This document shows, piece by piece, positions 1 through 64,000 of a stretch of DNA of 64,000 bases. The translations under genes and the position numbers were made by a program. The notes under the pieces are model-generated. The model searched no databases. It was not told the DNA's origin and was given only the letters and a program-made list of their open reading frames with translations. The DNA comes from Massilia sp. CF038 (lineage in GTDB: Bacteria; Pseudomonadota; Gammaproteobacteria; Burkholderiales; Burkholderiaceae_D). The DNA is taken from positions 434,001 through 498,000 of the forward strand of contig NZ_FQWU01000001.1 in assembly GCF_900129765.1 (NCBI RefSeq). Direction: 5' to 3'. Position 1 is the first letter of the stretch; the number at the start of each line of letters is the position of its first letter.

Positions 1-29
1 ATATTGGTATGAAAATCGACCCGCGTCAT
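1..29 (-). CDS. holC: DNA polymerase III subunit chi, N-terminal fragment
   Basis: Only the first codons are inside the window; on the minus strand they read MTRVDFHTN before the left edge. This matches the usual start of HolC (MTRxDFHTN), the clamp-loader accessory subunit that contacts SSB. The stop of the next gene upstream on the same strand is 8 bp away. The call rests on nine residues and is therefore tentative. Confidence 0.5.
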
Positions 30-37
30 CTGCTCAC

Positions 38-670
38 TCAAAACTTGAACGCCGGTTCAGGCTCCAGGGCTTTCTTGCGCGCAGCTTCCGCTTCGGCGGC
101 GGCAGCTGCCACGCGGACCGCTTCCTGGTCCGGATTGCTGGGCCGCGGCGCCAGGGAAGTCGGACTCGGGTATTGATAGGTCGAAGGCAGCATCGAGCGT
201 TCAGGGTAGGAGGCGAGCGACAAAGCCGATTCCCAGATTGACGCAGCAAAGCCGCCGGACTTGCTGCGGCCCACCATCAGGATGGGCAAGCGTTCACCGG
301 CACCCAGCTCTTTCAGTTTCTCCTGGTCGGCCTTGGTGGTGACAGTTTTTTCCGTGAACGGAATGCCTTTGCGGCGCAGCAGCGCGCGTCCATTGTCGCA
401 GGCAGTGCAAGCGTCAGTGGTGTACAGCGTGACGGGATTACGCGCGACAGCGTCAGCCAGCGCATAAGGGAAGCTGGTGGCGACGCTGCCGCCGGCGCCG
501 GCCTTGATCGGTGCCGTTTTGGCAGCCGCGGGCGGCGGCGTGTCGGTAAAGTGGGTCTTGCCGTTGGCATCGACCCATTTGTACATTTGCGCGCTGGCAG
601 CGCTCATGCACAGCAGCAGGGCCAGGCCCAGGGAAGCGCTGCGCGCGTGCGTGGTCATTGCGTTTTTCAT
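38..670 (-). CDS. Secreted DUF4124 and glutaredoxin-like protein
   Basis: The protein has 210 residues. An N-terminal signal peptide (about residues 1-27, ending ASA) is followed by a DUF4124 motif (MYKWVDANGKTHFTD, 29-43) and a thioredoxin/glutaredoxin-like fold at about 79-160 with a CTAC redox pair at Cys88 and Cys91. The C-terminus is Ala/Glu-rich and low in complexity. The start was chosen because AGGAG lies just upstream of ATG 670, whereas a longer reading frame would overlap prlC. It is probably a periplasmic thiol-disulfide protein; its substrate is unknown. It lies between prlC and holC on the same strand. Confidence 0.8.
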   Translation of the reverse strand: MKNAMTTHARSASLGLALLLCMSAASAQMYKWVDANGKTHFTDTPPPAAAKTAPIKAGAGGSVATSFPYALADAVARNPVTLYTTDACTACDNGRALLRRKGIPFTEKTVTTKADQEKLKELGAGERLPILMVGRSKSGGFAASIWESALSLASYPERSMLPSTYQYPSPTSLAPRPSNPDQEAVRVAAAAAEAEAARKKALEPEPAFKF

Positions 671-692
671 ACTTATCTCCTGCGGGCACGGT

Positions 693-2780
693 CTATTCGG
701 ACGACATGCCACTGTGGCGTAACAAGGCGTCAATGCTCGGTTCGCGCCCACGGAAGGCTTTGAACGACTCGAGCGCTGGACGCGAACCTCCGACGGCAAG
801 AATTTCACGCTGAAAGCGTTTGCCGGTATCGTCGGACAACTGGCCGCCACCCGCCTCCAGCGCCTCTTCAAAAGCGGCATAGGCGTCGGCGGACAGGACT
901 TCTGCCCACTTGTAGCTATAGTACCCGGCGGCATACCCACCTGCAAAGATATGTCCGAAAGAGTGTTGGAAACGGTTGAATGCAGGTGGTGTCATGACCG
1001 AGAACTTTGCCCGAACGTCGTCGATCAGGGATTGAACGCTCTGCGAACTGCTTGGATCGTAGTCGAAATGCAGGTGCATGTCGACCAGCGAGAATTCCAC
1101 CTGGCGCAAGGTCTGCAAGCCCGACTGGAAGTTCTTCGCTGCCAGCATCTTGTCGTACAGCGCACGCGGCAAGGCCTCGCCCGTTTTCACGTGGCCAGTC
1201 ATATGCTGCAGTACGTCCCATTCCCAGCAGAAGTTTTCCATGAACTGCGAAGGCAGTTCAACCGCATCCCATTCCACGCCTGAGATACCGGACACGCCCA
1301 GCTCTTCCACCTGGGTCAGCATGTGGTGCAAGCCGTGGCCAAATTCATGGAACAGGGTGGTCACTTCGTCGTGCGTGAACAGCGAAGGCTGGACGACGCC
1401 GTCCACGCTGGCAGGCGGGGTGAAGTTGCAGGTCAGGTAGGCGACCGGCGTTTGCAGTGCGCCGTTCGACTGCACACGGCGTCCGCGTGCATCGTTCATC
1501 CAGGCGCCTTGCTGTTTGCCAGCGCGGGCATACAGGTCCAGGTAGAACTGGCCCACCAGCGCGCCCTCGCGCTCGATACGGAAAAAGCGCACGTCGGGGT
1601 GCCAGGTGGCGGCCGTGTCCGGCAGGATCCGGACCGAAAACAGTTGTTGCACCAGGCGGAACAAGCCATCGATGACTTTGTGCTCAGGGAAGTATTGCTT
1701 CACTTCCTGGGCCGAAAAAGCGTAGCGCTGCTCGCGCAGTTTTTCCGATGCGTAGGTCAAATCCCAGGCTTGCAGCTGGTCGATGCCGAGCTGTTCGCGG
1801 GCAAAAGTGCGTACTTCGGCCAGGTCCTGTTCCGCATACGGACGGGCACGGCGGGCCAGGTCTTCCAGGAAGGCGATGACGTGCTCGGGACTTTGCGCCA
1901 TCTTGGGTACCAGGGAGACTTCGGCAAAATTGCGGTAGTCAAGCAGGCGTGCTTCTTCGTTGCGCAGTTGCAGCAGGGTGGCAATGTTGCCGGTGTTATC
2001 CCACTCGGTCAGCTGGCTGAATACATTGCCCATTTCCGACGCCTTGGTGGCGTTGGCGCGGTAAATGGTTTCGCGCAGTTCGCGCTTGTCGGCAAACTGC
2101 AGAATCGGGAAATAGCTGGGGAAATGCAGCGAGAATTGCCAGCCGCTCTTGCCATCGCGCTCGGCGGCGGCGCGCGCTGCCTGCTTCACATCGTCGGGCA
2201 GGCCGGCCAGATCGGCCTCTTGCTCGACCAGCAGCTTGTAATCGTTGGTGGCGTCGAGCACGTTTTCGGAGAAGCGCGTGGACACCGCCGCATGCTGCTC
2301 CTGGATGGCAGCAAAGCGTTCCTTCTTGTCCGCCGGCAGTTCAGCGCCGCCCAGGCGGAAATTGCGTAATTCGTTGTCGAGAATCTTTTTGCGTGCGGGC
2401 GACAGCGAGGCGTAGTCCGGGCTGTCCTTGAGTGCCTTGTATTTGGCGAACAGGGCTTCGTTTTGCGACAGCGCGGTCCAGAACTCGGTCAGACGCGGCT
2501 GGTTTTCGTTGTAGACCGCGCGCAGCGCTGGCGTATCGACCACGTTGTTCAAATGGTCGACAATGCCCCAGGCGCGTGCCAGTTGCTCGGTGGCGTCTTC
2601 CAGCGGAACGACAAAGTTGTCCCAGGTGACGGCGCCAGTGGCGCTCTCCAGATCGGCAACGACTTTGCTGGCTGCGCCAATCAAATGGTCGATGGCCGGC
2701 GACACGTGCTCGGGTGTGATGGCATCGAAGCGCGGCAGGCCGCTGAAGTCGAGGAGGGGGTTGCTGCTTGCTGTGCTCAT
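693..2780 (-). CDS. prlC: Oligopeptidase A (M3 family zinc metallopeptidase)
   Basis: The protein has 695 residues, close to E. coli oligopeptidase A (680). It is a cytoplasmic zinc endopeptidase that degrades short peptides, including cleaved signal peptides. The zinc motif HEFGH is at residues 478-482, in the family context FHEFGHGLHHML. The downstream EWDAVELPSQFMENF stretch supplies the third ligand and is typical of M3A. The start at 2780 has AGGAGAG upstream; a longer frame would run into folD. It is co-oriented with folD, 47 bp downstream of it. Confidence 0.95.
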   Translation of the reverse strand: MSTASSNPLLDFSGLPRFDAITPEHVSPAIDHLIGAASKVVADLESATGAVTWDNFVVPLEDATEQLARAWGIVDHLNNVVDTPALRAVYNENQPRLTEFWTALSQNEALFAKYKALKDSPDYASLSPARKKILDNELRNFRLGGAELPADKKERFAAIQEQHAAVSTRFSENVLDATNDYKLLVEQEADLAGLPDDVKQAARAAAERDGKSGWQFSLHFPSYFPILQFADKRELRETIYRANATKASEMGNVFSQLTEWDNTGNIATLLQLRNEEARLLDYRNFAEVSLVPKMAQSPEHVIAFLEDLARRARPYAEQDLAEVRTFAREQLGIDQLQAWDLTYASEKLREQRYAFSAQEVKQYFPEHKVIDGLFRLVQQLFSVRILPDTAATWHPDVRFFRIEREGALVGQFYLDLYARAGKQQGAWMNDARGRRVQSNGALQTPVAYLTCNFTPPASVDGVVQPSLFTHDEVTTLFHEFGHGLHHMLTQVEELGVSGISGVEWDAVELPSQFMENFCWEWDVLQHMTGHVKTGEALPRALYDKMLAAKNFQSGLQTLRQVEFSLVDMHLHFDYDPSSSQSVQSLIDDVRAKFSVMTPPAFNRFQHSFGHIFAGGYAAGYYSYKWAEVLSADAYAAFEEALEAGGGQLSDDTGKRFQREILAVGGSRPALESFKAFRGREPSIDALLRHSGMSSE

Positions 2781-2827
2781 AATCTTCTCTCCTGGTATCG
2801 GTTCGCGGCGCGGCCTGCGCGCCAGTT

Positions 2828-3673
2828 TCAGTTTCGTTCGGCTGCTTCCACGGTATTCATGAGCAGCATGGTAATCGTCATCGGACCGACGCCGCCTGGT
2901 ACCGGGGTGATATGCGAGGCCACTTCGCGCACCTTGGCGGTATCGACATCGCCGCACAGTTTGCCCGCATCGTCGCGGTTCATACCCACATCAATCACGA
3001 TTGCACCCGGTTTGACCATGTCCGCCGTGAGCGTATTGCGGCGCCCGACGGCGGCTACCACCACGTCGGCCTGGCGCGTGTGGTAGGCCAGGTCCGGGGT
3101 CGCACTATGGCATATGGTCACGGTGGCGTTCGCTTGCAAGAGCAGCAGTGCCATTGGTTTGCCCACGGTGTTGCTGCGGCCAATGACCACGGCGTGCTTG
3201 CCGCGCAGATCGTAACCTGTGCTTTCAATCAGTTTCATGCAGCCGTAGGGGGTGCAGGGCCGGAAGCCCTCCAGGCCCGTCATCAGTTCACCGGCCGACA
3301 GGACTGAATAGCCGTCCACGTCCTTCGATGTCGAGATTGCCTCGATGACCTTGTGCGGATTGATGTGCTTGGGCAAAGGCATCTGGACCAGGATGCCGTG
3401 GATTTTTGGGTCAGCATTGAGCGCCGCAATCCGGTCTAACAGGGCAAACTCGGTCAGGTCGGCGTCGTATTTTTCAAGCAGCGAATGGAAACCCACGTCG
3501 CCGCAGGCCTTGACCTTGTTGCGCACGTAGACCTGGCTGGCCGGATCCTCGCCCACCAGAATCACTGCCAGCCCGGGCTGCTTGCCCTTGGCCGTCAGAG
3601 CGGCTGCGCGCTGGCCGATTTCGGTGCGCAATTGTTGGGAGAGGAGGACGCCATCGATCAGTTGTGCGGACAT
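2828..3673 (-). CDS. folD: Bifunctional methylenetetrahydrofolate dehydrogenase/methenyltetrahydrofolate cyclohydrolase
   Basis: The protein has 281 residues, the normal FolD length. It interconverts 5,10-methylene-THF, methenyl-THF and 10-formyl-THF with NADP, supplying one-carbon units (purN in this window uses 10-formyl-THF). Visible family motifs are the [14 protein letters not shown] region with the catalytic Lys, the NADP loop [14 protein letters not shown] and the C-terminal [16 protein letters not shown]. The start MSAQLIDG fits the family N-terminus; the ribosome binding site is weak. It is transcribed away from the pyruvate dehydrogenase operon. Confidence 0.96.
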
Positions 3674-3774
3674 GGTTGTTCTTTGCCGGTAGGAGAAGGG
3701 GGAAGCGAGATTATAAAGCGCGCAGGGGTTTTCGCCGAGAGCCGCCATTCGAGGTGGCGCTCGCGTAACCGCGC

Positions 3775-3878
3775 CATCGCCCTCGCGCAGGCGGGGGGCT
3801 ATAGCAGGCGTGCGATCGGTTTACTCACGTTTCGGCTGCGCACGCGTGGCATAGGCACCCGCCTGCGCGAGTGCGATG
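3775..3878. repeat. REP-like inverted repeat, copy 1
   Basis: The left arm (3775-3803, CATCGCCCTCGCGCAGGCG then G-rich) and right arm (3850-3878, ending GCGCGAGTGCGATG) are nearly reverse complements separated by 46 bp. The same element recurs at 6709-6781 and 9993-10077, with a single arm at 60247. It occupies the middle of the 329-bp folD-aceE gap; the rest of that gap is the aceE promoter. Confidence 0.8.
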
Positions 3879-3915
3879 TGGGGTTATTCCACTATATGAA
3901 ATGAAATATCGCAAT

Positions 3916-3944
3916 TTGAAAAACTGCAAAAACGCTGTTAGAAT
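3916..3944 (+). promoter_or_regulatory. Sigma70 promoter of the aceE-aceF-lpdA operon
   Basis: TTGAAA (3916-3921), a 17-bp spacer and TAGAAT (3939-3944) give a good sigma70 promoter, with a start site predicted near 3951. Just downstream, AATTT (3954-3958) and AAATT (3970-3974) form a loose dyad that could be an operator, but its regulator is not identifiable. Confidence 0.65.
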
Positions 3945-4002
3945 CCATGCACTAATTTTGGGTAATGGTAAATTGTCAGCAAAATACTAAGGAGACGCAT
4001 TA

Positions 4003-6699
4003 ATGTCAGCTCAACTCGACCAGTTGACGGCCCAGGCCGCCAATGATCCCGATACGCTCGAAACCAAGGAATGGCTCGAAGCGCTCGAGGCCGTCATTGA
4101 AAACGAGGGCCCGGAACGCGCCCACTATCTGATGGAACGACTGGTCGATCTGGCACGCCGCCGCGGCGCCCACATCCCGTTTTCCAGCAACACCGCTTAC
4201 GTCAATACCATCCCCGCCCACCTCGAAGAACACTGCCCCGGCAACCTGGAGTACGAAGAGCGCCTGCGCTCGTGGATGCGCTGGAACGCCATGGCCATGG
4301 TGGTCAAGGCCAACCGCGCCGACGGCGACCTGGGTGGCCACATTTCCAGCTTCGCCTCGCTGGCGAACATGCTGGGCATTGGCTTTAACCACTTCTGGCG
4401 CGCCCCGTCGGCCGAACATGGCGGCGATCTGCTGTACATCCAGGGTCACTCCTCGCCCGGCATCTACGCGCGCGCCTTCCTGGAAGGGCGCCTGTCCGAA
4501 GACCAGTTGCTGAACTTCCGCCGCGAAGTCGACGGCAAGGGCCTGTCCTCGTACCCGCACCCGAAACTGATGCCGACCTTCTGGCAGTTCCCGACCGTGT
4601 CGATGGGTCTGGGTCCGCTGATGGCGATCTATCAGGCGCGCTTCCTGAAATACCTGCATGCACGCTCGATTGCCGACACCGAAAACCGCAAGGTCTGGGT
4701 CTTCTGCGGCGACGGCGAAATGGACGAGCCGGAATCGATGGGCGCGATTGGCATGGCTGCGCGCGAACGCCTCGACAACCTGGTCATGGTCGTCAACTGC
4801 AACCTGCAGCGCCTGGACGGTCCGGTGCGCGGCAACGGCAAGATCATCCAGGAACTGGAAGCGGACTTCCGCGGCGCCGGCTGGAACGTGGTCAAGGTGA
4901 TCTGGGGCCCGGGCTGGGATACCTTGCTGGCCAAGGACAAGGAAGGCATTCTGCAGCGCGTGATGATGGAAACCGTCGACGGCGAATACCAGAACTACAA
5001 GGCCAAGGACGGCGCCTACGTGCGCAAGCATTTCTTCGGCAAGCATCCGAAGCTGCTGGAAATGGTCGCCAACATGACCGACGACGATATCTGGCGCCTG
5101 ACCCGCGGCGGCCATGACCCGCACAAGATTTACGCCGCCTTCAAGATTGCGCAGGAAAACAAGGGCACGCCAACGGTTCTGCTGGTGAAAACCGTCAAGG
5201 GCTTCGGCATGGGCAAATCGGGCGAAGCGCGCAATACTGCGCACCAGACCAAGAAGCTCGACGACGAAGCCATCCGCGAAATGCGCGACCGCTTCGGTAT
5301 TCCGATCCCGGACGACAAGCTGGCCGAGATCCCCTTCTTCAAACCGGCCGACGATGCGCCCGAAATGGTGTACCTGCACAAACGCCGCGAAGCGCTGGGC
5401 GGCTACCTGCCGCAGCGCCGTCCGCAGGCAGCCGAAACGCTGCCGGTGCCTGCACTGTCGGCCTTCCAGAACGTGCTGGACGCCACCGCTGAAGGACGCG
5501 AAATTTCGACCACGCAGTCGTTCGTGCGCATCATTTCGACCCTGCTGCGCGACCCGAACCTGGGCCAGCGCATCGTCCCGATCCTGGTGGATGAATCGCG
5601 TACCTTCGGTATGGAAGGCTTGTTCCGCCAGATCGGCATCTTCAACCAGCAAGGGCAGTTGTATGAGCCGGTCGACAAGGACCAGGTCATGTACTACCGC
5701 GAAGACAAGGCTGGCCAGATTCTGCAAGAAGGTATCAACGAAGCCGGCGGCATGAGCTCGTGGATCGCTGCGGCGACTTCGTACTCGACCAACAACCGGA
5801 TCATGATCCCGTTCTACACCTTCTACTCGATGTTTGGCATGCAGCGCATTGGCGACTTGGCCTGGGCGGCCGGCGACATGCGCGCACGCGGCTTCCTGAT
5901 GGGCGGCACCGCAGGGCGTACCACGCTGAACGGCGAAGGCTTGCAGCACGAAGATGGCCACAGCCACGTGATGGCAGCGACCATTCCGAACTGCCTGCCG
6001 TACGATCCGACCTTCGCGCATGAAGTGGCGGTGATCGTGCAGGACGGTTTGCGCCGCATGGTGGCGGAGCAGGAAGACGTGTTCTACTACATCACGCTGA
6101 TGAACGAGAACTACGAGATGCCTGGCCTGAAGCCTGGCACCGAAGCGGGCATCCTGAAGGGCATGTACCTGCTCCAGGAAGGCAAGCAGGATGCCAAGCA
6201 GCGCGTGCAGCTGATCGGTTCCGGCACCATTTTGCGTGAGTCGATCTTTGCGGCCGAGCTGCTGGAAAAAGACTTTGGCATCGCTGCCGATGTGTGGTCG
6301 GCACCGTCGCTGACGCTGATCGCGCGCGATGGTCAGGACGCCGAGCGCTGGAACATGGTGCACCCGACCGACACCCCGCGCCTGCCGTATGTGACGCAGC
6401 TGATGGAAAAGACCTCCGGTCCGATCATTGCCACCACCGACTACATGCGTTTGTTCGCCGAGCAGATCCGCGCGTTCATGCCGAAGGACCGCACCTACAA
6501 GGTGCTGGGTACCGACGGTTTCGGCCGTTCCGACAGCCGCGTCAAGCTCCGCGAGTTCTTTGAAGTGAACCGTCACTACATCGTGGTGGCGACGCTCAAG
6601 GCATTGGCGGATGAAGGCAAGGTCAAGACCAGCGTGGTGGCGGAAGCGATTGCCAAGTATGGCATCGATCCGAACAAGCCGAATCCAGTGACCCAGTAA
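4003..6699 (+). CDS. aceE: Pyruvate dehydrogenase E1 component, homodimeric type
   Basis: The protein has 898 residues (E. coli AceE has 887). It decarboxylates pyruvate with thiamine diphosphate and transfers the acetyl unit to the lipoyl arm of AceF. The ThDP/Mg motif is visible as GDGEMDEPESMG from residue 236 to the NCN at 265-267. The start is fixed by AAGGAG about 7 nt before ATG 4003. It is the first gene of aceE-aceF-lpdA, with a promoter at 3916-3944. A REP-like hairpin separates it from aceF, so the ratio of E1 to E2 mRNA could be tuned there. Confidence 0.98.
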   Translation: MSAQLDQLTAQAANDPDTLETKEWLEALEAVIENEGPERAHYLMERLVDLARRRGAHIPFSSNTAYVNTIPAHLEEHCPGNLEYEERLRSWMRWNAMAMVVKANRADGDLGGHISSFASLANMLGIGFNHFWRAPSAEHGGDLLYIQGHSSPGIYARAFLEGRLSEDQLLNFRREVDGKGLSSYPHPKLMPTFWQFPTVSMGLGPLMAIYQARFLKYLHARSIADTENRKVWVFCGDGEMDEPESMGAIGMAARERLDNLVMVVNCNLQRLDGPVRGNGKIIQELEADFRGAGWNVVKVIWGPGWDTLLAKDKEGILQRVMMETVDGEYQNYKAKDGAYVRKHFFGKHPKLLEMVANMTDDDIWRLTRGGHDPHKIYAAFKIAQENKGTPTVLLVKTVKGFGMGKSGEARNTAHQTKKLDDEAIREMRDRFGIPIPDDKLAEIPFFKPADDAPEMVYLHKRREALGGYLPQRRPQAAETLPVPALSAFQNVLDATAEGREISTTQSFVRIISTLLRDPNLGQRIVPILVDESRTFGMEGLFRQIGIFNQQGQLYEPVDKDQVMYYREDKAGQILQEGINEAGGMSSWIAAATSYSTNNRIMIPFYTFYSMFGMQRIGDLAWAAGDMRARGFLMGGTAGRTTLNGEGLQHEDGHSHVMAATIPNCLPYDPTFAHEVAVIVQDGLRRMVAEQEDVFYYITLMNENYEMPGLKPGTEAGILKGMYLLQEGKQDAKQRVQLIGSGTILRESIFAAELLEKDFGIAADVWSAPSLTLIARDGQDAERWNMVHPTDTPRLPYVTQLMEKTSGPIIATTDYMRLFAEQIRAFMPKDRTYKVLGTDGFGRSDSRVKLREFFEVNRHYIVVATLKALADEGKVKTSVVAEAIAKYGIDPNKPNPVTQ

Positions 6700-6708
6700 A
6701 CACCACCC

Positions 6709-6781
6709 CATCGTCCTCGCGAAGGCGGGGACCCATAGCATCTCAAATGTGCCATGGGCCCCCGCCTGCGCGAGGGCGATG
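6709..6781. repeat. REP-like inverted repeat, copy 2 (inside the pdh operon)
   Basis: Arms 6709-6737 and 6753-6781 are reverse complements apart from about four positions and leave a 15-bp loop. The element fills most of the 108-bp aceE-aceF gap and would form a strong mRNA hairpin ending 27 nt before the aceF start. It is the same family as 3775-3878 and 9993-10077. Confidence 0.85.
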
Positions 6782-6807
6782 CGATAACTAAGAATAATGG
6801 AGCTGCT

Positions 6808-8139
6808 ATGAGCACAGTGGAAGTCAAAGTCCCGGATATCGGCGACTTCAAGGAAGTCGAAGTCATTGAATTGATGGTCAAGGTGGGCGACACCATCAAA
6901 GTCGATCAGTCGCTGGTCACCGTCGAATCCGACAAAGCCAGCATGGAAATCCCGTCGTCCCACGCGGGCGTCGTGAAAGAACTCAAGATCAAGGTCGGTG
7001 ACAAGGTCGCCGAGGGTTCGCTGGTGCTGATTCTGGAGGCGTCCGAAGGCGCCGCCGCGCCAGCGGAAGCAGCGCCCGCACCTGCAGCGGCCGCGCCTGA
7101 CGCTGCAGCGCCAGTCGCCGCCCCGGCGCCGGTCGCAGCCCCTGCACCAGCGCCCGCAGCGGCACCGGCGCCGGCAGCAGCTGCCGCCCCGGCCCCATCG
7201 AACTCGAAAGCCCACGCCTCGCCATCGATCCGCAAGTTCGCCCGTGAACTGGGCGTGGACCTGATGCGCGTGCCTGGCAGCGGCCCGAAAGGCCGCATCA
7301 CCCAGGAAGACGTGCAGAACTTCGTCAAGGGCGTGATGGCCAGCGCTTCGCCAGGTAACGGTTCGGAAGCAGCCAAGGGCGGCTCCGGCGTTGGCCTGGA
7401 TCTGCTGCCCTGGCCGTCGCTCGACTTCAGCAAGTTCGGTCCGACCGAGCTGCTGCCGCTGTCGCGCATCAAGAAGATCAGTGGCCCGAACCTGCACCGT
7501 AACTGGGTAATGATCCCGCACGTGACGCAGTTCGACGAATCCGACGTGACCGATCTGGAGCAGTTCCGCGTGGATTCCAACGCGGCCCTGGCCAAGGCCA
7601 AGTCGACCGTCAAGCTGACCATGCTCGCGTTCGTGATCAAGGCCAGCGTCGCGGCACTGAAAAAATACCCGGCATTCAATGCCTCGATCGATGCCACCGG
7701 CGCCAATCTGATCCTCAAGCAGTACTACAACATCGGCTTTGCAGCCGACACGCCGAACGGTCTGGTGGTCCCGGTCATCAAGGACGCCGACAAGAAGTCG
7801 ATCTCGCAGATCGCCACCGAAATGGGCGAGCTGTCCGGCCAGGCGCGCGAGGGCAAGCTCAGTCCTGCCAACATGCAGGGCGCGACCTTCACCATCTCGT
7901 CGCTGGGCGGCATTGGCGGCACCGCGTTCACGCCGATCATCAACGCACCGGAAGTGGCGATCCTTGGCCTGTCCAAGTCGTCCATGAAGCCGGTGTGGGA
8001 CGGCGCCGCATTCCAGCCGCGCCTGATGCTGCCGCTGTCGCTGTCGTACGACCACCGCGTCATCGATGGCGCCATGGCGGCGCGCTTCACCGCATATCTG
8101 GCAGAAGTCATGTCGGACCTGCGCAAGTCGCTGTTATAA
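6808..8139 (+). CDS. aceF: Pyruvate dehydrogenase E2, dihydrolipoyllysine acetyltransferase
   Basis: The protein has 443 residues and forms the core of the complex, passing acetyl groups to CoA. The order is one lipoyl domain (1-78, lipoylated Lys43 in ESDKAS), an Ala/Pro-rich swinging linker (about 80-132), a peripheral subunit-binding domain (about 135-172, SPSIRKFARELGVDL) and the catalytic domain with the active-site DHRVIDG (His416). E. coli AceF has three lipoyl domains; a single one is common in other bacteria. GGAG precedes ATG 6808. The lipoyl domain is almost identical to that of the downstream lpdA. Confidence 0.97.
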   Translation: MSTVEVKVPDIGDFKEVEVIELMVKVGDTIKVDQSLVTVESDKASMEIPSSHAGVVKELKIKVGDKVAEGSLVLILEASEGAAAPAEAAPAPAAAAPDAAAPVAAPAPVAAPAPAPAAAPAPAAAAAPAPSNSKAHASPSIRKFARELGVDLMRVPGSGPKGRITQEDVQNFVKGVMASASPGNGSEAAKGGSGVGLDLLPWPSLDFSKFGPTELLPLSRIKKISGPNLHRNWVMIPHVTQFDESDVTDLEQFRVDSNAALAKAKSTVKLTMLAFVIKASVAALKKYPAFNASIDATGANLILKQYYNIGFAADTPNGLVVPVIKDADKKSISQIATEMGELSGQAREGKLSPANMQGATFTISSLGGIGGTAFTPIINAPEVAILGLSKSSMKPVWDGAAFQPRLMLPLSLSYDHRVIDGAMAARFTAYLAEVMSDLRKSLL

Positions 8140-8152
8140 GGAGGGCTGACTG

Positions 8153-9970
8153 ATGAGCACAATCGACGTCAAAGTCCCCAATATCGGCGACTTCAAGGAA
8201 GTGGAAGTGATCGAGTTGATGGTCAAGGTCGGTGACACGATCAAGGCCGATCAATCCCTGATCACGGTGGAATCGGACAAGGCCAGCATGGAGATCCCGT
8301 CCAGCCACGCTGGCGTGGTCAAGGAACTCAAGGTCAAGGTGGGCGACAAGGTGGCGGAAGGCTCGCCATTGCTGGTGCTGGAAGAGGGCGCTGGTGCATC
8401 GGCGCCGGCTGCACCGGCCGCCGCGCCAGCGGCCGCCACGCCCGCATCGGCGCCGGCCGAATCGCAGGCCCCGGCCCGTCCCGACGCCGCGCCAACGGCT
8501 GCGCCAGCGGCGCCTGCGCCAACGATGGCCAAGTACGACGGCAAGGTCGATGTGGAATGCGAGATGATGGTGCTGGGCGCAGGCCCTGGCGGCTATTCGG
8601 CAGCGTTCCGTTCGGCCGACCTGGGCATGAACACGGTGCTGATCGAGCGTTACGCGTCGCTCGGTGGCGTGTGCCTGAACGTGGGCTGCATTCCATCGAA
8701 GGCGCTGCTGCACGTGGCAGCCGTGATCGATGAAACGGCCGCCATGTCGAAGCATGGCGTCACGTTCGCCAAGCCGCAGATCGACATCGACCAGCTGCGC
8801 GCCTACAAGGACAAGGTCATCACCAAGATGACCGGTGGCCTGGCTGGCATGGCCAAGGCACGTAAGGTCAACGTGGTGCAGGGCGTCGGGCAGTTTGTCA
8901 GCGCCAACCACATCGAAGTGACCGCCGCTGACGGCAGCAAAAAGGTGGTGCAGTTCCAGAAAGCGATCATCGCTGCCGGTTCCTCGGTAGTGAACCTGCC
9001 GTTTGTGCCGCAGGACCCGCGCATTGTCGACTCGACCGGCGCGCTTGAACTGCGTCAGATCCCCAAGCGCATGCTGGTCATTGGCGGCGGTATCATTGGT
9101 CTGGAAATGGCCACTGTGTATTCGACCCTGGGCGCCCGCATCGACGTGGTGGAAATGCTCGATGGCCTGATGCAGGGCGCAGACCGCGACATGGTCAAAG
9201 TCTGGCAGAAGTTCAACGAGAAGCGTTTCGATAACATCATGACCAAGACCAAAACGGTTGCGGTGGAAGCGCTGGCCGAAGGCATCAAGGTCAGCTTCGA
9301 AGCTGCGGAAGCCGGCGGCAAGGCGCCCGAGCCGCAACTCTATGACATGGTACTGGTGGCAGTTGGCCGCAGCCCGAACGGCAAGAAGATCGCCGCGGAC
9401 AAGGCTGGCGTGACCGTGACCGATCGCGGCTTCATTCCGGTCGATGGCCAGATGCGCACCAATGTGCCGCACATCTTCGCCATCGGCGACCTGGTGGGTC
9501 AGCCGATGCTGGCGCACAAGGCCGTGCACGAGGCGCATGTGGCAGCCGAAGCGGCGCATGGCGAGAAGGCTTACTTCGACGTCAAGGTCATTCCTTCGGT
9601 GGCGTACACGGATCCGGAAGTGGCGTGGGTTGGCATTACCGAAGACGAAGCCAAGGCGCAGGGCATCAAGCTGGAGAAGGGTCACTTCCCGTGGGCGGCC
9701 AGTGGACGCGCCGTGGCCAATGGCCGCGACGAAGGCTTTACAAAACTGCTGTTCGACGCCGAGACGCACCGGATTGTGGGTGGCGGCATTGTCGGCACCC
9801 ATGCCGGTGACATGATTGGTGAAATCGCATTGGCGATCGAGATGGGTGCCGACGGCGTCGATATCGGCAAGACGATCCACCCGCATCCGACTCTGGGCGA
9901 ATCGATCGGCATGGCGGCCGAGGTGTATGAAGGTGTGTGCACGGACCTGCCGCCGGTGCGCAAGCGTTAA
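8153..9970 (+). CDS. lpdA: Dihydrolipoyl dehydrogenase (E3) with an N-terminal lipoyl domain
   Basis: The protein has 605 residues, about 130 more than a plain E3. Residues 1-80 are a lipoyl domain (Lys43) nearly identical to that of AceF, followed by an Ala/Pro linker and the E3 body. The FAD loop is [11 protein letters not shown], the redox disulfide is Cys174/Cys179 in GGVCLNVGC, the NAD fold is near [10 protein letters not shown], and the C-terminal catalytic pair is His578/Glu583 in HPHPTLGE. It reoxidises dihydrolipoamide with NAD. This lipoyl-E3 architecture is known from beta-proteobacteria and Neisseria. AAGGAGGG lies 13 bp after aceF. Confidence 0.97.
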
Positions 9971-9992
9971 TCGCGCAAGTAGCAACAAGCTA

Positions 9993-10077
9993 CATCATCC
10001 TCGCGAAGGCGGGGATCTATACCACGCTGAACGACTTCGGGCACGTGGTATAGGCCCCCGCCTACGCGAGGGCGATG
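9993..10077. repeat. REP-like inverted repeat, copy 3
   Basis: Arms 9993-10021 and 10049-10077 are closely complementary, and the stem continues inward through ACCACG/CGTGGT, so the whole 85 bp can fold as one long hairpin. It lies just after lpdA and may stabilise the 3' end of the operon mRNA. Confidence 0.85.
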
Positions 10078-10110
10078 TAGCAGCTGTTTTGCGCCTTCGG
10101 TGTGGCAAAC

Positions 10111-10140
10111 AAAAAGGGAAGCTCGCGCTTCCCTTTTTTT
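10111..10140. terminator. Rho-independent terminator (bidirectional)
   Basis: AAAAAGGGAAGC, loop TCGC and GCTTCCCTTTTTTT form a perfect 12-bp stem with T-tracts on both strands. It can end the pdh operon on the plus strand and the small gene 10192-10377 on the minus strand. Confidence 0.9.
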
Positions 10141-10191
10141 ACGCCTGCGTCGCACGGGACGCCTGTCAGCCCTTGGCTGATTGTTCTTCGT

Positions 10192-10377
10192 TTAGTTGTA
10201 ACTGGTCCAGCGGGTTGGAATTTCCATCGCGCCGCTGCGGGCGGCGTCGACATAGGCGCGCATTTCTGCGACCACGGCTTCGAGTTTTTCGGTGTTCGGG
10301 TTTTCGAGAAACCCTTTCATGCGTTCATTGAGTGCGGCGTGCTGATCGCGCCATTCGTAGCGAGCGGACTTGCTCAT
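10192..10377 (-). CDS. Hypothetical 61-residue protein
   Basis: The small protein begins MSKSARYEWRDQHAALNERM and is hydrophilic and probably helical, with no signal peptide or membrane segment. The start is supported by ACAGGAGGC immediately upstream. It stands alone between the pdh terminator and the TetR gene, 79 bp after the TetR stop on the same strand. I do not recognise the family. Confidence 0.7.
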   Translation of the reverse strand: MSKSARYEWRDQHAALNERMKGFLENPNTEKLEAVVAEMRAYVDAARSGAMEIPTRWTSYN

Positions 10378-10456
10378 AAAGCCTCCTGTAAAGACTACAG
10401 CTTGCCAGATTGCCCAACACGGTTCGGTGCGCTGACGCACATACGCGTCAGCCGCC

Positions 10457-11110
10457 TTACGCCTGTTTCAGCACACTGCGGTAGAACAGGCCGAGACGAC
10501 GATGCAGCAAGCGCAGCATTTCATCGCGGGGCTGCTGGGCCGGGTCGAACAGGAAGCGCGAGTACGGGTCACCCATGATGCATTGAATCAGGAAGCTGGG
10601 CAGCAGATCGAGGTCGACATCGTCGTGCATCAAGGCGCGCATTTCCGACCGGGCGAAAAAATTGCCCAGCATTTCGCGCGTCTGGCGCGGGCCCGCTTCA
10701 AAGAAGGAGGTGCCCACTTCCGGATTGGTCTTTGATTCCGCAATGACCATGCGCTGCACGGCCAGCGCCTCGGGCGCGGTGATCATGTCCAGAAAATGCT
10801 CGCCGAATTCGTCCACGATTTCCTTGAACGGCCGCTGATCGCCTTCCATCTGGTTGGGCGTGATGAAGCGGTCGCGATTGGCGATCAGAACGGCCTGGAA
10901 CAGGCCGGACTTGCCGCCGAATTTGACATAAATTGTCCGAACGGCAACATGGGCTTCGCGGGCGATCAATTCGAGGCTGACCTTTCCGTAACCCAACTTT
11001 AGAAACAACTGGCCTGCGGTCTCGATCAAGCCTTGATGGCGTGCTTCCAGGTCGGCGGCGCGAGGGCGGCCAGGGGCTTTGTGTGCTGGTAGTACCGGTG
11101 CTTTTTCCAT
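10457..11110 (-). CDS. TetR/AcrR-family repressor of the adjacent efflux operon
   Basis: The protein has 217 residues with an N-terminal TetR helix-turn-helix at about 25-70 (LIAREAHVAVRTIYVKFGGKSGLF) and a C-terminal ligand-binding domain ending in a long TetR_C-like helix bundle. It is transcribed divergently from the efflux operon starting at 11220, with a palindrome at 11133-11156 between them. By analogy with EmrR- and AcrR-type arrangements it probably represses both itself and the pump until an efflux substrate binds; that role is inferred. Confidence 0.9.
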   Translation of the reverse strand: MEKAPVLPAHKAPGRPRAADLEARHQGLIETAGQLFLKLGYGKVSLELIAREAHVAVRTIYVKFGGKSGLFQAVLIANRDRFITPNQMEGDQRPFKEIVDEFGEHFLDMITAPEALAVQRMVIAESKTNPEVGTSFFEAGPRQTREMLGNFFARSEMRALMHDDVDLDLLPSFLIQCIMGDPYSRFLFDPAQQPRDEMLRLLHRRLGLFYRSVLKQA

Positions 11111-11132
11111 GGCGTCACTTTAGAGCAAAATA

Positions 11133-11156
11133 AAATGAAATGCAATCGTTTCATTT
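11133..11156. promoter_or_regulatory. Putative TetR-family operator
   Basis: AAATGAAA (11133-11140) and TTTCATTT (11149-11156) are perfect inverted arms around 8 bp. The site abuts the -35 of the efflux promoter and lies 23 bp before the TetR start codon. An extra half-site TTTCATTT is at 11199-11206. Confidence 0.7.
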
Positions 11157-11157
11157 C

Positions 11158-11186
11158 TTGACTTGCTCCAGGGAATGGATAATAAT
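11158..11186 (+). promoter_or_regulatory. Sigma70 promoter of the efflux operon
   Basis: TTGACT (11158-11163), 17 bp and AATAAT (11181-11186). The palindromic operator ends one base before the -35 and the third half-site lies 13 bp after the -10, so repressor binding would bracket RNA polymerase. Confidence 0.65.
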
Positions 11187-11219
11187 GCTCGAACCCCATT
11201 TCATTTTCGGAGCAGTGCC

Positions 11220-12356
11220 ATGTCCCAGTCATCCCAGAAAGTCGAGCCGCCAGCGCTCGCGGCCGTACCACCCGCCACCGAACCGGCAGCGGCCCCGCCG
11301 AACTGGCGCGTGCGCGGCATTCTGGCGATCATCGTGCTGGGCGCCATCGGCTTCGGCGCCAAGATGTGGTACCACAGCACCCACTACGTGGAAACGGAAA
11401 ACGCCTACGTGGCAGGCCACGTCACCCCAGTGTCCTCGCGCATTGCTGGTGTGGTCACCCGCGTGCTGGTGGAAGACAACCAGATCATCAAGGCTGGCGA
11501 CGTGATCGCCGAACTCGATCCGGCCGACCAGCACGTGCGTGTCGAACAGATCCAGGCGCAGATCGCCAGCGCCGAACAGCAAGTGCTGCAAGCCGAGGCC
11601 CAGGTTGCGCAAACCCGTGCCCAGGCGCTCGCTGCCAACGCCCAGGTGGCCCAATCGCAGGCGCAGCTGGTGCGTGCGAATCAGGACGCCGAGCGTTTCA
11701 GCCAGTTGTATAGCTCGACGATGAAGGCCGTGTCGAAGGCTGAAGTGGACGCTGCCAACGCCAGCCGCGCCGGCGCCACTGCCGACCTGGCAGCGCGCCG
11801 CGGCAACGTGGAAGCAGCGCAAGCCCAGATCGTCGCCGCCGGCGCTGCCCGCGATGTGGTCAAGGCCCAGATCAAAGTGCTGCAGACCCAGCTCAAGGAC
11901 GCCAAGCAGCAGCTGGCCTACAACAGCATCGTCGCACCAGTCGGTGGCCGTCTGGGCAAGCGCAGCGTGGAAGTGGGCGCGCGCGTCCAGCCAGGCCAGC
12001 AGCTCGCCGCTATCGTGCAGGACGACGTGTGGGTGACCGCCAATTTCAAGGAAACCCAGCTCGCCGGTTTGAAGCCTGGCCAGGAAGTCAAAGTCGCCAT
12101 CGACGCGCTGGCCAAACAGCACCTGACTGGCCGCGTGGACAGCTTCTCGCCTGCGTCGGGCAACCAGTTCGCCCTGCTGCCAGCCGATAACGCCACCGGT
12201 AACTTCACCAAGATCGTACAGCGCGTACCAGTCAAGATCACCTTGCGTCCGGAAGACGTGAAACACCTCAATGGCCGTCTGGTGCCAGGCATGTCGGCCA
12301 TGGTGGAAGTCGAGATCACCCAGGCCATGCCGGCTACCACCACCGCCGCGCGCTAA
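11220..12356 (+). CDS. HlyD/EmrA-family membrane fusion protein of an MFS efflux pump
   Basis: The protein has 378 residues: a Pro/Ala-rich cytoplasmic start, one transmembrane segment at about 32-50, a periplasmic lipoyl-like half (YVETENAYVAGHVTPV), a long alpha-helical hairpin rich in Gln/Ala (about 100-220) and a beta-barrel end. This is the EmrA pattern of a periplasmic adaptor linking an inner-membrane MFS pump to an outer-membrane channel. The start at 11220 has GGAG upstream. It lies 9 bp before the pump gene. An emrA-type symbol would be an analogy only. Confidence 0.92.
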   Translation: MSQSSQKVEPPALAAVPPATEPAAAPPNWRVRGILAIIVLGAIGFGAKMWYHSTHYVETENAYVAGHVTPVSSRIAGVVTRVLVEDNQIIKAGDVIAELDPADQHVRVEQIQAQIASAEQQVLQAEAQVAQTRAQALAANAQVAQSQAQLVRANQDAERFSQLYSSTMKAVSKAEVDAANASRAGATADLAARRGNVEAAQAQIVAAGAARDVVKAQIKVLQTQLKDAKQQLAYNSIVAPVGGRLGKRSVEVGARVQPGQQLAAIVQDDVWVTANFKETQLAGLKPGQEVKVAIDALAKQHLTGRVDSFSPASGNQFALLPADNATGNFTKIVQRVPVKITLRPEDVKHLNGRLVPGMSAMVEVEITQAMPATTTAAR

Positions 12357-12365
12357 GACACTGCC

Positions 12366-13973
12366 ATGACCAGTTCGACCAGTACTATGAAAGGGGGCGG
12401 CATGGGGGCCGCACCTGTAATCGCCGAAAAGGTCGAACTGCGAACCTGGATCGCGGTGGCCGCCGGCATGCTTGGCGCGTTCATGGCGATCCTGGATATC
12501 CAGATCACCAACTCGTCGCTGCGCGACATTCTTGGCTCGCTCTCTGCCACGCAGGAAGAGGGCTCGTGGATTTCGACTGCCTACCTGTGCGCGGAAATCG
12601 TCATCATCCCGCTGACCGCGCTGCTGACCCAGGTATTTGGCCTGCGCGGCTACCTGATGGGCACGACCGCGCTGTTCCTGATTTTTTCCACCCTGTGCGG
12701 CACCGCCTGGAACCTGGAGAGCATGATCGCCTTCCGCGTGCTGCAAGGGATCACCGGCGGCGCCCTGATTCCGATGGCGATGACGCTGGTGATGACCAAG
12801 CTGCCGCCTTCAAAGCGCGCTGCCGGCATGGGCATTTTTGGCCTGACCGCCACACTGGCGCCGGCCATGGGCCCGACCGTGGGTGGCTACCTGTCCGAAA
12901 TTTACGGCTGGCCGACCATTTTCTACATCAACTGGGCGCCTGGTCTGCTGCTGCTGTTTGGCGTGTGGTGGGGCCTGGACCGCGACAAGGGCCAGCTCAA
13001 ACTGCTGGCCGAAGCGGACTGGCTGGGCATCGCCCTGATGGCTGTTGGTCTGGGCTCGCTGACCATCATGCTCGAAGAAGGCAATTCGAAGGACTGGTTC
13101 GATTCGAACTTCATCCTCACCTTTGCCGCGCTGTCAGTGACAGGTATTCTGGGCTGGGCCTACACCAGCTTCATGAGCCCGAAGCCGTTCGTGAACCTGC
13201 GCCTGTACGGCCAGCGTAACTTCCTGGTCGCCACCGTGCTGTCGGGCGTGATCGGTATGGGCTTGTATGGCTCCTCGTACCTGCTGCCGCTGTACCTGGG
13301 TCAGATCGCCGGCTACACCCCGATGCAGATTGGTGAAGTCATCATGTGGGCCGGGCTGCCGCAGCTGTTCATCATGCCGTTTGCCGCGATTTTGTCGTCC
13401 AAGGTGGACAACCGCATCCTATGCGGCTTCGGGCTGACCATGTTCGGCATCTCGTGCATGATGAACGCCTACATGGACGCCAGCACGGGTTACGACCAGC
13501 TGTTCTGGTCGCAGATCGTGCGCGCCGCCGGCCAGCCCTTCATCATGCTGACGCTGTCGCAGTTTGCCATGCACGGTATCGCACCGAAGGACACGGCATC
13601 GGCATCGAGCCTGTTCAACATGACCCGCAACCTGGGCGGCTCGGTCGGCATCGCCATGCTGGCCACCACGCTGACCAACCGCGAGCACTTCCACTCTGCC
13701 ATCATCGGCCAGTCGGTGTCGTCGTTCTCGGCTGCCACCCAGCAGCGGCTGGACCAGTTGAGTGCCGCCTTCATCAGCAATGGCATCGATCCCGCCACGG
13801 CCGCCGACAAGGCGCTGGGCGTGATCGACCGCATCGTGCGGCGCGAAGCGTTCGTCATGGCTTACAACGACGGCTTCGTGATCATGGCGGTGTTCCTGTT
13901 CGCGTGCGTCGGCGCGCTGTTCTTTGCCGACAAAGTCAAAGCACCATCCGGCGCTGGCGCCGGCGCCCACTAA
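12366..13973 (+). CDS. DHA2-family MFS multidrug transporter (EmrB/QacA type)
   Basis: The protein has 535 residues with about 14 transmembrane helices, typical of DHA2 proton/drug antiporters. The helix-1 motif GAFMAILDIQITNSSL and the motif-C-like region LAPAMGPTVGGYL of helix 5 are visible. It would export lipophilic or anionic toxicants using the proton gradient through the EmrA-like adaptor and the NodT factor encoded on either side. Several in-frame ATGs exist; 12366 is the first after the adaptor stop, and MKGGGMG further in is an alternative start. Confidence 0.93.
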   Translation: MTSSTSTMKGGGMGAAPVIAEKVELRTWIAVAAGMLGAFMAILDIQITNSSLRDILGSLSATQEEGSWISTAYLCAEIVIIPLTALLTQVFGLRGYLMGTTALFLIFSTLCGTAWNLESMIAFRVLQGITGGALIPMAMTLVMTKLPPSKRAAGMGIFGLTATLAPAMGPTVGGYLSEIYGWPTIFYINWAPGLLLLFGVWWGLDRDKGQLKLLAEADWLGIALMAVGLGSLTIMLEEGNSKDWFDSNFILTFAALSVTGILGWAYTSFMSPKPFVNLRLYGQRNFLVATVLSGVIGMGLYGSSYLLPLYLGQIAGYTPMQIGEVIMWAGLPQLFIMPFAAILSSKVDNRILCGFGLTMFGISCMMNAYMDASTGYDQLFWSQIVRAAGQPFIMLTLSQFAMHGIAPKDTASASSLFNMTRNLGGSVGIAMLATTLTNREHFHSAIIGQSVSSFSAATQQRLDQLSAAFISNGIDPATAADKALGVIDRIVRREAFVMAYNDGFVIMAVFLFACVGALFFADKVKAPSGAGAGAH

Positions 13974-13995
13974 TATGATGTACGGAGAAGCAAAC

Positions 13996-15429
13996 ATGAA
14001 ACCATTGATCCTGTGCGCGATGCTGGCGCTGGCCGGCTGCACCACCATTGGCAGCGACTTCGTCGCCCCGGCCGACACCTCGGCCCCGGCCTGGCGTCAC
14101 GCTACCACCGAGGCGGACAGCGCACGCTTGCCGGCCGAGTGGTGGACCGTGTTCGGCGACGACACGCTGAACGCGCTTGAACAGCGCGCCGTGCGTGACA
14201 ATGCCGGCGTCAAAGCCAGTGCCCAGCGTCTGCTGCAGGCGCAAGCGCAGCTGAGCAACCTGAAAAGCGCGCAAGGCCCGAGCGTGAACCTGGGCGTCTC
14301 GGCGGCCAACTCGCGCACCTCGGCCGAGACGGCGCAAGCGCTGGCGCTGGGTGGCCGCTCGATCGAAGGTGACAACTACACCGTCGGCGCCTCGCTGTCG
14401 TATGAGCTGGACCTGTGGGGCCGCGTGCGGCGCGTGGTCGAAGCGGCCGACGCCCAGGCGCTGCAAACCCAGAATGACCGCGACGGCGTGATCCTGCTGC
14501 TGTCGGCGCAAGTAGCGCAAACCTACTGGCAGCTGCGCGGGCTGGACGTCGAACTGGCCATTTTGCAGCAGGCCCTCAAGGCGCGTGCCGAAGCGCAGGA
14601 CGTGGTGGAAGCGCGTCTGAACGGCGGCCTGACCAACGAACTGGATGTCGCGCGTGCGCGCATCGAACGCGCCAATGCCGAAGCGGACCTGCACGAAGTG
14701 CAGCGTCAGCGCAATCTGCTCGAACACAGCCTGGCCGTGCTGACCGGCGTGTCGCCTTCGTCGCCTCTGATCACAGCACTGAATACCACCGTGCTGCCCG
14801 AGCCGCCTGCGATTCCCGTTGGCTTGCCGGCGAGCTTGCTGGCGCAGCGTCCCGACCTGGCCGCCAGCGTGGCCGGACTGCGTGCGGCGAATGCCCAGGT
14901 AGCCGTGGCAGAAGGCGCCTTCTATCCCTCGCTCAGCCTGACAGGCAACTTCGGTTATGCCTCCGAGAGCCTGAGCAATCTGGTGAGCGGCGGCGCGCGC
15001 CAATTCTCGATTGGCCCGCTGGCCCTGTCGCTGCCGCTGTTTGACGGTGGCCGCAACAAGTCCAACCTGGCGCTGCAAAAAGCGCGCTACGGCGAAGCGA
15101 TTGCGAACCACGAAGGCAAGCTGCTGACGGCCTTGCGCGAAGTGGAAGACGCGCTGTCGGACGTGCAGCAGCGACAGCGTCAGGGCCAGGTGCAAGCCCA
15201 GTCGCAGGAAGCGGCAGCGCGTGCCGTGCTGGTTGCCACCGCGCGCTACGAGCGTGGCCTGTCGACCTACCTGGACGTGACGGACGCCCAGCGCAGTTCG
15301 CTGGCAGCTGACCGCGCCGCGGCCCAGATCCGCACCCAGCGCCTGCTGGCCGCCGTTGCCGTGGCCCGTTCCCTGGGCGCTGGCTGGACCCTGCAAGCGC
15401 CAGTCGCGACCATCGCCAACGCCAAATAG
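13996..15429 (+). CDS. NodT-family outer-membrane efflux lipoprotein
   Basis: The protein has 477 residues. A lipoprotein signal ends in LALAGC (lipidated Cys15), followed by two outer-membrane efflux (TolC-like) repeats rich in Ala/Gln/Arg coiled coil. Family motifs such as SLSYELDLWGRVRR and the repeat GPLALSLPLFDGGRN are visible. It forms the exit duct for the pump. The start at 13996 is fixed by GGAGAAG upstream and by the lipobox position; longer frames overlap the pump gene. It is the third gene of the efflux operon. Confidence 0.94.
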   Translation: MKPLILCAMLALAGCTTIGSDFVAPADTSAPAWRHATTEADSARLPAEWWTVFGDDTLNALEQRAVRDNAGVKASAQRLLQAQAQLSNLKSAQGPSVNLGVSAANSRTSAETAQALALGGRSIEGDNYTVGASLSYELDLWGRVRRVVEAADAQALQTQNDRDGVILLLSAQVAQTYWQLRGLDVELAILQQALKARAEAQDVVEARLNGGLTNELDVARARIERANAEADLHEVQRQRNLLEHSLAVLTGVSPSSPLITALNTTVLPEPPAIPVGLPASLLAQRPDLAASVAGLRAANAQVAVAEGAFYPSLSLTGNFGYASESLSNLVSGGARQFSIGPLALSLPLFDGGRNKSNLALQKARYGEAIANHEGKLLTALREVEDALSDVQQRQRQGQVQAQSQEAAARAVLVATARYERGLSTYLDVTDAQRSSLAADRAAAQIRTQRLLAAVAVARSLGAGWTLQAPVATIANAK

Positions 15430-15477
15430 AGTCATTCCCCTGCGCCGAAAGTTGCAACTTCGGCGTCAGCCCTCCTG

Positions 15478-15673
15478 TTGCACAATCGGGGTCAGACCTC
15501 AATTCTGCAAGATTTTGTCTGCCTGGCGGTGGCCAAGTTTTCGTTTTGTCGTGCGATCGCGCCACTTTGTGGCTGTGCGACGTTGGAATTCACGAAAAAC
15601 CCGAAGAATTGGGGTCTGACCCCGATTTTGAAACAAGTTGCAGTATTGAGGTCTGACCCCGATTTTGCAATTG
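15478..15673. repeat. Inverted-repeat element with GGGGTC-T-GACCCC cores
   Basis: A 34-bp unit at 15478-15511 (minus orientation) and 15640-15673 (plus orientation, beginning TTGCAGTATTGAGGTCTGAC) match at about 31 of 34 positions as inverted terminal repeats. A third, partial unit containing the perfect 13-bp palindrome GGGGTCTGACCCC is at 15611-15623. Together they fill most of the 336-bp gap between the NodT gene and the M49 gene. No reading frame inside looks real. It resembles a MITE or REP cluster. Confidence 0.75.
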
Positions 15674-15765
15674 TGGGTCTGCTGGGCTGTTTTGTGGCGG
15701 GATGTGCTTTTGGGCGGCGAGTCGTTTTACAATCGCGGTCATTGCCATTGCTTTCACAAGGACCC

Positions 15766-17493
15766 ATGAAAAACCTTCTTGCCCCCATCTTGTTCGCGCT
15801 CGGTGCCAGCGCGGCGTATGCCGCTGAGCCCGCTGCTGCGCCAGCGCCGCATGTGGCCAGCGCCACCGAATTGCATGGCATGGCCAAACGCTATGCGCCA
15901 GTCGATCTGACTGCCGATATTTCCTCTCTTTCCGCCGGCGACCGCGCTGCCATCGTCAAGCTGATCGAGGCCGCCAAAATTGTCGATACGCTTCAGCTGC
16001 GGCAGCGCTGGGCTGGCAATGAGGCGCTGTGGGCGGCGCTGAAGAAGGACAAGTCGGCCCTGGGCAAGGCGCGTCTCGATTATTTCTGGCTCAATAAGGG
16101 ACCATGGTCGATCCTGGATGATCATATGTCCTTCATGCCGGCGGACTTTAAAGGCATCAAGATCCCGGCCAAGAAACCCGAAGGCGCCAATTTCTATCCG
16201 GCCGGCGCCACCAAGCCAGCCCTGGAAGCGTGGATGAACGCGCTGCCGCCAAAAGACAAGGAAGCGGCGCAGTGGTTCTTCACCACCATCCGCAGCCAGC
16301 CCGATGGCAGCTTCAAGACCGTGACGTATGCGGATGAATACAAGGTCGAACTGACTCGCCTGGCGCAGCTGCTGCGTGAGGCCGCCGCCGCCACCGACAA
16401 TGCCTCGCTCAAGAAATTCCTGACCCTGCGCGCCGATGCCTTCCTGTCGAACGATTATCTGGCGTCGGATTTTGCGTGGATGGATCTGGATGCGCCAGTC
16501 GACATCACGATCGGCCCGTACGAGACCTACAACGATGAACTGTTCGGCTACAAGGCGGCGTTCGAGGCCTACGTCAGCATTCGCGATCAGAAGGAAACCA
16601 GCAAGCTCGATTTCTTCAGCCAGCATATGCAGGAGCTGGAAGACAATCTGCCGCTCGATGCCAAGTACCGCAATCCCAAAGTCGGCGCGCTCGCGCCCAT
16701 GGTGGTGGTGAACCAGGTATATGGCGCCGGTGACGGCAATATGGGGGTGCAGACCGCTGCTTACAATCTGCCCAACGATGAGCGCATCATCAGCCAGCGC
16801 GGCTCCAAGCGTGTCATGCTAAAAAATATTCAGGAAGCGAAATTCAAGTCGACCCTGACGCCCATCGCCAAACTGGTGCTGCGCCAGGATGCGCAGGCCG
16901 ACCTCGATTTCGATTCCTTCTTTACCCATATCCTGGCCCACGAGATCACCCATGGCCTCGGTCCGCACCTGACCAACAACGACGGCAAGCCATCGACCCC
17001 GCGCCAGGACTTGAAGGATACCTATTCCACCATCGAGGAAGCCAAGGCCGATATCGCCGGCCTGTGGGCGCTTGGCTACATGATGGACAAGGGCCAGCTG
17101 AAGGACACGCTGGGGCAGGGCGCCAGCGCCGAGCGCAAGCTGTATAACACCTTCCTGGCGTCGGCCTTCCGCACCCTGCATTTCGGCCTGACCGATTCAC
17201 ATGCACGGGGCATGGCGATTCAGCTTAATTATCTGCTCGACAAGGGCGCCTTCGTCTCGCATGGCGACGGCACTTTCTCCACCGATTTTGGGAAGATCAA
17301 ACAGGCAGTGACGGACTTGAACCGCGAGTTCCTGACCATCGAGGCCACCGGCGACTACCAGCGCGCGCAGGCGATGATGGCGCGTTACGTGGTGATCCGC
17401 CCCGATGTGCAGAAGGGCCTCGACAAAATGAAGGCGGTGCCGAACGATATCCGGCCGGCGTTTTCCACCGCCGCCCAATTGCTGAAGAAATAG
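15766..17493 (+). CDS. Secreted M49-like (dipeptidyl-peptidase III-related) zinc hydrolase
   Basis: The protein has 575 residues. A signal peptide (about 1-20, ending AYA) is followed by an M49-like body. The zinc motif HEITHGLGPH and the downstream EEAKADIAGLWAL (further ligand) match the subgroup found in the C-terminal half of plant Nudix hydrolase 3. Classic DPP III has HEXXGH; here the spacing is HEXXH. The start at 15766 gives the signal peptide; a longer frame would begin within the repeat element. TACAAT at 15729 is a possible -10. Substrate specificity is unknown. Confidence 0.85.
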   Translation: MKNLLAPILFALGASAAYAAEPAAAPAPHVASATELHGMAKRYAPVDLTADISSLSAGDRAAIVKLIEAAKIVDTLQLRQRWAGNEALWAALKKDKSALGKARLDYFWLNKGPWSILDDHMSFMPADFKGIKIPAKKPEGANFYPAGATKPALEAWMNALPPKDKEAAQWFFTTIRSQPDGSFKTVTYADEYKVELTRLAQLLREAAAATDNASLKKFLTLRADAFLSNDYLASDFAWMDLDAPVDITIGPYETYNDELFGYKAAFEAYVSIRDQKETSKLDFFSQHMQELEDNLPLDAKYRNPKVGALAPMVVVNQVYGAGDGNMGVQTAAYNLPNDERIISQRGSKRVMLKNIQEAKFKSTLTPIAKLVLRQDAQADLDFDSFFTHILAHEITHGLGPHLTNNDGKPSTPRQDLKDTYSTIEEAKADIAGLWALGYMMDKGQLKDTLGQGASAERKLYNTFLASAFRTLHFGLTDSHARGMAIQLNYLLDKGAFVSHGDGTFSTDFGKIKQAVTDLNREFLTIEATGDYQRAQAMMARYVVIRPDVQKGLDKMKAVPNDIRPAFSTAAQLLKK

Positions 17494-17513
17494 CAAGCTG
17501 TCATCGACCATAT

Positions 17514-17541
17514 AAAAACCACGGTGCGCCGTGGTTTTTTT
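17514..17541 (+). terminator. Rho-independent terminator after the M49-like gene
   Basis: AAAAACCACGG, a 4-base loop and CCGTGGTTTTTTT form an 11-bp stem with a T-tract 20 bp after the stop codon. Confidence 0.9.
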
Positions 17542-17679
17542 ACGTCGTAATTTTATGAAGCTGCTAAGCAAAATGCGCCAAGTGTTGAGGATTTTCCACA
17601 AGGAAAAATCTTTTTCATAAAAGATAGTGCACTGAAATAAATTGCCGCATAGCATGGAGTCATCCTTTGAGGAACTGCC

Positions 17680-18372
17680 ATGCTCAAGACTCTCCTGACC
17701 GCCGCGCTTGCAATGTTGTCCTTGTCCGCCCACGCTGGCGCGCAACTGACCGAGATGGAGACGCGCTGGCTGAAAGCCGCCGCACCCGTGCTGGCGCAGG
17801 CCCAGCGTATGGGCCTTCCCATCGATATCACCGTGCAGCCCGTGGCCCGGCCGAATGATGTGCCGCTGGCGATGGGCTTTGCTGACGGCCGCTGCAAACT
17901 GGTGCTGTCCATGCGCGGCAATCCGGACGCCGAAAAGGTGCTGGAGAATGTGGCCGCAGCCGACCGCCCGGTCCTGATGGAAGCGATGGCTGCGCACGAG
18001 GTGGGCCATTGCTACCGCGTGGTGCAGGGCCGCTGGCATGCGCTGCCGGCCGGCTTTGAGGAAACGGGCGACGAACGCGCGGATGATCCTTCGCTGCTGG
18101 TGGCGGCCAAGGCCATGCGCGAAAACCGGCGTGAGGAAGGCTACGCCGACCTGGTGGCACTGGCCTGGATCCAGCGCCATCACCCCGCCAGCTATAACAA
18201 GACGTATGCCTGGCTGAGCGCATTGCGCGAAGTGCAACCCGTCGCTGGCGCCAGCCACGATACGCGCGCCTGGGTGCGCCTGGCCAAGGATGCCAGCCTG
18301 TTTGCACAAGTGAGCAATCCCTTCGAAGATGTGGCCGCAGCCTGGGGTCAGGGCTTGCTGAGCAATGATTAA
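17680..18372 (+). CDS. Secreted HEVGHC putative metalloprotease, paralog 1
   Basis: The protein has 230 residues with a signal peptide (about 1-20, ending AHAGA). A zincin-like motif HEVGHC is followed by EEGYADLVALAW, which could give the third (Glu) ligand, as in gluzincins. GAGGA precedes ATG 17680. The next gene is a paralog with the same two motifs and overlaps this one by 8 bp, so they are co-translated. I do not recognise a named family; function as an active peptidase is inferred from the motif only. Confidence 0.75.
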   Translation: MLKTLLTAALAMLSLSAHAGAQLTEMETRWLKAAAPVLAQAQRMGLPIDITVQPVARPNDVPLAMGFADGRCKLVLSMRGNPDAEKVLENVAAADRPVLMEAMAAHEVGHCYRVVQGRWHALPAGFEETGDERADDPSLLVAAKAMRENRREEGYADLVALAWIQRHHPASYNKTYAWLSALREVQPVAGASHDTRAWVRLAKDASLFAQVSNPFEDVAAAWGQGLLSND

Positions 18373-19012
18373 ACGCCTGTTTGCGCTGGCGCTGTTGGCC
18401 TGCACTTGGGCGCACGCAGCCACCCCGGCAAGTGAAGCGCAGTGGATCGCCGCAGCGCAGACTGCGGTGGCCTTTGGCCAGGCCCAGGGTTTGCCGATCG
18501 AGCTGGAAGTGGTCAGCGGCGACGGCTTGTCCGGCCACACGCCAGTCGGCATCTGGAGCGAAAACGGCCGCTGCACCCTGGTGGTGTCGGCCAAGGACAA
18601 TCCCACCGCCGAGCGGGTCAGCACTATGGTTGACCCGGCGGTGCTCGATCTGTTTTTGACCGGTGCGGCGATTCATGAAGTGGGCCATTGCCACCGCCGC
18701 CTGCAGGGCTATCCCCATAACGAAAAACTGCTGCCCGTGGTGGCCTGGATTGGCCCTGTCAAGCAGTGGTTCACGCGCCGCATTTTGACGGAAGAAGCCT
18801 ACGCCGACATGACCGAAGTGGCCTGGCTGGCGCGCTACCATCCGCAGCAGTACGACGCGGTGATGCAGGAAATTCACAAGGTGCGCACGCGCTTTCGTGA
18901 ACCCAAGCATGACACCTTGCCCTGGCTGGAAATTGCCATGGCGACAGGCCCACGCGATGATGGCCGGGACTTGTTCTTGCTGGCTGACATGCACCTGTCG
19001 AGATATCGCTAG
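18365..19012 (+). CDS. Secreted HEVGHC putative metalloprotease, paralog 2
   Basis: The protein has 215 residues with a signal peptide (about 1-19, ending AHA). It shares the layout of its upstream neighbour: a QGLPIELEV strand (GLPIDITV in paralog 1), GRCTLVVS (GRCKLVLS), HEVGHCHRRLQG (HEVGHCYRVVQG) and EEAYADMTEVAWL (EEGYADLVALAWI). The ATG lies inside the end of paralog 1, so translation is coupled. The pair looks like a tandem duplication that has diverged. Confidence 0.75.
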   Translation: MIKRLFALALLACTWAHAATPASEAQWIAAAQTAVAFGQAQGLPIELEVVSGDGLSGHTPVGIWSENGRCTLVVSAKDNPTAERVSTMVDPAVLDLFLTGAAIHEVGHCHRRLQGYPHNEKLLPVVAWIGPVKQWFTRRILTEEAYADMTEVAWLARYHPQQYDAVMQEIHKVRTRFREPKHDTLPWLEIAMATGPRDDGRDLFLLADMHLSRYR

Positions 19013-19106
19013 TTTTTCCTTCGTATGTACGTTGTCGCACAGATTGACAACTTGGTTACGCAGTTAAATCACGTACCAACAACCATATATGCAAAGGGAC
19101 TCCACC

Positions 19107-20135
19107 ATGAAACCATTCGTCGCTACCCTGCTCGCTTCCGCACTGACTGCCGCTTTCGCCAGCGCCTACGCTGCTGACACCAAGCCGGACAATGCCACCT
19201 ACCGCACCATGACGGCCAAGGCCAGCGCCGACTACAAGCAAGCCTCGGCCCAGTGCACTGGCATGAGCGGCAACGAGCGCGCCGTCTGCATCGAAGAAGC
19301 CAAAGTGGCACGCGCCCGCACCAATGCCGATGCCGTGGCCCAGTACAACAACACGCTCAAGGCCCGCACCGCTGCCCGCAACACGCTGGCCAATGCCGAA
19401 TACGCGCTGGCCAAGGTCAAGTGCTCGGTCAGCACCGGCGCCGAAAAAGACAGCTGCCTGGCCAACGCCCAGTCGGTGCATGTGGCTGCACTGGCCGACG
19501 CCAAGGCCGACCGCGATACCCGCGTTGCCAGCACCACTGGCGCCACCGCAGGCGTAGACGACAAGGGCCTGGTGGCCAACACCAATACCACCGATCCAGC
19601 CAAGGCGGCTGCGGTCGACAAGTGCGCCCAGGTGGCCGGTCAGCCAAGCATCGGCTGCCTGATCAACAACAAGGACAACACGGTTGCCGCCACCACCGCT
19701 GGCACCGCGTCCACTGTTGCTGCCAACACGCGTGAAGCGGCCGGCAACGTCGCCCAGAAGACCGAAAACCTGGCCGAGCGCGCTGTCGACAAGACCAAGG
19801 AAGTGGCATCGAACATCGCCAACAAGACCGAGCGCGCAGTTGACCGCGTTGCCGACCGCACCGACAACGCGGGCGAGCGTACCGCCAATGCCACCGAAAA
19901 CGCTACCGCAAAAACCGGCAAAGTAGTGGCCGACTCGGTCATCACCACCAAGGTCAAGGCTGACCTGTTCAAGGAGCCTGAATTGTCGGCCATGGGCATT
20001 CACGTTGAAACCGAAAAAGGCGTGGTCATGCTCAGTGGTTTCGTTGACAGCAAGGCCGATGCCGACAAGGCCGTGCGTCTGGCCAAGAGCGTGGAAGGGG
20101 TCAGTCAGGTCAAGAGCGCCATCAAGGTGAAATAA
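19107..20135 (+). CDS. Secreted BON-domain protein with LEA-like 11-residue repeats
   Basis: The protein has 342 residues with a signal peptide (1-23, ending AYA). Residues about 24-180 are an Ala/Lys-rich helical region with spaced Cys pairs (QCTG, AVCIEEAK, KCSV, DSCLANAQ). Residues 217-271 are five tandem 11-mers of the type DKTKEVASNIA / NKTERAVDRVA / DRTDNAGERTA. The C-terminal 70 residues are a BON domain (SVITTKVKADLF to VKSAIKVK), as in OsmY. It is probably a periplasmic stress protein. ATG 19107 follows AAAGGGA. Confidence 0.85.
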   Translation: MKPFVATLLASALTAAFASAYAADTKPDNATYRTMTAKASADYKQASAQCTGMSGNERAVCIEEAKVARARTNADAVAQYNNTLKARTAARNTLANAEYALAKVKCSVSTGAEKDSCLANAQSVHVAALADAKADRDTRVASTTGATAGVDDKGLVANTNTTDPAKAAAVDKCAQVAGQPSIGCLINNKDNTVAATTAGTASTVAANTREAAGNVAQKTENLAERAVDKTKEVASNIANKTERAVDRVADRTDNAGERTANATENATAKTGKVVADSVITTKVKADLFKEPELSAMGIHVETEKGVVMLSGFVDSKADADKAVRLAKSVEGVSQVKSAIKVK

Positions 20136-20252
20136 GGCGGGCGAATACCATACGCAAGCCCGCGCACGCGTGGCTGTGGCACCCAGTGTGGCGCTGCAGT
20201 CACGCGTGCGCGCATGCTCAGCAAATAAATCGGAAGTGCGACTGGGCACGGG

Positions 20253-20258
20253 TATAAT
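20253..20258 (+). promoter_or_regulatory. -10 element placed for a leaderless HDOD mRNA
   Basis: Perfect TATAAT ends 6 bases before the GTG start at 20265, so transcription would begin at or within a base or two of that codon. No ribosome binding site exists upstream of the GTG. The -35 region (around 20230) is poor. Confidence 0.55.
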
Positions 20259-20264
20259 TTTCTC

Positions 20265-21104
20265 GTGAACAGACTCGAAGCCTTCGGATACATTGCCGCC
20301 CAAGCCGCGCGTGGGGAGATCACTCTCCCAACCAGCGTGAACGCCGCCTTGCGCCTGCAACTTGCCCTCGACAACCCCGATTGTCATATTGAAGACGCCA
20401 TCAAACTGGTGTTGGGCGAACCTCAGCTGGCGGCCAAGACGGTCGCTTTGGCCAACTCGGCCGCCTTCAACCGCAATGGCGATGCGCCGCTCACGAATGT
20501 GCGTGCGGCCGTGATGCGGGTTGGCTACCGCAGCCTGCAAACGCTGGTGGCCAGCCTGGTGGTGCGCCAGTTTGGCGCCCGCATTGTCGACCCGGCCCTG
20601 CGTGCCAAGGCCGAACAGCTGTGGGAGCATACCGCGCACGTGGCGGCGCTGTGCGCGGTCATTGCGCGCCGCGTTACCTTTGTTAATCCCGATACCGCCA
20701 TGTTCGCCGCCATCGTGCACGAAGTGGGCGGCTTCTACCTGCTCTCGCGCGCCGACGAATTCCCAGGCTTGCTGGACGACGATCCCGAAAAATGGGCCGA
20801 GCTGTGCGAAGAAGTGGTCAGCCGCGAAGTGCTGAAAAAACTCGCGGTGCCTGAGCCGGTGGCCAATGCCATCCTGGCGCTGCGCGATGGCTGGCTGACC
20901 ATGCCCCCCAGTACCTTGCTTGACACCCTGCTGCTGGCCAATCAGTTCGCACCGGTCGGCTCGCCGCTGGGCGTGCGTACCGAACCGATGCCTGAACACG
21001 CCGACTCGGTGCTTGATTTCGTGATCGACGATGCGACCCTGCAAAGCATCCTGCAAGAGTCGGACGACGAGGTCAAGTCGATGAGCGCGGCGCTTCTGGT
21101 GTAG
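20265..21104 (+). CDS. HDOD-domain protein
   Basis: The protein has 279 residues and is HDOD-like throughout (LPTSVNAALRLQLALDNPDCHIEDAIKLVLGEPQLAAKTVALANSAAFN, shown in part; RVGYRSLQTLVASLVVRQF). HDOD proteins are degenerate HD-domain signalling modules involved in motility, c-di-GMP and stress control. The start is GTG; the N-terminus MNRLEAFGYIAAQAARGE fits this family in related bacteria. There is no Shine-Dalgarno, see the -10 at 20253. Its last 32 bp overlap the convergent YdcF-like gene. Confidence 0.88.
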   Translation: MNRLEAFGYIAAQAARGEITLPTSVNAALRLQLALDNPDCHIEDAIKLVLGEPQLAAKTVALANSAAFNRNGDAPLTNVRAAVMRVGYRSLQTLVASLVVRQFGARIVDPALRAKAEQLWEHTAHVAALCAVIARRVTFVNPDTAMFAAIVHEVGGFYLLSRADEFPGLLDDDPEKWAELCEEVVSREVLKKLAVPEPVANAILALRDGWLTMPPSTLLDTLLLANQFAPVGSPLGVRTEPMPEHADSVLDFVIDDATLQSILQESDDEVKSMSAALLV

Positions 21105-21888
21105 GCACTGGCGCAGCATCGCGCTGCTGCCAGCGGTACCAGTACAGACCCACCCATTCGTGGGTGGCGTAGTAGGACCGGTACAAGCCGTTCGCGCTTG
21201 GTATCAGCATCCATGGCGTCCAGCGTGCGCGCGAGTAGAACAGCGTGGGCGCAGCCACCACCTCGATCCCCTGGCGCACAAACGCTTCCCGCGAGCGCGC
21301 CATGTGCATTGCCTGGGTCACCAGCAGCACCTTGTGCACGCCGGCTGCCTTGAGCATGCGCGCGCTGTACTCGGCATTTTCAGCCGTGGTGCGCGACTTG
21401 TCTTCCACCCACTTCACTGGTGTCTTGAACTCCTCGCGCAAGGCCCGCGCCATCGGCTCGCCCAAGGCCACTTCGCGCCCGCCCGAGGTGTCCATGCCGC
21501 CGCTGACCAGGATCGGCAAGCCAGTGGCATGATGCAGGTAAGCGCCGTAGTGCAGGCGCACCAGGCCCACCTGGTCCGGTACGTCCTGCCCCTCGTATTC
21601 GGGCGCCCGTTCGACGCTGCCTGCGCTGAGGACCACAATGGCCTGGGCACCGGTATCCTTGAATGAGGTCAGTGGCGCCGTCATCGCTTCCAGCGGTTGC
21701 ACCAGCAGCAGGGCGCCGGCATTGGTCGACAGAGTCAGCAGAAGCAGGACGCTGACGGCGCTGAGCGAACTGCCCAGCGCCGGCCATTTACGGCGCAAAA
21801 GCGCACCGAGCAGTATCAGGAGCAGCAGATTCGCCGGGGGCATGATCAGGATGCGCAGCAGCGTGCTGGCGGTGTCAGTGTAGGTCAT
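21073..21888 (-). CDS. YdcF/SanA-like DUF218 membrane protein
   Basis: The protein has 271 residues. Two N-terminal hydrophobic segments (about 12-30 and 37-60) are followed by a DUF218 domain (IVVLSAG..., ILVSGGMDTSGG, EDKSRTTAENAEYS, VLLVTQAMHMARS). Family members are thought to act in envelope or peptidoglycan metabolism, but the activity is not established. The gene ends inside the 3' end of the convergent HDOD gene. Confidence 0.88.
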   Translation of the reverse strand: MTYTDTASTLLRILIMPPANLLLLILLGALLRRKWPALGSSLSAVSVLLLLTLSTNAGALLLVQPLEAMTAPLTSFKDTGAQAIVVLSAGSVERAPEYEGQDVPDQVGLVRLHYGAYLHHATGLPILVSGGMDTSGGREVALGEPMARALREEFKTPVKWVEDKSRTTAENAEYSARMLKAAGVHKVLLVTQAMHMARSREAFVRQGIEVVAAPTLFYSRARWTPWMLIPSANGLYRSYYATHEWVGLYWYRWQQRDAAPVPTPEAPRSST

Positions 21889-22010
21889 GGAAGGTCCATC
21901 TTGAAAAGTTTGCCATTATGGCAGGAAGCGCGTGTGCTTACGTTGCGACAAATATTTTCCCCAGAGGGTAGACTTCTTGATACATTGACAAATAGACGCA
22001 GGAGATACCG

Positions 22011-22883
22011 ATGAAATGGGAAGGCAATCGCGAAAGCGACAACGTGGAAGACCGGCGCGGTAGCGGCGGCGGTGGCGGTTTTGGACTGGGCCGAGGCTCG
22101 ATTGGCATCGGTACCGTGGTGATTGCGCTGATTGGTTCAGCCGTGTTTGGCGTCAATCCGCTGACCATGCTCAACTTGCTCAGCGGCGGGGGCGGTTCGC
22201 CTGTAGTGCAGCAGGGTCCGCCACAGGCCGGTCCGGCCAATGACCGCCAGACCCGCTTTGTACGGACTGTACTGGCCGATACGGAAGACGTCTGGGGCAA
22301 GCTGTTTGCGGCCAAAGGCGCCACTTACCAGCCCCCGAAGCTGGTGATTTTTTCCGATGCCACCCGCACTGCCTGCGGAACCGGGCAAAGTGCGACCGGT
22401 CCGTTCTACTGCCCGGCCGACCAGGACGTGTACATTGACCTGAGTTTTTATACCCTCATGCAGGAACGGTTCGGGGTGTCGGGCGAGTTTGCACAAGCGT
22501 ACGTGATCGCGCACGAAATTGGCCACCACGTGCAAAATCAGCTCGGCATTTCCGAGAAGGTGCACGCCGCGCGCGAGCGCAGTTCCGAGCGCGACGCCAA
22601 CGCCATGTCCGTGCGTCTGGAACTGCAGGCCGATTGCTTTGCCGGGGTCTGGGCCTTCCATGGCAACCAGGCGCGCGGCATTCTCGAACAGGGCGATGTC
22701 GCCTCAGCGCTGAAAGCGGCCTCTGCCATTGGGGATGATGCGCTGCAGCGGCAGGCGCGCGGGACGGTGGTACCGGATTCCTTCACCCATGGTTCTTCCG
22801 AGCAGCGCATGCGCTGGTTCAACAAGGGCCTGGAAGCGGGGCAGATCGAACAGTGTAATACCTTCGAAACACGCCAGTTGTAG
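22011..22883 (+). CDS. YpfJ-family neutral zinc metallopeptidase
   Basis: The protein has 290 residues: a short polar start MKWEGNRESDNVEDRRG, a Gly-rich stretch, one transmembrane segment (about 33-55) and a periplasmic metallopeptidase domain with HEIGHHVQNQLG as the zinc motif. The family context RTACGTGQSATGPFYCPADQDVYIDLSF is well conserved. It is widely conserved in proteobacteria; its substrates are unknown. The ATG follows a weak AGGAG-like site (GCAGGAGATACCG). Confidence 0.92.
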   Translation: MKWEGNRESDNVEDRRGSGGGGGFGLGRGSIGIGTVVIALIGSAVFGVNPLTMLNLLSGGGGSPVVQQGPPQAGPANDRQTRFVRTVLADTEDVWGKLFAAKGATYQPPKLVIFSDATRTACGTGQSATGPFYCPADQDVYIDLSFYTLMQERFGVSGEFAQAYVIAHEIGHHVQNQLGISEKVHAARERSSERDANAMSVRLELQADCFAGVWAFHGNQARGILEQGDVASALKAASAIGDDALQRQARGTVVPDSFTHGSSEQRMRWFNKGLEAGQIEQCNTFETRQL

Positions 22884-23036
22884 GCTGGGTCCCAGCGGGC
22901 GAAACAGTGGCGGCAGACTGAATTCCACTTTTTCTTGAGTGGAAGCGTTAGTGCATGCTTGTACTTACTGTACTTTTAGGCAATACTCTGGCCCATCGCT
23001 GATTTTGGCCCGCTACGCCGCTCCTGGAGCGCTTTT

Positions 23037-23480
23037 ATGAAATCCACATACGCTGTCGTCATTTACTTGCTGAGCATGTCGTCCCTGATGGGCGCCTCGG
23101 CGCTTGCCGTCCCGGCTGCGGGCGCGGTTGTGTTCTCGCCCAAACAACTCATTTCCAGCGACATCAATGTCGGCAAGGGGGCCGTTGCCGGCCCCGGCAG
23201 TACGGTCACCATTCATTACACAGGCTGGCTGTATGCGCCACACGCGCCTAAACTGCGTGGCAACAAGTTCGACAGCTCGATCGGCGCTGCGCCCTACAGT
23301 TTCAAGGTGGGTGCCGGGTCCGTGATCCGCGGCTGGGAAGAGGGCATCAAAGGCATGCGCGTGGGCGGCAAGCGCCAGCTGATTGTGCCGGCCTCCATGG
23401 GTTTTGGGAAAGACGGGCTTGGCCCTGTCCCTTCGACAGCGAATTTGCTGTTTGAGATCGAATTAGTTGACGTGAAATAG
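23037..23480 (+). CDS. Secreted FKBP-type peptidyl-prolyl cis-trans isomerase
   Basis: The protein has 147 residues. A signal peptide (about 1-24) is followed by a single FKBP domain (VTIHYTGWLY, KFDSSIG, FKVGAGSVIRGWEEGIKGMRVGGKRQLIVPASMGFG, shown in part). It should catalyse proline isomerisation in the periplasm. CTGGAGC precedes ATG 23037. It is monocistronic and followed by a terminator at 23548. Confidence 0.93.
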   Translation: MKSTYAVVIYLLSMSSLMGASALAVPAAGAVVFSPKQLISSDINVGKGAVAGPGSTVTIHYTGWLYAPHAPKLRGNKFDSSIGAAPYSFKVGAGSVIRGWEEGIKGMRVGGKRQLIVPASMGFGKDGLGPVPSTANLLFEIELVDVK

Positions 23481-23547
23481 GGGTTTTAACCACATTGCAT
23501 GTCGACAAACCTTACACCTTCTGCAAGCAAACTTTTAGTACGAAATT

Positions 23548-23576
23548 AACCCGTTGAAATCTAGCGGGTTTTTTAT
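23548..23576 (+). terminator. Rho-independent terminator after the FKBP gene
   Basis: AACCCG (23548-23553) pairs with CGGGTT (23565-23570), followed by TTTTTATT. The stem is short but the T-tract is good. Confidence 0.75.
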
Positions 23577-23668
23577 TGGGCATGAAATTTGCTCACAATG
23601 TAACAGCGCATCGCAAGATGCCTGAGCGTAGTGAGAGATTGATTCAATAAAAAACTAAAAGGAAAATC

Positions 23669-24733
23669 ATGGTACACCGGAACTTTATCCTGAAGACATT
23701 GGTAGCTTGCACCCTCGCCGCTGGCGCCATGACTGGCGCAAACGCGAACATCATTACTCCCAGCCCGTACGTTCCCCTGATTTCAGCCGGCGCCTTGCCG
23801 GACAGCCCGGCTGGCCGCGTGGATCCAAACGTGGCCGGCTCGCCTTATTCGGGCGTGGTCAGCATCAACATCCGTTATGACGGCCTGTCGTACATCTGCT
23901 CCGGCGCCCTGGTCGGCAAGCGTTCGGTGGTCTCGGCTGGTCACTGCGTCGATACCGACGGCAACGGCGCCCTGGTGGACATCAACAAGCCAGGCAGCGA
24001 TGTCCGGGTGGTGTTCAACAGCAACGGTACCTACAATGCCGTGATGACTGCGACCAAAGTGTCGATGAACGAAAACTATCAGGGCTTCGGCAATTGCCCG
24101 GTTGGCGTGCCTGGCTTCTGCGTGAATGACGATATTTCGGTGATCACGCTGGGCGAAGATGCCCCAGCAAGCGCGAAGATCTACAAGGTGGCTGTCAATC
24201 CTCTGCTGAGCGGCACCCGTACCTATCTGGCCGGTTACGGCACCACCGGTGACGGCGTCAATGGTTATACCCAGGGCCCTGCATTCAATATCAAACGCAC
24301 GGGCGGCAACTACGTCGATCTGTTCGACAGCGACGATGAGCAGAACTTCACCGGTGGCCCGAGCGAAGTCTGGTATGCCGACTTCGATGGCGGCGGCCGT
24401 GACACCTTCTGCGACTTTGCCGGCGTATGCTCGCCCGTGCTGGCCAATAATGTCGAAACCGGCATTGGCGGCGGTGACTCCGGTGGCCCATCGTTCATCT
24501 ATCAGTACGGTGAACTGATGCTGGTGGCGAACAACACCTTCGGCAACAGCTTCCTGTATGACGACGGCCAGTTCGGCACCTACTTCGGTGGCATCGTGCT
24601 GGGCAGCTACGCAGATTACCTGCAGCGCGCAACCGGCGGTGACATCACCTTCGTCCCCGAGCCAGGCAGTTTCGCGCTGTTCGGCCTGGGCGCGCTGGCT
24701 TTGCTGGGCGCACGTCGCCGCAACAAGCAATAA
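23669..24733 (+). CDS. PEP-CTERM trypsin-like serine protease, paralog 1
   Basis: The protein has 354 residues. A signal peptide (about 1-27) is followed by an S1-like domain with catalytic His92 (SAGHC), Asp155 (NDDISVITL) and Ser271 (GGGDSGGPS). The C-terminus is a complete PEP-CTERM signal: VPEPGSFALFGLGALALLG, then ARRRNKQ. It should be exported, processed and anchored by the exosortase/EPS pathway. AAGGAAA precedes the ATG. A close paralog follows at 24990, with a terminator between them. Confidence 0.93.
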   Translation: MVHRNFILKTLVACTLAAGAMTGANANIITPSPYVPLISAGALPDSPAGRVDPNVAGSPYSGVVSINIRYDGLSYICSGALVGKRSVVSAGHCVDTDGNGALVDINKPGSDVRVVFNSNGTYNAVMTATKVSMNENYQGFGNCPVGVPGFCVNDDISVITLGEDAPASAKIYKVAVNPLLSGTRTYLAGYGTTGDGVNGYTQGPAFNIKRTGGNYVDLFDSDDEQNFTGGPSEVWYADFDGGGRDTFCDFAGVCSPVLANNVETGIGGGDSGGPSFIYQYGELMLVANNTFGNSFLYDDGQFGTYFGGIVLGSYADYLQRATGGDITFVPEPGSFALFGLGALALLGARRRNKQ

Positions 24734-24758
24734 GCTCTGACCCCACGGGGTCAAGCTG

Positions 24759-24790
24759 ACCGTCCAGTGCGAGCTGGACGGTTTTTTTTC
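24759..24790 (+). terminator. Rho-independent terminator after protease 1
   Basis: ACCGTCCAG, loop TGCGAG and CTGGACGGT form a 9-bp stem, then TTTTTTT. A smaller hairpin GACCCC-ACG-GGGTC lies just before it (24739-24752). Confidence 0.9.
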
Positions 24791-24989
24791 GCCTGTGTAT
24801 GCGGGCGACATATGCCTGTACATACGGACTTTTGTCGAGAAACTTTACATTTCATCACAAGCAATTTAACGTAAATACATTAAGGTATTGATTATTGGTG
24901 AGTTTTTCCATACGGCACGATTACTGCTTAGCTGAGCCGCGCACCCGCACTCATACGGGGGCGTCTCAACTAAAACTAAAAAGGAAATC

Positions 24990-26069
24990 ATGTCTTATCG
25001 GAATCAGTCTTTGAAGAAACTCGTTGGCGTTGTTGTTGCAACCGGGATCATGGCCGCTGCCGTGGGTCCGGCCCAGGCATCCTTGCTGCACCCTGTTTAT
25101 ACCCCCATGATCACCTCGGGCGCCTTGCCCGACTCGCCCCAGGCACGCGTGGATGGCAACACCCCTGACTCGCCGTTTTCGGGCGTAGTCAGCCTGTACA
25201 TTTCCAAAAATGGTGGTGGCTATATCTGTTCCGGCGCACTGGTGGGCAAGCGCTCGGTCGTGTCGGCCGGTCACTGCGTCGATTCGGACGGCAAGGGCAC
25301 CCTGGTCGACATCAATCAGCCCGGCACCAGCGTCCAGGTCGTCTTTAACAGCGATGGCGATTACAACGACGTGATCTACGCCAGCAAGGTGTCGATGGAT
25401 GCCGGCTACCAAGGCTTCGGCAATTGCCCGGCTGGTGTGGACAAGTTCTGCGTGAACGATGACGTGGCCGTGATCACCATGGAGCGTGATGCGCCCGCCA
25501 GCGCCAAGATCTACAAGATCGCCACCAATGCATTGCTGGCCGGCACCCGCATCACCATGGCTGGCTACGGCACCTCGGGCGACGGTGTGAGTGGTTACTA
25601 CGTCGAGCCCGAGTTCAATATCAAACGCGCGGGTGCCAACTACATCGACATGTTCGAGAAAGATGACGAGCAAGGCTTTACCGGCCGCGACGAAGTCTTC
25701 ATGGCTGACTTCGATGGCGGCGGCGAGGATACCCACTGCACCTACTTCAGCGTGTGCACCCCGCAGCTGGATAACGATGTCGAGTCCGGCATTGGCGGCG
25801 GCGATTCCGGTGGCCCATCGTTCATCAAGATGTACGGCGAATTGATGCTGGTGGCGAACAATACCTTCAGCACCCGTTATTTTGATGACCAGGTCGCAGG
25901 CAGCTTTGGCACCGCCATGGGCGGCATGGTACTGCGCAGCTATGCAGACTATCTGCAGCGCGCCACTGGCGGCGACGTGACGTTCGTGCCCGAGCCAGGC
26001 AGCTTCGCGCTGTTCGGCCTGGGCGCGCTGGCGCTGGTCGGCGCACGCCGTCGTCAGATCGGCAAATAA
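24990..26069 (+). CDS. PEP-CTERM trypsin-like serine protease, paralog 2
   Basis: The protein has 359 residues. A signal peptide (about 1-30, ending AQA) and an intact triad His95, Asp158, Ser273 are visible. The PEP-CTERM tail VPEPGSFALFGLGALALVG then ARRRQIGK is nearly identical to paralog 1. The two proteases share most of their sequence, including the IKRxGxNYxD and ADFDGGG blocks, so they arose by tandem duplication. AAAAAGGAAATC precedes the ATG. The 256-bp gap upstream is AT-richer than its surroundings and should hold its own promoter. Confidence 0.93.
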   Translation: MSYRNQSLKKLVGVVVATGIMAAAVGPAQASLLHPVYTPMITSGALPDSPQARVDGNTPDSPFSGVVSLYISKNGGGYICSGALVGKRSVVSAGHCVDSDGKGTLVDINQPGTSVQVVFNSDGDYNDVIYASKVSMDAGYQGFGNCPAGVDKFCVNDDVAVITMERDAPASAKIYKIATNALLAGTRITMAGYGTSGDGVSGYYVEPEFNIKRAGANYIDMFEKDDEQGFTGRDEVFMADFDGGGEDTHCTYFSVCTPQLDNDVESGIGGGDSGGPSFIKMYGELMLVANNTFSTRYFDDQVAGSFGTAMGGMVLRSYADYLQRATGGDVTFVPEPGSFALFGLGALALVGARRRQIGK

Positions 26070-26088
26070 GTACCTGCGCGTGAAGAAG

Positions 26089-26112
26089 GGCGGCCTGCGG
26101 GCCGCCTTTTTT
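26089..26112 (+). terminator. Rho-independent terminator after protease 2
   Basis: GGCGGCC, loop TGCG and GGCCGCC, then TTTTTT, 20 bp after the stop codon. Confidence 0.9.
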
Positions 26113-26192
26113 GTTGGCAGTTTTTGCGTGCTCACTGGCACGATCTACAAGCATCACAAGGGCACAATAGGGGCTCTTGAGAAGGAGCGCTG

Positions 26193-26501
26193 ATGCTGGA
26201 ACTAAGACCATCCTGTGAGAACTGCAACAAGGCGTTGCCGCCGGCCTCGACCGACGCGCGCGTGTGCAGCTACGAATGCACGTTTTGTGCCGATTGCGTG
26301 GACCAGGTGCTGGGCAATGTCTGCCCGAATTGCGGTGGCGGTTTCGAGCGGCGCCCCGTGCGCCCGGCCCGCAACTGGAAGAACAACAACTATCTGGGCA
26401 AGGATCCGGCTCGCAGCGATTGCACATACCGCCCGGTCGACCGCGCTGCGCACGTGCTGTTTGCCAGCGGCATTGCCGCGATCGCGCCCGGGCAGCGCTA
26501 G
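26193..26501 (+). CDS. DUF1272 zinc-ribbon protein
   Basis: The protein has 102 residues. The first 60 match DUF1272: MLELRPSCENCNKALPP, CSYECTFCADCVD and VCPNCGGGFERRP. Three CxxC pairs plus single cysteines indicate bound zinc. The C-terminal 40 residues extend beyond the usual domain and contain no recognised motif. AAGGAGCG precedes the ATG. Function is unknown for the family. Confidence 0.85.
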   Translation: MLELRPSCENCNKALPPASTDARVCSYECTFCADCVDQVLGNVCPNCGGGFERRPVRPARNWKNNNYLGKDPARSDCTYRPVDRAAHVLFASGIAAIAPGQR

Positions 26502-26614
26502 CGTTCCAAGCCTACAGCGGCGCAGCCCATGCACCTACTGCATGCTGGCCCGCGCGGTCCTAGCATGAGCAGATGCCGGAATGGTCCGGCACCGATCAAG
26601 CGAAGGAGACGATG

Positions 26615-27055
26615 ATGACTGACAAAGCAGAAAATCTGCCTGAACGGCAGGGCAAGCAGGGCGGCAGCGCCGATTCCAGCCAGCAGCAGCCGGTGGATCA
26701 GGGCGGTCATGCACGCCAGGGTGGCGGGCACGCCGGGCAGCAATCAGGCGGTATGGGTGGCATGCATGGCGGCGACCTGCACGATGTAGGCTCCGCTCAG
26801 AGCGGCATGACAGGCGGCGCCGGCATGGGCGGCAACGATACCGTCAGGCAGGCGCCAGAGGAGGGCCAGGCGGACAGCCGCCAGATCGCGGACGAAGGCA
26901 ATCTGCAGGGCGCCACGACAGATCAAAGCGCACAGCGCGAGGGCATGGGCCGCCATCGGCACGTACGTGCGAATGAACAGGACATCGATGCCGCGCGCGA
27001 TATCGATGCCGTGGGCGGGCGCCAGCCGGGCGCGCAGGATGCACGCCGTTCCTGA
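26615..27055 (+). CDS. Low-complexity Gly/Gln/Asp-rich hydrophilic protein
   Basis: The protein has 146 residues and no signal peptide or hydrophobic core. It is dominated by Gly, Gln, Asp, His and Met, with a GGMGGMHGGD patch. AAGGAG (26603-26608) is 6 nt from ATG 26615 but only 3 nt from the ATG at 26612, so the later one was chosen. The composition resembles intrinsically disordered stress proteins, but no family is recognised. The convergent lipoprotein gene ends 3 bp away. Confidence 0.65.
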   Translation: MTDKAENLPERQGKQGGSADSSQQQPVDQGGHARQGGGHAGQQSGGMGGMHGGDLHDVGSAQSGMTGGAGMGGNDTVRQAPEEGQADSRQIADEGNLQGATTDQSAQREGMGRHRHVRANEQDIDAARDIDAVGGRQPGAQDARRS

Positions 27056-27058
27056 GTG

Positions 27059-27334
27059 CTAGCGGGGCGGTTGCGCCGTGTTGCCGGTGGAATCGGACGT
27101 GGCGGCGGGGCTGCCTTGCGCGGCCGTGCCGCCCGAGGTGCCGGGCGTGGCGCCCGTCCCCGCACCGGGTGATGTGGCGCTGCCGCCAGCACCACCGGTG
27201 GCGCTGTTGCCGGCACCGGTGCCCGGTGCATTCAGGCCGTCATGGCCTGAGGGATTATTTTTGCAGGCGGCAAGTGCCAGCGCGAATAGGGTAGCGGCCC
27301 CCACTTTGAGGCCAAGTGTTCTCCAGTGTGTCAT
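27059..27334 (-). CDS. Small Gly/Ala/Thr-rich lipoprotein
   Basis: The protein has 91 residues. A lipoprotein signal ends in LALAAC (lipid on Cys24); the remainder is a disordered Gly/Ala/Ser/Thr/Pro-rich tail ending TAQPPR. GGGAGG precedes ATG 27334. It has no recognised domain. It stands alone and convergent to the low-complexity gene. Confidence 0.7.
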   Translation of the reverse strand: MTHWRTLGLKVGAATLFALALAACKNNPSGHDGLNAPGTGAGNSATGGAGGSATSPGAGTGATPGTSGGTAAQGSPAATSDSTGNTAQPPR

Positions 27335-27438
27335 TGCATCCTCCCTGTGACAATAGCAAAGAAAGTGTAGGGCTTCGCCCAGGCGCCAGCTATCGGCGCA
27401 ATCTCGAATCCATGCAGGAACAGTCCGACGCCGCCGCT

Positions 27439-29622
27439 TTACAACGCACTTTGCATGACCGGCATGACGCAGGTGGCTGGCGCGAAGCGCTGCGCCGCGG
27501 CTGGCAGCGGCGAGCTGGCACTGGCAATGATGTGGCCGCCTGCCATCACGATCACCGCGTCGGCGCTGGCAATCGTTTCGGGGCGATGGGCAATGATGAT
27601 CCGCGTCATATGCAATTCTCTGACGGCCTGGTTGACCTGTTTTTCCTTGTCAACGTCCAGGTGGCTGGTGGCCTCATCGAGAAACAGAATGCGCGGCCGT
27701 TTGTACAGCGCGCGGGCAAGCAGCACACGCTGTTTCTGCCCGCCCGACAGCACCGTACCCATGTCGCCGACGAGGGTGTTGTAGGCCATTGGCATGCTTA
27801 GAATGTCGTCCGCGATACTGGCCAGCTCGGCGCAGCGCTCGATCCATGCCTGGTCCGCCGCGGCATCGAAGAAGCATATGTTGTCGCTGATCGAACCGGC
27901 GAACAGGACGTCATCCTGCAGCACCGTGCCCACCATGCCGCGCAGCTGCGCCATGCCCAGCTGCGCCAGCGGGATGTCGTCGATGCGCACTTCGCCTGCA
28001 CTGGCGGGCAGCACGCCCAGCAAGACGTTCAGCAAGGTCGTCTTGCCGCATCCCGAAGGCCCGACAATGGCGATAGAAGCACCCCCTGATACCTCAAAAT
28101 TGATGTCGTTCAGCAGGAAAGGCTCATGCTCGGCGTAGCGAAAGCGCAGGCCGCGCACGCTAATGTGGGGCGCTGGCGTTGTGCACGCGGCCTGCGCGCG
28201 CGTGCCGCTCAGACATTCCGGCTCGGCCAGTACGATATCGGCCAGGCGTTCACCTTGCAGCGATAACATGCGCAGCTCGAAATACTTGTCGATCAAGCCG
28301 CTGACGCGGGCGCCGAACTGGCTCTTGTAGGCAATGAACGCGGTCAATATCCCCACGCTGAAATTGCCATCGATGACAAGGCGCGAACCGAGCCAGATGA
28401 TCAGGATGTTCTCGCATCCAAACAGGATGCCGTTGATGAATTTGTACAGCAGCTGCAGTCTGGCGGTCCGCACTTCGGCATTGATCTGATCGACCAGCAA
28501 GGCCAGCCAGCTCGATTGCCGATGTTCTTCGCGCCCGAACAGCTTGATGGCTTTCACGCCGCGCACGGTTTCGATGAAATGACTGTGCTGGCGTGCGGCA
28601 TGCACAATCTGTTCTTCCGTTGCATTGCGCAGCGGGGCATACCAGGCCCAGCGCGCAAGCAGGTAGGCCAGCATCGCGGCCAGTGCGACGGCACTGAGCA
28701 TGGGGCTGTAGACGAACATGATGATCAGGGTGGCTACCGCCATGACCCCGTCGAGAATCGCATCCAGAAACGCGGTGGTCAGCGTGCGCTGGATGATATC
28801 GGTCGTGCCGAAGCGGGAAATCACATCGCCCACATGGCGCTTGTCGAAGTATTGGACCGGCAGCCGGATCAGATGCGAAAACACATTGGCGCGCCATTGG
28901 ATGCTGAGCGTGGTACCCATGTACAGCAGCACCCAGGACCGCACCGACCCAATCGTCTGCTGCAGCAGCATCAGCAAGCCGAAGCCAATGGCCAGGGTGG
29001 TGAGTAGATCGCGGTCGCCGGAGACGAGGACATTATCAATCGTCCACTGCAAAAAAAAGGGCGAAATCAGGGCAAAGGCTTCCAGTGCGGCGGCAAAAAC
29101 CAGAATTTGCGCCAGTGAGTGGAACAGGCCTGTGACGCGGCCCATCAGCGTGCGAAACTGAATCGCCTGCTTGGCCACTTGCGGCTTGAAGTCTTCCTTC
29201 GGCCACAGTTCCAATGCAACTCCAGTAAATGAGCGTGACACCTCGGCCATCGGCAACACGCGCTTGCCGCAGGCAGGATCATGAATCGTGACGCTTTTGG
29301 CTGTCACCGATTCGAGCACCACAAAATGATTGAATTCCCAATGCAGAATGCAGGGCAGGGCGAGCTTTTCCAGATGGTCCAGATCCAGCTTGAGCGGCCG
29401 CGTGCCCAGATGGAGCTGGCCAGCCGCTTGAATCAGACCGGACAAAGTGGCGCCCTTGAGGGAAATCTGGAACTGGCGGCGCAGGGCCGGCAGATCGGTG
29501 GCATAACCGTGGTAGCTGGCGATCATGGCAATGCAGGCAAGGCCACATTCGGCGCCCTCCGATTGCAAAATCAGGGGCAGACGCGATTGAAAGCCAAAGC
29601 GAATGCGTTCGAGCAGCGACAT
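27439..29622 (-). CDS. Peptidase C39-containing ABC exporter
   Basis: The protein has 727 residues with three parts. First is an N-terminal C39 peptidase (1-130) with intact catalytic Cys26 (SEGAECGL), His99 (HWEFNHFVVLE) and Asp115 (HDPACG). Next is a six-helix ABC membrane domain (about 160-440). Last is an ATPase with Walker [13 protein letters not shown], signature LSGGQKQRVLLARAL and Walker B ILFLDEATSHLD. Such proteins cleave a leader after Gly-Gly and export the peptide (bacteriocins, microcins, signals). It lies 21 bp after the HlyD gene in one operon. The ATG has GGGGGACC upstream. Confidence 0.95.
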   Translation of the reverse strand: MSLLERIRFGFQSRLPLILQSEGAECGLACIAMIASYHGYATDLPALRRQFQISLKGATLSGLIQAAGQLHLGTRPLKLDLDHLEKLALPCILHWEFNHFVVLESVTAKSVTIHDPACGKRVLPMAEVSRSFTGVALELWPKEDFKPQVAKQAIQFRTLMGRVTGLFHSLAQILVFAAALEAFALISPFFLQWTIDNVLVSGDRDLLTTLAIGFGLLMLLQQTIGSVRSWVLLYMGTTLSIQWRANVFSHLIRLPVQYFDKRHVGDVISRFGTTDIIQRTLTTAFLDAILDGVMAVATLIIMFVYSPMLSAVALAAMLAYLLARWAWYAPLRNATEEQIVHAARQHSHFIETVRGVKAIKLFGREEHRQSSWLALLVDQINAEVRTARLQLLYKFINGILFGCENILIIWLGSRLVIDGNFSVGILTAFIAYKSQFGARVSGLIDKYFELRMLSLQGERLADIVLAEPECLSGTRAQAACTTPAPHISVRGLRFRYAEHEPFLLNDINFEVSGGASIAIVGPSGCGKTTLLNVLLGVLPASAGEVRIDDIPLAQLGMAQLRGMVGTVLQDDVLFAGSISDNICFFDAAADQAWIERCAELASIADDILSMPMAYNTLVGDMGTVLSGGQKQRVLLARALYKRPRILFLDEATSHLDVDKEKQVNQAVRELHMTRIIIAHRPETIASADAVIVMAGGHIIASASSPLPAAAQRFAPATCVMPVMQSAL

Positions 29623-29643
29623 GATGGTCCCCCGTGGATGGCG

Positions 29644-30879
29644 TCACATTTTTCCGGTCAGGCTAAATAGAGGCTCCAGCGCCCATTCGTACAGTTTGCG
29701 CTGTTCGAGCAAAATGTCGGCATCGACCAGCATGCCTGGCTGCAGAAAATACCCTTGTCCGTAAGCGCGCACGGTCTGGCTTTGCAAGGCCACGGTAATG
29801 CGGTACAGCGCTTCATTGCGGCTGGTATTGTCGTCGCCATTGATGGCCGAGCGCGAAATGGAAGTCACCGTGCCGCGCGCGTGGCCGAACTTCTGATAAG
29901 GGTAGGCCTGATAGCGCAGCAGCACCGCGTTCCCGGGCCGGATAAATCCAATTGCCCGGCTGGGTGCATACAGGTGCGCTTCCATCAGCGCGCCATTCGG
30001 AATAATGCTCAGCAAAGGTTTGCCCGGATCGACTGCCTGGCCCGGATCGGCGGTCACGCCCGTGGCAATGCCGCTTTGCGGGGCCGTGATGGCCAGTTCA
30101 CGCTTGCTTTCGCTTTCGGCGAATTCCTGGGTGGTGTTGGCGATCTGCCGTTCGAGCTGGGCCAGCTGATTGCGCTGCGTGATCGGCAGGCTGGCCAAGT
30201 CATTGCGGGCAGCTTGCAGGTCGCGGTCAATGCCGATCTGGCCACGCTCCAAGGTTTGCAGGCGGTCGCGCTGATCGAGCAGTTCTGCCTGTTTTTGCTG
30301 CGCCATATCGCGCGAGAAAAACCCTTGCGCCTGCAATTTTGCCGCACGGTCAGCTGAGGCCTTGGCCAGTTTGATGCGTGCTTGCTGGCCGCCGATCTGC
30401 TGCGCGAGGCTGGTTTTCTCCGCGACCAAGGTATCAACCCGCGTTTGCAGCACCAGCGCCTGATCGCGGTGCAGCTGCCGGGTTTGCTGTAGCTCGTCCT
30501 GAAGCGACTGCTGGCGCAGCGCCACATAGCGGCTGATGGAGGCTTGAATGCCGTCGCCTTTGCCGCTCTGCCGTTCCGCTGACACCAGATACAGTTGATC
30601 GCCCTTGTTGACGGCCTGGCCTTCGCGCACATGTTTGGCGAATACGGTGCCCGGTTGCGGCGGGTAAAGCCGCAGCAGGCCGAGATCCGGCGCCAGATAG
30701 CCTGACACGGTCGCACGCTTGGTGTAGCTGCCGAAGAGGGCAAAGGCGATCAACAGCAGCGTTGCGGCTGCGGCCAGGGCGGCCAGTACGCTGAAGGACA
30801 AGGGGCGCACCAGCACGATCTCGCCAATCGACTTGGCCTGGCCTTTACGGGCATCTTCGCGAAACAGGGAAGTTCTCAT
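29644..30879 (-). CDS. HlyD-family adaptor of the C39 exporter
   Basis: The protein has 411 residues: one N-terminal transmembrane segment (about 30-50), a biotinyl/lipoyl-like half (TVSGYLAPDLGLLRLYPP), a long coiled coil of Gln/Leu/Arg-rich helices (about 110-240) and a C-terminal beta region. This matches the adaptors (RaxA/CvaA type) that pair with C39 ABC exporters to cross the periplasm. ATG 30879 (MRTSLFRED) was chosen over an upstream TTG. No outer-membrane TolC gene is adjacent; a TolC-like protein from elsewhere would be needed. Confidence 0.92.
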   Translation of the reverse strand: MRTSLFREDARKGQAKSIGEIVLVRPLSFSVLAALAAAATLLLIAFALFGSYTKRATVSGYLAPDLGLLRLYPPQPGTVFAKHVREGQAVNKGDQLYLVSAERQSGKGDGIQASISRYVALRQQSLQDELQQTRQLHRDQALVLQTRVDTLVAEKTSLAQQIGGQQARIKLAKASADRAAKLQAQGFFSRDMAQQKQAELLDQRDRLQTLERGQIGIDRDLQAARNDLASLPITQRNQLAQLERQIANTTQEFAESESKRELAITAPQSGIATGVTADPGQAVDPGKPLLSIIPNGALMEAHLYAPSRAIGFIRPGNAVLLRYQAYPYQKFGHARGTVTSISRSAINGDDNTSRNEALYRITVALQSQTVRAYGQGYFLQPGMLVDADILLEQRKLYEWALEPLFSLTGKM

Positions 30880-31066
30880 GGTCGGCCGCAACGCTGGTTG
30901 TTCTTGCGATCAACAAATCTTGGGCGCATCGATGCGGCTGAGCTTGCGTCGAATCAAGAAGGCTGATTGCTCGCTGAAAATTTTCCATCCGTGTGCCTGG
31001 GTCTGCGCAAATTGCTAATTAAATATAACGATAAATTGGACCCTATCGAGTGCATAGGAGCGAACC

Positions 31067-31210
31067 ATGAAACGAATGCGCGACAAGCTGACGCTGTTCT
31101 TTTGCCTGCTGCCACCTGCCGCGCGAATCGCCTTGATTGTCGGGGGCGGCTTATTGGGCTATGGTGTGCTCGGGCATTTGTCCTTGGTACACTGGGATTT
31201 TGTCTTGTAG
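31067..31210 (+). CDS. 47-residue hydrophobic peptide, possible exporter substrate or small membrane protein
   Basis: ATG 31067 has AGGAG (31056-31060) at ideal spacing. The product begins MKRMRDKLTLFFCLLPPAAR, continues with a hydrophobic Gly-rich segment (IVGGGLLGYGVLG, residues 24-36) and ends HLSLVHWDFVL. It is divergent from the C39 exporter operon. A Gly-Gly lies at 26-27, but the preceding part lacks the usual acidic GG-leader pattern, so a small membrane protein is equally likely. The AT-rich 31007-31040 is a plausible shared promoter region. Confidence 0.5.
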   Translation: MKRMRDKLTLFFCLLPPAARIALIVGGGLLGYGVLGHLSLVHWDFVL

Positions 31211-31274
31211 TATTCGCTCGGCTCTTGCAGCCCCGCTTACTCGGCGCGTTCTACAATTTTATGGCTGACGTTAA

Positions 31275-31904
31275 ATGACCTATTTTCGAGATCTCGAGCT
31301 TATCGACTATCACAACGGTCCGCTCAGTGCACAATATTGGCAGTGCCCGTTGCTCGCGATCGGCTGGCTTGAAGCGGGAAGACCGGTTTCAAAAGGTAGT
31401 TGCGCAATTCATGTCGTAGAGAAGTTGGTCGAGTTACGACATCAGTTTGCCGAGGCATTTCCCAACTACTCCTTTCGGGGCCTTCACGCATGTACCTTGT
31501 GTGTGGATGATGAGGTCGGCCTGCAGGGTTCTCATATCAATCTGTTCATTCCTGGCGAAGACGCGGTTTATCTGGCAACCGGTCGCGTGGACCACTATAT
31601 CGAGGTGCATGGCTATGCGCCACCGCCCCAGGTTATTGCGGCTATTTTGAATTGTCCTGATCCACGGAGCGCGCAGTACGCGGTCGCTATGCTGCGTTTA
31701 AATCGCGGGGAAAGACCTCCATTGTTCCCGGAGAGATGGCGCATATTCAAAGTCGACGCAAATCGCGTTCGGATGACGGTGCGGATATACGAGATGGAAT
31801 CTGAAGCGGAGGCCCGAAAGTTCGCCGATATGCTCGCATCACGGGATCAAAGTCACGAGTATGACGTTGAAAGGGTGGCAGATCCGTGGGTAGCAGCAGA
31901 CTAA
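31275..31904 (+). CDS. DUF7919-like protein with C-terminal extension
   Basis: The protein has 209 residues. The first 125 resemble the DUF7919 family: MTYFRDLELIDY at the start, AIGWLEAGRPVSKG, RGLHACTLC and YIEVHGYAPPPQVI. The last about 75 residues (from LNRGERPPLFPERW) are an extra charged domain with an alternating strand-helix look. The start has no clear ribosome binding site, so it may be coupled to the upstream small gene 65 bp away. Function is unknown. Codon use is less GC-biased than the neighbours. Confidence 0.65.
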   Translation: MTYFRDLELIDYHNGPLSAQYWQCPLLAIGWLEAGRPVSKGSCAIHVVEKLVELRHQFAEAFPNYSFRGLHACTLCVDDEVGLQGSHINLFIPGEDAVYLATGRVDHYIEVHGYAPPPQVIAAILNCPDPRSAQYAVAMLRLNRGERPPLFPERWRIFKVDANRVRMTVRIYEMESEAEARKFADMLASRDQSHEYDVERVADPWVAAD

Positions 31905-31920
31905 ATCGCCCAAAACAAAA

Positions 31921-31948
31921 AAGCAGTGATGATTTCTCATCACTGCTT
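31921..31948 (-). terminator. Terminator of the tRNA-Lys transcript
   Basis: AAGCAGTGATGA and TCATCACTGCTT pair perfectly over 12 bp around TTTC. On the minus strand the stem is followed by a T-rich run (TTTTTTGTTTTGGG), so it terminates the tRNA transcript. Confidence 0.85.
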
Positions 31949-31970
31949 ATTCTGCTTACTTCTGTATTCG

Positions 31971-32046
31971 TGGTAGGCCGTGCGGGATTCGAACCTGCGA
32001 CCAACGGATTAAAAGTCCGCTGCTCTACCAGCTGAGCTAACGACCC
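31971..32046 (-). tRNA. tRNA-Lys (anticodon TTT)
   Basis: The 76-nt minus-strand cloverleaf begins GGGTCGTTAGCTCAG and has the anticodon loop CTTTTAA, the T-loop GGTTCGAATCC and an encoded CCA. The acceptor stem starts with a G-U pair and the C31-A39 mismatch is typical of bacterial tRNA-Lys. It reads TTT, so AAA/AAG codons. Confidence 0.97.
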
Positions 32047-32106
32047 GAAGAGGCAGCATTATATACGACGATTTCGATTTCCGCTAGGCAGTTTTTTCAG
32101 GGCTGA

Positions 32107-33930
32107 TCAATTTGTCAGCTTGGCCGTCACTTTCAGCACTTCTTCTGCCGTGGTGACGCCTTCCAGAATCTTGTAGGCGCCGGCAATGCGCAGCGGTTTC
32201 ATGCCGTCCGCCATGGCCTGCGTGCGCAGTCCCGCCAGGTCGGTGTTGTCGCCAATCAGGTTGGTAAAGCCTTCGGATACCGTCAGCAGCTCGTACAGGC
32301 CGGTGCGGCCACGGTAGCCGGTCTGGCGGCATTCCGGGCAGCCAATCGGCCGGTACACCTTGTCGGGTTTCGGAATGTCCCAGCTGCCGGCAATGCTGGC
32401 CCAGATATCGTCATTGATCTCGCCATCGTGTTTTTTGCACAGCGCGCACAGGGTACGTACCAGGCGCTGCGCCATGATGCCGATCAGCGTCGCTTCCAGC
32501 AGGTAATGGGGCACGCCCAGTTCCAGCAGGCGCATGACGGCGGCAGGCGCATCGTTGGTGTGCAGAGTCGAGAGCACCAGGTGGCCGGTCAGGGCGGCCT
32601 GGATGGCCATTTCGGCAGTGGCCAGGTCGCGGATCTCGCCGACCATGATGATGTCGGGATCTTGCCGCATCAATGCGCGCACGCCGTCGGCAAACGACAG
32701 GTCGATGCCGGGTTGCACTTGCATCTGGTTGAAGGAGCCTTCGACCATCTCGATCGGGTCTTCCACGGTACACACGTTCACTTCCGATGTGGCCAGGGCC
32801 TTGAGCGTGGTGTACAACGTGGTGGTCTTGCCGGAACCAGTTGGGCCCGTGACGAGAATGATGCCGTGCGGACGCGTGGTCAGGCCATCCCAGCGCTTGG
32901 CGTCATCCACAGGGAAACCGAGTTCGGGCAAGGTTTTGACAACGACTTCGGGGTCGAAGATACGCATCACCAGCTTTTCGCCAAACGCGGTCGGCATGGT
33001 CGACAAACGCAGTTCGACTTCCTGGCCGCCCATGGTGCGCGTCTTGATGCGGCCGTCTTGCGGGCGGCGTTTTTCAATCACGTCCATGCGGCCCAGCAGC
33101 TTGATGCGGGCTGTCATGGCGATCATCACCACCGCCGGCACCTGATAGACCTGGTGCAGCACGCCGTCGATGCGGAAGCGGATCGAGGCGATGTCGCGCT
33201 TGGGCTCGAGGTGAATATCGGAGGCGCGCTGGTCGAACGCGTATTGCCACAGCCAGTCGACAATGTTGACCACGTGCTGGTCGTTGGCGTCGAGCTTGTT
33301 GGACTTGCCCAGTTCGACCAGTTGTTCGAAGTTGTTACGCAGCGCCAGGTCCTGCCCCTTGGACTTGTTGGCGTCCTTGATGGTCTTGGCCAGGCTGAAA
33401 AACTGCGAAATGTATTGTGCAATGTCGAGCGGGTTGGACAGCACCAGTTCGATCTGCCGCCGCGATACCTTGGCAATTTCCGCCTGCCATTCGGTATGGA
33501 AGGGTTCGGCTGTTGCCACCACCAGCTTGTTGGGTGTCAGTTCCACGGGCAGGATGTTGAAACGGGCCGCGTAGCTGGCGGTCATCACGTCGGCGACGCG
33601 GGTGAAGTCAATCTTCAGCGGGTCAATGCGCACGAAGGGCAGGTTGCACTTGCCGGCAGCCCACTCGGTCAGCAGGTCCAGCGTGAGCATGCGGTTGGGC
33701 GGCAAGGCCGACACCAGCTTGCATTGCGCCACGGCCGACAAGGGATGCATGGAACCGACTGCGTTCCTCAGAATGCCCTGCGCTTGCGCGAACTGTGCCT
33801 TGACGTGTTCTTTCTCGACGATGCCATCGGCCAGCAGCCAGCTGAAGATTGCTTGCAGGTCGAGCGCCTTGGGCCGGGTCTTGACGACGGCCGGTGCCGC
33901 GGGCGCTGCTTTTTTCAATTCTGCGTTCAA
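32107..33930 (-). CDS. GspE/PulE/PilB-family secretion or pilus assembly ATPase
   Basis: The protein has 607 residues: an N-terminal T2SSE/MshEN-like domain (about 30-190) and an ATPase with Walker A GPTGSGKTTTLYTTL, Asp box EDPIEMVEG, Walker B DPDIIMVGEIRD and His box LSTLHTNDA. A zinc-finger tetracysteine (CALC...CPEC) follows in the C-terminal domain. It powers assembly of type II secretion or type IV pilus fibres. The start is a TTG at 33930: GGAG lies 6 nt upstream and no ATG gives the right N-terminus. No other pilus genes are near. It lies 21 bp after the synthase-like gene. Confidence 0.93.
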   Translation of the reverse strand: MNAELKKAAPAAPAVVKTRPKALDLQAIFSWLLADGIVEKEHVKAQFAQAQGILRNAVGSMHPLSAVAQCKLVSALPPNRMLTLDLLTEWAAGKCNLPFVRIDPLKIDFTRVADVMTASYAARFNILPVELTPNKLVVATAEPFHTEWQAEIAKVSRRQIELVLSNPLDIAQYISQFFSLAKTIKDANKSKGQDLALRNNFEQLVELGKSNKLDANDQHVVNIVDWLWQYAFDQRASDIHLEPKRDIASIRFRIDGVLHQVYQVPAVVMIAMTARIKLLGRMDVIEKRRPQDGRIKTRTMGGQEVELRLSTMPTAFGEKLVMRIFDPEVVVKTLPELGFPVDDAKRWDGLTTRPHGIILVTGPTGSGKTTTLYTTLKALATSEVNVCTVEDPIEMVEGSFNQMQVQPGIDLSFADGVRALMRQDPDIIMVGEIRDLATAEMAIQAALTGHLVLSTLHTNDAPAAVMRLLELGVPHYLLEATLIGIMAQRLVRTLCALCKKHDGEINDDIWASIAGSWDIPKPDKVYRPIGCPECRQTGYRGRTGLYELLTVSEGFTNLIGDNTDLAGLRTQAMADGMKPLRIAGAYKILEGVTTAEEVLKVTAKLTN

Positions 33931-33951
33931 GCCGTTCTCCGTTCTTGCTTG

Positions 33952-34734
33952 TTAGATTGCCGCTTCCAGACCCTTGACCCAGGACTTGGCGGGCAGCTTG
34001 GTGGCGGCCACGATGGCGGCCGCGCGCACCTTGAGCGCTGCAAGGTCGATCACGGGGCGGGTCTGGAAGCACAGGGCGACCACATTGCCGTCGTGGACTT
34101 CGGGCAGGCAGATCACATGGTCAAAAGCGAACTTCATGGCTTTGATATTGCGCGCAAAGCTGGGATGGTCGCCAAACAGGTTCACCGTCATCATGCCGCC
34201 CGGGCGCAGGCAGGCATTGCAGGACTGGTAAAACTCGGGCGTGTCGAGCACAGGGCCTTTGGCGGTGGCGTCATACAGGTCGCACTGCAGCACGTCGAAG
34301 GCGCCGGCATTGAGCGGATCGTTGACGAAATCAAATGCATCCATTTCAACGACGTTCAGGCGCGCATCGTTGGGCGGCAGCTTGAACATGGATTCGCACA
34401 CGGTCACCACGGCTGGGTTGAGTTCGATTGCCGTCACGCTGGCGTCGGCAAACTGGCGGTAGCAGAACTTGGTCAGTGCGCCGGTGCCCAGTCCCAGCTG
34501 GGCGATGGCGCGCGGTTGCTCGATAAACAGCATCCACGCCATCATTTGTTGGGCGTACTCCAGTTCCGGCCAGTCAGGTTTGCGGATGCGCATCGCCCCC
34601 TGCACCCATTCGGTGCCGAAATGCAGATAGCGCACGCCATCCTGCTCGGACAGCGTGACCGGGGCGAATTTGGGAGTGCGCGCCGGGCGGCGCGAGGATT
34701 CAACTTGTTCGATGGATTTTCTTTTGATAAGCAT
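33952..34734 (-). CDS. Spermidine synthase-like SAM-binding protein
   Basis: The protein has 260 residues with a Rossmann fold typical of polyamine aminopropyltransferases. The motif-I loop is QLGLGTGALTKF, then AIELNPAVV and the DAFDFV acidic motif, and FDVLQCDLYDA replaces the usual DSTDP-type catalytic motif, so true spermidine synthase activity is doubtful. Related stand-alone proteins are annotated spermidine synthase-like or methyltransferases. It precedes the GspE-like gene by 21 bp in the same orientation. Confidence 0.8.
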   Translation of the reverse strand: MLIKRKSIEQVESSRRPARTPKFAPVTLSEQDGVRYLHFGTEWVQGAMRIRKPDWPELEYAQQMMAWMLFIEQPRAIAQLGLGTGALTKFCYRQFADASVTAIELNPAVVTVCESMFKLPPNDARLNVVEMDAFDFVNDPLNAGAFDVLQCDLYDATAKGPVLDTPEFYQSCNACLRPGGMMTVNLFGDHPSFARNIKAMKFAFDHVICLPEVHDGNVVALCFQTRPVIDLAALKVRAAAIVAATKLPAKSWVKGLEAAI

Positions 34735-34816
34735 AGGAGACCTGGTTCGATCGTCCTATTATCGGCGGATGGCTTACCGGAGTGCAAGCGATTCCCTCCG
34801 GCGCCATCCGTCCTGC

Positions 34817-35356
34817 TTATTGACGCGGATCGGGTTCGACCGACACGCGCAGGCGAACGCGGTCGCCCGGATCACGCGGCATCATGCTGGTGTAGCTGCG
34901 CCCGCCGTAGTTATAGGTGACGTCGTAACCAATTGTGCGTGACTCGTAGGCGTCCACGGTACGGCAGCGGCGCACGGCTTGTTCCTGAGGATAGCGCGAA
35001 TCGTATTCAGGCTGGCTGTTGGGGCCGCCATTGCTGATGCGGTCGCCCGCCACTGCCCCGGCCACTGCGCCCAGCGCCGTGGCGGCTGCCTTGCCGCTGC
35101 CGCCGCCGACCTGGTTACCCAAAATGCCGCCGGCCACCGCGCCCAGAATGGCACCGCCGGCGCTGCGTTCGCGCTGCACCGGCTGGGGCGCGACCTGCAC
35201 ATATTCGGTGCGGCATTCTTCGCGCGGCTGGCGAACCTGCTCGACCCGCGGCTCAACCCGGGTCACGCGGCCATATTCTTCGTATTCAGCTGCCTGAACC
35301 GCGCCGGCAGTGCTGGCGCCCAGGGCTGTCATTAACAATGCGATCTGCAGTTTCAT
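34817..35356 (-). CDS. Glycine-zipper 2TM outer-membrane-type protein
   Basis: The protein has 179 residues. A signal peptide (about 1-22, ending AQA) is followed by a segment with CRTEYVQV and a glycine-zipper domain (GGAILGAVAGGILGNQVG then AAATALGAVAGAVAGD). The C-terminus has GYDVTYNYGGRSYTSMMPRDPG, typical of the SlyB/17-kDa-antigen-like family. It probably sits in the outer membrane and may respond to envelope stress. GAGGT precedes ATG 35356. Confidence 0.88.
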   Translation of the reverse strand: MKLQIALLMTALGASTAGAVQAAEYEEYGRVTRVEPRVEQVRQPREECRTEYVQVAPQPVQRERSAGGAILGAVAGGILGNQVGGGSGKAAATALGAVAGAVAGDRISNGGPNSQPEYDSRYPQEQAVRRCRTVDAYESRTIGYDVTYNYGGRSYTSMMPRDPGDRVRLRVSVEPDPRQ

Positions 35357-35712
35357 GGAATGACCTCGTAAAAGTGTGGTGCGAAGGCGGCGAAACCGAC
35401 GGTTCGCCATGACCTTATGGTAGTCCTGCTTTCTTAAAATGGGCGTAAGCCGTGGCAACAAGATGTAACAGCCAGAACGCGTATGGTTGGCGCCTGCGAA
35501 TTTGGCCTAAAGTGCGCCGCTCAGGAGGAAATTTAGGTAAAACCTTCTGATTATTAACAAATATTGCGTTTGAAATCACATTCGGGTTGATTCGATTACT
35601 ACAAAACGTTACCCTTATGCGAACGGGGGTATTATTGGCGCGTGGCAACCACGCAAGTTGACGACAACCATTAGCAGAAAGCACACCCGAAACACAGGAT
35701 ACTGAGGGAAAA
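35357..35712. other. 356-bp intergenic region
   Basis: This is a divergent promoter region between the glycine-zipper gene (minus) and the barstar-like gene (plus). It contains AT-rich stretches around 35530-35600, a small hairpin GCGTGG-CAA-CCACGC near 35639-35653 and no convincing reading frame. No binding site was identified. Confidence 0.6.
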
Positions 35713-36111
35713 ATGAGTTTGTTGATAACAGTGCCGCCTAATCTGGTGCAATCCATCCGTGCCTTCCGCGTTGTGGAATTGCAGGAGGAAGCTGCACGCC
35801 TGGGGCAGCACTTTTTGTACGCCCATTGTGCCAATACACTGACAAAGCAGCAGGTTTGTGCGCGCATTGGTGAAAGTTTTCATTTCCCTAAACCATCCGC
35901 AAAGAATTTTGATGCCTTGCGCGAAGCGTTGACAGAAACAATCAATAAGTCTGGCACCCAGCCGGGTTTTATCGTCGTGATCGAGCAATTGCCAAATACC
36001 CAGAAATTCGACAAAGAAGCGCGCGAGACCCTGCTCGACGTCTTTCGCGATGCGGCCGATTACTGGGCCGAGAAAAAAGTGCCGTTCCGCGTCTTTTACT
36101 CGTTCGAATAA
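35713..36111 (+). CDS. Barstar-family ribonuclease inhibitor-like protein
   Basis: The protein has 132 residues. The central part LYAHCANTLTKQQVCARIGESFHFPKPSAKNFDALREAL (shown in pieces: CANTLTKQQVCARIG, FHFPKPSAKNFDALREAL) matches the barstar fold with its FP...NFDAL signature. Barstar inhibits the RNase barnase. No barnase-like gene lies nearby, so this is an orphan immunity-type protein or a housekeeping homologue. TGAGGGA precedes the ATG. The next gene is purN. Confidence 0.8.
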   Translation: MSLLITVPPNLVQSIRAFRVVELQEEAARLGQHFLYAHCANTLTKQQVCARIGESFHFPKPSAKNFDALREALTETINKSGTQPGFIVVIEQLPNTQKFDKEARETLLDVFRDAADYWAEKKVPFRVFYSFE

Positions 36112-36155
36112 GCCGGGCAGCGCCTGCTGCACTGCAACATATTTCTCCCCGAATC

Positions 36156-36184
36156 TTGGTCCGGCAAGCGGCACAGGGTACAAT
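36156..36184 (+). promoter_or_regulatory. Sigma70 promoter of purN, near-leaderless
   Basis: TTGGTC (36156-36161), 17 bp and TACAAT (36179-36184). The ATG of purN is 9 bases after the -10, so the transcript would have a leader of at most about two nucleotides, and no ribosome binding site is present. Confidence 0.65.
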
Positions 36185-36192
36185 GCCGCCTT

Positions 36193-36810
36193 ATGAAAAA
36201 GATTGTGATCCTCATTTCCGGGCGTGGCAGCAACATGGAAGCCGTTGTCCATGCCGCCCGCCAGGAGCAATGGCCGGCGCGCATTGTGGCCGTGATCAGC
36301 AACAAGGAAGAGGCGGGCGGACTGGAATTTGCCCGCTCGCATGGAATTGCCACCGCCGTGGTGCCCAACAAGGCTTACGCCAGCCGCGAAGCCTTTGATG
36401 CGGCCTTGCAAGAGGCGATCGACGTCTTTGCGCCGGATCTGGTGGTACTGGCCGGCTTCATGCGCATTCTGACCCCGGGCTTTGTTGCCCATTACGAGGG
36501 GCGCATGCTCAATATTCACCCGTCGCTGCTGCCGCTGTTTCCGGGTTTGCACACGCACCGCCAGGCATTGGCGGCAGGCGTGGCCCGGCATGGCGCTTCC
36601 GTGCATTTTGTCACAGCCGAACTGGACCACGGACCCGTGGTCGACCAGGCGGCTGTCGACGTGATGCCGGGCGACACCGAGGACACACTGGCCGCGCGCG
36701 TGCTGGTGCAGGAGCACCAGTTATACCCACGCGCCATCCGCCTGTTCATCGAGGACCGGCTCAGTATCGACAACGGCCTTGTTCGCATCGCCGAATCAAC
36801 AGCAAGTTAA
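36193..36810 (+). CDS. purN: Phosphoribosylglycinamide formyltransferase 1
   Basis: The protein has 205 residues, near the normal length. It transfers formyl from 10-formyl-THF to GAR in purine synthesis. Motifs: LISGRGSNMEAVV at the start, LAGFMRILTP, NIHPSLLPLFPGLHTH with the catalytic Asn and His, and HFVTAELDHGPVVDQ with the catalytic Asp. The promoter almost touches the start codon. rsmB-like follows 15 bp later. Confidence 0.96.
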   Translation: MKKIVILISGRGSNMEAVVHAARQEQWPARIVAVISNKEEAGGLEFARSHGIATAVVPNKAYASREAFDAALQEAIDVFAPDLVVLAGFMRILTPGFVAHYEGRMLNIHPSLLPLFPGLHTHRQALAAGVARHGASVHFVTAELDHGPVVDQAAVDVMPGDTEDTLAARVLVQEHQLYPRAIRLFIEDRLSIDNGLVRIAESTAS

Positions 36811-36825
36811 TAACCAAGGAATTCC

Positions 36826-38142
36826 ATGAGATTGCCACCAGCGATACTCGGCAATACAGAAGAAGTATTGCGCGAGATCTTGCGTTTTTCGGCCCCGGCC
36901 GATACCACCCTGTCGCGTTACTTCAAGGACCACCCGCGTCTCGGTTCACGCGAGCGCGGCGCCGTTGCCGAAGGCATTTACGCGATCCTGCGCAACAAGT
37001 CCTTCTTCACTGACTTTGCCGAAGCAGGGCAGAGTCCGACCATGCGCCGCCTGACCATTCTGGGTCTGGCCGAAGCCGTGGGCGCGGACTCGCTGGGCGG
37101 CCTGACGGAAGAAGAAACCGCGTTCCTCACGCGCGTCATGGAAATCGACCGCAATCTGATGCCGCCGCAAATGCGTTCGAACATGCCGAAATGGCTGTTC
37201 GACAAATTTGTTGCGCAATATGGCGAAGCGGAAGCGCTGGAACTGGCTTCGGCCCTGAACCAGCCCGCGCCGCTCGATTTGCGCGTCAACTCCATCAAGG
37301 CCACGCGCGACGAAGTGGTCGCCGGCTTGCTGGAAGCGCCCATTGCTGCAGAACCGATGCCGTACGCGCCCCTCGGCCTGCGCGTGCTGAAAAAGCCGGC
37401 ACTGCAAAACCTGCCGCTGTTCAAAAGTGGCGCCATCGAAGTGCAGGACGAAGGCAGCCAGGTGCTGTCCCAGATCGTTGGCGCCAAGCGCGGCGAGATG
37501 GTGGTCGACTTCTGCGCCGGCGCTGGCGGCAAGACGCTGGCGCTGGGCGCATTGATGCGCAACACCGGCCGCCTGTACGCCTTCGACATTTCCGAAAAGC
37601 GCCTGGCCAAGCTGAAACCGCGCCTGGCGCGCAGCGGCTTGTCCAACGTGCATCCGGTGCAGATCGCGCACGAGCGTGATGCCAAGATCAAACGTTTGGC
37701 TGGCAAGATCGACCGCGTGCTGGTCGACGCGCCGTGCAGCGGCCTGGGCACTCTGCGCCGCAATCCGGACGTGAAGTGGCGCCAGAAGATTGATGCCATC
37801 GCTGAAATGCAGGAAAAGCAAGCCTCGATCCTGGCTGGCGCAGCGCGCTTGCTCAAGGGCGGCGGCCGCCTGGTGTACGCCACCTGCAGTCTGCTCAATG
37901 AAGAGAACGACTTCATCGTCGAACAATTCCTGGCGGCGCATCCCGATTTTGAACTGGTGCCCATGCACCAGGTGCTGGCGGAACAAAAAATCGAACTGGA
38001 GATGGGCGACTATCTCAAGCTGCTGCCACACAAGCATCAGACCGACGGCTTCTTTGCCGCTGTCATGCAGCGCAAACCGATGGCCAAGAAAGCGCCAAAG
38101 GACGAAGCTGCTGACGCTGACGAACCTGCCACCGACGAATAA
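36826..38142 (+). CDS. RsmB/NOP-family SAM-dependent rRNA m5C methyltransferase
   Basis: The protein has 438 residues: an N-terminal helical NusB-like region (about 1-130), a linker and a Rossmann methyltransferase domain. Motif I is VDFCAGAGGKTLALG, motif IV is VDAPCSGLGTLRRNPD with one catalytic Cys and motif VI is YATCSLLNEEND with the nucleophile Cys. It methylates a cytosine in rRNA. It might be RsmB or a paralog such as RsmF; motif sequence alone does not decide. The C-terminus has a Lys/Ala/Asp-rich tail. Confidence 0.9.
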   Translation: MRLPPAILGNTEEVLREILRFSAPADTTLSRYFKDHPRLGSRERGAVAEGIYAILRNKSFFTDFAEAGQSPTMRRLTILGLAEAVGADSLGGLTEEETAFLTRVMEIDRNLMPPQMRSNMPKWLFDKFVAQYGEAEALELASALNQPAPLDLRVNSIKATRDEVVAGLLEAPIAAEPMPYAPLGLRVLKKPALQNLPLFKSGAIEVQDEGSQVLSQIVGAKRGEMVVDFCAGAGGKTLALGALMRNTGRLYAFDISEKRLAKLKPRLARSGLSNVHPVQIAHERDAKIKRLAGKIDRVLVDAPCSGLGTLRRNPDVKWRQKIDAIAEMQEKQASILAGAARLLKGGGRLVYATCSLLNEENDFIVEQFLAAHPDFELVPMHQVLAEQKIELEMGDYLKLLPHKHQTDGFFAAVMQRKPMAKKAPKDEAADADEPATDE

Positions 38143-38156
38143 GCGTGCAACTGCCT

Positions 38157-39476
38157 ATGCCACTCTCGAACCTGCTGACCGAATTATTTGAGGATATCGA
38201 CAAGCCAGTCATTCTCTGGCAAGCCGGCATCATTCTTGTTTGTCTGGCAGTCGGTTGGGGATTGGCGCGGCTGTTGCGCACGGCGTTCGCCAGGCCGGAG
38301 GAAGGGTCCAGCAGCGTGGTGCAAGTGGGGGTGGCGCGCTTCAGCTATGTGCTCACGCCCCTGCTGATTGCCGGCTTGCTGGCCATTGCCAAGCTGGTCG
38401 CCCTGCCTTACCTGGGCAACATCAAACTGCTGCGCGTGGCGCTGCCACTAGTCGCCTCGGTGGCCGTAATCCGCACTGTGTTTTATTTGCTGCGGCGCGC
38501 GTTCGCGCGGCGCGGGCCGCTGGGCGCGGCGCTGGTCACGTTCGAAAAAATCATTTCGCTGCTGGTGTGGCTGGCGCTGGCCATGTATCTGACCGGTTTG
38601 TGGGTGGAGGTGCTGCACTATCTGAATACCACCACTCTGCCGATCGGCAAGAACCACGTGTCGCTTGAGGCGATCTTGCAGGGCGCTGTCTCGGTCGTGA
38701 TCCTGGTGATGCTGGCCGTGTGGGCCGGCGCCGCGCTGGAAGAGCGCCTGATGGGCGTGGCCGGTCTGCATCCTTCGCTGCGGGTGGTGATGGCGCGCAT
38801 GGGCAAGTCGATCCTGATCGTGGTGTCGGTGCTGCTCAGTTTGTCGCTGGTGGGCATCGACCTGACCGTGCTGTCGGTGTTTGGCGGCGCGCTGGGCGTC
38901 GGCCTTGGTCTTGGTCTGCAAAAAATCGCCAGCAATTATGTGTCGGGTTTTGTCATTCTGCTCGAACGCAGTCTGGCCATTGGCGACATGATCACGGTCG
39001 ATAAATTCAGCGGCAAGGTCACCCAGATCAATACCCGTTACACCGTCTTGCAAGGCCTGGATGGGACCGAAACCGTGATTCCGAACGAGATGCTTATTTC
39101 TGGTCCTGTGCAGAATTTGTCACTGACCAGCCGGCAAGTTCGGGTTGCCACGCAATTGACGGTGGCCTTCGATACGGACCTGGCCAAATTGATGCCGCAA
39201 ATCGTGGAAGTGTGTCTGGGCGTGGAGCGCGTGCTGCACGATCCCGAACCAGCAGTGGTGCTGAAAAACTTTGGCGCCGATGGGTTTGAACTTGATGTGG
39301 GCATGTGGATTCAGGATCCGGAAAACGGTCGCGGTGGATTGTTGTCGGAAGTGAATCTTGGAATATGGTCCTTGTTGCAACGTGAGGGCGTAAGCTTGCC
39401 ATATCCAACAAGAGACTTGCGTATTGCTGATCCTAAACTATCAACATTGCTTGAAACGATTGCGGCAAAACAGTGA
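38157..39476 (+). CDS. MscS-family mechanosensitive channel
   Basis: The protein has about 439 residues. Several transmembrane helices at the N-terminus precede an MscS pore and beta domain: VFGGALGVGLGLGLQKIASNYVSGFVILLERSL contains the pore helix (read in part as GVGLGLGLQKIASNYVSG), followed by the beta domain and the IPNEMLISGPVQNLS signature. It should open under hypo-osmotic stress. ATG 38157 was taken as start; a GTG at 38145 is an alternative and neither has a clear ribosome binding site. Confidence 0.9.
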   Translation: MPLSNLLTELFEDIDKPVILWQAGIILVCLAVGWGLARLLRTAFARPEEGSSSVVQVGVARFSYVLTPLLIAGLLAIAKLVALPYLGNIKLLRVALPLVASVAVIRTVFYLLRRAFARRGPLGAALVTFEKIISLLVWLALAMYLTGLWVEVLHYLNTTTLPIGKNHVSLEAILQGAVSVVILVMLAVWAGAALEERLMGVAGLHPSLRVVMARMGKSILIVVSVLLSLSLVGIDLTVLSVFGGALGVGLGLGLQKIASNYVSGFVILLERSLAIGDMITVDKFSGKVTQINTRYTVLQGLDGTETVIPNEMLISGPVQNLSLTSRQVRVATQLTVAFDTDLAKLMPQIVEVCLGVERVLHDPEPAVVLKNFGADGFELDVGMWIQDPENGRGGLLSEVNLGIWSLLQREGVSLPYPTRDLRIADPKLSTLLETIAAKQ

Positions 39477-39592
39477 AATGAATCGCTCACGCTGTGCCGC
39501 GTGGCACTAGATCAGCGTAAAATAGAAGGGTTCCTCGGTTCCATTTTTGCATGGCGATCGAGCGCGATTGCAAGCCCTCTATTGGAGTAGTA

Positions 39593-40792
39593 ATGAATTT
39601 GTTAAGTTCGGTTATCGACTTCCTCATCAACGGCATCGTGGGTCTCACCGCGTGGCAAGTCGTAATCTATACCCTGGTCGTTACGCACATCACGATCGCC
39701 AGCGTCACCATTTATTTGCACCGCCATCAAGCGCACCGCGCGCTCGATCTGCACGCCATCCCGAGTCATTTCTTCCGTTTCTGGCTGTGGCTGACCACCG
39801 GCCAGGTCACCAAAGAGTGGGCTGCGATTCACCGCAAGCACCACGCCAAATGCGACACCGAAGAAGATCCGCACAGCCCCGTCACGCGCGGCATTCGCAA
39901 AGTGCTGTTTGAAGGCGCGGAACTGTACCGCGCGGAATCGAAGAACCAGGAAACCATGGACAAGTATGGCCACGGTACGCCGGACGACTGGATCGAACGC
40001 AATCTTTACACCCGTTTCAGCTGGCAAGGCGTGATGGCGCTGCTGGTGGTCAACTTCATGCTGTTTGGCGTGATTGGCGTGACCATCTGGGCCATTCAAA
40101 TGATGTGGATTCCGATTACCGCCGCCGGCATCATCAATGGCATTGGCCACTACTGGGGTTATCGCAATTACGATTGCGCCGATGCGGCCACCAATATCAT
40201 CCCGTTCGGCATTCTGATCGGCGGCGAAGAGCTGCATAATAATCACCACACCTTTGCCACCTCGGCCAAGCTGTCGTCGCAATGGTACGAGTTCGATATT
40301 GGCTACTTCTATATCCGCGTGCTGGAAACTTTCAAGATGGCCAAGGTCAAGAAGCTGGCGCCGAAGCCGGCCTTTGAGGAAGGCAAGACGGTGGCCGATC
40401 TGGACACGCTGCAGTCCGTCATTGCCAACCGCTATGACGTGATGGCCAAGTACGCCAAGTCGTTCAAGCATGCATGGCGCGAAGAAGTGGCGCATCTGAA
40501 GACCAAGGCCGAGCTGGAAGCGCGCTTCCTGAAGTCGTCGCGCAAGCTGCTGCAGCGCGAGCCGGGCAAGCTGGAAGCGTCGCACAAGCAACAGCTGGTG
40601 GAACTCTTCCAGCACAGCAAGGCGTTGGAAACCATGCACCAGATGCGGGTCGAGCTCGGTGCAATCTGGGAACGTTCGCACTTCACGCGCGACCAGTTGC
40701 TGCAACAGTTGCAAGACTGGTGCGCGCGTGCGGAAGCTTCCGGCATCAAGTCGCTGCAAGAGTTTTCGATGCGGCTGCGCAGTTACGCATAA
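39593..40792 (+). CDS. Fatty acid (acyl-CoA) desaturase
   Basis: The protein has 399 residues. Three histidine boxes are intact: HRHQAH (43-48), HRKHH (80-84) and HNNHH (215-219), with membrane segments around them. It introduces a cis double bond into acyl chains using a di-iron centre, so tuning membrane fluidity. The C-terminal about 130 residues (from TVADLDTLQSV) are a helical charged extension. TTGGAG precedes ATG 39593; a longer frame would start in the upstream region. A terminator follows at 40810. Confidence 0.93.
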   Translation: MNLLSSVIDFLINGIVGLTAWQVVIYTLVVTHITIASVTIYLHRHQAHRALDLHAIPSHFFRFWLWLTTGQVTKEWAAIHRKHHAKCDTEEDPHSPVTRGIRKVLFEGAELYRAESKNQETMDKYGHGTPDDWIERNLYTRFSWQGVMALLVVNFMLFGVIGVTIWAIQMMWIPITAAGIINGIGHYWGYRNYDCADAATNIIPFGILIGGEELHNNHHTFATSAKLSSQWYEFDIGYFYIRVLETFKMAKVKKLAPKPAFEEGKTVADLDTLQSVIANRYDVMAKYAKSFKHAWREEVAHLKTKAELEARFLKSSRKLLQREPGKLEASHKQQLVELFQHSKALETMHQMRVELGAIWERSHFTRDQLLQQLQDWCARAEASGIKSLQEFSMRLRSYA

Positions 40793-40809
40793 GCTCAGAT
40801 CGGTTCAAG

Positions 40810-40832
40810 CGGCTCCTTCGGGAGCCGTTTTT
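40810..40832 (+). terminator. Rho-independent terminator after the desaturase
   Basis: CGGCTCC, loop TTCG and GGAGCCG then TTTTT form a 7-bp stem. Confidence 0.9.
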
Positions 40833-40850
40833 GTTTGAAGAGGAAGTGGC

Positions 40851-41321
40851 TTGGAAACGACGTCGATTCTATTTGTTTGTATGGGCAATATCTGCCGGTC
40901 GCCCACGGCCGAAGGCGTATTTCGCGCACTGGCTGCACAGGCCGGTATGGCCGAGCGGCTGCACATCGATTCGGCTGGTACCCACGCTTACCATGTGGGC
41001 AGCAAGCCCGATCCGCGCTCGACCGAGTATGCGGCCCGCCGTGGCATTGACTTGTCGAGCCAGCGTGCGCGCCAGGTGGTGCCGGCCGACTTCGTCCATT
41101 TCGACCGCATCTATGCCATGGACAAGGATAATCTGGAGCGGCTGCGGGTGGCTTGTCCAGCCGAGCACCGCCACAAACTGGGGCTGTTCATGCAGTTTGC
41201 GCAGCACAGCGATGCCGAGGTCGTTCCCGACCCGTACTATGGCGGGGCACAGGGCTTTGATTTGGTGCTCGACTATATCGAGGATGCCTCCTCAGGCTTA
41301 CTCGCTGAACTCGCAGCGTAA
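40851..41321 (+). CDS. Low-molecular-weight protein-tyrosine phosphatase
   Basis: The protein has 156 residues. The active-site loop CMGNICRS starts at Cys10 and the general acid Asp is in VPDPYYGG. The start must be the TTG at 40851: the only in-frame codons before it reach a TGA at 40836, the next ATG would remove the catalytic Cys, and AGAGGAAG lies just upstream. It dephosphorylates tyrosine-phosphorylated proteins, often an exopolysaccharide tyrosine kinase. No kinase gene is adjacent. Confidence 0.94.
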   Translation: METTSILFVCMGNICRSPTAEGVFRALAAQAGMAERLHIDSAGTHAYHVGSKPDPRSTEYAARRGIDLSSQRARQVVPADFVHFDRIYAMDKDNLERLRVACPAEHRHKLGLFMQFAQHSDAEVVPDPYYGGAQGFDLVLDYIEDASSGLLAELAA

Positions 41322-41338
41322 GTCTTCCGTGTAATAAC

Positions 41339-41371
41339 AAAAAAGCCGCGCACTTGCGTGGGCGGCTTTTT
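41339..41371. terminator. Bidirectional Rho-independent terminator
   Basis: AAAAAAGCCGC and GCGGCTTTTT flank a short loop (CGCACTTGCGTGG region), with T-tracts on both strands. It lies between the phosphatase gene and the convergent rpmB-rpmG operon. Confidence 0.85.
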
Positions 41372-41394
41372 CTGGTACAGAACGCGAAGATCGA

Positions 41395-41562
41395 TTACTT
41401 GATCTTGGTTTCTTTGTACATGACGTGCTTACGTGCCTTAGGATCAAACTTCATGATCTCCATTTTGGCAGGCATCGTGCGCTTGTTCTTGTCGGTGGTG
41501 TAGAAGTGACCCGTACCTGCGGTCGATTCCAGCTTGATTTTGTCGCGGCCAGTTTTTGCCAT
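41395..41562 (-). CDS. rpmG: 50S ribosomal protein L33
   Basis: The protein has 55 residues: [20 protein letters not shown] at the start and [10 protein letters not shown] at the end, the normal L33 length and motifs (YTTDKNKR). It lacks the zinc-binding cysteines, so it is the C-minus form. GGGAG precedes ATG 41562. It is cotranscribed with rpmB, 13 bp upstream. Confidence 0.97.
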
Positions 41563-41575
41563 GATAGCTCCCTAA

Positions 41576-41812
41576 TTAAACTTTTTCGCCACGGGCGCGC
41601 ATGTCAGCCAAAACGGCATCGATGCCGACTTTGTCAATGACGCGCAGACCGGCGTTGGACAGACGCAGGGAGACCCAGCGGTTTTCCGATTCTACATAGA
41701 TACGACGGTTCTGCAGGTTAGGCAGGAAACGACGTTTCGTTTTGTTGTTAGCGTGGGAGACGTTGTTACCAACCATCGGGCCCTTGCCAGTTACTTGGCA
41801 AACACGTGCCAT
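41576..41812 (-). CDS. rpmB: 50S ribosomal protein L28
   Basis: The protein has 78 residues, the normal size. It starts [20 protein letters not shown] and carries [10 protein letters not shown] and [23 protein letters not shown] precedes ATG 41812. First gene of rpmB-rpmG with its promoter at 41853-41882. Confidence 0.97.
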
Positions 41813-41852
41813 AGCGCACTCCTAAGAAAATATCCAAACTTGGAAAAACGAG

Positions 41853-41882
41853 AGTATAGCGCGAAAACAATCAGACAATCAA
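41853..41882 (-). promoter_or_regulatory. Sigma70 promoter of rpmB-rpmG
   Basis: Minus strand: TTGATT (41877-41882), 18 bp and TATACT (41853-41858). The 292-bp region 41813-42104 between rpmB and radC otherwise shows no convincing gene. Confidence 0.6.
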
Positions 41883-42104
41883 TGACTTATGAAAAACAAT
41901 TGTGTCTTATGAATATCTCATCATTTAACAATTGTGTCCTGCAGTTGCCGAAGGGGAACCCGTATGGTCGTGGCGGCGCCCTTACAGCAGAGCGGGAAAT
42001 CAGCATACCCATGGGCGACGGCGCGAGCGACCACGCCACGGGCGCAGCTTGTTTGGACTTGGCTACCTTGCGCTGTGGACCTGGGGCAGTTGACGCGATC
42101 CGCA

Positions 42105-42779
42105 TCACAGCTGGCCGTGCTCGGCAAATGAATGCACATGGGTGCCGGCAACCACAAAATGGTCGAGCACGCGCACGTCAACCAGGGCCAATGCCTGCAC
42201 CAGCGTCCGTGTGAGCAGTAAATCGGCTTCGCTGGGCTCGGGAGAGCCGGACGGATGATTGTGGGCCAGCATCACGCTGGCGGCGTTGCGGGCCAGTGCA
42301 GCCTTGACCACTTCGCGCGGATAAACGCTGGTATGGGTGAGGGTGCCGCGAAACATTTCCTCGCAGGCGAGCAGGCGGTTTTTGACGTCGAGGAACAACA
42401 CGCTGAAGGATTCGTGCGCTTGGCGGCCCAGGTCCAGGCGAAGATAGTCACGCACCGCCTGAGGCGAGCCCAGTGCGCAGCCTTGTTGCAGCTGCTCGCC
42501 GAGCGCGCGCCGGGCCAGCTCCAGTACCGCTTGCAACTGCGCATACTTTGCCGGCCCCAGGCCATGCACGGCTGACATTTGCTGACAATTGGCAGCAAAC
42601 AGCGCTTGCAGCGAGCCAAAGTGGGCGAGCAGGGCGCGTCCCAATTCGACCGCATTCATGCCCCGGACGCCCACGCGCAGGAACAGCGCCAGCAATTCTG
42701 GATCGGACAGGGCGGCTGCGCCGTCCCGGATCAGCCGTTCACGCGGCCGTTGCTGATCCGGCCAGTCCTTGATCGCCAT
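42105..42779 (-). CDS. radC: RadC-family JAMM/JAB protein
   Basis: The protein has 224 residues, the usual RadC size. It has a UPF0758 N-terminus ([23 protein letters not shown]), a helix-hairpin-helix-like part and a JAMM metal motif [14 protein letters not shown]. The original link to DNA repair is weak; the biochemical role is not settled. It stands alone between rpmB and the PEP-CTERM gene. Confidence 0.93.
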
Positions 42780-42888
42780 GGGCGCTTCCCTCCCCGATGT
42801 GGTGAGGCAGTATCGGGGATGCTGGCTTGGCGCGTACTGATCCGGCTGCTGTTTTTACAGGGAACCAAACCAGTGTTGCCGGATCAGT

Positions 42889-43626
42889 TCAAATCGACGG
42901 CTTGCTTTCGAGCTTGTCGATGCCTTTTCCCATGCGGCGTGCCGTCAGCGCCATCACGGCAGCCAAACCGAACAGTACCGGTGTCAACGGTTCGGGTATC
43001 TGGGTTGGCGTGCTTGCAGTCATCGAATCGATGCTGCCGTTCACCTGCAATTGGTCGCCGCTTACCAGGTCGACGAAGTTGATCCAAAAATAGGCATACC
43101 GCAGTGTCAGTAATTCGCTGCTGCCTGGGACATGCCCGTCGTGCAATGTCCCCGCTGGGAAGGCCCAGGTAATGCCGATGTGTTTGACAAACCGTGTGTC
43201 GTAATCATAGTTATACATACTGGTGCTGTCGCCGAACCATTGGTCATCGACAAAAAACTCGGCGCCCGACTTGGACTGGGCACCCACGCCGTTTCTGGTG
43301 CTGCGAATGACGGTCCCCGACGTTTCGGCAGGCGCGTTATAGCGCAGGAAAAAGCCGTCCGGTGTGCCGGGGTCTTGTTGCAACGGTCCTAGCGGGGGAT
43401 TGTCGTCATAATAGAAATTGCCCTGGAATACGTCCTGCATTTGCACGAGTGCGCCTGGGAAGGTGCTGCTACTCACTTGCACGACGGAATTTGTCCTCAT
43501 CGTGAACAGCGACATATAGTTGATGCTACCCGTAAACGAAAACGCCACTGGCGTGGCACCTGCCGATGCGGCGGAAATTGGCAAAATACATGCAACGCAC
43601 AGGCGGAGCAATGGCAAAATTTTCAA
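42889..43626 (-). CDS. PEP-CTERM sorting-domain secreted protein
   Basis: The protein has about 245 residues. The start is taken at TTG 43626, giving MKILPLLRLCVACILPIS with a signal peptide and AAGGAA 7 nt upstream; a GTG at 43659 lacks a ribosome binding site. The beta-rich body has no catalytic motif. The C-terminus is IPEPLTPVLFGLAAVMALTARR followed by a 14-residue tail, longer than usual for PEP-CTERM. Function unknown. Confidence 0.8.
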   Translation of the reverse strand: MKILPLLRLCVACILPISAASAGATPVAFSFTGSINYMSLFTMRTNSVVQVSSSTFPGALVQMQDVFQGNFYYDDNPPLGPLQQDPGTPDGFFLRYNAPAETSGTVIRSTRNGVGAQSKSGAEFFVDDQWFGDSTSMYNYDYDTRFVKHIGITWAFPAGTLHDGHVPGSSELLTLRYAYFWINFVDLVSGDQLQVNGSIDSMTASTPTQIPEPLTPVLFGLAAVMALTARRMGKGIDKLESKPSI

Positions 43627-43861
43627 GATGGTTTCCTTAATGGCGGGGTTGAGTTGCACAAAAAGAAATTACTATACTCGCATTCTTTCTTGGGCGAAAT
43701 ACATATTTGTTAGGCATGCTTGCGGTGGGGAACGCATTAGCAGCTGGGGCAGGCCAGCGGCCTGCATTTTGCATCGCATCGCAGGCCGAGCGTCCTGGAT
43801 GGGCGGGGCCGCGCGTCGCCCAACGCGGTACAATATCGGTTTGCACGCTTTCATTTGAACT

Positions 43862-44317
43862 ATGTCCAACGCAACACCTGCCGTCGTTACGCCCTCGGCC
43901 TACCTTACCCTGCATTACCGCCTCGCCACGGCTGACGGTACGGATCTGATCACGACCTTTGCCGGCAACCCGGCCACGCTCATGCTCGGTCAAGGCCAGT
44001 TGGCGCCGTTCCTGGAAGAAGTGCTGCTGGGCATGCCCGAGGGCGACCACCAGACTTTCCACCTGGCGCCAGGCAAGGCCTTTGGCGAGCGCAATCCGGA
44101 ACTGGTACGCGATGTGACACGTGCTACGCTGGAAGAAAATACCGCACCCGGCACGGAATACCGCGTGGGCGACCTGGTCGACTTTGCCGCACCCGGTGGC
44201 GGCCGCTTTGCCGGCGTGCTGCGCGAACTGCGCGCGGACGCTGCCACCTTCGACTTCAACCACCCGCTGGCCGGACAGGCCCTGCAGTTCGAAGTCAAAC
44301 TGATTTCGGTGTTGTAA
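43862..44317 (+). CDS. fkpB: FKBP-type peptidyl-prolyl isomerase, SlpA/FkpB type
   Basis: The protein has 151 residues and is cytoplasmic. The FKBP part ([22 protein letters not shown], shown in part; [13 protein letters not shown]) is interrupted by an IF domain as in SlyD-like proteins ([15 protein letters not shown]). It pairs with ispH directly downstream as in many proteobacteria. TACAAT at 43829 is a likely -10. Confidence 0.92.
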
Positions 44318-44327
44318 AGGATTAAAT

Positions 44328-45272
44328 ATGAGCGACATTCTCCTGGCCCAGCCGCGCGGTTTCTGCGCCGGCGTCGACCGCGCGATCGAAATCGTCGAGC
44401 GCGCCCTCCAGCAATTTGGTGCACCAATCTATGTGCGGCACGAAATCGTGCACAACGCCTACGTGGTGGAAGACTTGCGCAACAAGGGCGCGATCTTCAT
44501 CGAAGAACTGGAAGATGTTCCTGCCGGCAACACCTTGGTGTTTTCCGCCCACGGCGTATCAAAGGCGGTGCGGGCAGAAGCGGAAGCGCGCGGCCTGACC
44601 ATTTTTGATGCCACCTGTCCACTGGTCACCAAGGTGCACGTGGAAGTGGCCAAGATGCGCCGCCAGGGCTGCGAAATCATCATGATCGGCCACGACGGTC
44701 ACCCGGAAGTTGAAGGCACCATGGGCCAGACCGAAGAAGGCATGCATCTGGTGGAAACCATTGAAGATGTGGCCAAGCTGCAGGTCGCCAATCCGGAGTC
44801 GCTGGCTTATGTGTCGCAAACCACGCTGTCGGTGGACGACACGGCGGACATTATTGCCGCCATCAAGGCCAAGTATCCGAACGTGATCGAGCCGAAGAAG
44901 GGCGACATCTGTTACGCCACCACCAACCGTCAGGAAGCCGTCAAGTTCATGGCGCCCCAGGTCGACGTCGTTATCGTGGTCGGCAGCCCCAACAGTTCGA
45001 ACTCGAACCGCCTGCGCGAAGTGGCGCAGAAGAAGGGCACGCCGGCCTACATGGTCGACAATGCCTCGCAGATCGATCCCCAGTGGCTGGTGGGCATGCT
45101 GCGCATTGGCGTGACGGCCGGCGCCTCGGCCCCGGAAGTGCTGGTCCAGGCTGTTATTGACCGTCTCAAGGAGCTGGGCGCGCGCAGCGTGCGGGCACTG
45201 GAAGGGGTGGAAGAACATGTGACCTTCCCGCTGCCAAAAGGCCTCGATGGCATCAAGGCGGGCACTGTCTAG
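44328..45272 (+). CDS. ispH: 4-hydroxy-3-methylbut-2-enyl diphosphate reductase
   Basis: The protein has 314 residues, the normal IspH length. The last step of the MEP pathway: HMBPP to IPP/DMAPP with a 4Fe-4S cluster held by Cys13 ([12 protein letters not shown]), Cys in DATCPLVTK and Cys in [19 protein letters not shown] and [10 protein letters not shown] carry active-site His and Glu. It follows fkpB by 10 bp. Confidence 0.97.
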
Positions 45273-45291
45273 TGCAAGTGCTGGTTTGAGG

Positions 45292-45305
45292 CAAATTTAA
45301 ATTTG
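45292..45305. other. 14-bp perfect AT-rich palindrome
   Basis: CAAATTTAAATTTG lies 20 bp after the ispH stop in the 234-bp ispH-livH gap. It may be an operator for the liv promoter or a weak hairpin; no regulator is identifiable. Confidence 0.4.
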
Positions 45306-45439
45306 GCACAGTTGTTATTTTCCGATATTAGTTTTTACGAAACCTCGCTATGATGGCGACGCTCGGATTTTTTGTCGCCTTGACACATGTACATATGGCA
45401 AGGCGGTGTGCGGTTGCAGTAGAACCAAGAAACAAGGAG

Positions 45440-45474
45440 CGGCACTACGGGGTTTTCCCCGGGTGCCGTTTTTG
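45440..45474 (+). terminator. Strong hairpin-T-tract before livH
   Basis: CGGCAC pairs with GTGCCG and GGGG with CCCC around TTTT, followed by TTTTTG. It lies only 33 bp before the livH start, so it may terminate ispH read-through or act as an attenuator of the liv operon. Confidence 0.75.
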
Positions 45475-45506
45475 TTAAGAACGACATAAAAGAGGCCTGC
45501 AAAACC

Positions 45507-46436
45507 ATGGATACTTTTATCCAACAAATTATCAATGGCCTGGTGCTGGGCAGTATGTACGCACTGGTCGCCCTGGGCTACACGATGGTGTACGGCGTGT
45601 TAAACCTCATTAATTTTGCCCACGGTGACGTGCTGATGATCGGCGCCATGGTGGGCTTGTCGATTCTCAAACTGCTGGACGCGCTCGTGCCCGGCTTGCC
45701 AGGCTACCTGAGCCTGATGATTGCCATCATTGGCGCGATTCCTGTCTGCATGCTGGTCAACGTGATCATCGAGCGGGTCGCTTACCGCCGCCTGCGCAAC
45801 GCGCCGCGGCTGGCGCCCTTGATTACCGCCATCGGCGTGTCCTATCTGTTGACCACGGGTGCCATGATCATCTGGGGCCGCAGTCCACTGTCCTTCCCGC
45901 AATTGCTTTCGAGCGAACCGATCGCCATTGGCGGCGCCGTCATCTCGCAAACGCAGGTGCTGCTGCTGGCGCTGGCCTTGCTGTCGATGGGCGGACTGGT
46001 CCTGCTGGTCGAAAAAACCAAGATGGGCCGCGCCATGCGCGCCACGGCGGAAAATCCGCGGGTTGCCGGCCTGATGGGCGTTGACTCCAATAAAGTGATT
46101 GTCTACACCTTCGCGATTGGTGCGGCGCTGGCTGCCGTCGCCGGGGTGATGTGGGGCGCCAATTATTCCTCGATTCAGTTTGCGATGGGCTTCCTGCCTG
46201 GCTTGAAGGCCTTCTCGGCAGCGGTGCTCGGCGGCATCGGCAACATTTACGGCGCCATGATTGGCGGCATTGTGCTGGGCTTGATCGAAGCGCTGGGCGC
46301 CGGCTATATCGGCGATGCAACTGGCGGCTTCCTCGGCAGCCACTACCAGGACATCTTTGCCTTCGTGGTGCTGATCCTGGTACTGACCGTGCGGCCATCC
46401 GGCATCATGGGTGAACGCGTGGCCGACCGCGCCTGA
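45507..46436 (+). CDS. livH: Branched-chain amino acid ABC transporter permease LivH
   Basis: The protein has 309 residues and about eight transmembrane helices. The LivH signatures GLVLGSMYALVALGYTMVYGVLNLINFAHGD (in part) and LGGIGNIYGAMIGGIVLGL are present. It forms the membrane channel with LivM for Leu/Ile/Val uptake. GAGG precedes the ATG. First gene of livHMGF. A hairpin sits just upstream. Confidence 0.95.
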   Translation: MDTFIQQIINGLVLGSMYALVALGYTMVYGVLNLINFAHGDVLMIGAMVGLSILKLLDALVPGLPGYLSLMIAIIGAIPVCMLVNVIIERVAYRRLRNAPRLAPLITAIGVSYLLTTGAMIIWGRSPLSFPQLLSSEPIAIGGAVISQTQVLLLALALLSMGGLVLLVEKTKMGRAMRATAENPRVAGLMGVDSNKVIVYTFAIGAALAAVAGVMWGANYSSIQFAMGFLPGLKAFSAAVLGGIGNIYGAMIGGIVLGLIEALGAGYIGDATGGFLGSHYQDIFAFVVLILVLTVRPSGIMGERVADRA

Positions 46437-46453
46437 ACGAGACAAGGACCATC

Positions 46454-47665
46454 ATGCGACTCCTCTCCTTCGACTTTGAACACGACAAGAAGCGCGCCCG
46501 TGCCAGCATGGCGTTCGTGCTCATCGGCCTGCTGATCTTCCCGTTTGTGGCCCAGAATTTCGGCAATTCCTGGGTACGTATCGTGGACATGGCGCTGCTG
46601 TACATCATGCTGGCGCTGGGCCTCAATATCGTGGTCGGCTTTGCCGGCTTGCTGGACCTTGGCTATATCGCCTTCTTTGCCGTTGGCGCCTACATGACAG
46701 GTCTGCTGGCCTCACCGCAATTTGCCGCCTTGCTTGAATCGGTGGTCTACGCCTATCCGGTGCTCGGTGAATGGCTGGTGGCCGTCATGGGGCCCGAAAT
46801 TCGCGAGACCGGCATTCACCTGTCGGTGTGGCTGATTGTGCCGCTGGCGGCAGCGACCGCCGGTTTCTTTGGCGCACTGCTGGGCGCGCCAACGCTGAAA
46901 CTGCGTGGTGACTACCTGGCCATTGTCACGCTGGGCTTTGGTGAAATCATTCGCATTTTCATGAACAACCTGAATGATCCGATCAATTTCACCAACGGGC
47001 CGCAGGGGATCAATCTGATCGATCCGATCCGCATTTTCGGTGTGTCGCTGGGCGGCGAAGCCGGTTCCAAGGCCACCGTCATGATTGGCAGCTACGGCAT
47101 GCCATCGGTGAATGCCTATTACTTCCTGTTCCTGGCCCTGTGCGCCGCGGTCGTGTTTGTCACGGCGCGCCTGCAGCACTCGCGCCTGGGCCGTGCCTGG
47201 GTGGCGATCCGCGAAGACGAGATCGCGGCCAAGGCCATGGGCATCAATACCCGCAACGTGAAACTGCTGGCGTTCACCATGGGCGCCTCATTTGGCGGCG
47301 TGGCCGGGGCCATGTTCGCCTCGTTCCAGGGCTTTGTATCGCCGGAATCGTTCTCGCTGACGGAATCGATTGTGGTGCTGGCCATGGTGGTGCTGGGCGG
47401 TATCGGCCACATTCCGGGTGTGATCCTGGGCGGCCTGATCCTGGCGGCCTTGCCTGAAGTACTGCGCCACACGGCCGAACCAGTCCAGATGGCCCTGTTC
47501 GGCAAGGTACTGATCGAATCCGAAGTGATCCGCCAGCTACTGTACGGCGGTGCCCTGGTTGGTGTCATGTTGAATAAACCGGCTGGCCTGTGGCCGGCGC
47601 CGAAACATGAAGACCGGCCCGATGCGGCCGAAGTCAACAAGGCCGAGACCTTCCCGGTCGCCTGA
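46454..47665 (+). CDS. livM: Branched-chain amino acid ABC transporter permease LivM
   Basis: The protein has 403 residues. It has a typical LivM membrane domain with GLNIVVGFAGLLDLGYIAFFAVGAYM (in part), LRGDYLAIVTLGFGEIIR and an extended C-terminal tail of about 30 residues (KHEDRPDAAEVNKAE). Partner of LivH. AAGGA precedes the ATG; livG starts 10 bp after the stop. Confidence 0.95.
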   Translation: MRLLSFDFEHDKKRARASMAFVLIGLLIFPFVAQNFGNSWVRIVDMALLYIMLALGLNIVVGFAGLLDLGYIAFFAVGAYMTGLLASPQFAALLESVVYAYPVLGEWLVAVMGPEIRETGIHLSVWLIVPLAAATAGFFGALLGAPTLKLRGDYLAIVTLGFGEIIRIFMNNLNDPINFTNGPQGINLIDPIRIFGVSLGGEAGSKATVMIGSYGMPSVNAYYFLFLALCAAVVFVTARLQHSRLGRAWVAIREDEIAAKAMGINTRNVKLLAFTMGASFGGVAGAMFASFQGFVSPESFSLTESIVVLAMVVLGGIGHIPGVILGGLILAALPEVLRHTAEPVQMALFGKVLIESEVIRQLLYGGALVGVMLNKPAGLWPAPKHEDRPDAAEVNKAETFPVA

Positions 47666-47674
47666 GGAATCACC

Positions 47675-48444
<770 letters not shown>

Positions 48445-48445
<1 letters not shown>

Positions 48446-49164
48446 TGGACACCATTCTGAAAATCCAGGGTTTGAAGGTCGCCTACGGCGGCATCAAGGC
48501 CGTCAAAGGGATCGATCTGGAAGTGGGCAAAGGCGAGCTGGTCACCTTGATCGGGGCCAACGGCGCCGGCAAGACCACCACCCTCAAGGCCATTACCGGC
48601 ACTTTGCCGCCGTGTTCGCTCGAAGGCATCATTGCCTACAAGGGCGAATCGCTCAAGACCACGAAATCGTTCGAAATGGTTCAGCGCAAGCTGGCCATGG
48701 TGCCGGAAGGGCGCGGGGTCTTTACCCGTATGACGATTGAAGAAAACCTGTTGATGGGCGCTTACACGCGCAACGACAAGGCTGCGATCGCGCAGGACAT
48801 CGAGAAGTGGTTCACGGTCTTCCCGCGCCTGAAAGAGCGGGCATCGCAACTGGCGGGTACCTTGTCCGGCGGCGAACAGCAGATGCTGGCCATGGCGCGT
48901 GCATTGATGAGCCATCCGGAATTGCTGCTGCTCGACGAGCCATCGATGGGCCTGTCGCCCATCATGGTGGAAAAAATCTTTGAAGTGATTCGTGACGTGC
49001 ACAAGCAGGGCATCACCATTCTGCTGGTCGAGCAGAACGCCAAGCTGTCGCTGCAGGCAGCCGACCGTGGTTACGTGATGGATTCGGGCGCGATCATCAT
49101 GAGCGGCAATGCCGACGACATGCTGCACGATCCGCGCGTCAAAGCCGCTTACCTTGGCGAATAA
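48445..49164 (+). CDS. livF: Branched-chain amino acid ABC transporter ATPase LivF
   Basis: The protein has 239 residues. Walker A is GANGAGKTTTLKAI, the signature LSGGEQQMLAMARAL and Walker B LLLLDEPSMGLSP. The C-terminal KAAYLGE is typical of LivF. GGAGGGG within livG provides the ribosome binding site. No substrate-binding protein gene (livJ/K) is in the window. Confidence 0.96.
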
Positions 49165-49180
49165 AGCAGGGTGCAGACGT

Positions 49181-49211
49181 AAAAAAACCGCAGCCGAAGC
49201 TGCGGTTTTTT
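49181..49211. terminator. Bidirectional terminator between livF and the phasin gene
   Basis: AAAAACCGCAG and CTGCGGTTTTT pair perfectly around CCGAAG with A- and T-tracts on both sides. It serves livHMGF and the convergent phasin gene. Confidence 0.9.
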
Positions 49212-49227
49212 ATTGGAGCCGCTGCAA

Positions 49228-49794
49228 TTACTTGCGGGCTGCCTTTGGTACGGCGCTTTGCGCAGCTTGCGAGAACTGGCTCACAGCGGCGTTAACGTTG
49301 GTTTCAACGGCTTCCAGCGCCTGCTTGGCGGTCTTGCTCATTTGCTCGTAGCCTGCGTTGGCGTTGCCGATGGTGGCCTTGATGACCGACACCACGTTTT
49401 CCGAACCGGCTGGGGCATTCTTGGTGACTTCGTCGACCAGGGAGATGACCTTGCGGTTGGTTTCAGCGATTTGCTCTTCAGCAGCGCGGGTGAATTCAGC
49501 TTGGGTACCGGCAGCGATGGCAGCAACTTGACGGCCATACGACAGCGCTTTTTCAGCCGTTGGCTGGGCCTGGGCAGCGGTCAGCGAGAAGAATTCTTGT
49601 GGATCTTTGGCAGCCAGCAACTGACGGGTCGCAGCCGACGATTCGTCCAGCGACGCTTTGGCGGCGGTCAGATTCAGTTCCACCAGCTTTTCCATGCCTT
49701 CAAACGCTTTGGAAGTCAGCGACGAGAAAATGGCGAATTGCGATTCGAAGTTGGCTTTGGTGGCGTTCGAAAACTGCTCAGGGATTGCAAACAT
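49228..49794 (-). CDS. Phasin (PHA granule-associated protein)
   Basis: The protein has 188 residues and is an all-helical amphipathic protein of the PhaP type (TIGR01841-like): [20 protein letters not shown] at the start, [15 protein letters not shown] and [13 protein letters not shown]. It coats polyhydroxyalkanoate granules. GGAGAAC precedes ATG 49794; a longer frame lacks a site. Two similar TGCA-rich sites flank its promoter (49875 and 49931), suggesting repression by a PhaR-type regulator. Confidence 0.93.
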
Positions 49795-49874
49795 GTATGT
49801 TCTCCAGTATGTGTAGTTCGTTATGACAGGTGACCGGTGAAGCGAAAGTTGAAACTTTTCAGGCTGACGATCCA

Positions 49875-49945
49875 TTGTGCAGCGCAACAGAACCCATTTT
49901 ACGGAGTTTTGATGTCGAGTCAAGCGAATTTTGTGCAGTGCACCA
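49875..49945 (-). promoter_or_regulatory. Twin phasin operators, candidate PhaR sites
   Basis: TTGTGCAGCGCAACA (49875-49889) and TTGTGCAGTGCACCA (49931-49945) match at 13 of 15 positions and lie 56 bp apart. One covers the predicted start site and the other lies just upstream of the -35. PHA repressor PhaR is known to bind TGC-rich sites in phasin promoters; assignment here is inferred. Confidence 0.5.
49896..49923 (-). promoter_or_regulatory. Sigma70 promoter of the phasin gene
   Basis: Minus strand TTGACT (49918-49923), 16 bp and TAAAAT (49896-49901), with the start site predicted near 49889. Confidence 0.65.
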
Positions 49946-50055
49946 AAAGTCTCTCCCACGACGCCAGCGGGGCGCCGTGCTAGACTCGCGGCTCCTTTCC
50001 GCTGAGCACATGATGCATCACAATACGGCTCGCCAGCCTCCGTTTCTATTGATCA

Positions 50056-50961
50056 ATGTCAAACAATCACCATAAAAATGTTGCGACGCGACAATCCTTG
50101 AGCTGGCGCTCGCCCGTGCCCGCCTTCTTTGTCCTGCTGTGGAGCACCGGATTTATCGTCGCCAAATTCGGCCTGCCGTACGCGCCCCCGCTGACCTTTC
50201 TGATCTTGCGCTGCGGCGCTGTGCTGCTGGTGCTGTTGCCGATCGTGCTGGCTTGCCGTGCGCCCTGGCCGCGTGGCAAGATCGGCCACATTGCGTTTGC
50301 CGGCGTGTTGCTGCAAGCCGGTTACCTGACCGGGGTCTGGTGCGCCATCAAGCTGGGCATGCCAGCCGGGATCACCGCCCTCATTGTGGGCATGCAGCCC
50401 ATCCTGACCGCTGCGTGTGCGCCCCTGATTGGCGAGCGCGTGCGTGCTCTCCAGTGGCTGGGGCTGGTGTTTGGCCTGGCCGGCGTGGCCCTGGTGGTGC
50501 ATGCGAAAATGTCGCTCAATGGCCTGTCGCTGCCAGCCATCGGCTTTTGCGTGCTGGCCTTGTTGTGCATTACCGCAGGCACCATGTACCAGCGCCGCTA
50601 TTGCCCGCAGTTCGATTTGCGCACCGGTACCGTGATTCAATTCGGCGCCACCGTCGCCGTCTTGCTGCCGCTGGCCCTGCATTTCGAACAGCTGGATCCG
50701 GCCTTGTCGGCGGTGCAATGGACGCCGCACTTCCTTGGCGCCTTGCTGTGGTCGGTTCTGGCCTTGTCGATCGGCGCGATTTTCTTGCTGTTTACTTTAT
50801 TGCGGCGTAGCGCCGCCACCGAAGTGACCAGCCTGATGTATCTGACGCCGCCCACCACTGCGCTGATGGCCTGGCTGATGTTCGGCGAAGCGTTCACCTT
50901 GGCAGGCGCGGCAGGCATGGCGCTGGCGGTGCTCGGTGTATTTTGTGTCGTGAAAAAATAG
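50056..50961 (+). CDS. EamA/DMT-family transporter
   Basis: The protein has 301 residues with ten predicted transmembrane helices in two EamA repeats (LLWSTGFIVAKFGLPYAPPLTFLILRC in the first, in part; LTPPTTALMAWLMFGEAFTLAG in the second, in part). It is a metabolite or amino-acid exporter of unknown substrate. The ribosome binding site is weak. The nitroreductase gene starts 13 bp after its stop, so they may form an operon. Confidence 0.9.
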   Translation: MSNNHHKNVATRQSLSWRSPVPAFFVLLWSTGFIVAKFGLPYAPPLTFLILRCGAVLLVLLPIVLACRAPWPRGKIGHIAFAGVLLQAGYLTGVWCAIKLGMPAGITALIVGMQPILTAACAPLIGERVRALQWLGLVFGLAGVALVVHAKMSLNGLSLPAIGFCVLALLCITAGTMYQRRYCPQFDLRTGTVIQFGATVAVLLPLALHFEQLDPALSAVQWTPHFLGALLWSVLALSIGAIFLLFTLLRRSAATEVTSLMYLTPPTTALMAWLMFGEAFTLAGAAGMALAVLGVFCVVKK

Positions 50962-50973
50962 GAGCGTTTCCCC

Positions 50974-51669
50974 ATGATCGAAAGTTCGCAACAGCAAGCC
51001 GTCGACGCTGCCATTACCAGCCGCCGTTCGATCCGGGCCTTTTTGCCCAAGCCGGTCGCGCGGGAAGACATCGAAGCGATTCTCGCGGTGGCCGCGCGCG
51101 CGCCATCGGGCACCAACACCCAGCCATGGAAAGTCACGGTACTCACCGGCGCCGCCAAGGACCGCCTGGCCGACGCGATTGGGGCCGTGCATGCCGACCC
51201 GGCCGCAGCCGCGCAGCATGTGGAGGAGTACGCTTACTATCCGCGCGAATGGTGCTCGCCCTATATTGACCGGCGCCGCAAGGTGGGCTGGGATCTGTAC
51301 GCCCTGCTGGGGCTGGGACGCGACAACAAGGCTGGTATGGCCGCCCAGCATGGCCGCAATTACCGCTTCTTCGATGCGCCCGTTGGTCTGATCTTTACCA
51401 TCGACCGCATCATGGAGCAGGGCTCCTGGCTGGACTACGGCATGTTCTTGCAAAACATCATGGTGGCGGCACGCGGACGCGGCCTCGACACTTGTCCGCA
51501 AGCCGCGTTCACGCAATACCATCGCATCATCAGTGCCGAGCTGGGATTGCCTTCCGAACAAATGGTGGTGTGCGGTATGGCGCTTGGCTACGCCGATCCC
51601 GACAAGATTGAAAACACGCTGGTGACCGCACGCGAGCCAGTCGCGGGCTTCGCCCGCTTTATCGAATAG
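50974..51669 (+). CDS. Nitroreductase-family FMN oxidoreductase
   Basis: The protein has 231 residues. The family signature SRRSIRAFLPKPV at residues about 16-28, APSGTNTQPWKV for FMN contacts and VCGMALGYADP near the end are typical. It would reduce nitro or quinone compounds with NAD(P)H; the substrate is unknown. TAGGAGCG precedes the ATG. Confidence 0.92.
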   Translation: MIESSQQQAVDAAITSRRSIRAFLPKPVAREDIEAILAVAARAPSGTNTQPWKVTVLTGAAKDRLADAIGAVHADPAAAAQHVEEYAYYPREWCSPYIDRRRKVGWDLYALLGLGRDNKAGMAAQHGRNYRFFDAPVGLIFTIDRIMEQGSWLDYGMFLQNIMVAARGRGLDTCPQAAFTQYHRIISAELGLPSEQMVVCGMALGYADPDKIENTLVTAREPVAGFARFIE

Positions 51670-51821
51670 GCGTACACTGTTCCAAGGCAACCAATGCCAG
51701 GTGTTAGCGTTGCGCAGCCACAAAAAAACACGCGCGAGTTGGCGTGCGCGCGTTTGCGATCGGCGATCGTTTTGCTACACTGCACTAAAGGTAGGACCAG
51801 CCTGCTGTAAAGGATTTCCAG

Positions 51822-52922
51822 ATGTATAAGCTTGTCTTGGGTGCTTTTGTTTCTTTGCTGTTTGCGCTGTCGCCGCCTGCACAGGCGCGCGCCGAGCACG
51901 GTGCCAAAGTGACAAAAACCAAGAAGTCACACGCCAGTCCGATCTTCAAGCAGCGTGCGGCTAAGGGGCGCACGCGCGCCGCTGCCAGCAATCAAGTGGT
52001 CCGCCGCACCATTGTGGTCAACGGCAAGCGCAAGGTGGTCTACCAGCGCGTGATCGTCGCGCGTAGTTACGCCGAACCCGTGCGCATGAGCGAGGGCGAT
52101 CGCGCTGGTTTAAACCTCACGCGCGATCCGCTTGACCTCAAATCCAGCGTGGCCCTGGTCCTCGATCAAAGCAATGCCGAAGTGCTGTTTGAAAAGAACG
52201 CGAACGTGGCTTTGCCCATTGCCTCCATCACCAAAATGATGACGGGCCTGATCGTGGTGGAAGCTGGCCTGGACATGGATGAAATCCTGACCGTCACCGA
52301 AGACGATGTCGATCACGAAAAATTCAGCAGTTCGCGTTTGCAGGTGGGCAGCAAAATGACGCGTGCCAATTTGCTGCATATCGCTCTGATGAGTTCCGAG
52401 AACCGCGCTGCCGCCGCGCTGGCGCGCAACTATCCGGGCGGGGTGCCGGCCTTTGTGGATGCCATGAATACCAAGGCGCGCGAGCTGGGCATGAACGACA
52501 CGCGCTACGTGGATTCAAGCGGCTTGTCGAGCAGGAATGTGGCCACCGCGCGCGACCTGGCCAAGCTCGTCATGGCCGCGTACGAACAGCCGCTGCTGCG
52601 CGAATACTCGACCGATCCGAAAGCCACCGTCAACGCCGGCAAGCGCATGATGAACTACCACAACACCAACTATCTGGTGGCGATGCCGGACTGGGAAATT
52701 GGTCTGCAAAAGACCGGCTTTATCAATGAAGCCGGGCGCTGCCTGATGATGCAAGCCGTCATTCAGGGACGGGCCGTGATCATGGTGTTTCTGGACTCCA
52801 AAGGCAAGCAGTCGCGCACGGCCGATGCAGGCCGCGTGCGGCGCTGGCTGGAGGCGTTCACCACGCCGCCGATGTTGAATGAGCCCTTGTTAGAGCGGAC
52901 CGGTGTAACCCAGGGTGGCTGA
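51822..52922 (+). CDS. D-alanyl-D-alanine endopeptidase, PBP7 type
   Basis: The protein has 366 residues. A signal peptide (about 1-25) and a basic low-complexity segment (26-85) are followed by a class-C low-mass PBP domain with SITK (Ser nucleophile), SSEN and KTG (QKTGF) motifs. It resembles PbpG, which cuts peptidoglycan cross-links. The stop lies inside the 3' end of the convergent IclR gene (33-bp overlap). Confidence 0.92.
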   Translation: MYKLVLGAFVSLLFALSPPAQARAEHGAKVTKTKKSHASPIFKQRAAKGRTRAAASNQVVRRTIVVNGKRKVVYQRVIVARSYAEPVRMSEGDRAGLNLTRDPLDLKSSVALVLDQSNAEVLFEKNANVALPIASITKMMTGLIVVEAGLDMDEILTVTEDDVDHEKFSSSRLQVGSKMTRANLLHIALMSSENRAAAALARNYPGGVPAFVDAMNTKARELGMNDTRYVDSSGLSSRNVATARDLAKLVMAAYEQPLLREYSTDPKATVNAGKRMMNYHNTNYLVAMPDWEIGLQKTGFINEAGRCLMMQAVIQGRAVIMVFLDSKGKQSRTADAGRVRRWLEAFTTPPMLNEPLLERTGVTQGG

Positions 52923-53669
52923 AATCTGACTGGCCGTGCCAATCAAATCTTCCAGCCATTCTTCCTGCAGGCGGTCGGCCGGGGCTGAAATCGACAAGCC
53001 CGCCACCAGTTTGCCCGAGTCGTCATGGATGCCTGCCGCCATGCAGCGCACGCCCAGTTCCAGCTCCTCGTTGTCGCGTGCGTAACCGCGTGTGCGCACC
53101 AGGCTCAGCTCGCGTTCGAGCTTGGCCAGATCCGTGATCGAATTCTTGTTGTGCCCGGCCAGGCCGGTGCGCGTGGCATACGCGCGGATGGCCTTCGGTT
53201 CATCGACCGACAAAAACAGCTTGCCGGTCGAAGTCAGATGCAGCGGGCCGCGTCCGCCAATGGCGCGCACCACCTGCATGCCCGAGCGCTCTGAAAAAGC
53301 CCGGTCGATATAAACGATTTCATCGCCCTGGCGTACTGACAGGTTGATGGTTTGCTGCGTTTTTTTGTGCAAGGCGCGCATGAAGTCGAGCGCCGCTTCG
53401 CGTACGGACAGCCGGCTCTTGACCACGTTGCCCAGTTCCAGCAGTCGCATGCCCAGGCGATAGGTGCCGGGTTCGACCCGGTCGACAAAGCGCGTGATGA
53501 CCATGTCATTGAGGATGCGGTGCGCGGTCGACGGATGCAGGCCCGACACTTTGGACAATTCCTTGAGGCTCACCGGATCGGTGTAATTGGCCAGCGCATC
53601 GAGCAGGGCGACCATGCGTTCGATCACCTGGATCGAGGTTTTTGGTGCTTCGACGGATTCGATTTTCAT
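52890..53669 (-). CDS. IclR-family transcriptional regulator
   Basis: The protein has 259 residues: a winged helix at about 12-75 (PVSLKELSKVSGLHPSTAHRILND, in part) and an IclR effector domain from about 90 (GGRGPLHLTSTGKLFL, RGYARDNEELELGVRCMA). Targets are unknown. A perfect dyad (53742-53755) lies upstream and may be its own operator. Its start ATG is 53669. Confidence 0.93.
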   Translation of the reverse strand: MKIESVEAPKTSIQVIERMVALLDALANYTDPVSLKELSKVSGLHPSTAHRILNDMVITRFVDRVEPGTYRLGMRLLELGNVVKSRLSVREAALDFMRALHKKTQQTINLSVRQGDEIVYIDRAFSERSGMQVVRAIGGRGPLHLTSTGKLFLSVDEPKAIRAYATRTGLAGHNKNSITDLAKLERELSLVRTRGYARDNEELELGVRCMAAGIHDDSGKLVAGLSISAPADRLQEEWLEDLIGTASQISATLGYTGPL

Positions 53670-53741
53670 AATGTGGTTGGTGCGGTGCAGTATATTTTCC
53701 TTACTTTATACCATAATGCGGAAAGGGTTGGCAATTTCCGT

Positions 53742-53755
53742 GTGGTGGACACCAC
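53742..53755. promoter_or_regulatory. Candidate IclR operator
   Basis: GTGGTG-GA-CACCAC is a perfect 6+6 dyad in the 149-bp gap between the IclR gene (minus) and dgkA (plus), close to both promoters. IclR proteins recognise short palindromes, so autoregulation is plausible. Confidence 0.45.
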
Positions 53756-53818
53756 TTTTGTGGCTCTGCGCGCAGGGGCCGGGCATAATGCGGCATCCAA
53801 GCAAATTGAAAGAGCGAT

Positions 53819-54205
53819 ATGAGCGAACCCGTCAGTGAATTCAAGAGCAAGAGCGGTCTGCAGCGCATTCTGCCCGCCATGTTTTACGCCTTTGCCGGCC
53901 TGAAATCTGCCTGGCAAAATGAGCATGCCTTCCGCCAGGAACTGGTGGTGGTGGTGATTGGCACCGTGATTGCGCTTGCGCTGCCGATCTCCGCGTTCCA
54001 GAAGCTGTTTTTGATTGGCGTACTGGTGTTTGTGCTGATTGTCGAATTGTTCAATTCGGCCATTGAAGCAGTGGTCGACCGCATCTCGCTGGAACGTCAT
54101 CCGCTCTCGAAAAACGCCAAGGACATGGGCAGCGCGGCCGTGTTTCTGGCCGTGTGCCTGGCTGCTGCCTGCTGGGCGGTGGTGTTGTTCAACCGCTTTT
54201 ATTGA
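53819..54205 (+). CDS. dgkA: Diacylglycerol kinase
   Basis: The protein has 128 residues with three membrane helices. The family motif ELFNSAIEAVVDRIS holds the catalytic Glu, followed by KNAKDMGSAAV. It phosphorylates diacylglycerol to phosphatidate in the inner membrane. Length fits E. coli DgkA (122). The ribosome binding site is GAAAGAG. Confidence 0.95.
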   Translation: MSEPVSEFKSKSGLQRILPAMFYAFAGLKSAWQNEHAFRQELVVVVIGTVIALALPISAFQKLFLIGVLVFVLIVELFNSAIEAVVDRISLERHPLSKNAKDMGSAAVFLAVCLAAACWAVVLFNRFY

Positions 54206-54232
54206 CGCCAGCGGCCGCTGCGCCGCTCTGCG

Positions 54233-54266
54233 CATAAGCAAAGAAGAAAGCATTCGTTCGCTTTCG
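54233..54266 (+). promoter_or_regulatory. Candidate CysB site A (before the RBBP9-type hydrolase)
   Basis: It aligns without gaps to 55560-55593 and 56433-56466: TAAGCAAAGAAG on the left and TTCGTTCGCTTT on the right. Eighteen of 34 positions are identical in all three. It starts 72 bp before the hydrolase ATG. Confidence 0.55.
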
Positions 54267-54304
54267 CCGTGCCCGCCCGTATGCTGTGATCACAGGAGGC
54301 GGGC

Positions 54305-54868
54305 ATGGCCATTCAACTTTTCCCCGATTTTCACGTCATCATCGTGCCTGGACTGCATGACAGCAGCCCGGCGCATTGGCAAAGCCGCTGGCACGCGCGC
54401 CAGCCAGCGTTTTCGCGCGTACGCCAGGACGATTGGGACCACCCCAACCTGGTGACCTGGGCCGCGCGCCTGGGGCAGGTTCGGGCACGCGATCCGCGCC
54501 CGGCCTTGCTGATTGCGCACAGCTTCGGCTGCCTGACTGCCGTGCACAGCATCGCGCGCGACAGTGCCAACGTGGCGGGCGCGCTGCTGGTGGCGCCTGC
54601 CGACCCCGACAAATTTGGCGTGGCCGACATGCTGACGGCGCTGCCGCTGGGCTGCCCATCGCTGGTGGTTGCCAGCAGCAATGACCCCTGGATGCGCGCC
54701 AGCAAAGCGGCCCTGTGGGCGCAGCGCTGGGACAGCGAACTGGTCGAAGCAGGCCCGCTTGGCCACATCAACGCCGACTCCGGCCTGGGCGACTGGGCTG
54801 CCGGCCAGGACCTCTTGCACCGGCTGGCGGAAAAGGCGCACAATGAACGGCTGGCATTTTCGGCATGA
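54305..54868 (+). CDS. RBBP9/YdeN-family serine hydrolase
   Basis: The protein has 187 residues with an alpha/beta hydrolase fold. The nucleophile Ser is in AHSFGCLT, the Asp in SSNDPWM and the His in GHINADSGLGDW, matching the RBBP9 family. The start has AGGAGG at 54295-54300. It lies downstream of a candidate CysB site and 39 bp before the peroxiredoxin. Substrate unknown. Confidence 0.9.
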   Translation: MAIQLFPDFHVIIVPGLHDSSPAHWQSRWHARQPAFSRVRQDDWDHPNLVTWAARLGQVRARDPRPALLIAHSFGCLTAVHSIARDSANVAGALLVAPADPDKFGVADMLTALPLGCPSLVVASSNDPWMRASKAALWAQRWDSELVEAGPLGHINADSGLGDWAAGQDLLHRLAEKAHNERLAFSA

Positions 54869-54907
54869 TTAACAGCCAAACCACTTTTTTATTCCACGGA
54901 GATGACG

Positions 54908-55546
54908 ATGACTTTACGCCTGGGCGATACCGCCCCTGATTTCGAGCAGGATTCCTCGCAAGGCCCGATCAAGTTCCACCAATGGGCGGGTGACTCGTGG
55001 GTCGTGCTGTTTTCGCACCCGGCCGATTTTACGCCCGTGTGCACGACGGAACTGGGACTGACGGCCAAGCTGAAACCGGAGTTCGACAAGCGCAACGTGA
55101 AGGCAATTGCCCTGTCGGTCGACCCGGCTGATACCCACAAAACCTGGATCAGCGACATCGAAGACACGCAAAAGACCGTCGTGGGTTTCCCCATCATTGC
55201 CGACGCTGACAAAAAAGTCGCCACGCTGTACGACATGATCCACCCGGAACAATCGGCCACAGCCACCGTGCGCTCGCTGTTCGTGATCGATCCGAATAAA
55301 AAGATCCGCCTCACCATCACCTATCCGATGAGCACGGGCCGCAATTTCGACGAAGTGTTGCGTGTCATCGACGCCCTGCAACTGACCGACAAGCATACCG
55401 TGGCCACCCCGGGCAACTGGAAAGATGGCGACGATGTCATCATTCCGCTGACCATCCAGGATCCGGAAGTGATCAAGCAAAAGTATCCAAAAGGCTTCAC
55501 GGCAGCGCGTCCTTACCTGCGCCTGACGCCGCAGCCGAACAAGTAA
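54908..55546 (+). CDS. 1-Cys peroxiredoxin (Prx6 type)
   Basis: The protein has 212 residues. The peroxidatic Cys is in PVCTTE (HPADFTPVCTTELG) and the protein has the long C-terminal domain of the Prx6 group, with only one conserved catalytic Cys. It detoxifies peroxides. The start was moved from ATG 54902 to ATG 54908 because GGAG (54898-54901) abuts the first but is 6 nt from the second. Confidence 0.94.
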   Translation: MTLRLGDTAPDFEQDSSQGPIKFHQWAGDSWVVLFSHPADFTPVCTTELGLTAKLKPEFDKRNVKAIALSVDPADTHKTWISDIEDTQKTVVGFPIIADADKKVATLYDMIHPEQSATATVRSLFVIDPNKKIRLTITYPMSTGRNFDEVLRVIDALQLTDKHTVATPGNWKDGDDVIIPLTIQDPEVIKQKYPKGFTAARPYLRLTPQPNK

Positions 55547-55559
55547 AACGCATAGCGCG

Positions 55560-55593
55560 CATAAGCAAATAAGGTTTCTGTTGTTTGCTTTCA
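55560..55593 (+). promoter_or_regulatory. Candidate CysB site B (before tauE)
   Basis: TAAGCAAATAAGG on the left and TTGTTTGCTTT on the right match sites A and C in ungapped alignment. It starts 77 bp before the TauE/SafE start codon. Confidence 0.6.
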
Positions 55594-55636
55594 TGCTGAG
55601 CCCCCTTACGCTGACGCTTACTTTGGGGGCGTCTGC

Positions 55637-56410
55637 ATGCTTTTTACATATATTATTTCCGGGTTCGGGGTCGGACTGCTAGTCGGCATGACCGGCGTGG
55701 GCGGCGGCTCGCTGATGACGCCGCTGCTGACCCTGCTGTTCGGCATCAACCCCTCGGTGGCGGTGGGCACTGACCTCGCGTTCGCCTCCATCACCAAGAC
55801 TGCCGGCACCTTCACTCACCGCCTGCGCGGCACCGTACGCTGGGATATCGTCAAATTGCTGTGCATTGGCGCCCTGCCAGCAGCCGTGGCAACCGCGCTG
55901 GCGCTCAAGCAGTTCGGCGCGCTGGACGCCGGCATCGGGCAAATCATCCGCTATTCGATTGCCGGCTCGGTCCTGCTGACGGTGGTAGCGCTGCTGTTCA
56001 AAGGAAAAATGCTGGCCTGGCTGAATGCCCACCCGGAAAAACATTTGCAGGGACGCAGCCTGAGCGCGGCCACCATCGTTGCCGGCCTGGTGCTGGGCAC
56101 CCTGGTGACTGTCTCTTCGATCGGCGCCGGCGCCATTGGTGCCACCTTGCTGGTCATGCTGTATCCGCGCCTGTCGGCAGCGGAAGTGGCCGGTACCGAC
56201 ATCGCCTACGCGGTACCCCTGACCGCGATTGCCGCCTTCGGCCACTGGTGGCTGGGCTCGATCAACTGGGAATTGCTTGCCATGCTGCTGATCGGCTCGG
56301 TTCCTGGCATCACGCTGGGCTCCTGGATGGCGCGCGCCGTCCCCGAGCGGGTGCTGCGGGCACTGCTGGCGATGACGCTGACGGCGGTCGCTGCCAAACT
56401 GATCTATTGA
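55637..56410 (+). CDS. TauE/SafE-family sulfite/sulfonate exporter-like permease
   Basis: The protein has 257 residues with about eight transmembrane helices. Signatures: GMTGVGGGSLMTPLL near the start and VAGTDIAYAVPLTAIAAFGHW in the second half. The family moves sulfite, sulfoacetate or other organosulfur anions; here it lies upstream of cysTWA. The GGGGG at 55626-55630 is about 7 nt from the ATG. Confidence 0.92.
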   Translation: MLFTYIISGFGVGLLVGMTGVGGGSLMTPLLTLLFGINPSVAVGTDLAFASITKTAGTFTHRLRGTVRWDIVKLLCIGALPAAVATALALKQFGALDAGIGQIIRYSIAGSVLLTVVALLFKGKMLAWLNAHPEKHLQGRSLSAATIVAGLVLGTLVTVSSIGAGAIGATLLVMLYPRLSAAEVAGTDIAYAVPLTAIAAFGHWWLGSINWELLAMLLIGSVPGITLGSWMARAVPERVLRALLAMTLTAVAAKLIY

Positions 56411-56432
56411 CAGCCGCTCATATCATTTCTCG

Positions 56433-56466
56433 TCTAACCAAATAAGAAATAGTTCGTTTTCTTTAT
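56433..56466 (+). promoter_or_regulatory. Candidate CysB site C (before cysT)
   Basis: TAACCAAATAAGAAA on the left and TTCGTTTTCTTTAT on the right match sites A and B. It starts 89 bp before cysT and is the most likely genuine CysB target, since sulfate-uptake operons are classic CysB targets and cysB itself is downstream. Confidence 0.65.
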
Positions 56467-56521
56467 GAGTTCAGGGTGAGATTATGCGACCTCTTAGATA
56501 AAAATGTAATAAGAGGGCTGC

Positions 56522-57367
56522 ATGTCTCCGAAACCACCCCCGCAGCGCGCGCCATACCGGGTTATGCCCGGCTTTGGCCTGTCGCTGGGGTTCACGATTT
56601 TCTATCTGGCGCTGATCGTCCTGATCCCGCTGTCCGCCGTGTTCCTGAAGACCTTCACCATGACCTGGGAAGCTTTCTGGAGCGCCGTGACGTCGGAACG
56701 CGTGATGGCCTCGTACCGGCTCAGCTTTGGGGCATCGCTGATTGCCGCGACCATCAACGTGTTTTTTGGCGGCATCGTCGCGTGGGTGCTGGTGCGCTAT
56801 AAATTTCCGGGCAAACGCCTGATTGACGCCTTGGTCGACTTGCCCTTTGCCCTGCCTACGGCTGTGGCGGGCATCACGCTGACCGCCTTGTATTCAAGTA
56901 ACGGCTGGATCGGCCAGTACCTGGAAAAATTCGGCTGGAAAGTCGCGTTCACGCCGGTGGGCGTGGTGGTGGCGCTGACTTTCATTGGCTTGCCCTTCGT
57001 GGTGCGCACGGTGCAGCCTGTGCTGGAAGACGCCGAACGCGAACTGGAAGAAGCGGCAGCCAGCCTGGGCGCCAATTCCTTACAGACCTTTGTGCGCATC
57101 ATCTTCCCATCGATCATGCCGGCCATGCTGACCGGCTTTGCGCTGGCGTTTGCGCGTGCCACAGGCGAATACGGTTCGGTCATTTTCATCGCCGGCAACA
57201 TGCCGATGGTGTCGGAGATCACGCCCCTGTTCATTATCACCAAGCTGGAGCAGTACGACTACGCCGGTGCGACCGCAATTGCCGTGGTCATGCTGATCGC
57301 GTCCTTCTTGTTGCTGTTGACGATTAACTTGCTGCAGGCCTGGACCCGCAAACGGTCAGGTAAATGA
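56522..57367 (+). CDS. cysT: Sulfate/thiosulfate ABC transporter permease CysT (CysU)
   Basis: The protein has 281 residues, six transmembrane helices. The EAA-type loop [15 protein letters not shown] and the family motif [14 protein letters not shown] are present. It forms the channel with CysW. AGAGGG precedes the ATG. It overlaps the next gene. Confidence 0.95.
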
Positions 57368-58239
57368 TGAGCGCACAATTCAAAAAATCCGGCGCGGTGC
57401 TGGAGCCGGCCTGGGTTCGCATCGTTCTCGTCACCATCGCACTGGCGTTTCTGACGCTGTTCCTGTTCGTGCCGCTGGTGGCCGTGTTTGCCGAAGCATT
57501 CAAGAAGGGCTGGCAAGCATACGTGGCCGCGATTGTCGATCCGGACGCCATCTCCGCCATCAAGCTGACGCTGATTGCGGCCGGCATTTCGGTGCCATTG
57601 AACCTGGTGTTCGGGGTCAGCGCGGCCTGGGCGGTGGCCAAGTTCGAGTTCCGCGGCAAGAGCATTCTGCTGACCCTGATCGACTTGCCGTTTTCGGTCT
57701 CGCCTGTGATCTCCGGCCTGATCTACGTGCTCATGTTCGGCGCCCAGGGCTGGTTTGGTCCCTGGCTGCAGGCGCATGACATCAAGATCCTGTTTGCCGT
57801 GCCGGGCATTGTGCTGGCCACCGTCTTCATCACCTTCCCGTTTGTGGCGCGCGAACTGATCCCGCTGATGCAATCGCAGGGCAATGAAGAGGAAGAGGCG
57901 GCGCTGGTGCTGGGCGCCTCGGGCTGGGATACCTTCCGCCGCGTGACGCTGCCGAACATCAAGTGGGGCCTGCTGTACGGCGTCATTCTGTGTAATGCGC
58001 GTGCCATGGGCGAATTTGGCGCGGTGTCGGTGGTGTCGGGCCATATCCGCGGCGAGACCAATACCATGCCGCTCCAGGTCGAAATCCTCTACAACGAATA
58101 CAACTTTGCGGCGGCGTTTGCGGTTGCCTCGCTGCTGGCGCTGCTGGCCCTGGTGACACTGGCCATCAAATCATTTGTCGAATGGCGTTTGCACACGGTT
58201 GATCCGGTCGAAGCCGAAGCACGAGCAATGGAGCACTAA
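57364..58239 (+). CDS. cysW: Sulfate/thiosulfate ABC transporter permease CysW
   Basis: The protein has 291 residues. It starts at ATG 57364 overlapping the cysT stop (57367 is a second ATG). The EAA loop [16 protein letters not shown] and [17 protein letters not shown] are typical of CysW. The cysA start is 2 bp after the stop. Confidence 0.95.
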
Positions 58240-58241
58240 TC

Positions 58242-59315
58242 ATGACAATCGAAGTCAAGAACATCAACAAACGATTCGGCGATTTCGTCGCGCTCGATAA
58301 TGTGTCGCTCCAGTTCCCCACGGGTGAACTGACCGCGCTGCTGGGGCCTTCAGGCTGCGGCAAGACCACGCTGCTGCGCATCATCGCGGGCCTTGAGCAT
58401 CCGGATTCCGGCCAGGTGCTGCTGGACGCGAACGATGCATCGGCCCGTCACGTGCGCGAACGCCAGGTGGGCTTCGTGTTCCAGCACTATGCGCTGTTCA
58501 AACACATGACCGTGTTCGAGAACGTCGCCTTCGGCCTGCGCGTCAAGCCACGCAAGGAGCGTCCGTCAGAACTGGAAATCAAGCAGAAGGTGCACGACCT
58601 GCTTGGCCTGGTGCAGCTGGACTGGCTGGCTGACCGCTATCCGCCGCAGCTGTCGGGTGGACAGCGCCAGCGTATCGCCCTGGCGCGCGCCCTGGCGGTG
58701 GAGCCGCGCGTGCTGCTGCTGGACGAACCGTTTGGTGCGCTCGACGCCAAGGTGCGCAAGGAACTGCGGCGCTGGCTGCGCCGCCTGCACGACGACCTGC
58801 ACGTCACCTCCATCTTCGTGACCCACGACCAGGAAGAAGCGCTGGAAGTGGCCGACCAGGTGGTCCTGATGAACAAGGGGAAGGTCGAGCAGCTGGGCGC
58901 GCCCGGCGACGTGTACAACAATCCCGCCTCGCCGTTCGTGTACGGCTTCCTGGGGAACGTGAACCTGTTCCACGGCCGCGTGCACGAAGGGGTGCTGGCC
59001 AGCGGCGACGCCAGCTTCACCGTGCCTGATCACGCGCAGGTCCAGGATGGCAAAGGCATCGCGTATGTGCGCCCGCACGACCTGGATATTGACCGCTATG
59101 TCGCCGGCGGCGAGGGCATCGTCGTCAAGCTGCGCCGCGCACATGCGATTGGCCCGCTGGCCCAGCTCGACCTGGAACGCGCCGACAATGCGGAGCTGAT
59201 CGAAGCGGTCATTCCGAATGAGCGCTTTAGCCAGTTGCAGGTACGCGAAGGCGACACGCTGCTGGTGCGCCCGCGCCGGATGCACGTGTTTGTCGACCAG
59301 GGTGCAGCGATATGA
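58242..59315 (+). CDS. cysA: Sulfate/thiosulfate ABC transporter ATPase CysA
   Basis: The protein has 357 residues. Walker A is [12 protein letters not shown], the signature [15 protein letters not shown], Walker [20 protein letters not shown], followed by a C-terminal TOBE-like domain ([11 protein letters not shown]). ATP drives sulfate or thiosulfate import. It overlaps cysB by 4 bp (ATGA). The periplasmic binding protein is not in the window. Confidence 0.96.
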
Positions 59316-60238
59316 ACTTCCAACAATTGCGCTCGATTCGCGAAACGGCGCGCCGCGGCTATAACCTGACCGAAGTGGCCAATGCCTTATTCACCTCGCA
59401 GCCAGGCGTGAGCCGCCAGATCCGCGAACTGGAAGATGAACTGGGTGTGGTCATCTTCGAACGCAATGGCAAGCGCCTGACGGGCCTGACCGAGCCAGGC
59501 AAGGGCATCCTCAAGATCATCGACAAGCTGCTGGTGGAAGCGGAAAACCTGCAGCAGGCCAGCCAGGATTACGCGGGCCAGAACAGCGGCACGCTGACCA
59601 TTGCCGCGACCCACACGCAGGCGCGCTATGCGCTGCCCAAGGTGGTGCAATCGTTCCGCGCCGATTTTCCCGATGTGCGCATCGCCCTGCAGCAAAGCGC
59701 GCCAGATCACATTGCGGAGTGGGTCCTGTCGGGCAAGGCCGATATTGGCATTGCGACCGAGGGCTTGTCGCAGTTCCCGGATCTGGTGTCCTTCCCCTGC
59801 TATCGCTGGAGCCACCTGGTGGTGGTGCCGGACGGGCACGCGCTGCTCGGCAAGTCGCCGATCAAGCTGGAAGATCTGGCGGACTTCCCTTTGATTACTT
59901 ATGACGTGGGCTTTACGGGGCGCGGCCATATTGATGCGGCGTTTGCGGCGGCAGGGGTGAAGACCGATATTGTGCTGACCGCGATGGATTCGGACGTCAT
60001 CAAGCAGTATGTGTCGCTGGGACTGGGCGTGGGGATTGTGGCGTCGATGGCGTTTGATCATGGGCGCGACAAGGGTTTGCGCGCGATTGAAGCGTCACAC
60101 CTGTTTGCGCCGAACGTGACGCGGCTGGCTGTGCGGCGTGGGGCTTATCTGCGCGAGTATGCGTATCGCTTCATTTCGCAGTTTGCGCCGGAGCTGAAAC
60201 GGGCAGAAATTGAAGCTGCCGTAAACGCAGAAGGATAG
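59312..60238 (+). CDS. cysB: CysB-type LysR regulator of sulfur assimilation
   Basis: The protein has 308 residues. The start [20 protein letters not shown] (in part) and the HTH region [23 protein letters not shown] match CysB/Cbl. The effector domain has [13 protein letters not shown] and the Thr/Gly-rich N-acetylserine-type pocket [11 protein letters not shown]. The operon order cysTWA-cysB and the three similar sites upstream suggest it controls this region, with O-acetylserine/N-acetylserine as likely inducer by analogy. Cbl is the alternative. Confidence 0.93.
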
Positions 60239-60246
60239 CCGCAACA

Positions 60247-60279
60247 CCATCGTCCCCGCCTTCGCGAGGACGACGGCGA
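60247..60279. repeat. Single arm of the REP-like family
   Basis: ATCGTCCCCGCCTTCGCG followed by AGGACGACGGCGAT resembles one arm of the palindromes at 3775, 6709 and 9993. It sits between the convergent cysB and aldo-keto reductase genes. Confidence 0.6.
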
Positions 60280-61326
60280 TCAGGCGCCGGGGTTGGTGAT
60301 GCGACTGTGAATGGTGTTGATGGCATCGACCACCTCGGTCGACAGGGTCACCGAGGCCGCATCAATATTGTCTTTCAATTGCGCCAGCGTGGTCGCACCC
60401 ACAATGGTCGACGCCACAAACCAGCGTGAATAGCACCACGCCAGCGCCATCTGAGTCGGCGTCATGCCGTTGGCGCGCGCCAGTTCCGCATATTCCTTGA
60501 CCGCCGCCAGCACCGATGGCCGCAGGTAACGCGGACTCCAGTTAGCCGGGAAGATCGTCAACCGACCATGCGCCTTCGGGTCATCCAGGTACTTGGCCGT
60601 GAGCTGTCCGAACGCGAGTGGGCTATACGCCAGCAGGCTCACATTCTCGCGATAGCAGGTCTCGTCGAGCAGACTTGTTTCAAAATTACGCGCTGTCAGG
60701 TTGTACAAATTCTGAATGGTCGCAATACGCGGCAAGCCCTTCATCTCGGCCTGTTTGACGTATTCGCTCACGCCCCAGGCACTCTCGTTGGACACACCAA
60801 TCTGGCCAATCTTGCCCTCTTCGATCAGCTTGCCCAGCACCGCCAGCGTGTCTTCAATCGCCACACCCCTGCGTTCCTTTTCCGGGTTGAAGGCAGTAGC
60901 GCCAAAGATCGGCACATTCCGGCTTGGCCAGTGGATCTGGTACAGATCGATGTGATCGGTCTGCAGGCGCGTGAGGCTGGCCTCGACGGCGGCGCGGATG
61001 TTGGCGGCATCAAGGTTGTTCTTGCCGTTGCGGATCCAGTGCATGGCCGCGTTCGGCCCCGCCACCTTGGTGGCCAGCACGATGTCGGCGCGGCGCCCGG
61101 TCTTTTTCAGCCAGGAGCCAATAAAGCGTTCGGTCGAGCCCTGCGTCGCCGCGCGCGGCATGACTGGGTACATCTCGGCCGTGTCGACGAAATTGATGCC
61201 CCGTTCCAGCGCGTAGTCGAGCTGACTGTGGGCCTCGGCTTCGCTGTTTTGCTCGCCAAAGGTCATGGTGCCCAGGCAGACCTTCGATACTTTCAGCGCG
61301 CTGGCGCCAAGCGTGACCTTATCCAT
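60280..61326 (-). CDS. NADPH-dependent aldo-keto reductase, Tas-like
   Basis: The protein has 348 residues. An AKR barrel with [21 protein letters not shown] (in part), active-site Asp/Tyr in FVDTAEMYP, Lys in VLATKVAG and His in [15 protein letters not shown] is the likely cofactor from [16 protein letters not shown]. It starts inside the pyrD stop (8-bp overlap), so it is translationally coupled to pyrD. Confidence 0.93.
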
Positions 61327-62365
61327 GGATCTTCCTGATTTCGTTGGCGCAGTCGCGCACCAGTGCCGGGCCGGCGTAGATCAGGCCCGTATACACCTGC
61401 ACCAGCGAGGCGCCCAGTTTGATTTTGGTGGCGGCATCCTTGCCGCGCATGATGCCGCCCACGCCGATGATGGGCAGCTCGTCACCGACTTCCGCCTTGA
61501 GGGCGCGGATCACGATGTTCGACAGGTCGAACACGGGTTCACCCGACACGCCGCCAACTTCATTGCCGTACTTGACGCGGTCCACGCTGCGGTGGCTGGT
61601 GGTGGTGTTGGTGGCGATGACGCCGTCGATCTTGTGACGCAGCAGGGCGTCGGCGATGTTCTTGATTTGCTCGGCGTCGACGTCTGGCGCGATTTTCAGC
61701 GTCAGCGGCACGTAGCGCTTGTGCTGGTCGGCCAGGCGCAGTTGCGCCGCTTTCAGTTGCGAGAGCAGGGCGTCCAGTTCGGATGCGCCTTGCAGCTGGC
61801 GCAGGTTCTTGGTGTTGGGCGACGAGATGTTTACCGTCACGTAGCTGGCGTAGGGGTAGACTTTTTCCAGGCAGTGCAGATAATCGTCGACTGCGTTTTC
61901 AATCGGGGTGGCCGCATTCTTGCCGATGTTCAGACCCAGAATGCCTTCCTTGTTCTGATAGAAGCGGGACGACTGCACGTTGGCGATAAAGGCATCGACG
62001 CCGCCATTGTTGAAACCCATGCGGTTGATGATGGCGTTCTTCGACGGCAGGCGGAACATGCGCGGCTTGGGGTTGCCCGGCTGCGGGCGCGGGGTCACGG
62101 TGCCCACTTCGATGGAACCGAATCCCAGTGCGGCCAGGCCGTCGATGTAGGCGCCATCCTTGTCCAGTCCTGCTGCCAGCCCGACCGGATTGGGGAAGTT
62201 CAAACCCATGACGGTGCGCGGATCGGCGGCCGGCTTGCGCACGGTTTTGGTCCAACCCATGGTTTCGGCCTTACGCAAGGCAGGCAGGGTCAGGTTGTGC
62301 GCCGCTTCCGGGTTGAGCGAAAACAGCAGGGGGCGGGTCAGGGCGTACAGCAATTTGTCGGACAT
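61319..62365 (-). CDS. pyrD: Quinone-dependent dihydroorotate dehydrogenase (class 2)
   Basis: The protein has 348 residues. It oxidises dihydroorotate to orotate, passing electrons to quinone; the N-terminal helices ([17 protein letters not shown]) are the membrane-associating segment of class 2. Motifs: [10 protein letters not shown] (FMN), VNISSPNT with the catalytic Ser and [13 protein letters not shown] near the end. It lies 54 bp after bpt. Confidence 0.96.
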
Positions 62366-62419
62366 GGGCAGCTTAAAGAATGCAGGTGCGGCATTTTACC
62401 GTGCGCGCGGCCCGGCCGC

Positions 62420-63148
62420 CTATTTTTGCAGCACGCTCCAAATGCCGTTCATGCGTGCTTCGAGTGGCCTGAAATTGATCTTGTAGGCCATTTTGGGACT
62501 TTGCTCGATCCAGTAGCCCAGATACACGAAGGGCAGTCCCAGTTCCTGCGCCTGTGCGATTTGCCACAAGATGTTGTAGGTGCCAAAGGAGGCGCCTGGC
62601 ACGTCCGGGTCGAAGAAGGTGTAGACCGACGACAGACCGTCGGACAGCACGTCGATGATGGAGATCATGCGCAGTACGCCCTCGGTATCGCGAAACTCGA
62701 CCAGGCGCGTGTTGACCCGGCTTTGCAGCAGAAACTGGGCATACTGGTCGCGGCTGTCCTGGTCCATGCCGCCGCCCACGTGGCGCGTGGTCTGGTAGCG
62801 CAGGTAGAGCGCGTAATGTTCGTCCGAGAAGCTCAGGTTGGCGACATTGGCCACCAAGCCGGCATGGCGCGTCCAGGCGCGGCGCTGACCGCGGCTGGGC
62901 TGAAATTCGTCCGTCCGCACGCGTACCGGAATGCAGGCCTGACAGCCGTCGCAATAAGGGCGGTAGGTGAAGATACCGCTGCGCCGGAACCCGTTTTTGA
63001 CGAGTTCGGAATAGACGTCGGCGTTGATCAGGTGCGAAGGGGTGGCCACTTGCGAGCGGGCCTGGCGCGCGTCCAGGTAGCTGCAGGGGTAGGGCGCTGT
63101 GGTGTAGAACTGCAGCGTCGAGAAGGGCAAGTCATTTAGGTGCGCCAT
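62420..63148 (-). CDS. bpt: Aspartate/glutamate leucyltransferase
   Basis: The protein has 242 residues. It adds Leu from Leu-tRNA to N-terminal Asp/Glu, creating N-degrons for ClpS/ClpAP. Motifs: [33 protein letters not shown] and [18 protein letters not shown]-type end (here [17 protein letters not shown]). It sits 63 bp after aat. Confidence 0.95.
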
Positions 63149-63211
63149 GCATGGTCTTTCGATGCGACGTTATGTGCTTCCTTGGCTTTCATTGTAACGA
63201 AACTGGGCGCC

Positions 63212-63940
63212 TTAGTGGGTGCCGCGCAAACGTGGCGGCAAACCCCAGCCGCTGACTGGCGGCTCGCCAATGGCGCTGCGTAAATGTTCCAGGAAAACCT
63301 CGCGCGACACCGGGGCCGCTCCCAGCGAGGCCAGGTGCGCTGTCTCTTGCTGGCAATCGATCATGCGCACGCCCTGGCTGCGCAGAAAATCGACCAGGAA
63401 GCTCAGGGCGATTTTGGAGCCATCGGTGACGCGGGCAAACATGGATTCGCCGTAAAACATGCGGCCAATACACACGCCGTAGGCGCCACCCACCAGCTCG
63501 CCGTCGCGCCACAGTTCGGATGAATGGGCATAGCCAAGAGCATGCAGGCCGGTGTAACCGTCAATGATTTCGTCGGAAATCCAGGTGCCCGGGCCATCCT
63601 TGCGGGGCGCGGCGCAGGCACGCATGACTTGTTCGAACGCACTGTCGAAGCGCACTTCCCACGGGCCGCCTTCTTGCATGCTGCGTTCCACCTTGCGCAG
63701 CGCCTTGCGCAGGCTGTCGCTGACGCGGAACTGCTCGGTCATGAGGACCATGCGCGGATCGGTGCTCCACCAGAGAATGGGTTGGCCTTCTGAAAACCAG
63801 GGGAAGATGCCGCGCTGGTAAGCAGCGAGCAGCCGTTGCGGCGACAAATCGGCCCCGGCAGCCAGCAAACCCGGCGCGTCCAGCGTCAAGGCCTCGGACA
63901 CGTCGGGAAACGGGGAGTGGGTCTCAAGCCAGGGGATCAT
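63212..63940 (-). CDS. aat: Leucyl/phenylalanyl-tRNA--protein transferase
   Basis: The protein has 242 residues. It adds Leu or Phe to N-terminal Arg/Lys. Motifs: [41 protein letters not shown] (in part), [18 protein letters not shown]. The frame stays open upstream to the right edge, but ATG 63940 fits the family N-terminus. It is the first clear gene of aat-bpt-pyrD-AKR; a partial frame overlaps its ATG. Confidence 0.95.
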
Positions 63941-64000
63941 GAGTCGTTGGATGGGCTCGATATACGCATGGGGCGCAAGATGTCGTGCGAGTGGAAACCG
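63937..64000 (-). CDS. Possible C-terminal fragment of an upstream gene
   Basis: On the minus strand a frame open from the right edge reads [20 protein letters not shown] and stops with TGA overlapping the aat ATG (ATGA). Such overlap suggests a translationally coupled upstream gene. The twenty residues are not enough to name it. Confidence 0.3.

Follow-up and report, generated by a model that had tools for sequence, protein, structure and literature searches.

Three 34-bp sites in a Massilia gene cluster are candidate conserved operator/promoter boxes of a sulfur regulon, as judged from their conservation and gene context. All three lie on the plus strand of the window (the whole 64-kb stretch of DNA that was analysed): site A (54233–54266) precedes a hydrolase-peroxiredoxin gene pair, site B (55560–55593) precedes tauE, and site C (56433–56466) precedes cysT-cysW-cysA and a LysR gene. 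With a probability of roughly 0.77, we proposed that these sites act as operator boxes of a CysB/SsuR-family sulfur regulon in Massilia-type Oxalobacteraceae, which the hydrolase would have joined by descent and the peroxiredoxin by read-through.

Profile models bore out the preliminary description of the neighbouring genes, all of which are encoded on the plus strand. The first is an RBBP9/DUF1234-type serine hydrolase (54305–54868; PF06821, Pfam E 9.8e-51; PDB relative 3bdv, DUF1234), in which the AHSFGCL motif, Asp127 and His154 were invariant in alignment A2 (9 rows, two of them the same gene). It is followed by a 1-Cys peroxiredoxin of the Prx6/LsfA type (54902–55546; PF00578 and PF10417, with PVCTTE in the translation and Prx6 proteins as its PDB relatives) and by a TauE/SafE-family permease (55637–56410; PF01925, E 9.1e-43). 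Next come cysT (56522–57367; TIGR02139, 426.5 bits, cut-off 246.1), cysW (57364–58239; TIGR02140, 421.7 bits, cut-off 329.1), and cysA (58242–59315; TIGR00968, 395.6 bits, cut-off 342.75). The last gene (59312–60238), earlier called cysB, encodes a CysB-family LysR protein that we placed on the SsuR/Cbl side of this family; it passed PRK12684 with 461.2 bits (cut-off 402) and stayed below the cut-offs of both the CysB model (381.1 of 436) and the Cbl model (375.4 of 491). The block DAGK-hydrolase-peroxiredoxin-tauE-cysTWA-LysR was kept in relatives, with the hydrolase or tauE missing from some of them.

The three sites aligned without gaps; 18 of 34 positions had the same base in every site, pairwise identities were 24, 23, and 21 of 34, and sites A, B, and C started 72, 77, and 89 bp upstream of the respective start codons; alignment and distances alike were as first reported. 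The best ungapped 34-mer triple drawn from the three intergenic regions had 20 of 34 positions in common, compared with 12 for the best of 200 dinucleotide shuffles, and inverted (dyad) symmetry of the three sites did not rise above that of shuffled sequences (shuffle p 0.16, 0.16, and 0.38). The pattern TAANCAAANAAG-N7-TNGTTNNCTTT had three exact matches in the 5.66-Mb genome, namely sites A–C, none at one or two mismatches, and two at three mismatches versus one for the reversed control; within the 64-kb window, three places were found at up to three mismatches versus 0.03 expected. Because the pattern itself derives from the three sites, independent support comes from conservation in relatives. 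For a family-wide scan at up to two mismatches, the pattern was set aside (42 of 116 genomes matched versus 21 of 116 for the reversed control); it was too loose across the family, and matrices were therefore built from relatives instead.

The first matrix, of 42 positions, was built from 31 tauE and cysT sites in the loci of 20 relatives, which were chosen as the best fits to the earlier pattern, with the Massilia genome itself and two loci of other families left out. In the window, it scored site C at 51.9 bits, site B at 42.9 bits, and site A at 33.5 bits, the next best place reaching 13.2 bits; at a score of at least 33.5, 6e-4 places were expected in the genome on a first-order background taken from the window. 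We then scored 80 named loci around the hydrolase, a collection biased to close kin because it comprises the best 80 of 457. At 17 bits or more, the matrix found a box in 42 of 52 sbp, 30 of 30 tauE, and 62 of 62 cysT upstream regions, and among the non-target regions of the same loci in none of 63 for DAGK, 61 for cysW, 58 for cysA, and 59 for the peroxiredoxin, and in 1 of 55 for the LysR gene; the highest score in 3433 random segments was 14.2. The training set shares nine loci with the 80, and in one more (L167) the cluster genes match in pieces; in the held-out set without these, the box was present in 21 of 21 tauE and 52 of 52 cysT regions. Column conservation was 0.79–0.85 in the site, 0.45–0.54 in the 40 bp upstream, and 0.62–0.69 in the 25 bp downstream, the sites having been chosen by score. 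The preliminary description had staked its proposal on the conservation of the motif upstream of cys genes in relatives, and the motif was indeed present before cysT, tauE, and sbp. Sites A–C could have arisen by one recent duplication of a promoter within the locus, but we discounted this origin, as across genera every box stays with its own gene while the upstream flanks are not conserved.

The boxes stood at a preferred distance from a possible promoter element. Counted from the first T of the TNGTT core, the best −10-like hexamer began at an offset of 26 bases in 81 of 144 sites, and the next most frequent offset, 39, was found in 19. At this offset of 26, on the plus strand, the candidate −10 elements are TATGCT (54280–54285) for promoter A, TACGCT (55607–55612) for promoter B, and GATTAT (56480–56485) for promoter C. 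Because of this spacing, the right arm of the box would occupy the −35 place, and such a position would fit an activator abutting or overlapping the −35. A promoter consensus scan found no match on the plus strand at sites A–C; its sole match lay on the minus strand (56481–56510), and shuffled sequences gave the same.

A whole-genome search with the first matrix as model R1 returned six matches, the top four of which were site C (E 1.5e-7), site B (E 3.3e-7), site A (E 5.9e-4), and the sulfite-reductase/cysHDN promoter (E 0.017). The two weakest (E 0.67 and 0.84) were rescanned with the matrix, which gave 22.4 bits at one, an unlinked place (L098), and less than 10 at the other. By the matrix, a strong box of 34.2 bits separates the CysB-side LysR paralogue from a divergent gene of the nitrite/sulfite-reductase family, which passes no NCBIfam cut-off and which we read as a putative cysI; cysH, cysD, and cysN downstream of it pass theirs. 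A weaker box of 26.0 bits was found upstream of ssuE-ssuA-ssuD-ssuC-ssuB (SsuE, A, D, and C were above the model cut-offs, and ssuB was not), and the two sbp genes, which are located elsewhere in the genome, have upstream boxes of 21.8 and 18.3 bits. The numbers expected by chance in the genome are 0.04 at 26.0 bits, 0.3 at 21.8 bits, and 1.6 at 18.3 bits, and the chance per 200-bp upstream region for the ssu and sbp scores ranges from 3e-5 to 8e-4. Neither the ssu promoter nor either sbp promoter appeared among the matches of the whole-genome model search; they were scored in fetched stretches only. The sbp scores are within genome-wide chance, and the ssu and sbp boxes are suggestive by position only. 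No box was found upstream of tauD (matrix score −2.9).

The preliminary description assigned the three sites to a CysB regulon. The conserved sulfur-regulon boxes uphold part of this assignment, but trees and synteny indicate that the linked LysR is probably not the CysB orthologue. At E 1e-20, the genome holds two CysB-family genes, the LysR gene of the window and, next to the sulfite reductase, a paralogue with 54% identity to it; over the aligned parts, the window LysR is 54% identical to E. coli Cbl and 46% identical to E. coli CysB. Regulator trees were built from rows that included no named Burkholderia protein and in which the E. coli branches were long. In the first tree (53 rows, after 12 repeats or near-copies had been dropped from 65), E. 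coli Cbl fell on the same side as all 13 cysTWA-linked rows (support of 95/92), opposite E. coli CysB and the paralogue, and two cysI-linked rows of another family (L190 and L191) also joined the cysTWA side. A second tree without seven further rows, L190 and L191 among them, gave the same split with support of 99/98. When the cysTWA-linked and hydrolase/sbp-linked rows, a group named after the first tree, were forced together with E. coli CysB, the topology was rejected (p-AU 3e-36). CysB orthology would require the window LysR to group with E. coli CysB and apart from Cbl and the cysTWA-linked LysRs; this grouping was not recovered. The synteny was of the SsuR type: the window LysR is the last gene of a (sbp-)cysTWA-ssuR cluster, and a separate CysB paralogue stands beside the sulfite reductase. 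In the excerpt of PMC7970998, the B. cenocepacia gene at the same cluster position is called ssuR. Because of its position in the tree and the B. cenocepacia ssuR synteny, as far as that excerpt describes it, the window LysR is probably better named ssuR-like than cysB.

Because the boxes adjoin genes of both branches, the SsuR-like LysR, the CysB paralogue, or both may bind them. The matrix did not recognize the upstream regions of E. coli cys, tau, ssu, and sbp genes (10 tested, best score 1.8, against 9.0 for the best of 19 controls), and the tie of the boxes to the CysB/SsuR family therefore rests on gene context. Binding by CysB alone, as originally proposed, would accord with the membership of the linked gene in the CysB family and with the boxes at promoters adjoining the CysB-side paralogue (that of the sulfite reductase here, and that of tauE in L012–L016); however, the linked gene groups with the cysTWA-linked LysRs and E. 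coli Cbl, its grouping with CysB was rejected at the p-AU given above, and its synteny matches that of ssuR in the excerpted B. cenocepacia account, so that we regard CysB as an unlikely sole regulator.

We addressed how the hydrolase came under the proposed control by analyzing its gene neighbourhood in the best 80 of 457 loci. There, sbp was directly upstream of the hydrolase in 52 of 80, and sbp or cysT/W/A was within the fetched stretch in 75 of 80; of the remaining five, two (L116 and L159) lie on truncated contigs. The order sbp-ssuEADCB-EAL protein-hydrolase was observed in some other Oxalobacteraceae (L163 and L161), and the order sbp-hydrolase-cysTWA-LysR was also observed in two further families (L082 and L083). 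We built another matrix from 45 sbp promoters and tested it on 13 loci, the hydrolase-first and unlinked ones among the 28 in which no sbp lies within 400 bp. In all 13, its top match preceded the hydrolase match by 64–211 bp, with scores of 12.8–54.4; in the window, its top match was site A (27.1 bits). In the other 15 of the 28, the tauE/cysT matrix found no box before the hydrolase (best score 4.2), as would be expected of a hydrolase gene internal to an operon. The resemblance to the sbp promoter extended through the −10 in most Massilia-type loci (GTATTCTGG and similar). Because of these top matches and this extended likeness, the promoter before the hydrolase in this genus is probably a former sbp promoter that was left after sbp loss.

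A decayed version of the same history, in which site A is a relic of the sbp promoter and the hydrolase no longer responds to sulfur, gains some colour from the location of both sbp genes elsewhere in this genome and from the tauE/cysT matrix, by which 4 of 12 hydrolase-first loci reached 17 bits and 8 of 12 fell below it (one of the 12, L179, is an sbp/ssu-type locus). These sites look weak by that matrix, however, because sbp-type boxes form a subclass of their own; site A still scores 33.5 bits with its −10 offset retained, and an sbp-type promoter is still the top match before the hydrolase at every one of the loci tested, all of which makes decay improbable. The preliminary description had placed serine-hydrolase functions outside the standard sulfur regulon: the association of a serine hydrolase with the regulon does appear to be newer, but its control looks inherited within an sbp-hydrolase unit. 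Among the literature matches listed (titles and abstract openings), none tied RBBP9/DUF1234 proteins to sulfur starvation, which does not prove absence, and the association of the hydrolase with sulfur supply is a new lead. A further possibility, which we consider less likely than not, is that the PF06821 hydrolase scavenges sulfur as a hitherto unrecognised member of the SsuR/CysB regulon of Burkholderiales, is kept with sbp, ssuEADCB, or cysTWA, has inherited its sulfur control via the sbp promoter, and acts on an ester or thioester that contains sulfur. The association links a family of serine hydrolases with no known bacterial role to sulfur supply, so that the search for a substrate can be aimed.

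The peroxiredoxin gene starts 33 bp after the hydrolase gene, and no terminator-like site was found between them on the plus strand; because of this short gap without such a site, read-through from the hydrolase is likely. Where the peroxiredoxin is not behind the hydrolase, it had its own box in one of seven loci (L089). Sulfur control of the peroxiredoxin is predicted from site A and read-through. In this respect, its placement behind site A in the preliminary description stands as a prediction, but its novelty does not, since sulfur control of LsfA in Pseudomonas is known from the excerpts of two papers: lsfA was more than 45-fold up in sulfur-starved P. aeruginosa (PMC12581299), and LsfA was named for its induction at low sulfate (PMC4199769).

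That the boxes are instead sites of an unrelated regulator, or plain promoter elements conserved for RNA polymerase, is very unlikely: they do abut −35/−10 elements, they are predicted sites, and E. coli promoters lack a match, but 34–42 bp are conserved before sulfur genes and absent from the 63 DAGK regions and the 3433 random segments, and the boxes adjoin genes of both CysB-family branches. Taken together, the results are consistent with operator boxes of a CysB/SsuR-family regulon that would work as follows. Each box abuts and reaches into the −35 place of a predicted promoter, which lacks a consensus match and has its −10-like hexamer at a constant spacing. Under sulfur limitation, SsuR (from the last gene of the cysTWA operon), CysB (encoded by the paralogue next to the sulfite reductase), or both would bind the box and recruit RNA polymerase, and the hydrolase-peroxiredoxin, tauE, and cysTWA-ssuR units would be turned on, the last of which would place ssuR under positive feedback. 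In evolutionary terms, the common family order sbp-hydrolase-(peroxiredoxin)-cysTWA-LysR would stand behind an sbp promoter; loss of sbp at this place would have left its promoter and box directly before the hydrolase, and the peroxiredoxin would be transcribed by read-through. SsuD, in desulfonating sulfonates, might yield both sulfite and flavin-derived peroxide; TauE and the peroxiredoxin would then deal with these products, and the hydrolase may release sulfur-bearing esters or thioesters. For a large environmental family, the analysis offers an explicit predicted sulfur-regulator box with which the regulon can be predicted in the genomes of that family. It also suggests that a gene kept its control when it adopted the promoter of a neighbour that had been lost. 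The response of a 1-Cys peroxiredoxin to sulfur starvation, which is known but unexplained, becomes testable at the promoter level.

Compared with the CysB/Cbl system of E. coli, the LysR family is common to both, but the Massilia box does not score at the E. coli cys, tau, ssu, and sbp regions. With other RBBP9-type hydrolases (PF06821/DUF1234; PDB 3bdv), the hydrolase shares its family and catalytic motif, and here it is embedded in sulfur clusters. In B. cenocepacia, CysB and SsuR reportedly target the sbp, cysI, and ssuD promoters, and the published SsuR sites are said to span about 44 bp and to overlap the −35. Two CysB-family paralogues are present in the Massilia genome, as in the SsuR/CysB system of B. 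cenocepacia, and the gene order around the LysR gene is the same as that given in the excerpt of PMC7970998 for the SsuR/CysB regulon (sbp-cysTWA-ssuR). The Massilia cluster differs in including the PF06821 hydrolase, the 1-Cys peroxiredoxin, and TauE, none of which is among the five B. cenocepacia gene names in that excerpt (PMC7970998). Finally, LsfA of Pseudomonas is of the Prx6 type, like the peroxiredoxin of the window; according to the excerpted Pseudomonas account, LsfA is up together with an organic-sulfur ABC transporter cluster, whereas here the peroxiredoxin stands behind the hydrolase beside cysTWA.

The whole-genome model search returned two weak partial matches to the box, the candidate operator of the sulfur regulon, at G000:C2:2023117-2023137 (E 0.84) and at L098:1496-1537 on contig G000:C6 (E 0.67), the latter at an unlinked place in the genome of the window. 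When rescored with the 42-position matrix, the L098 match reached 22.4 bits. The opposite strand bears a long open frame whose predicted product, by inspection, resembles glutamine synthetase; this match is close to that frame but not within it.

Box-like sites were also observed in two loci from another family of the order (L218:2397-2438 and L219:2388-2429, 21.1 bits each), where the site adjoins a CysB-side LysR gene and cysI is divergent. In locus L239, a weak box on the other strand (L239:7850-7891, 7.2 bits) adjoins a divergent SfnB/DszC-like gene (L239:6602-7957; models below their cut-offs), which itself adjoins the ssu operon.

The peroxiredoxin carries its own box in a relative without the hydrolase (L089:4113-4154, 31.5 bits). 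In two Oxalobacteraceae loci, an EAL-domain protein (PF00563; L161:5599-6471 and L163:5611-6501) separates the ssu genes from the hydrolase. The matches to the cluster genes in Massilia sp. H-1 (L167) were split into several pieces, which suggests frameshifts or assembly errors. Two same-genus genomes (L051 and L052) contain a further hydrolase copy, 39-44% identical, that is flanked by sbp and a CysB-family gene; the CysB-family gene beside this further copy groups with CysB-family genes of other families.
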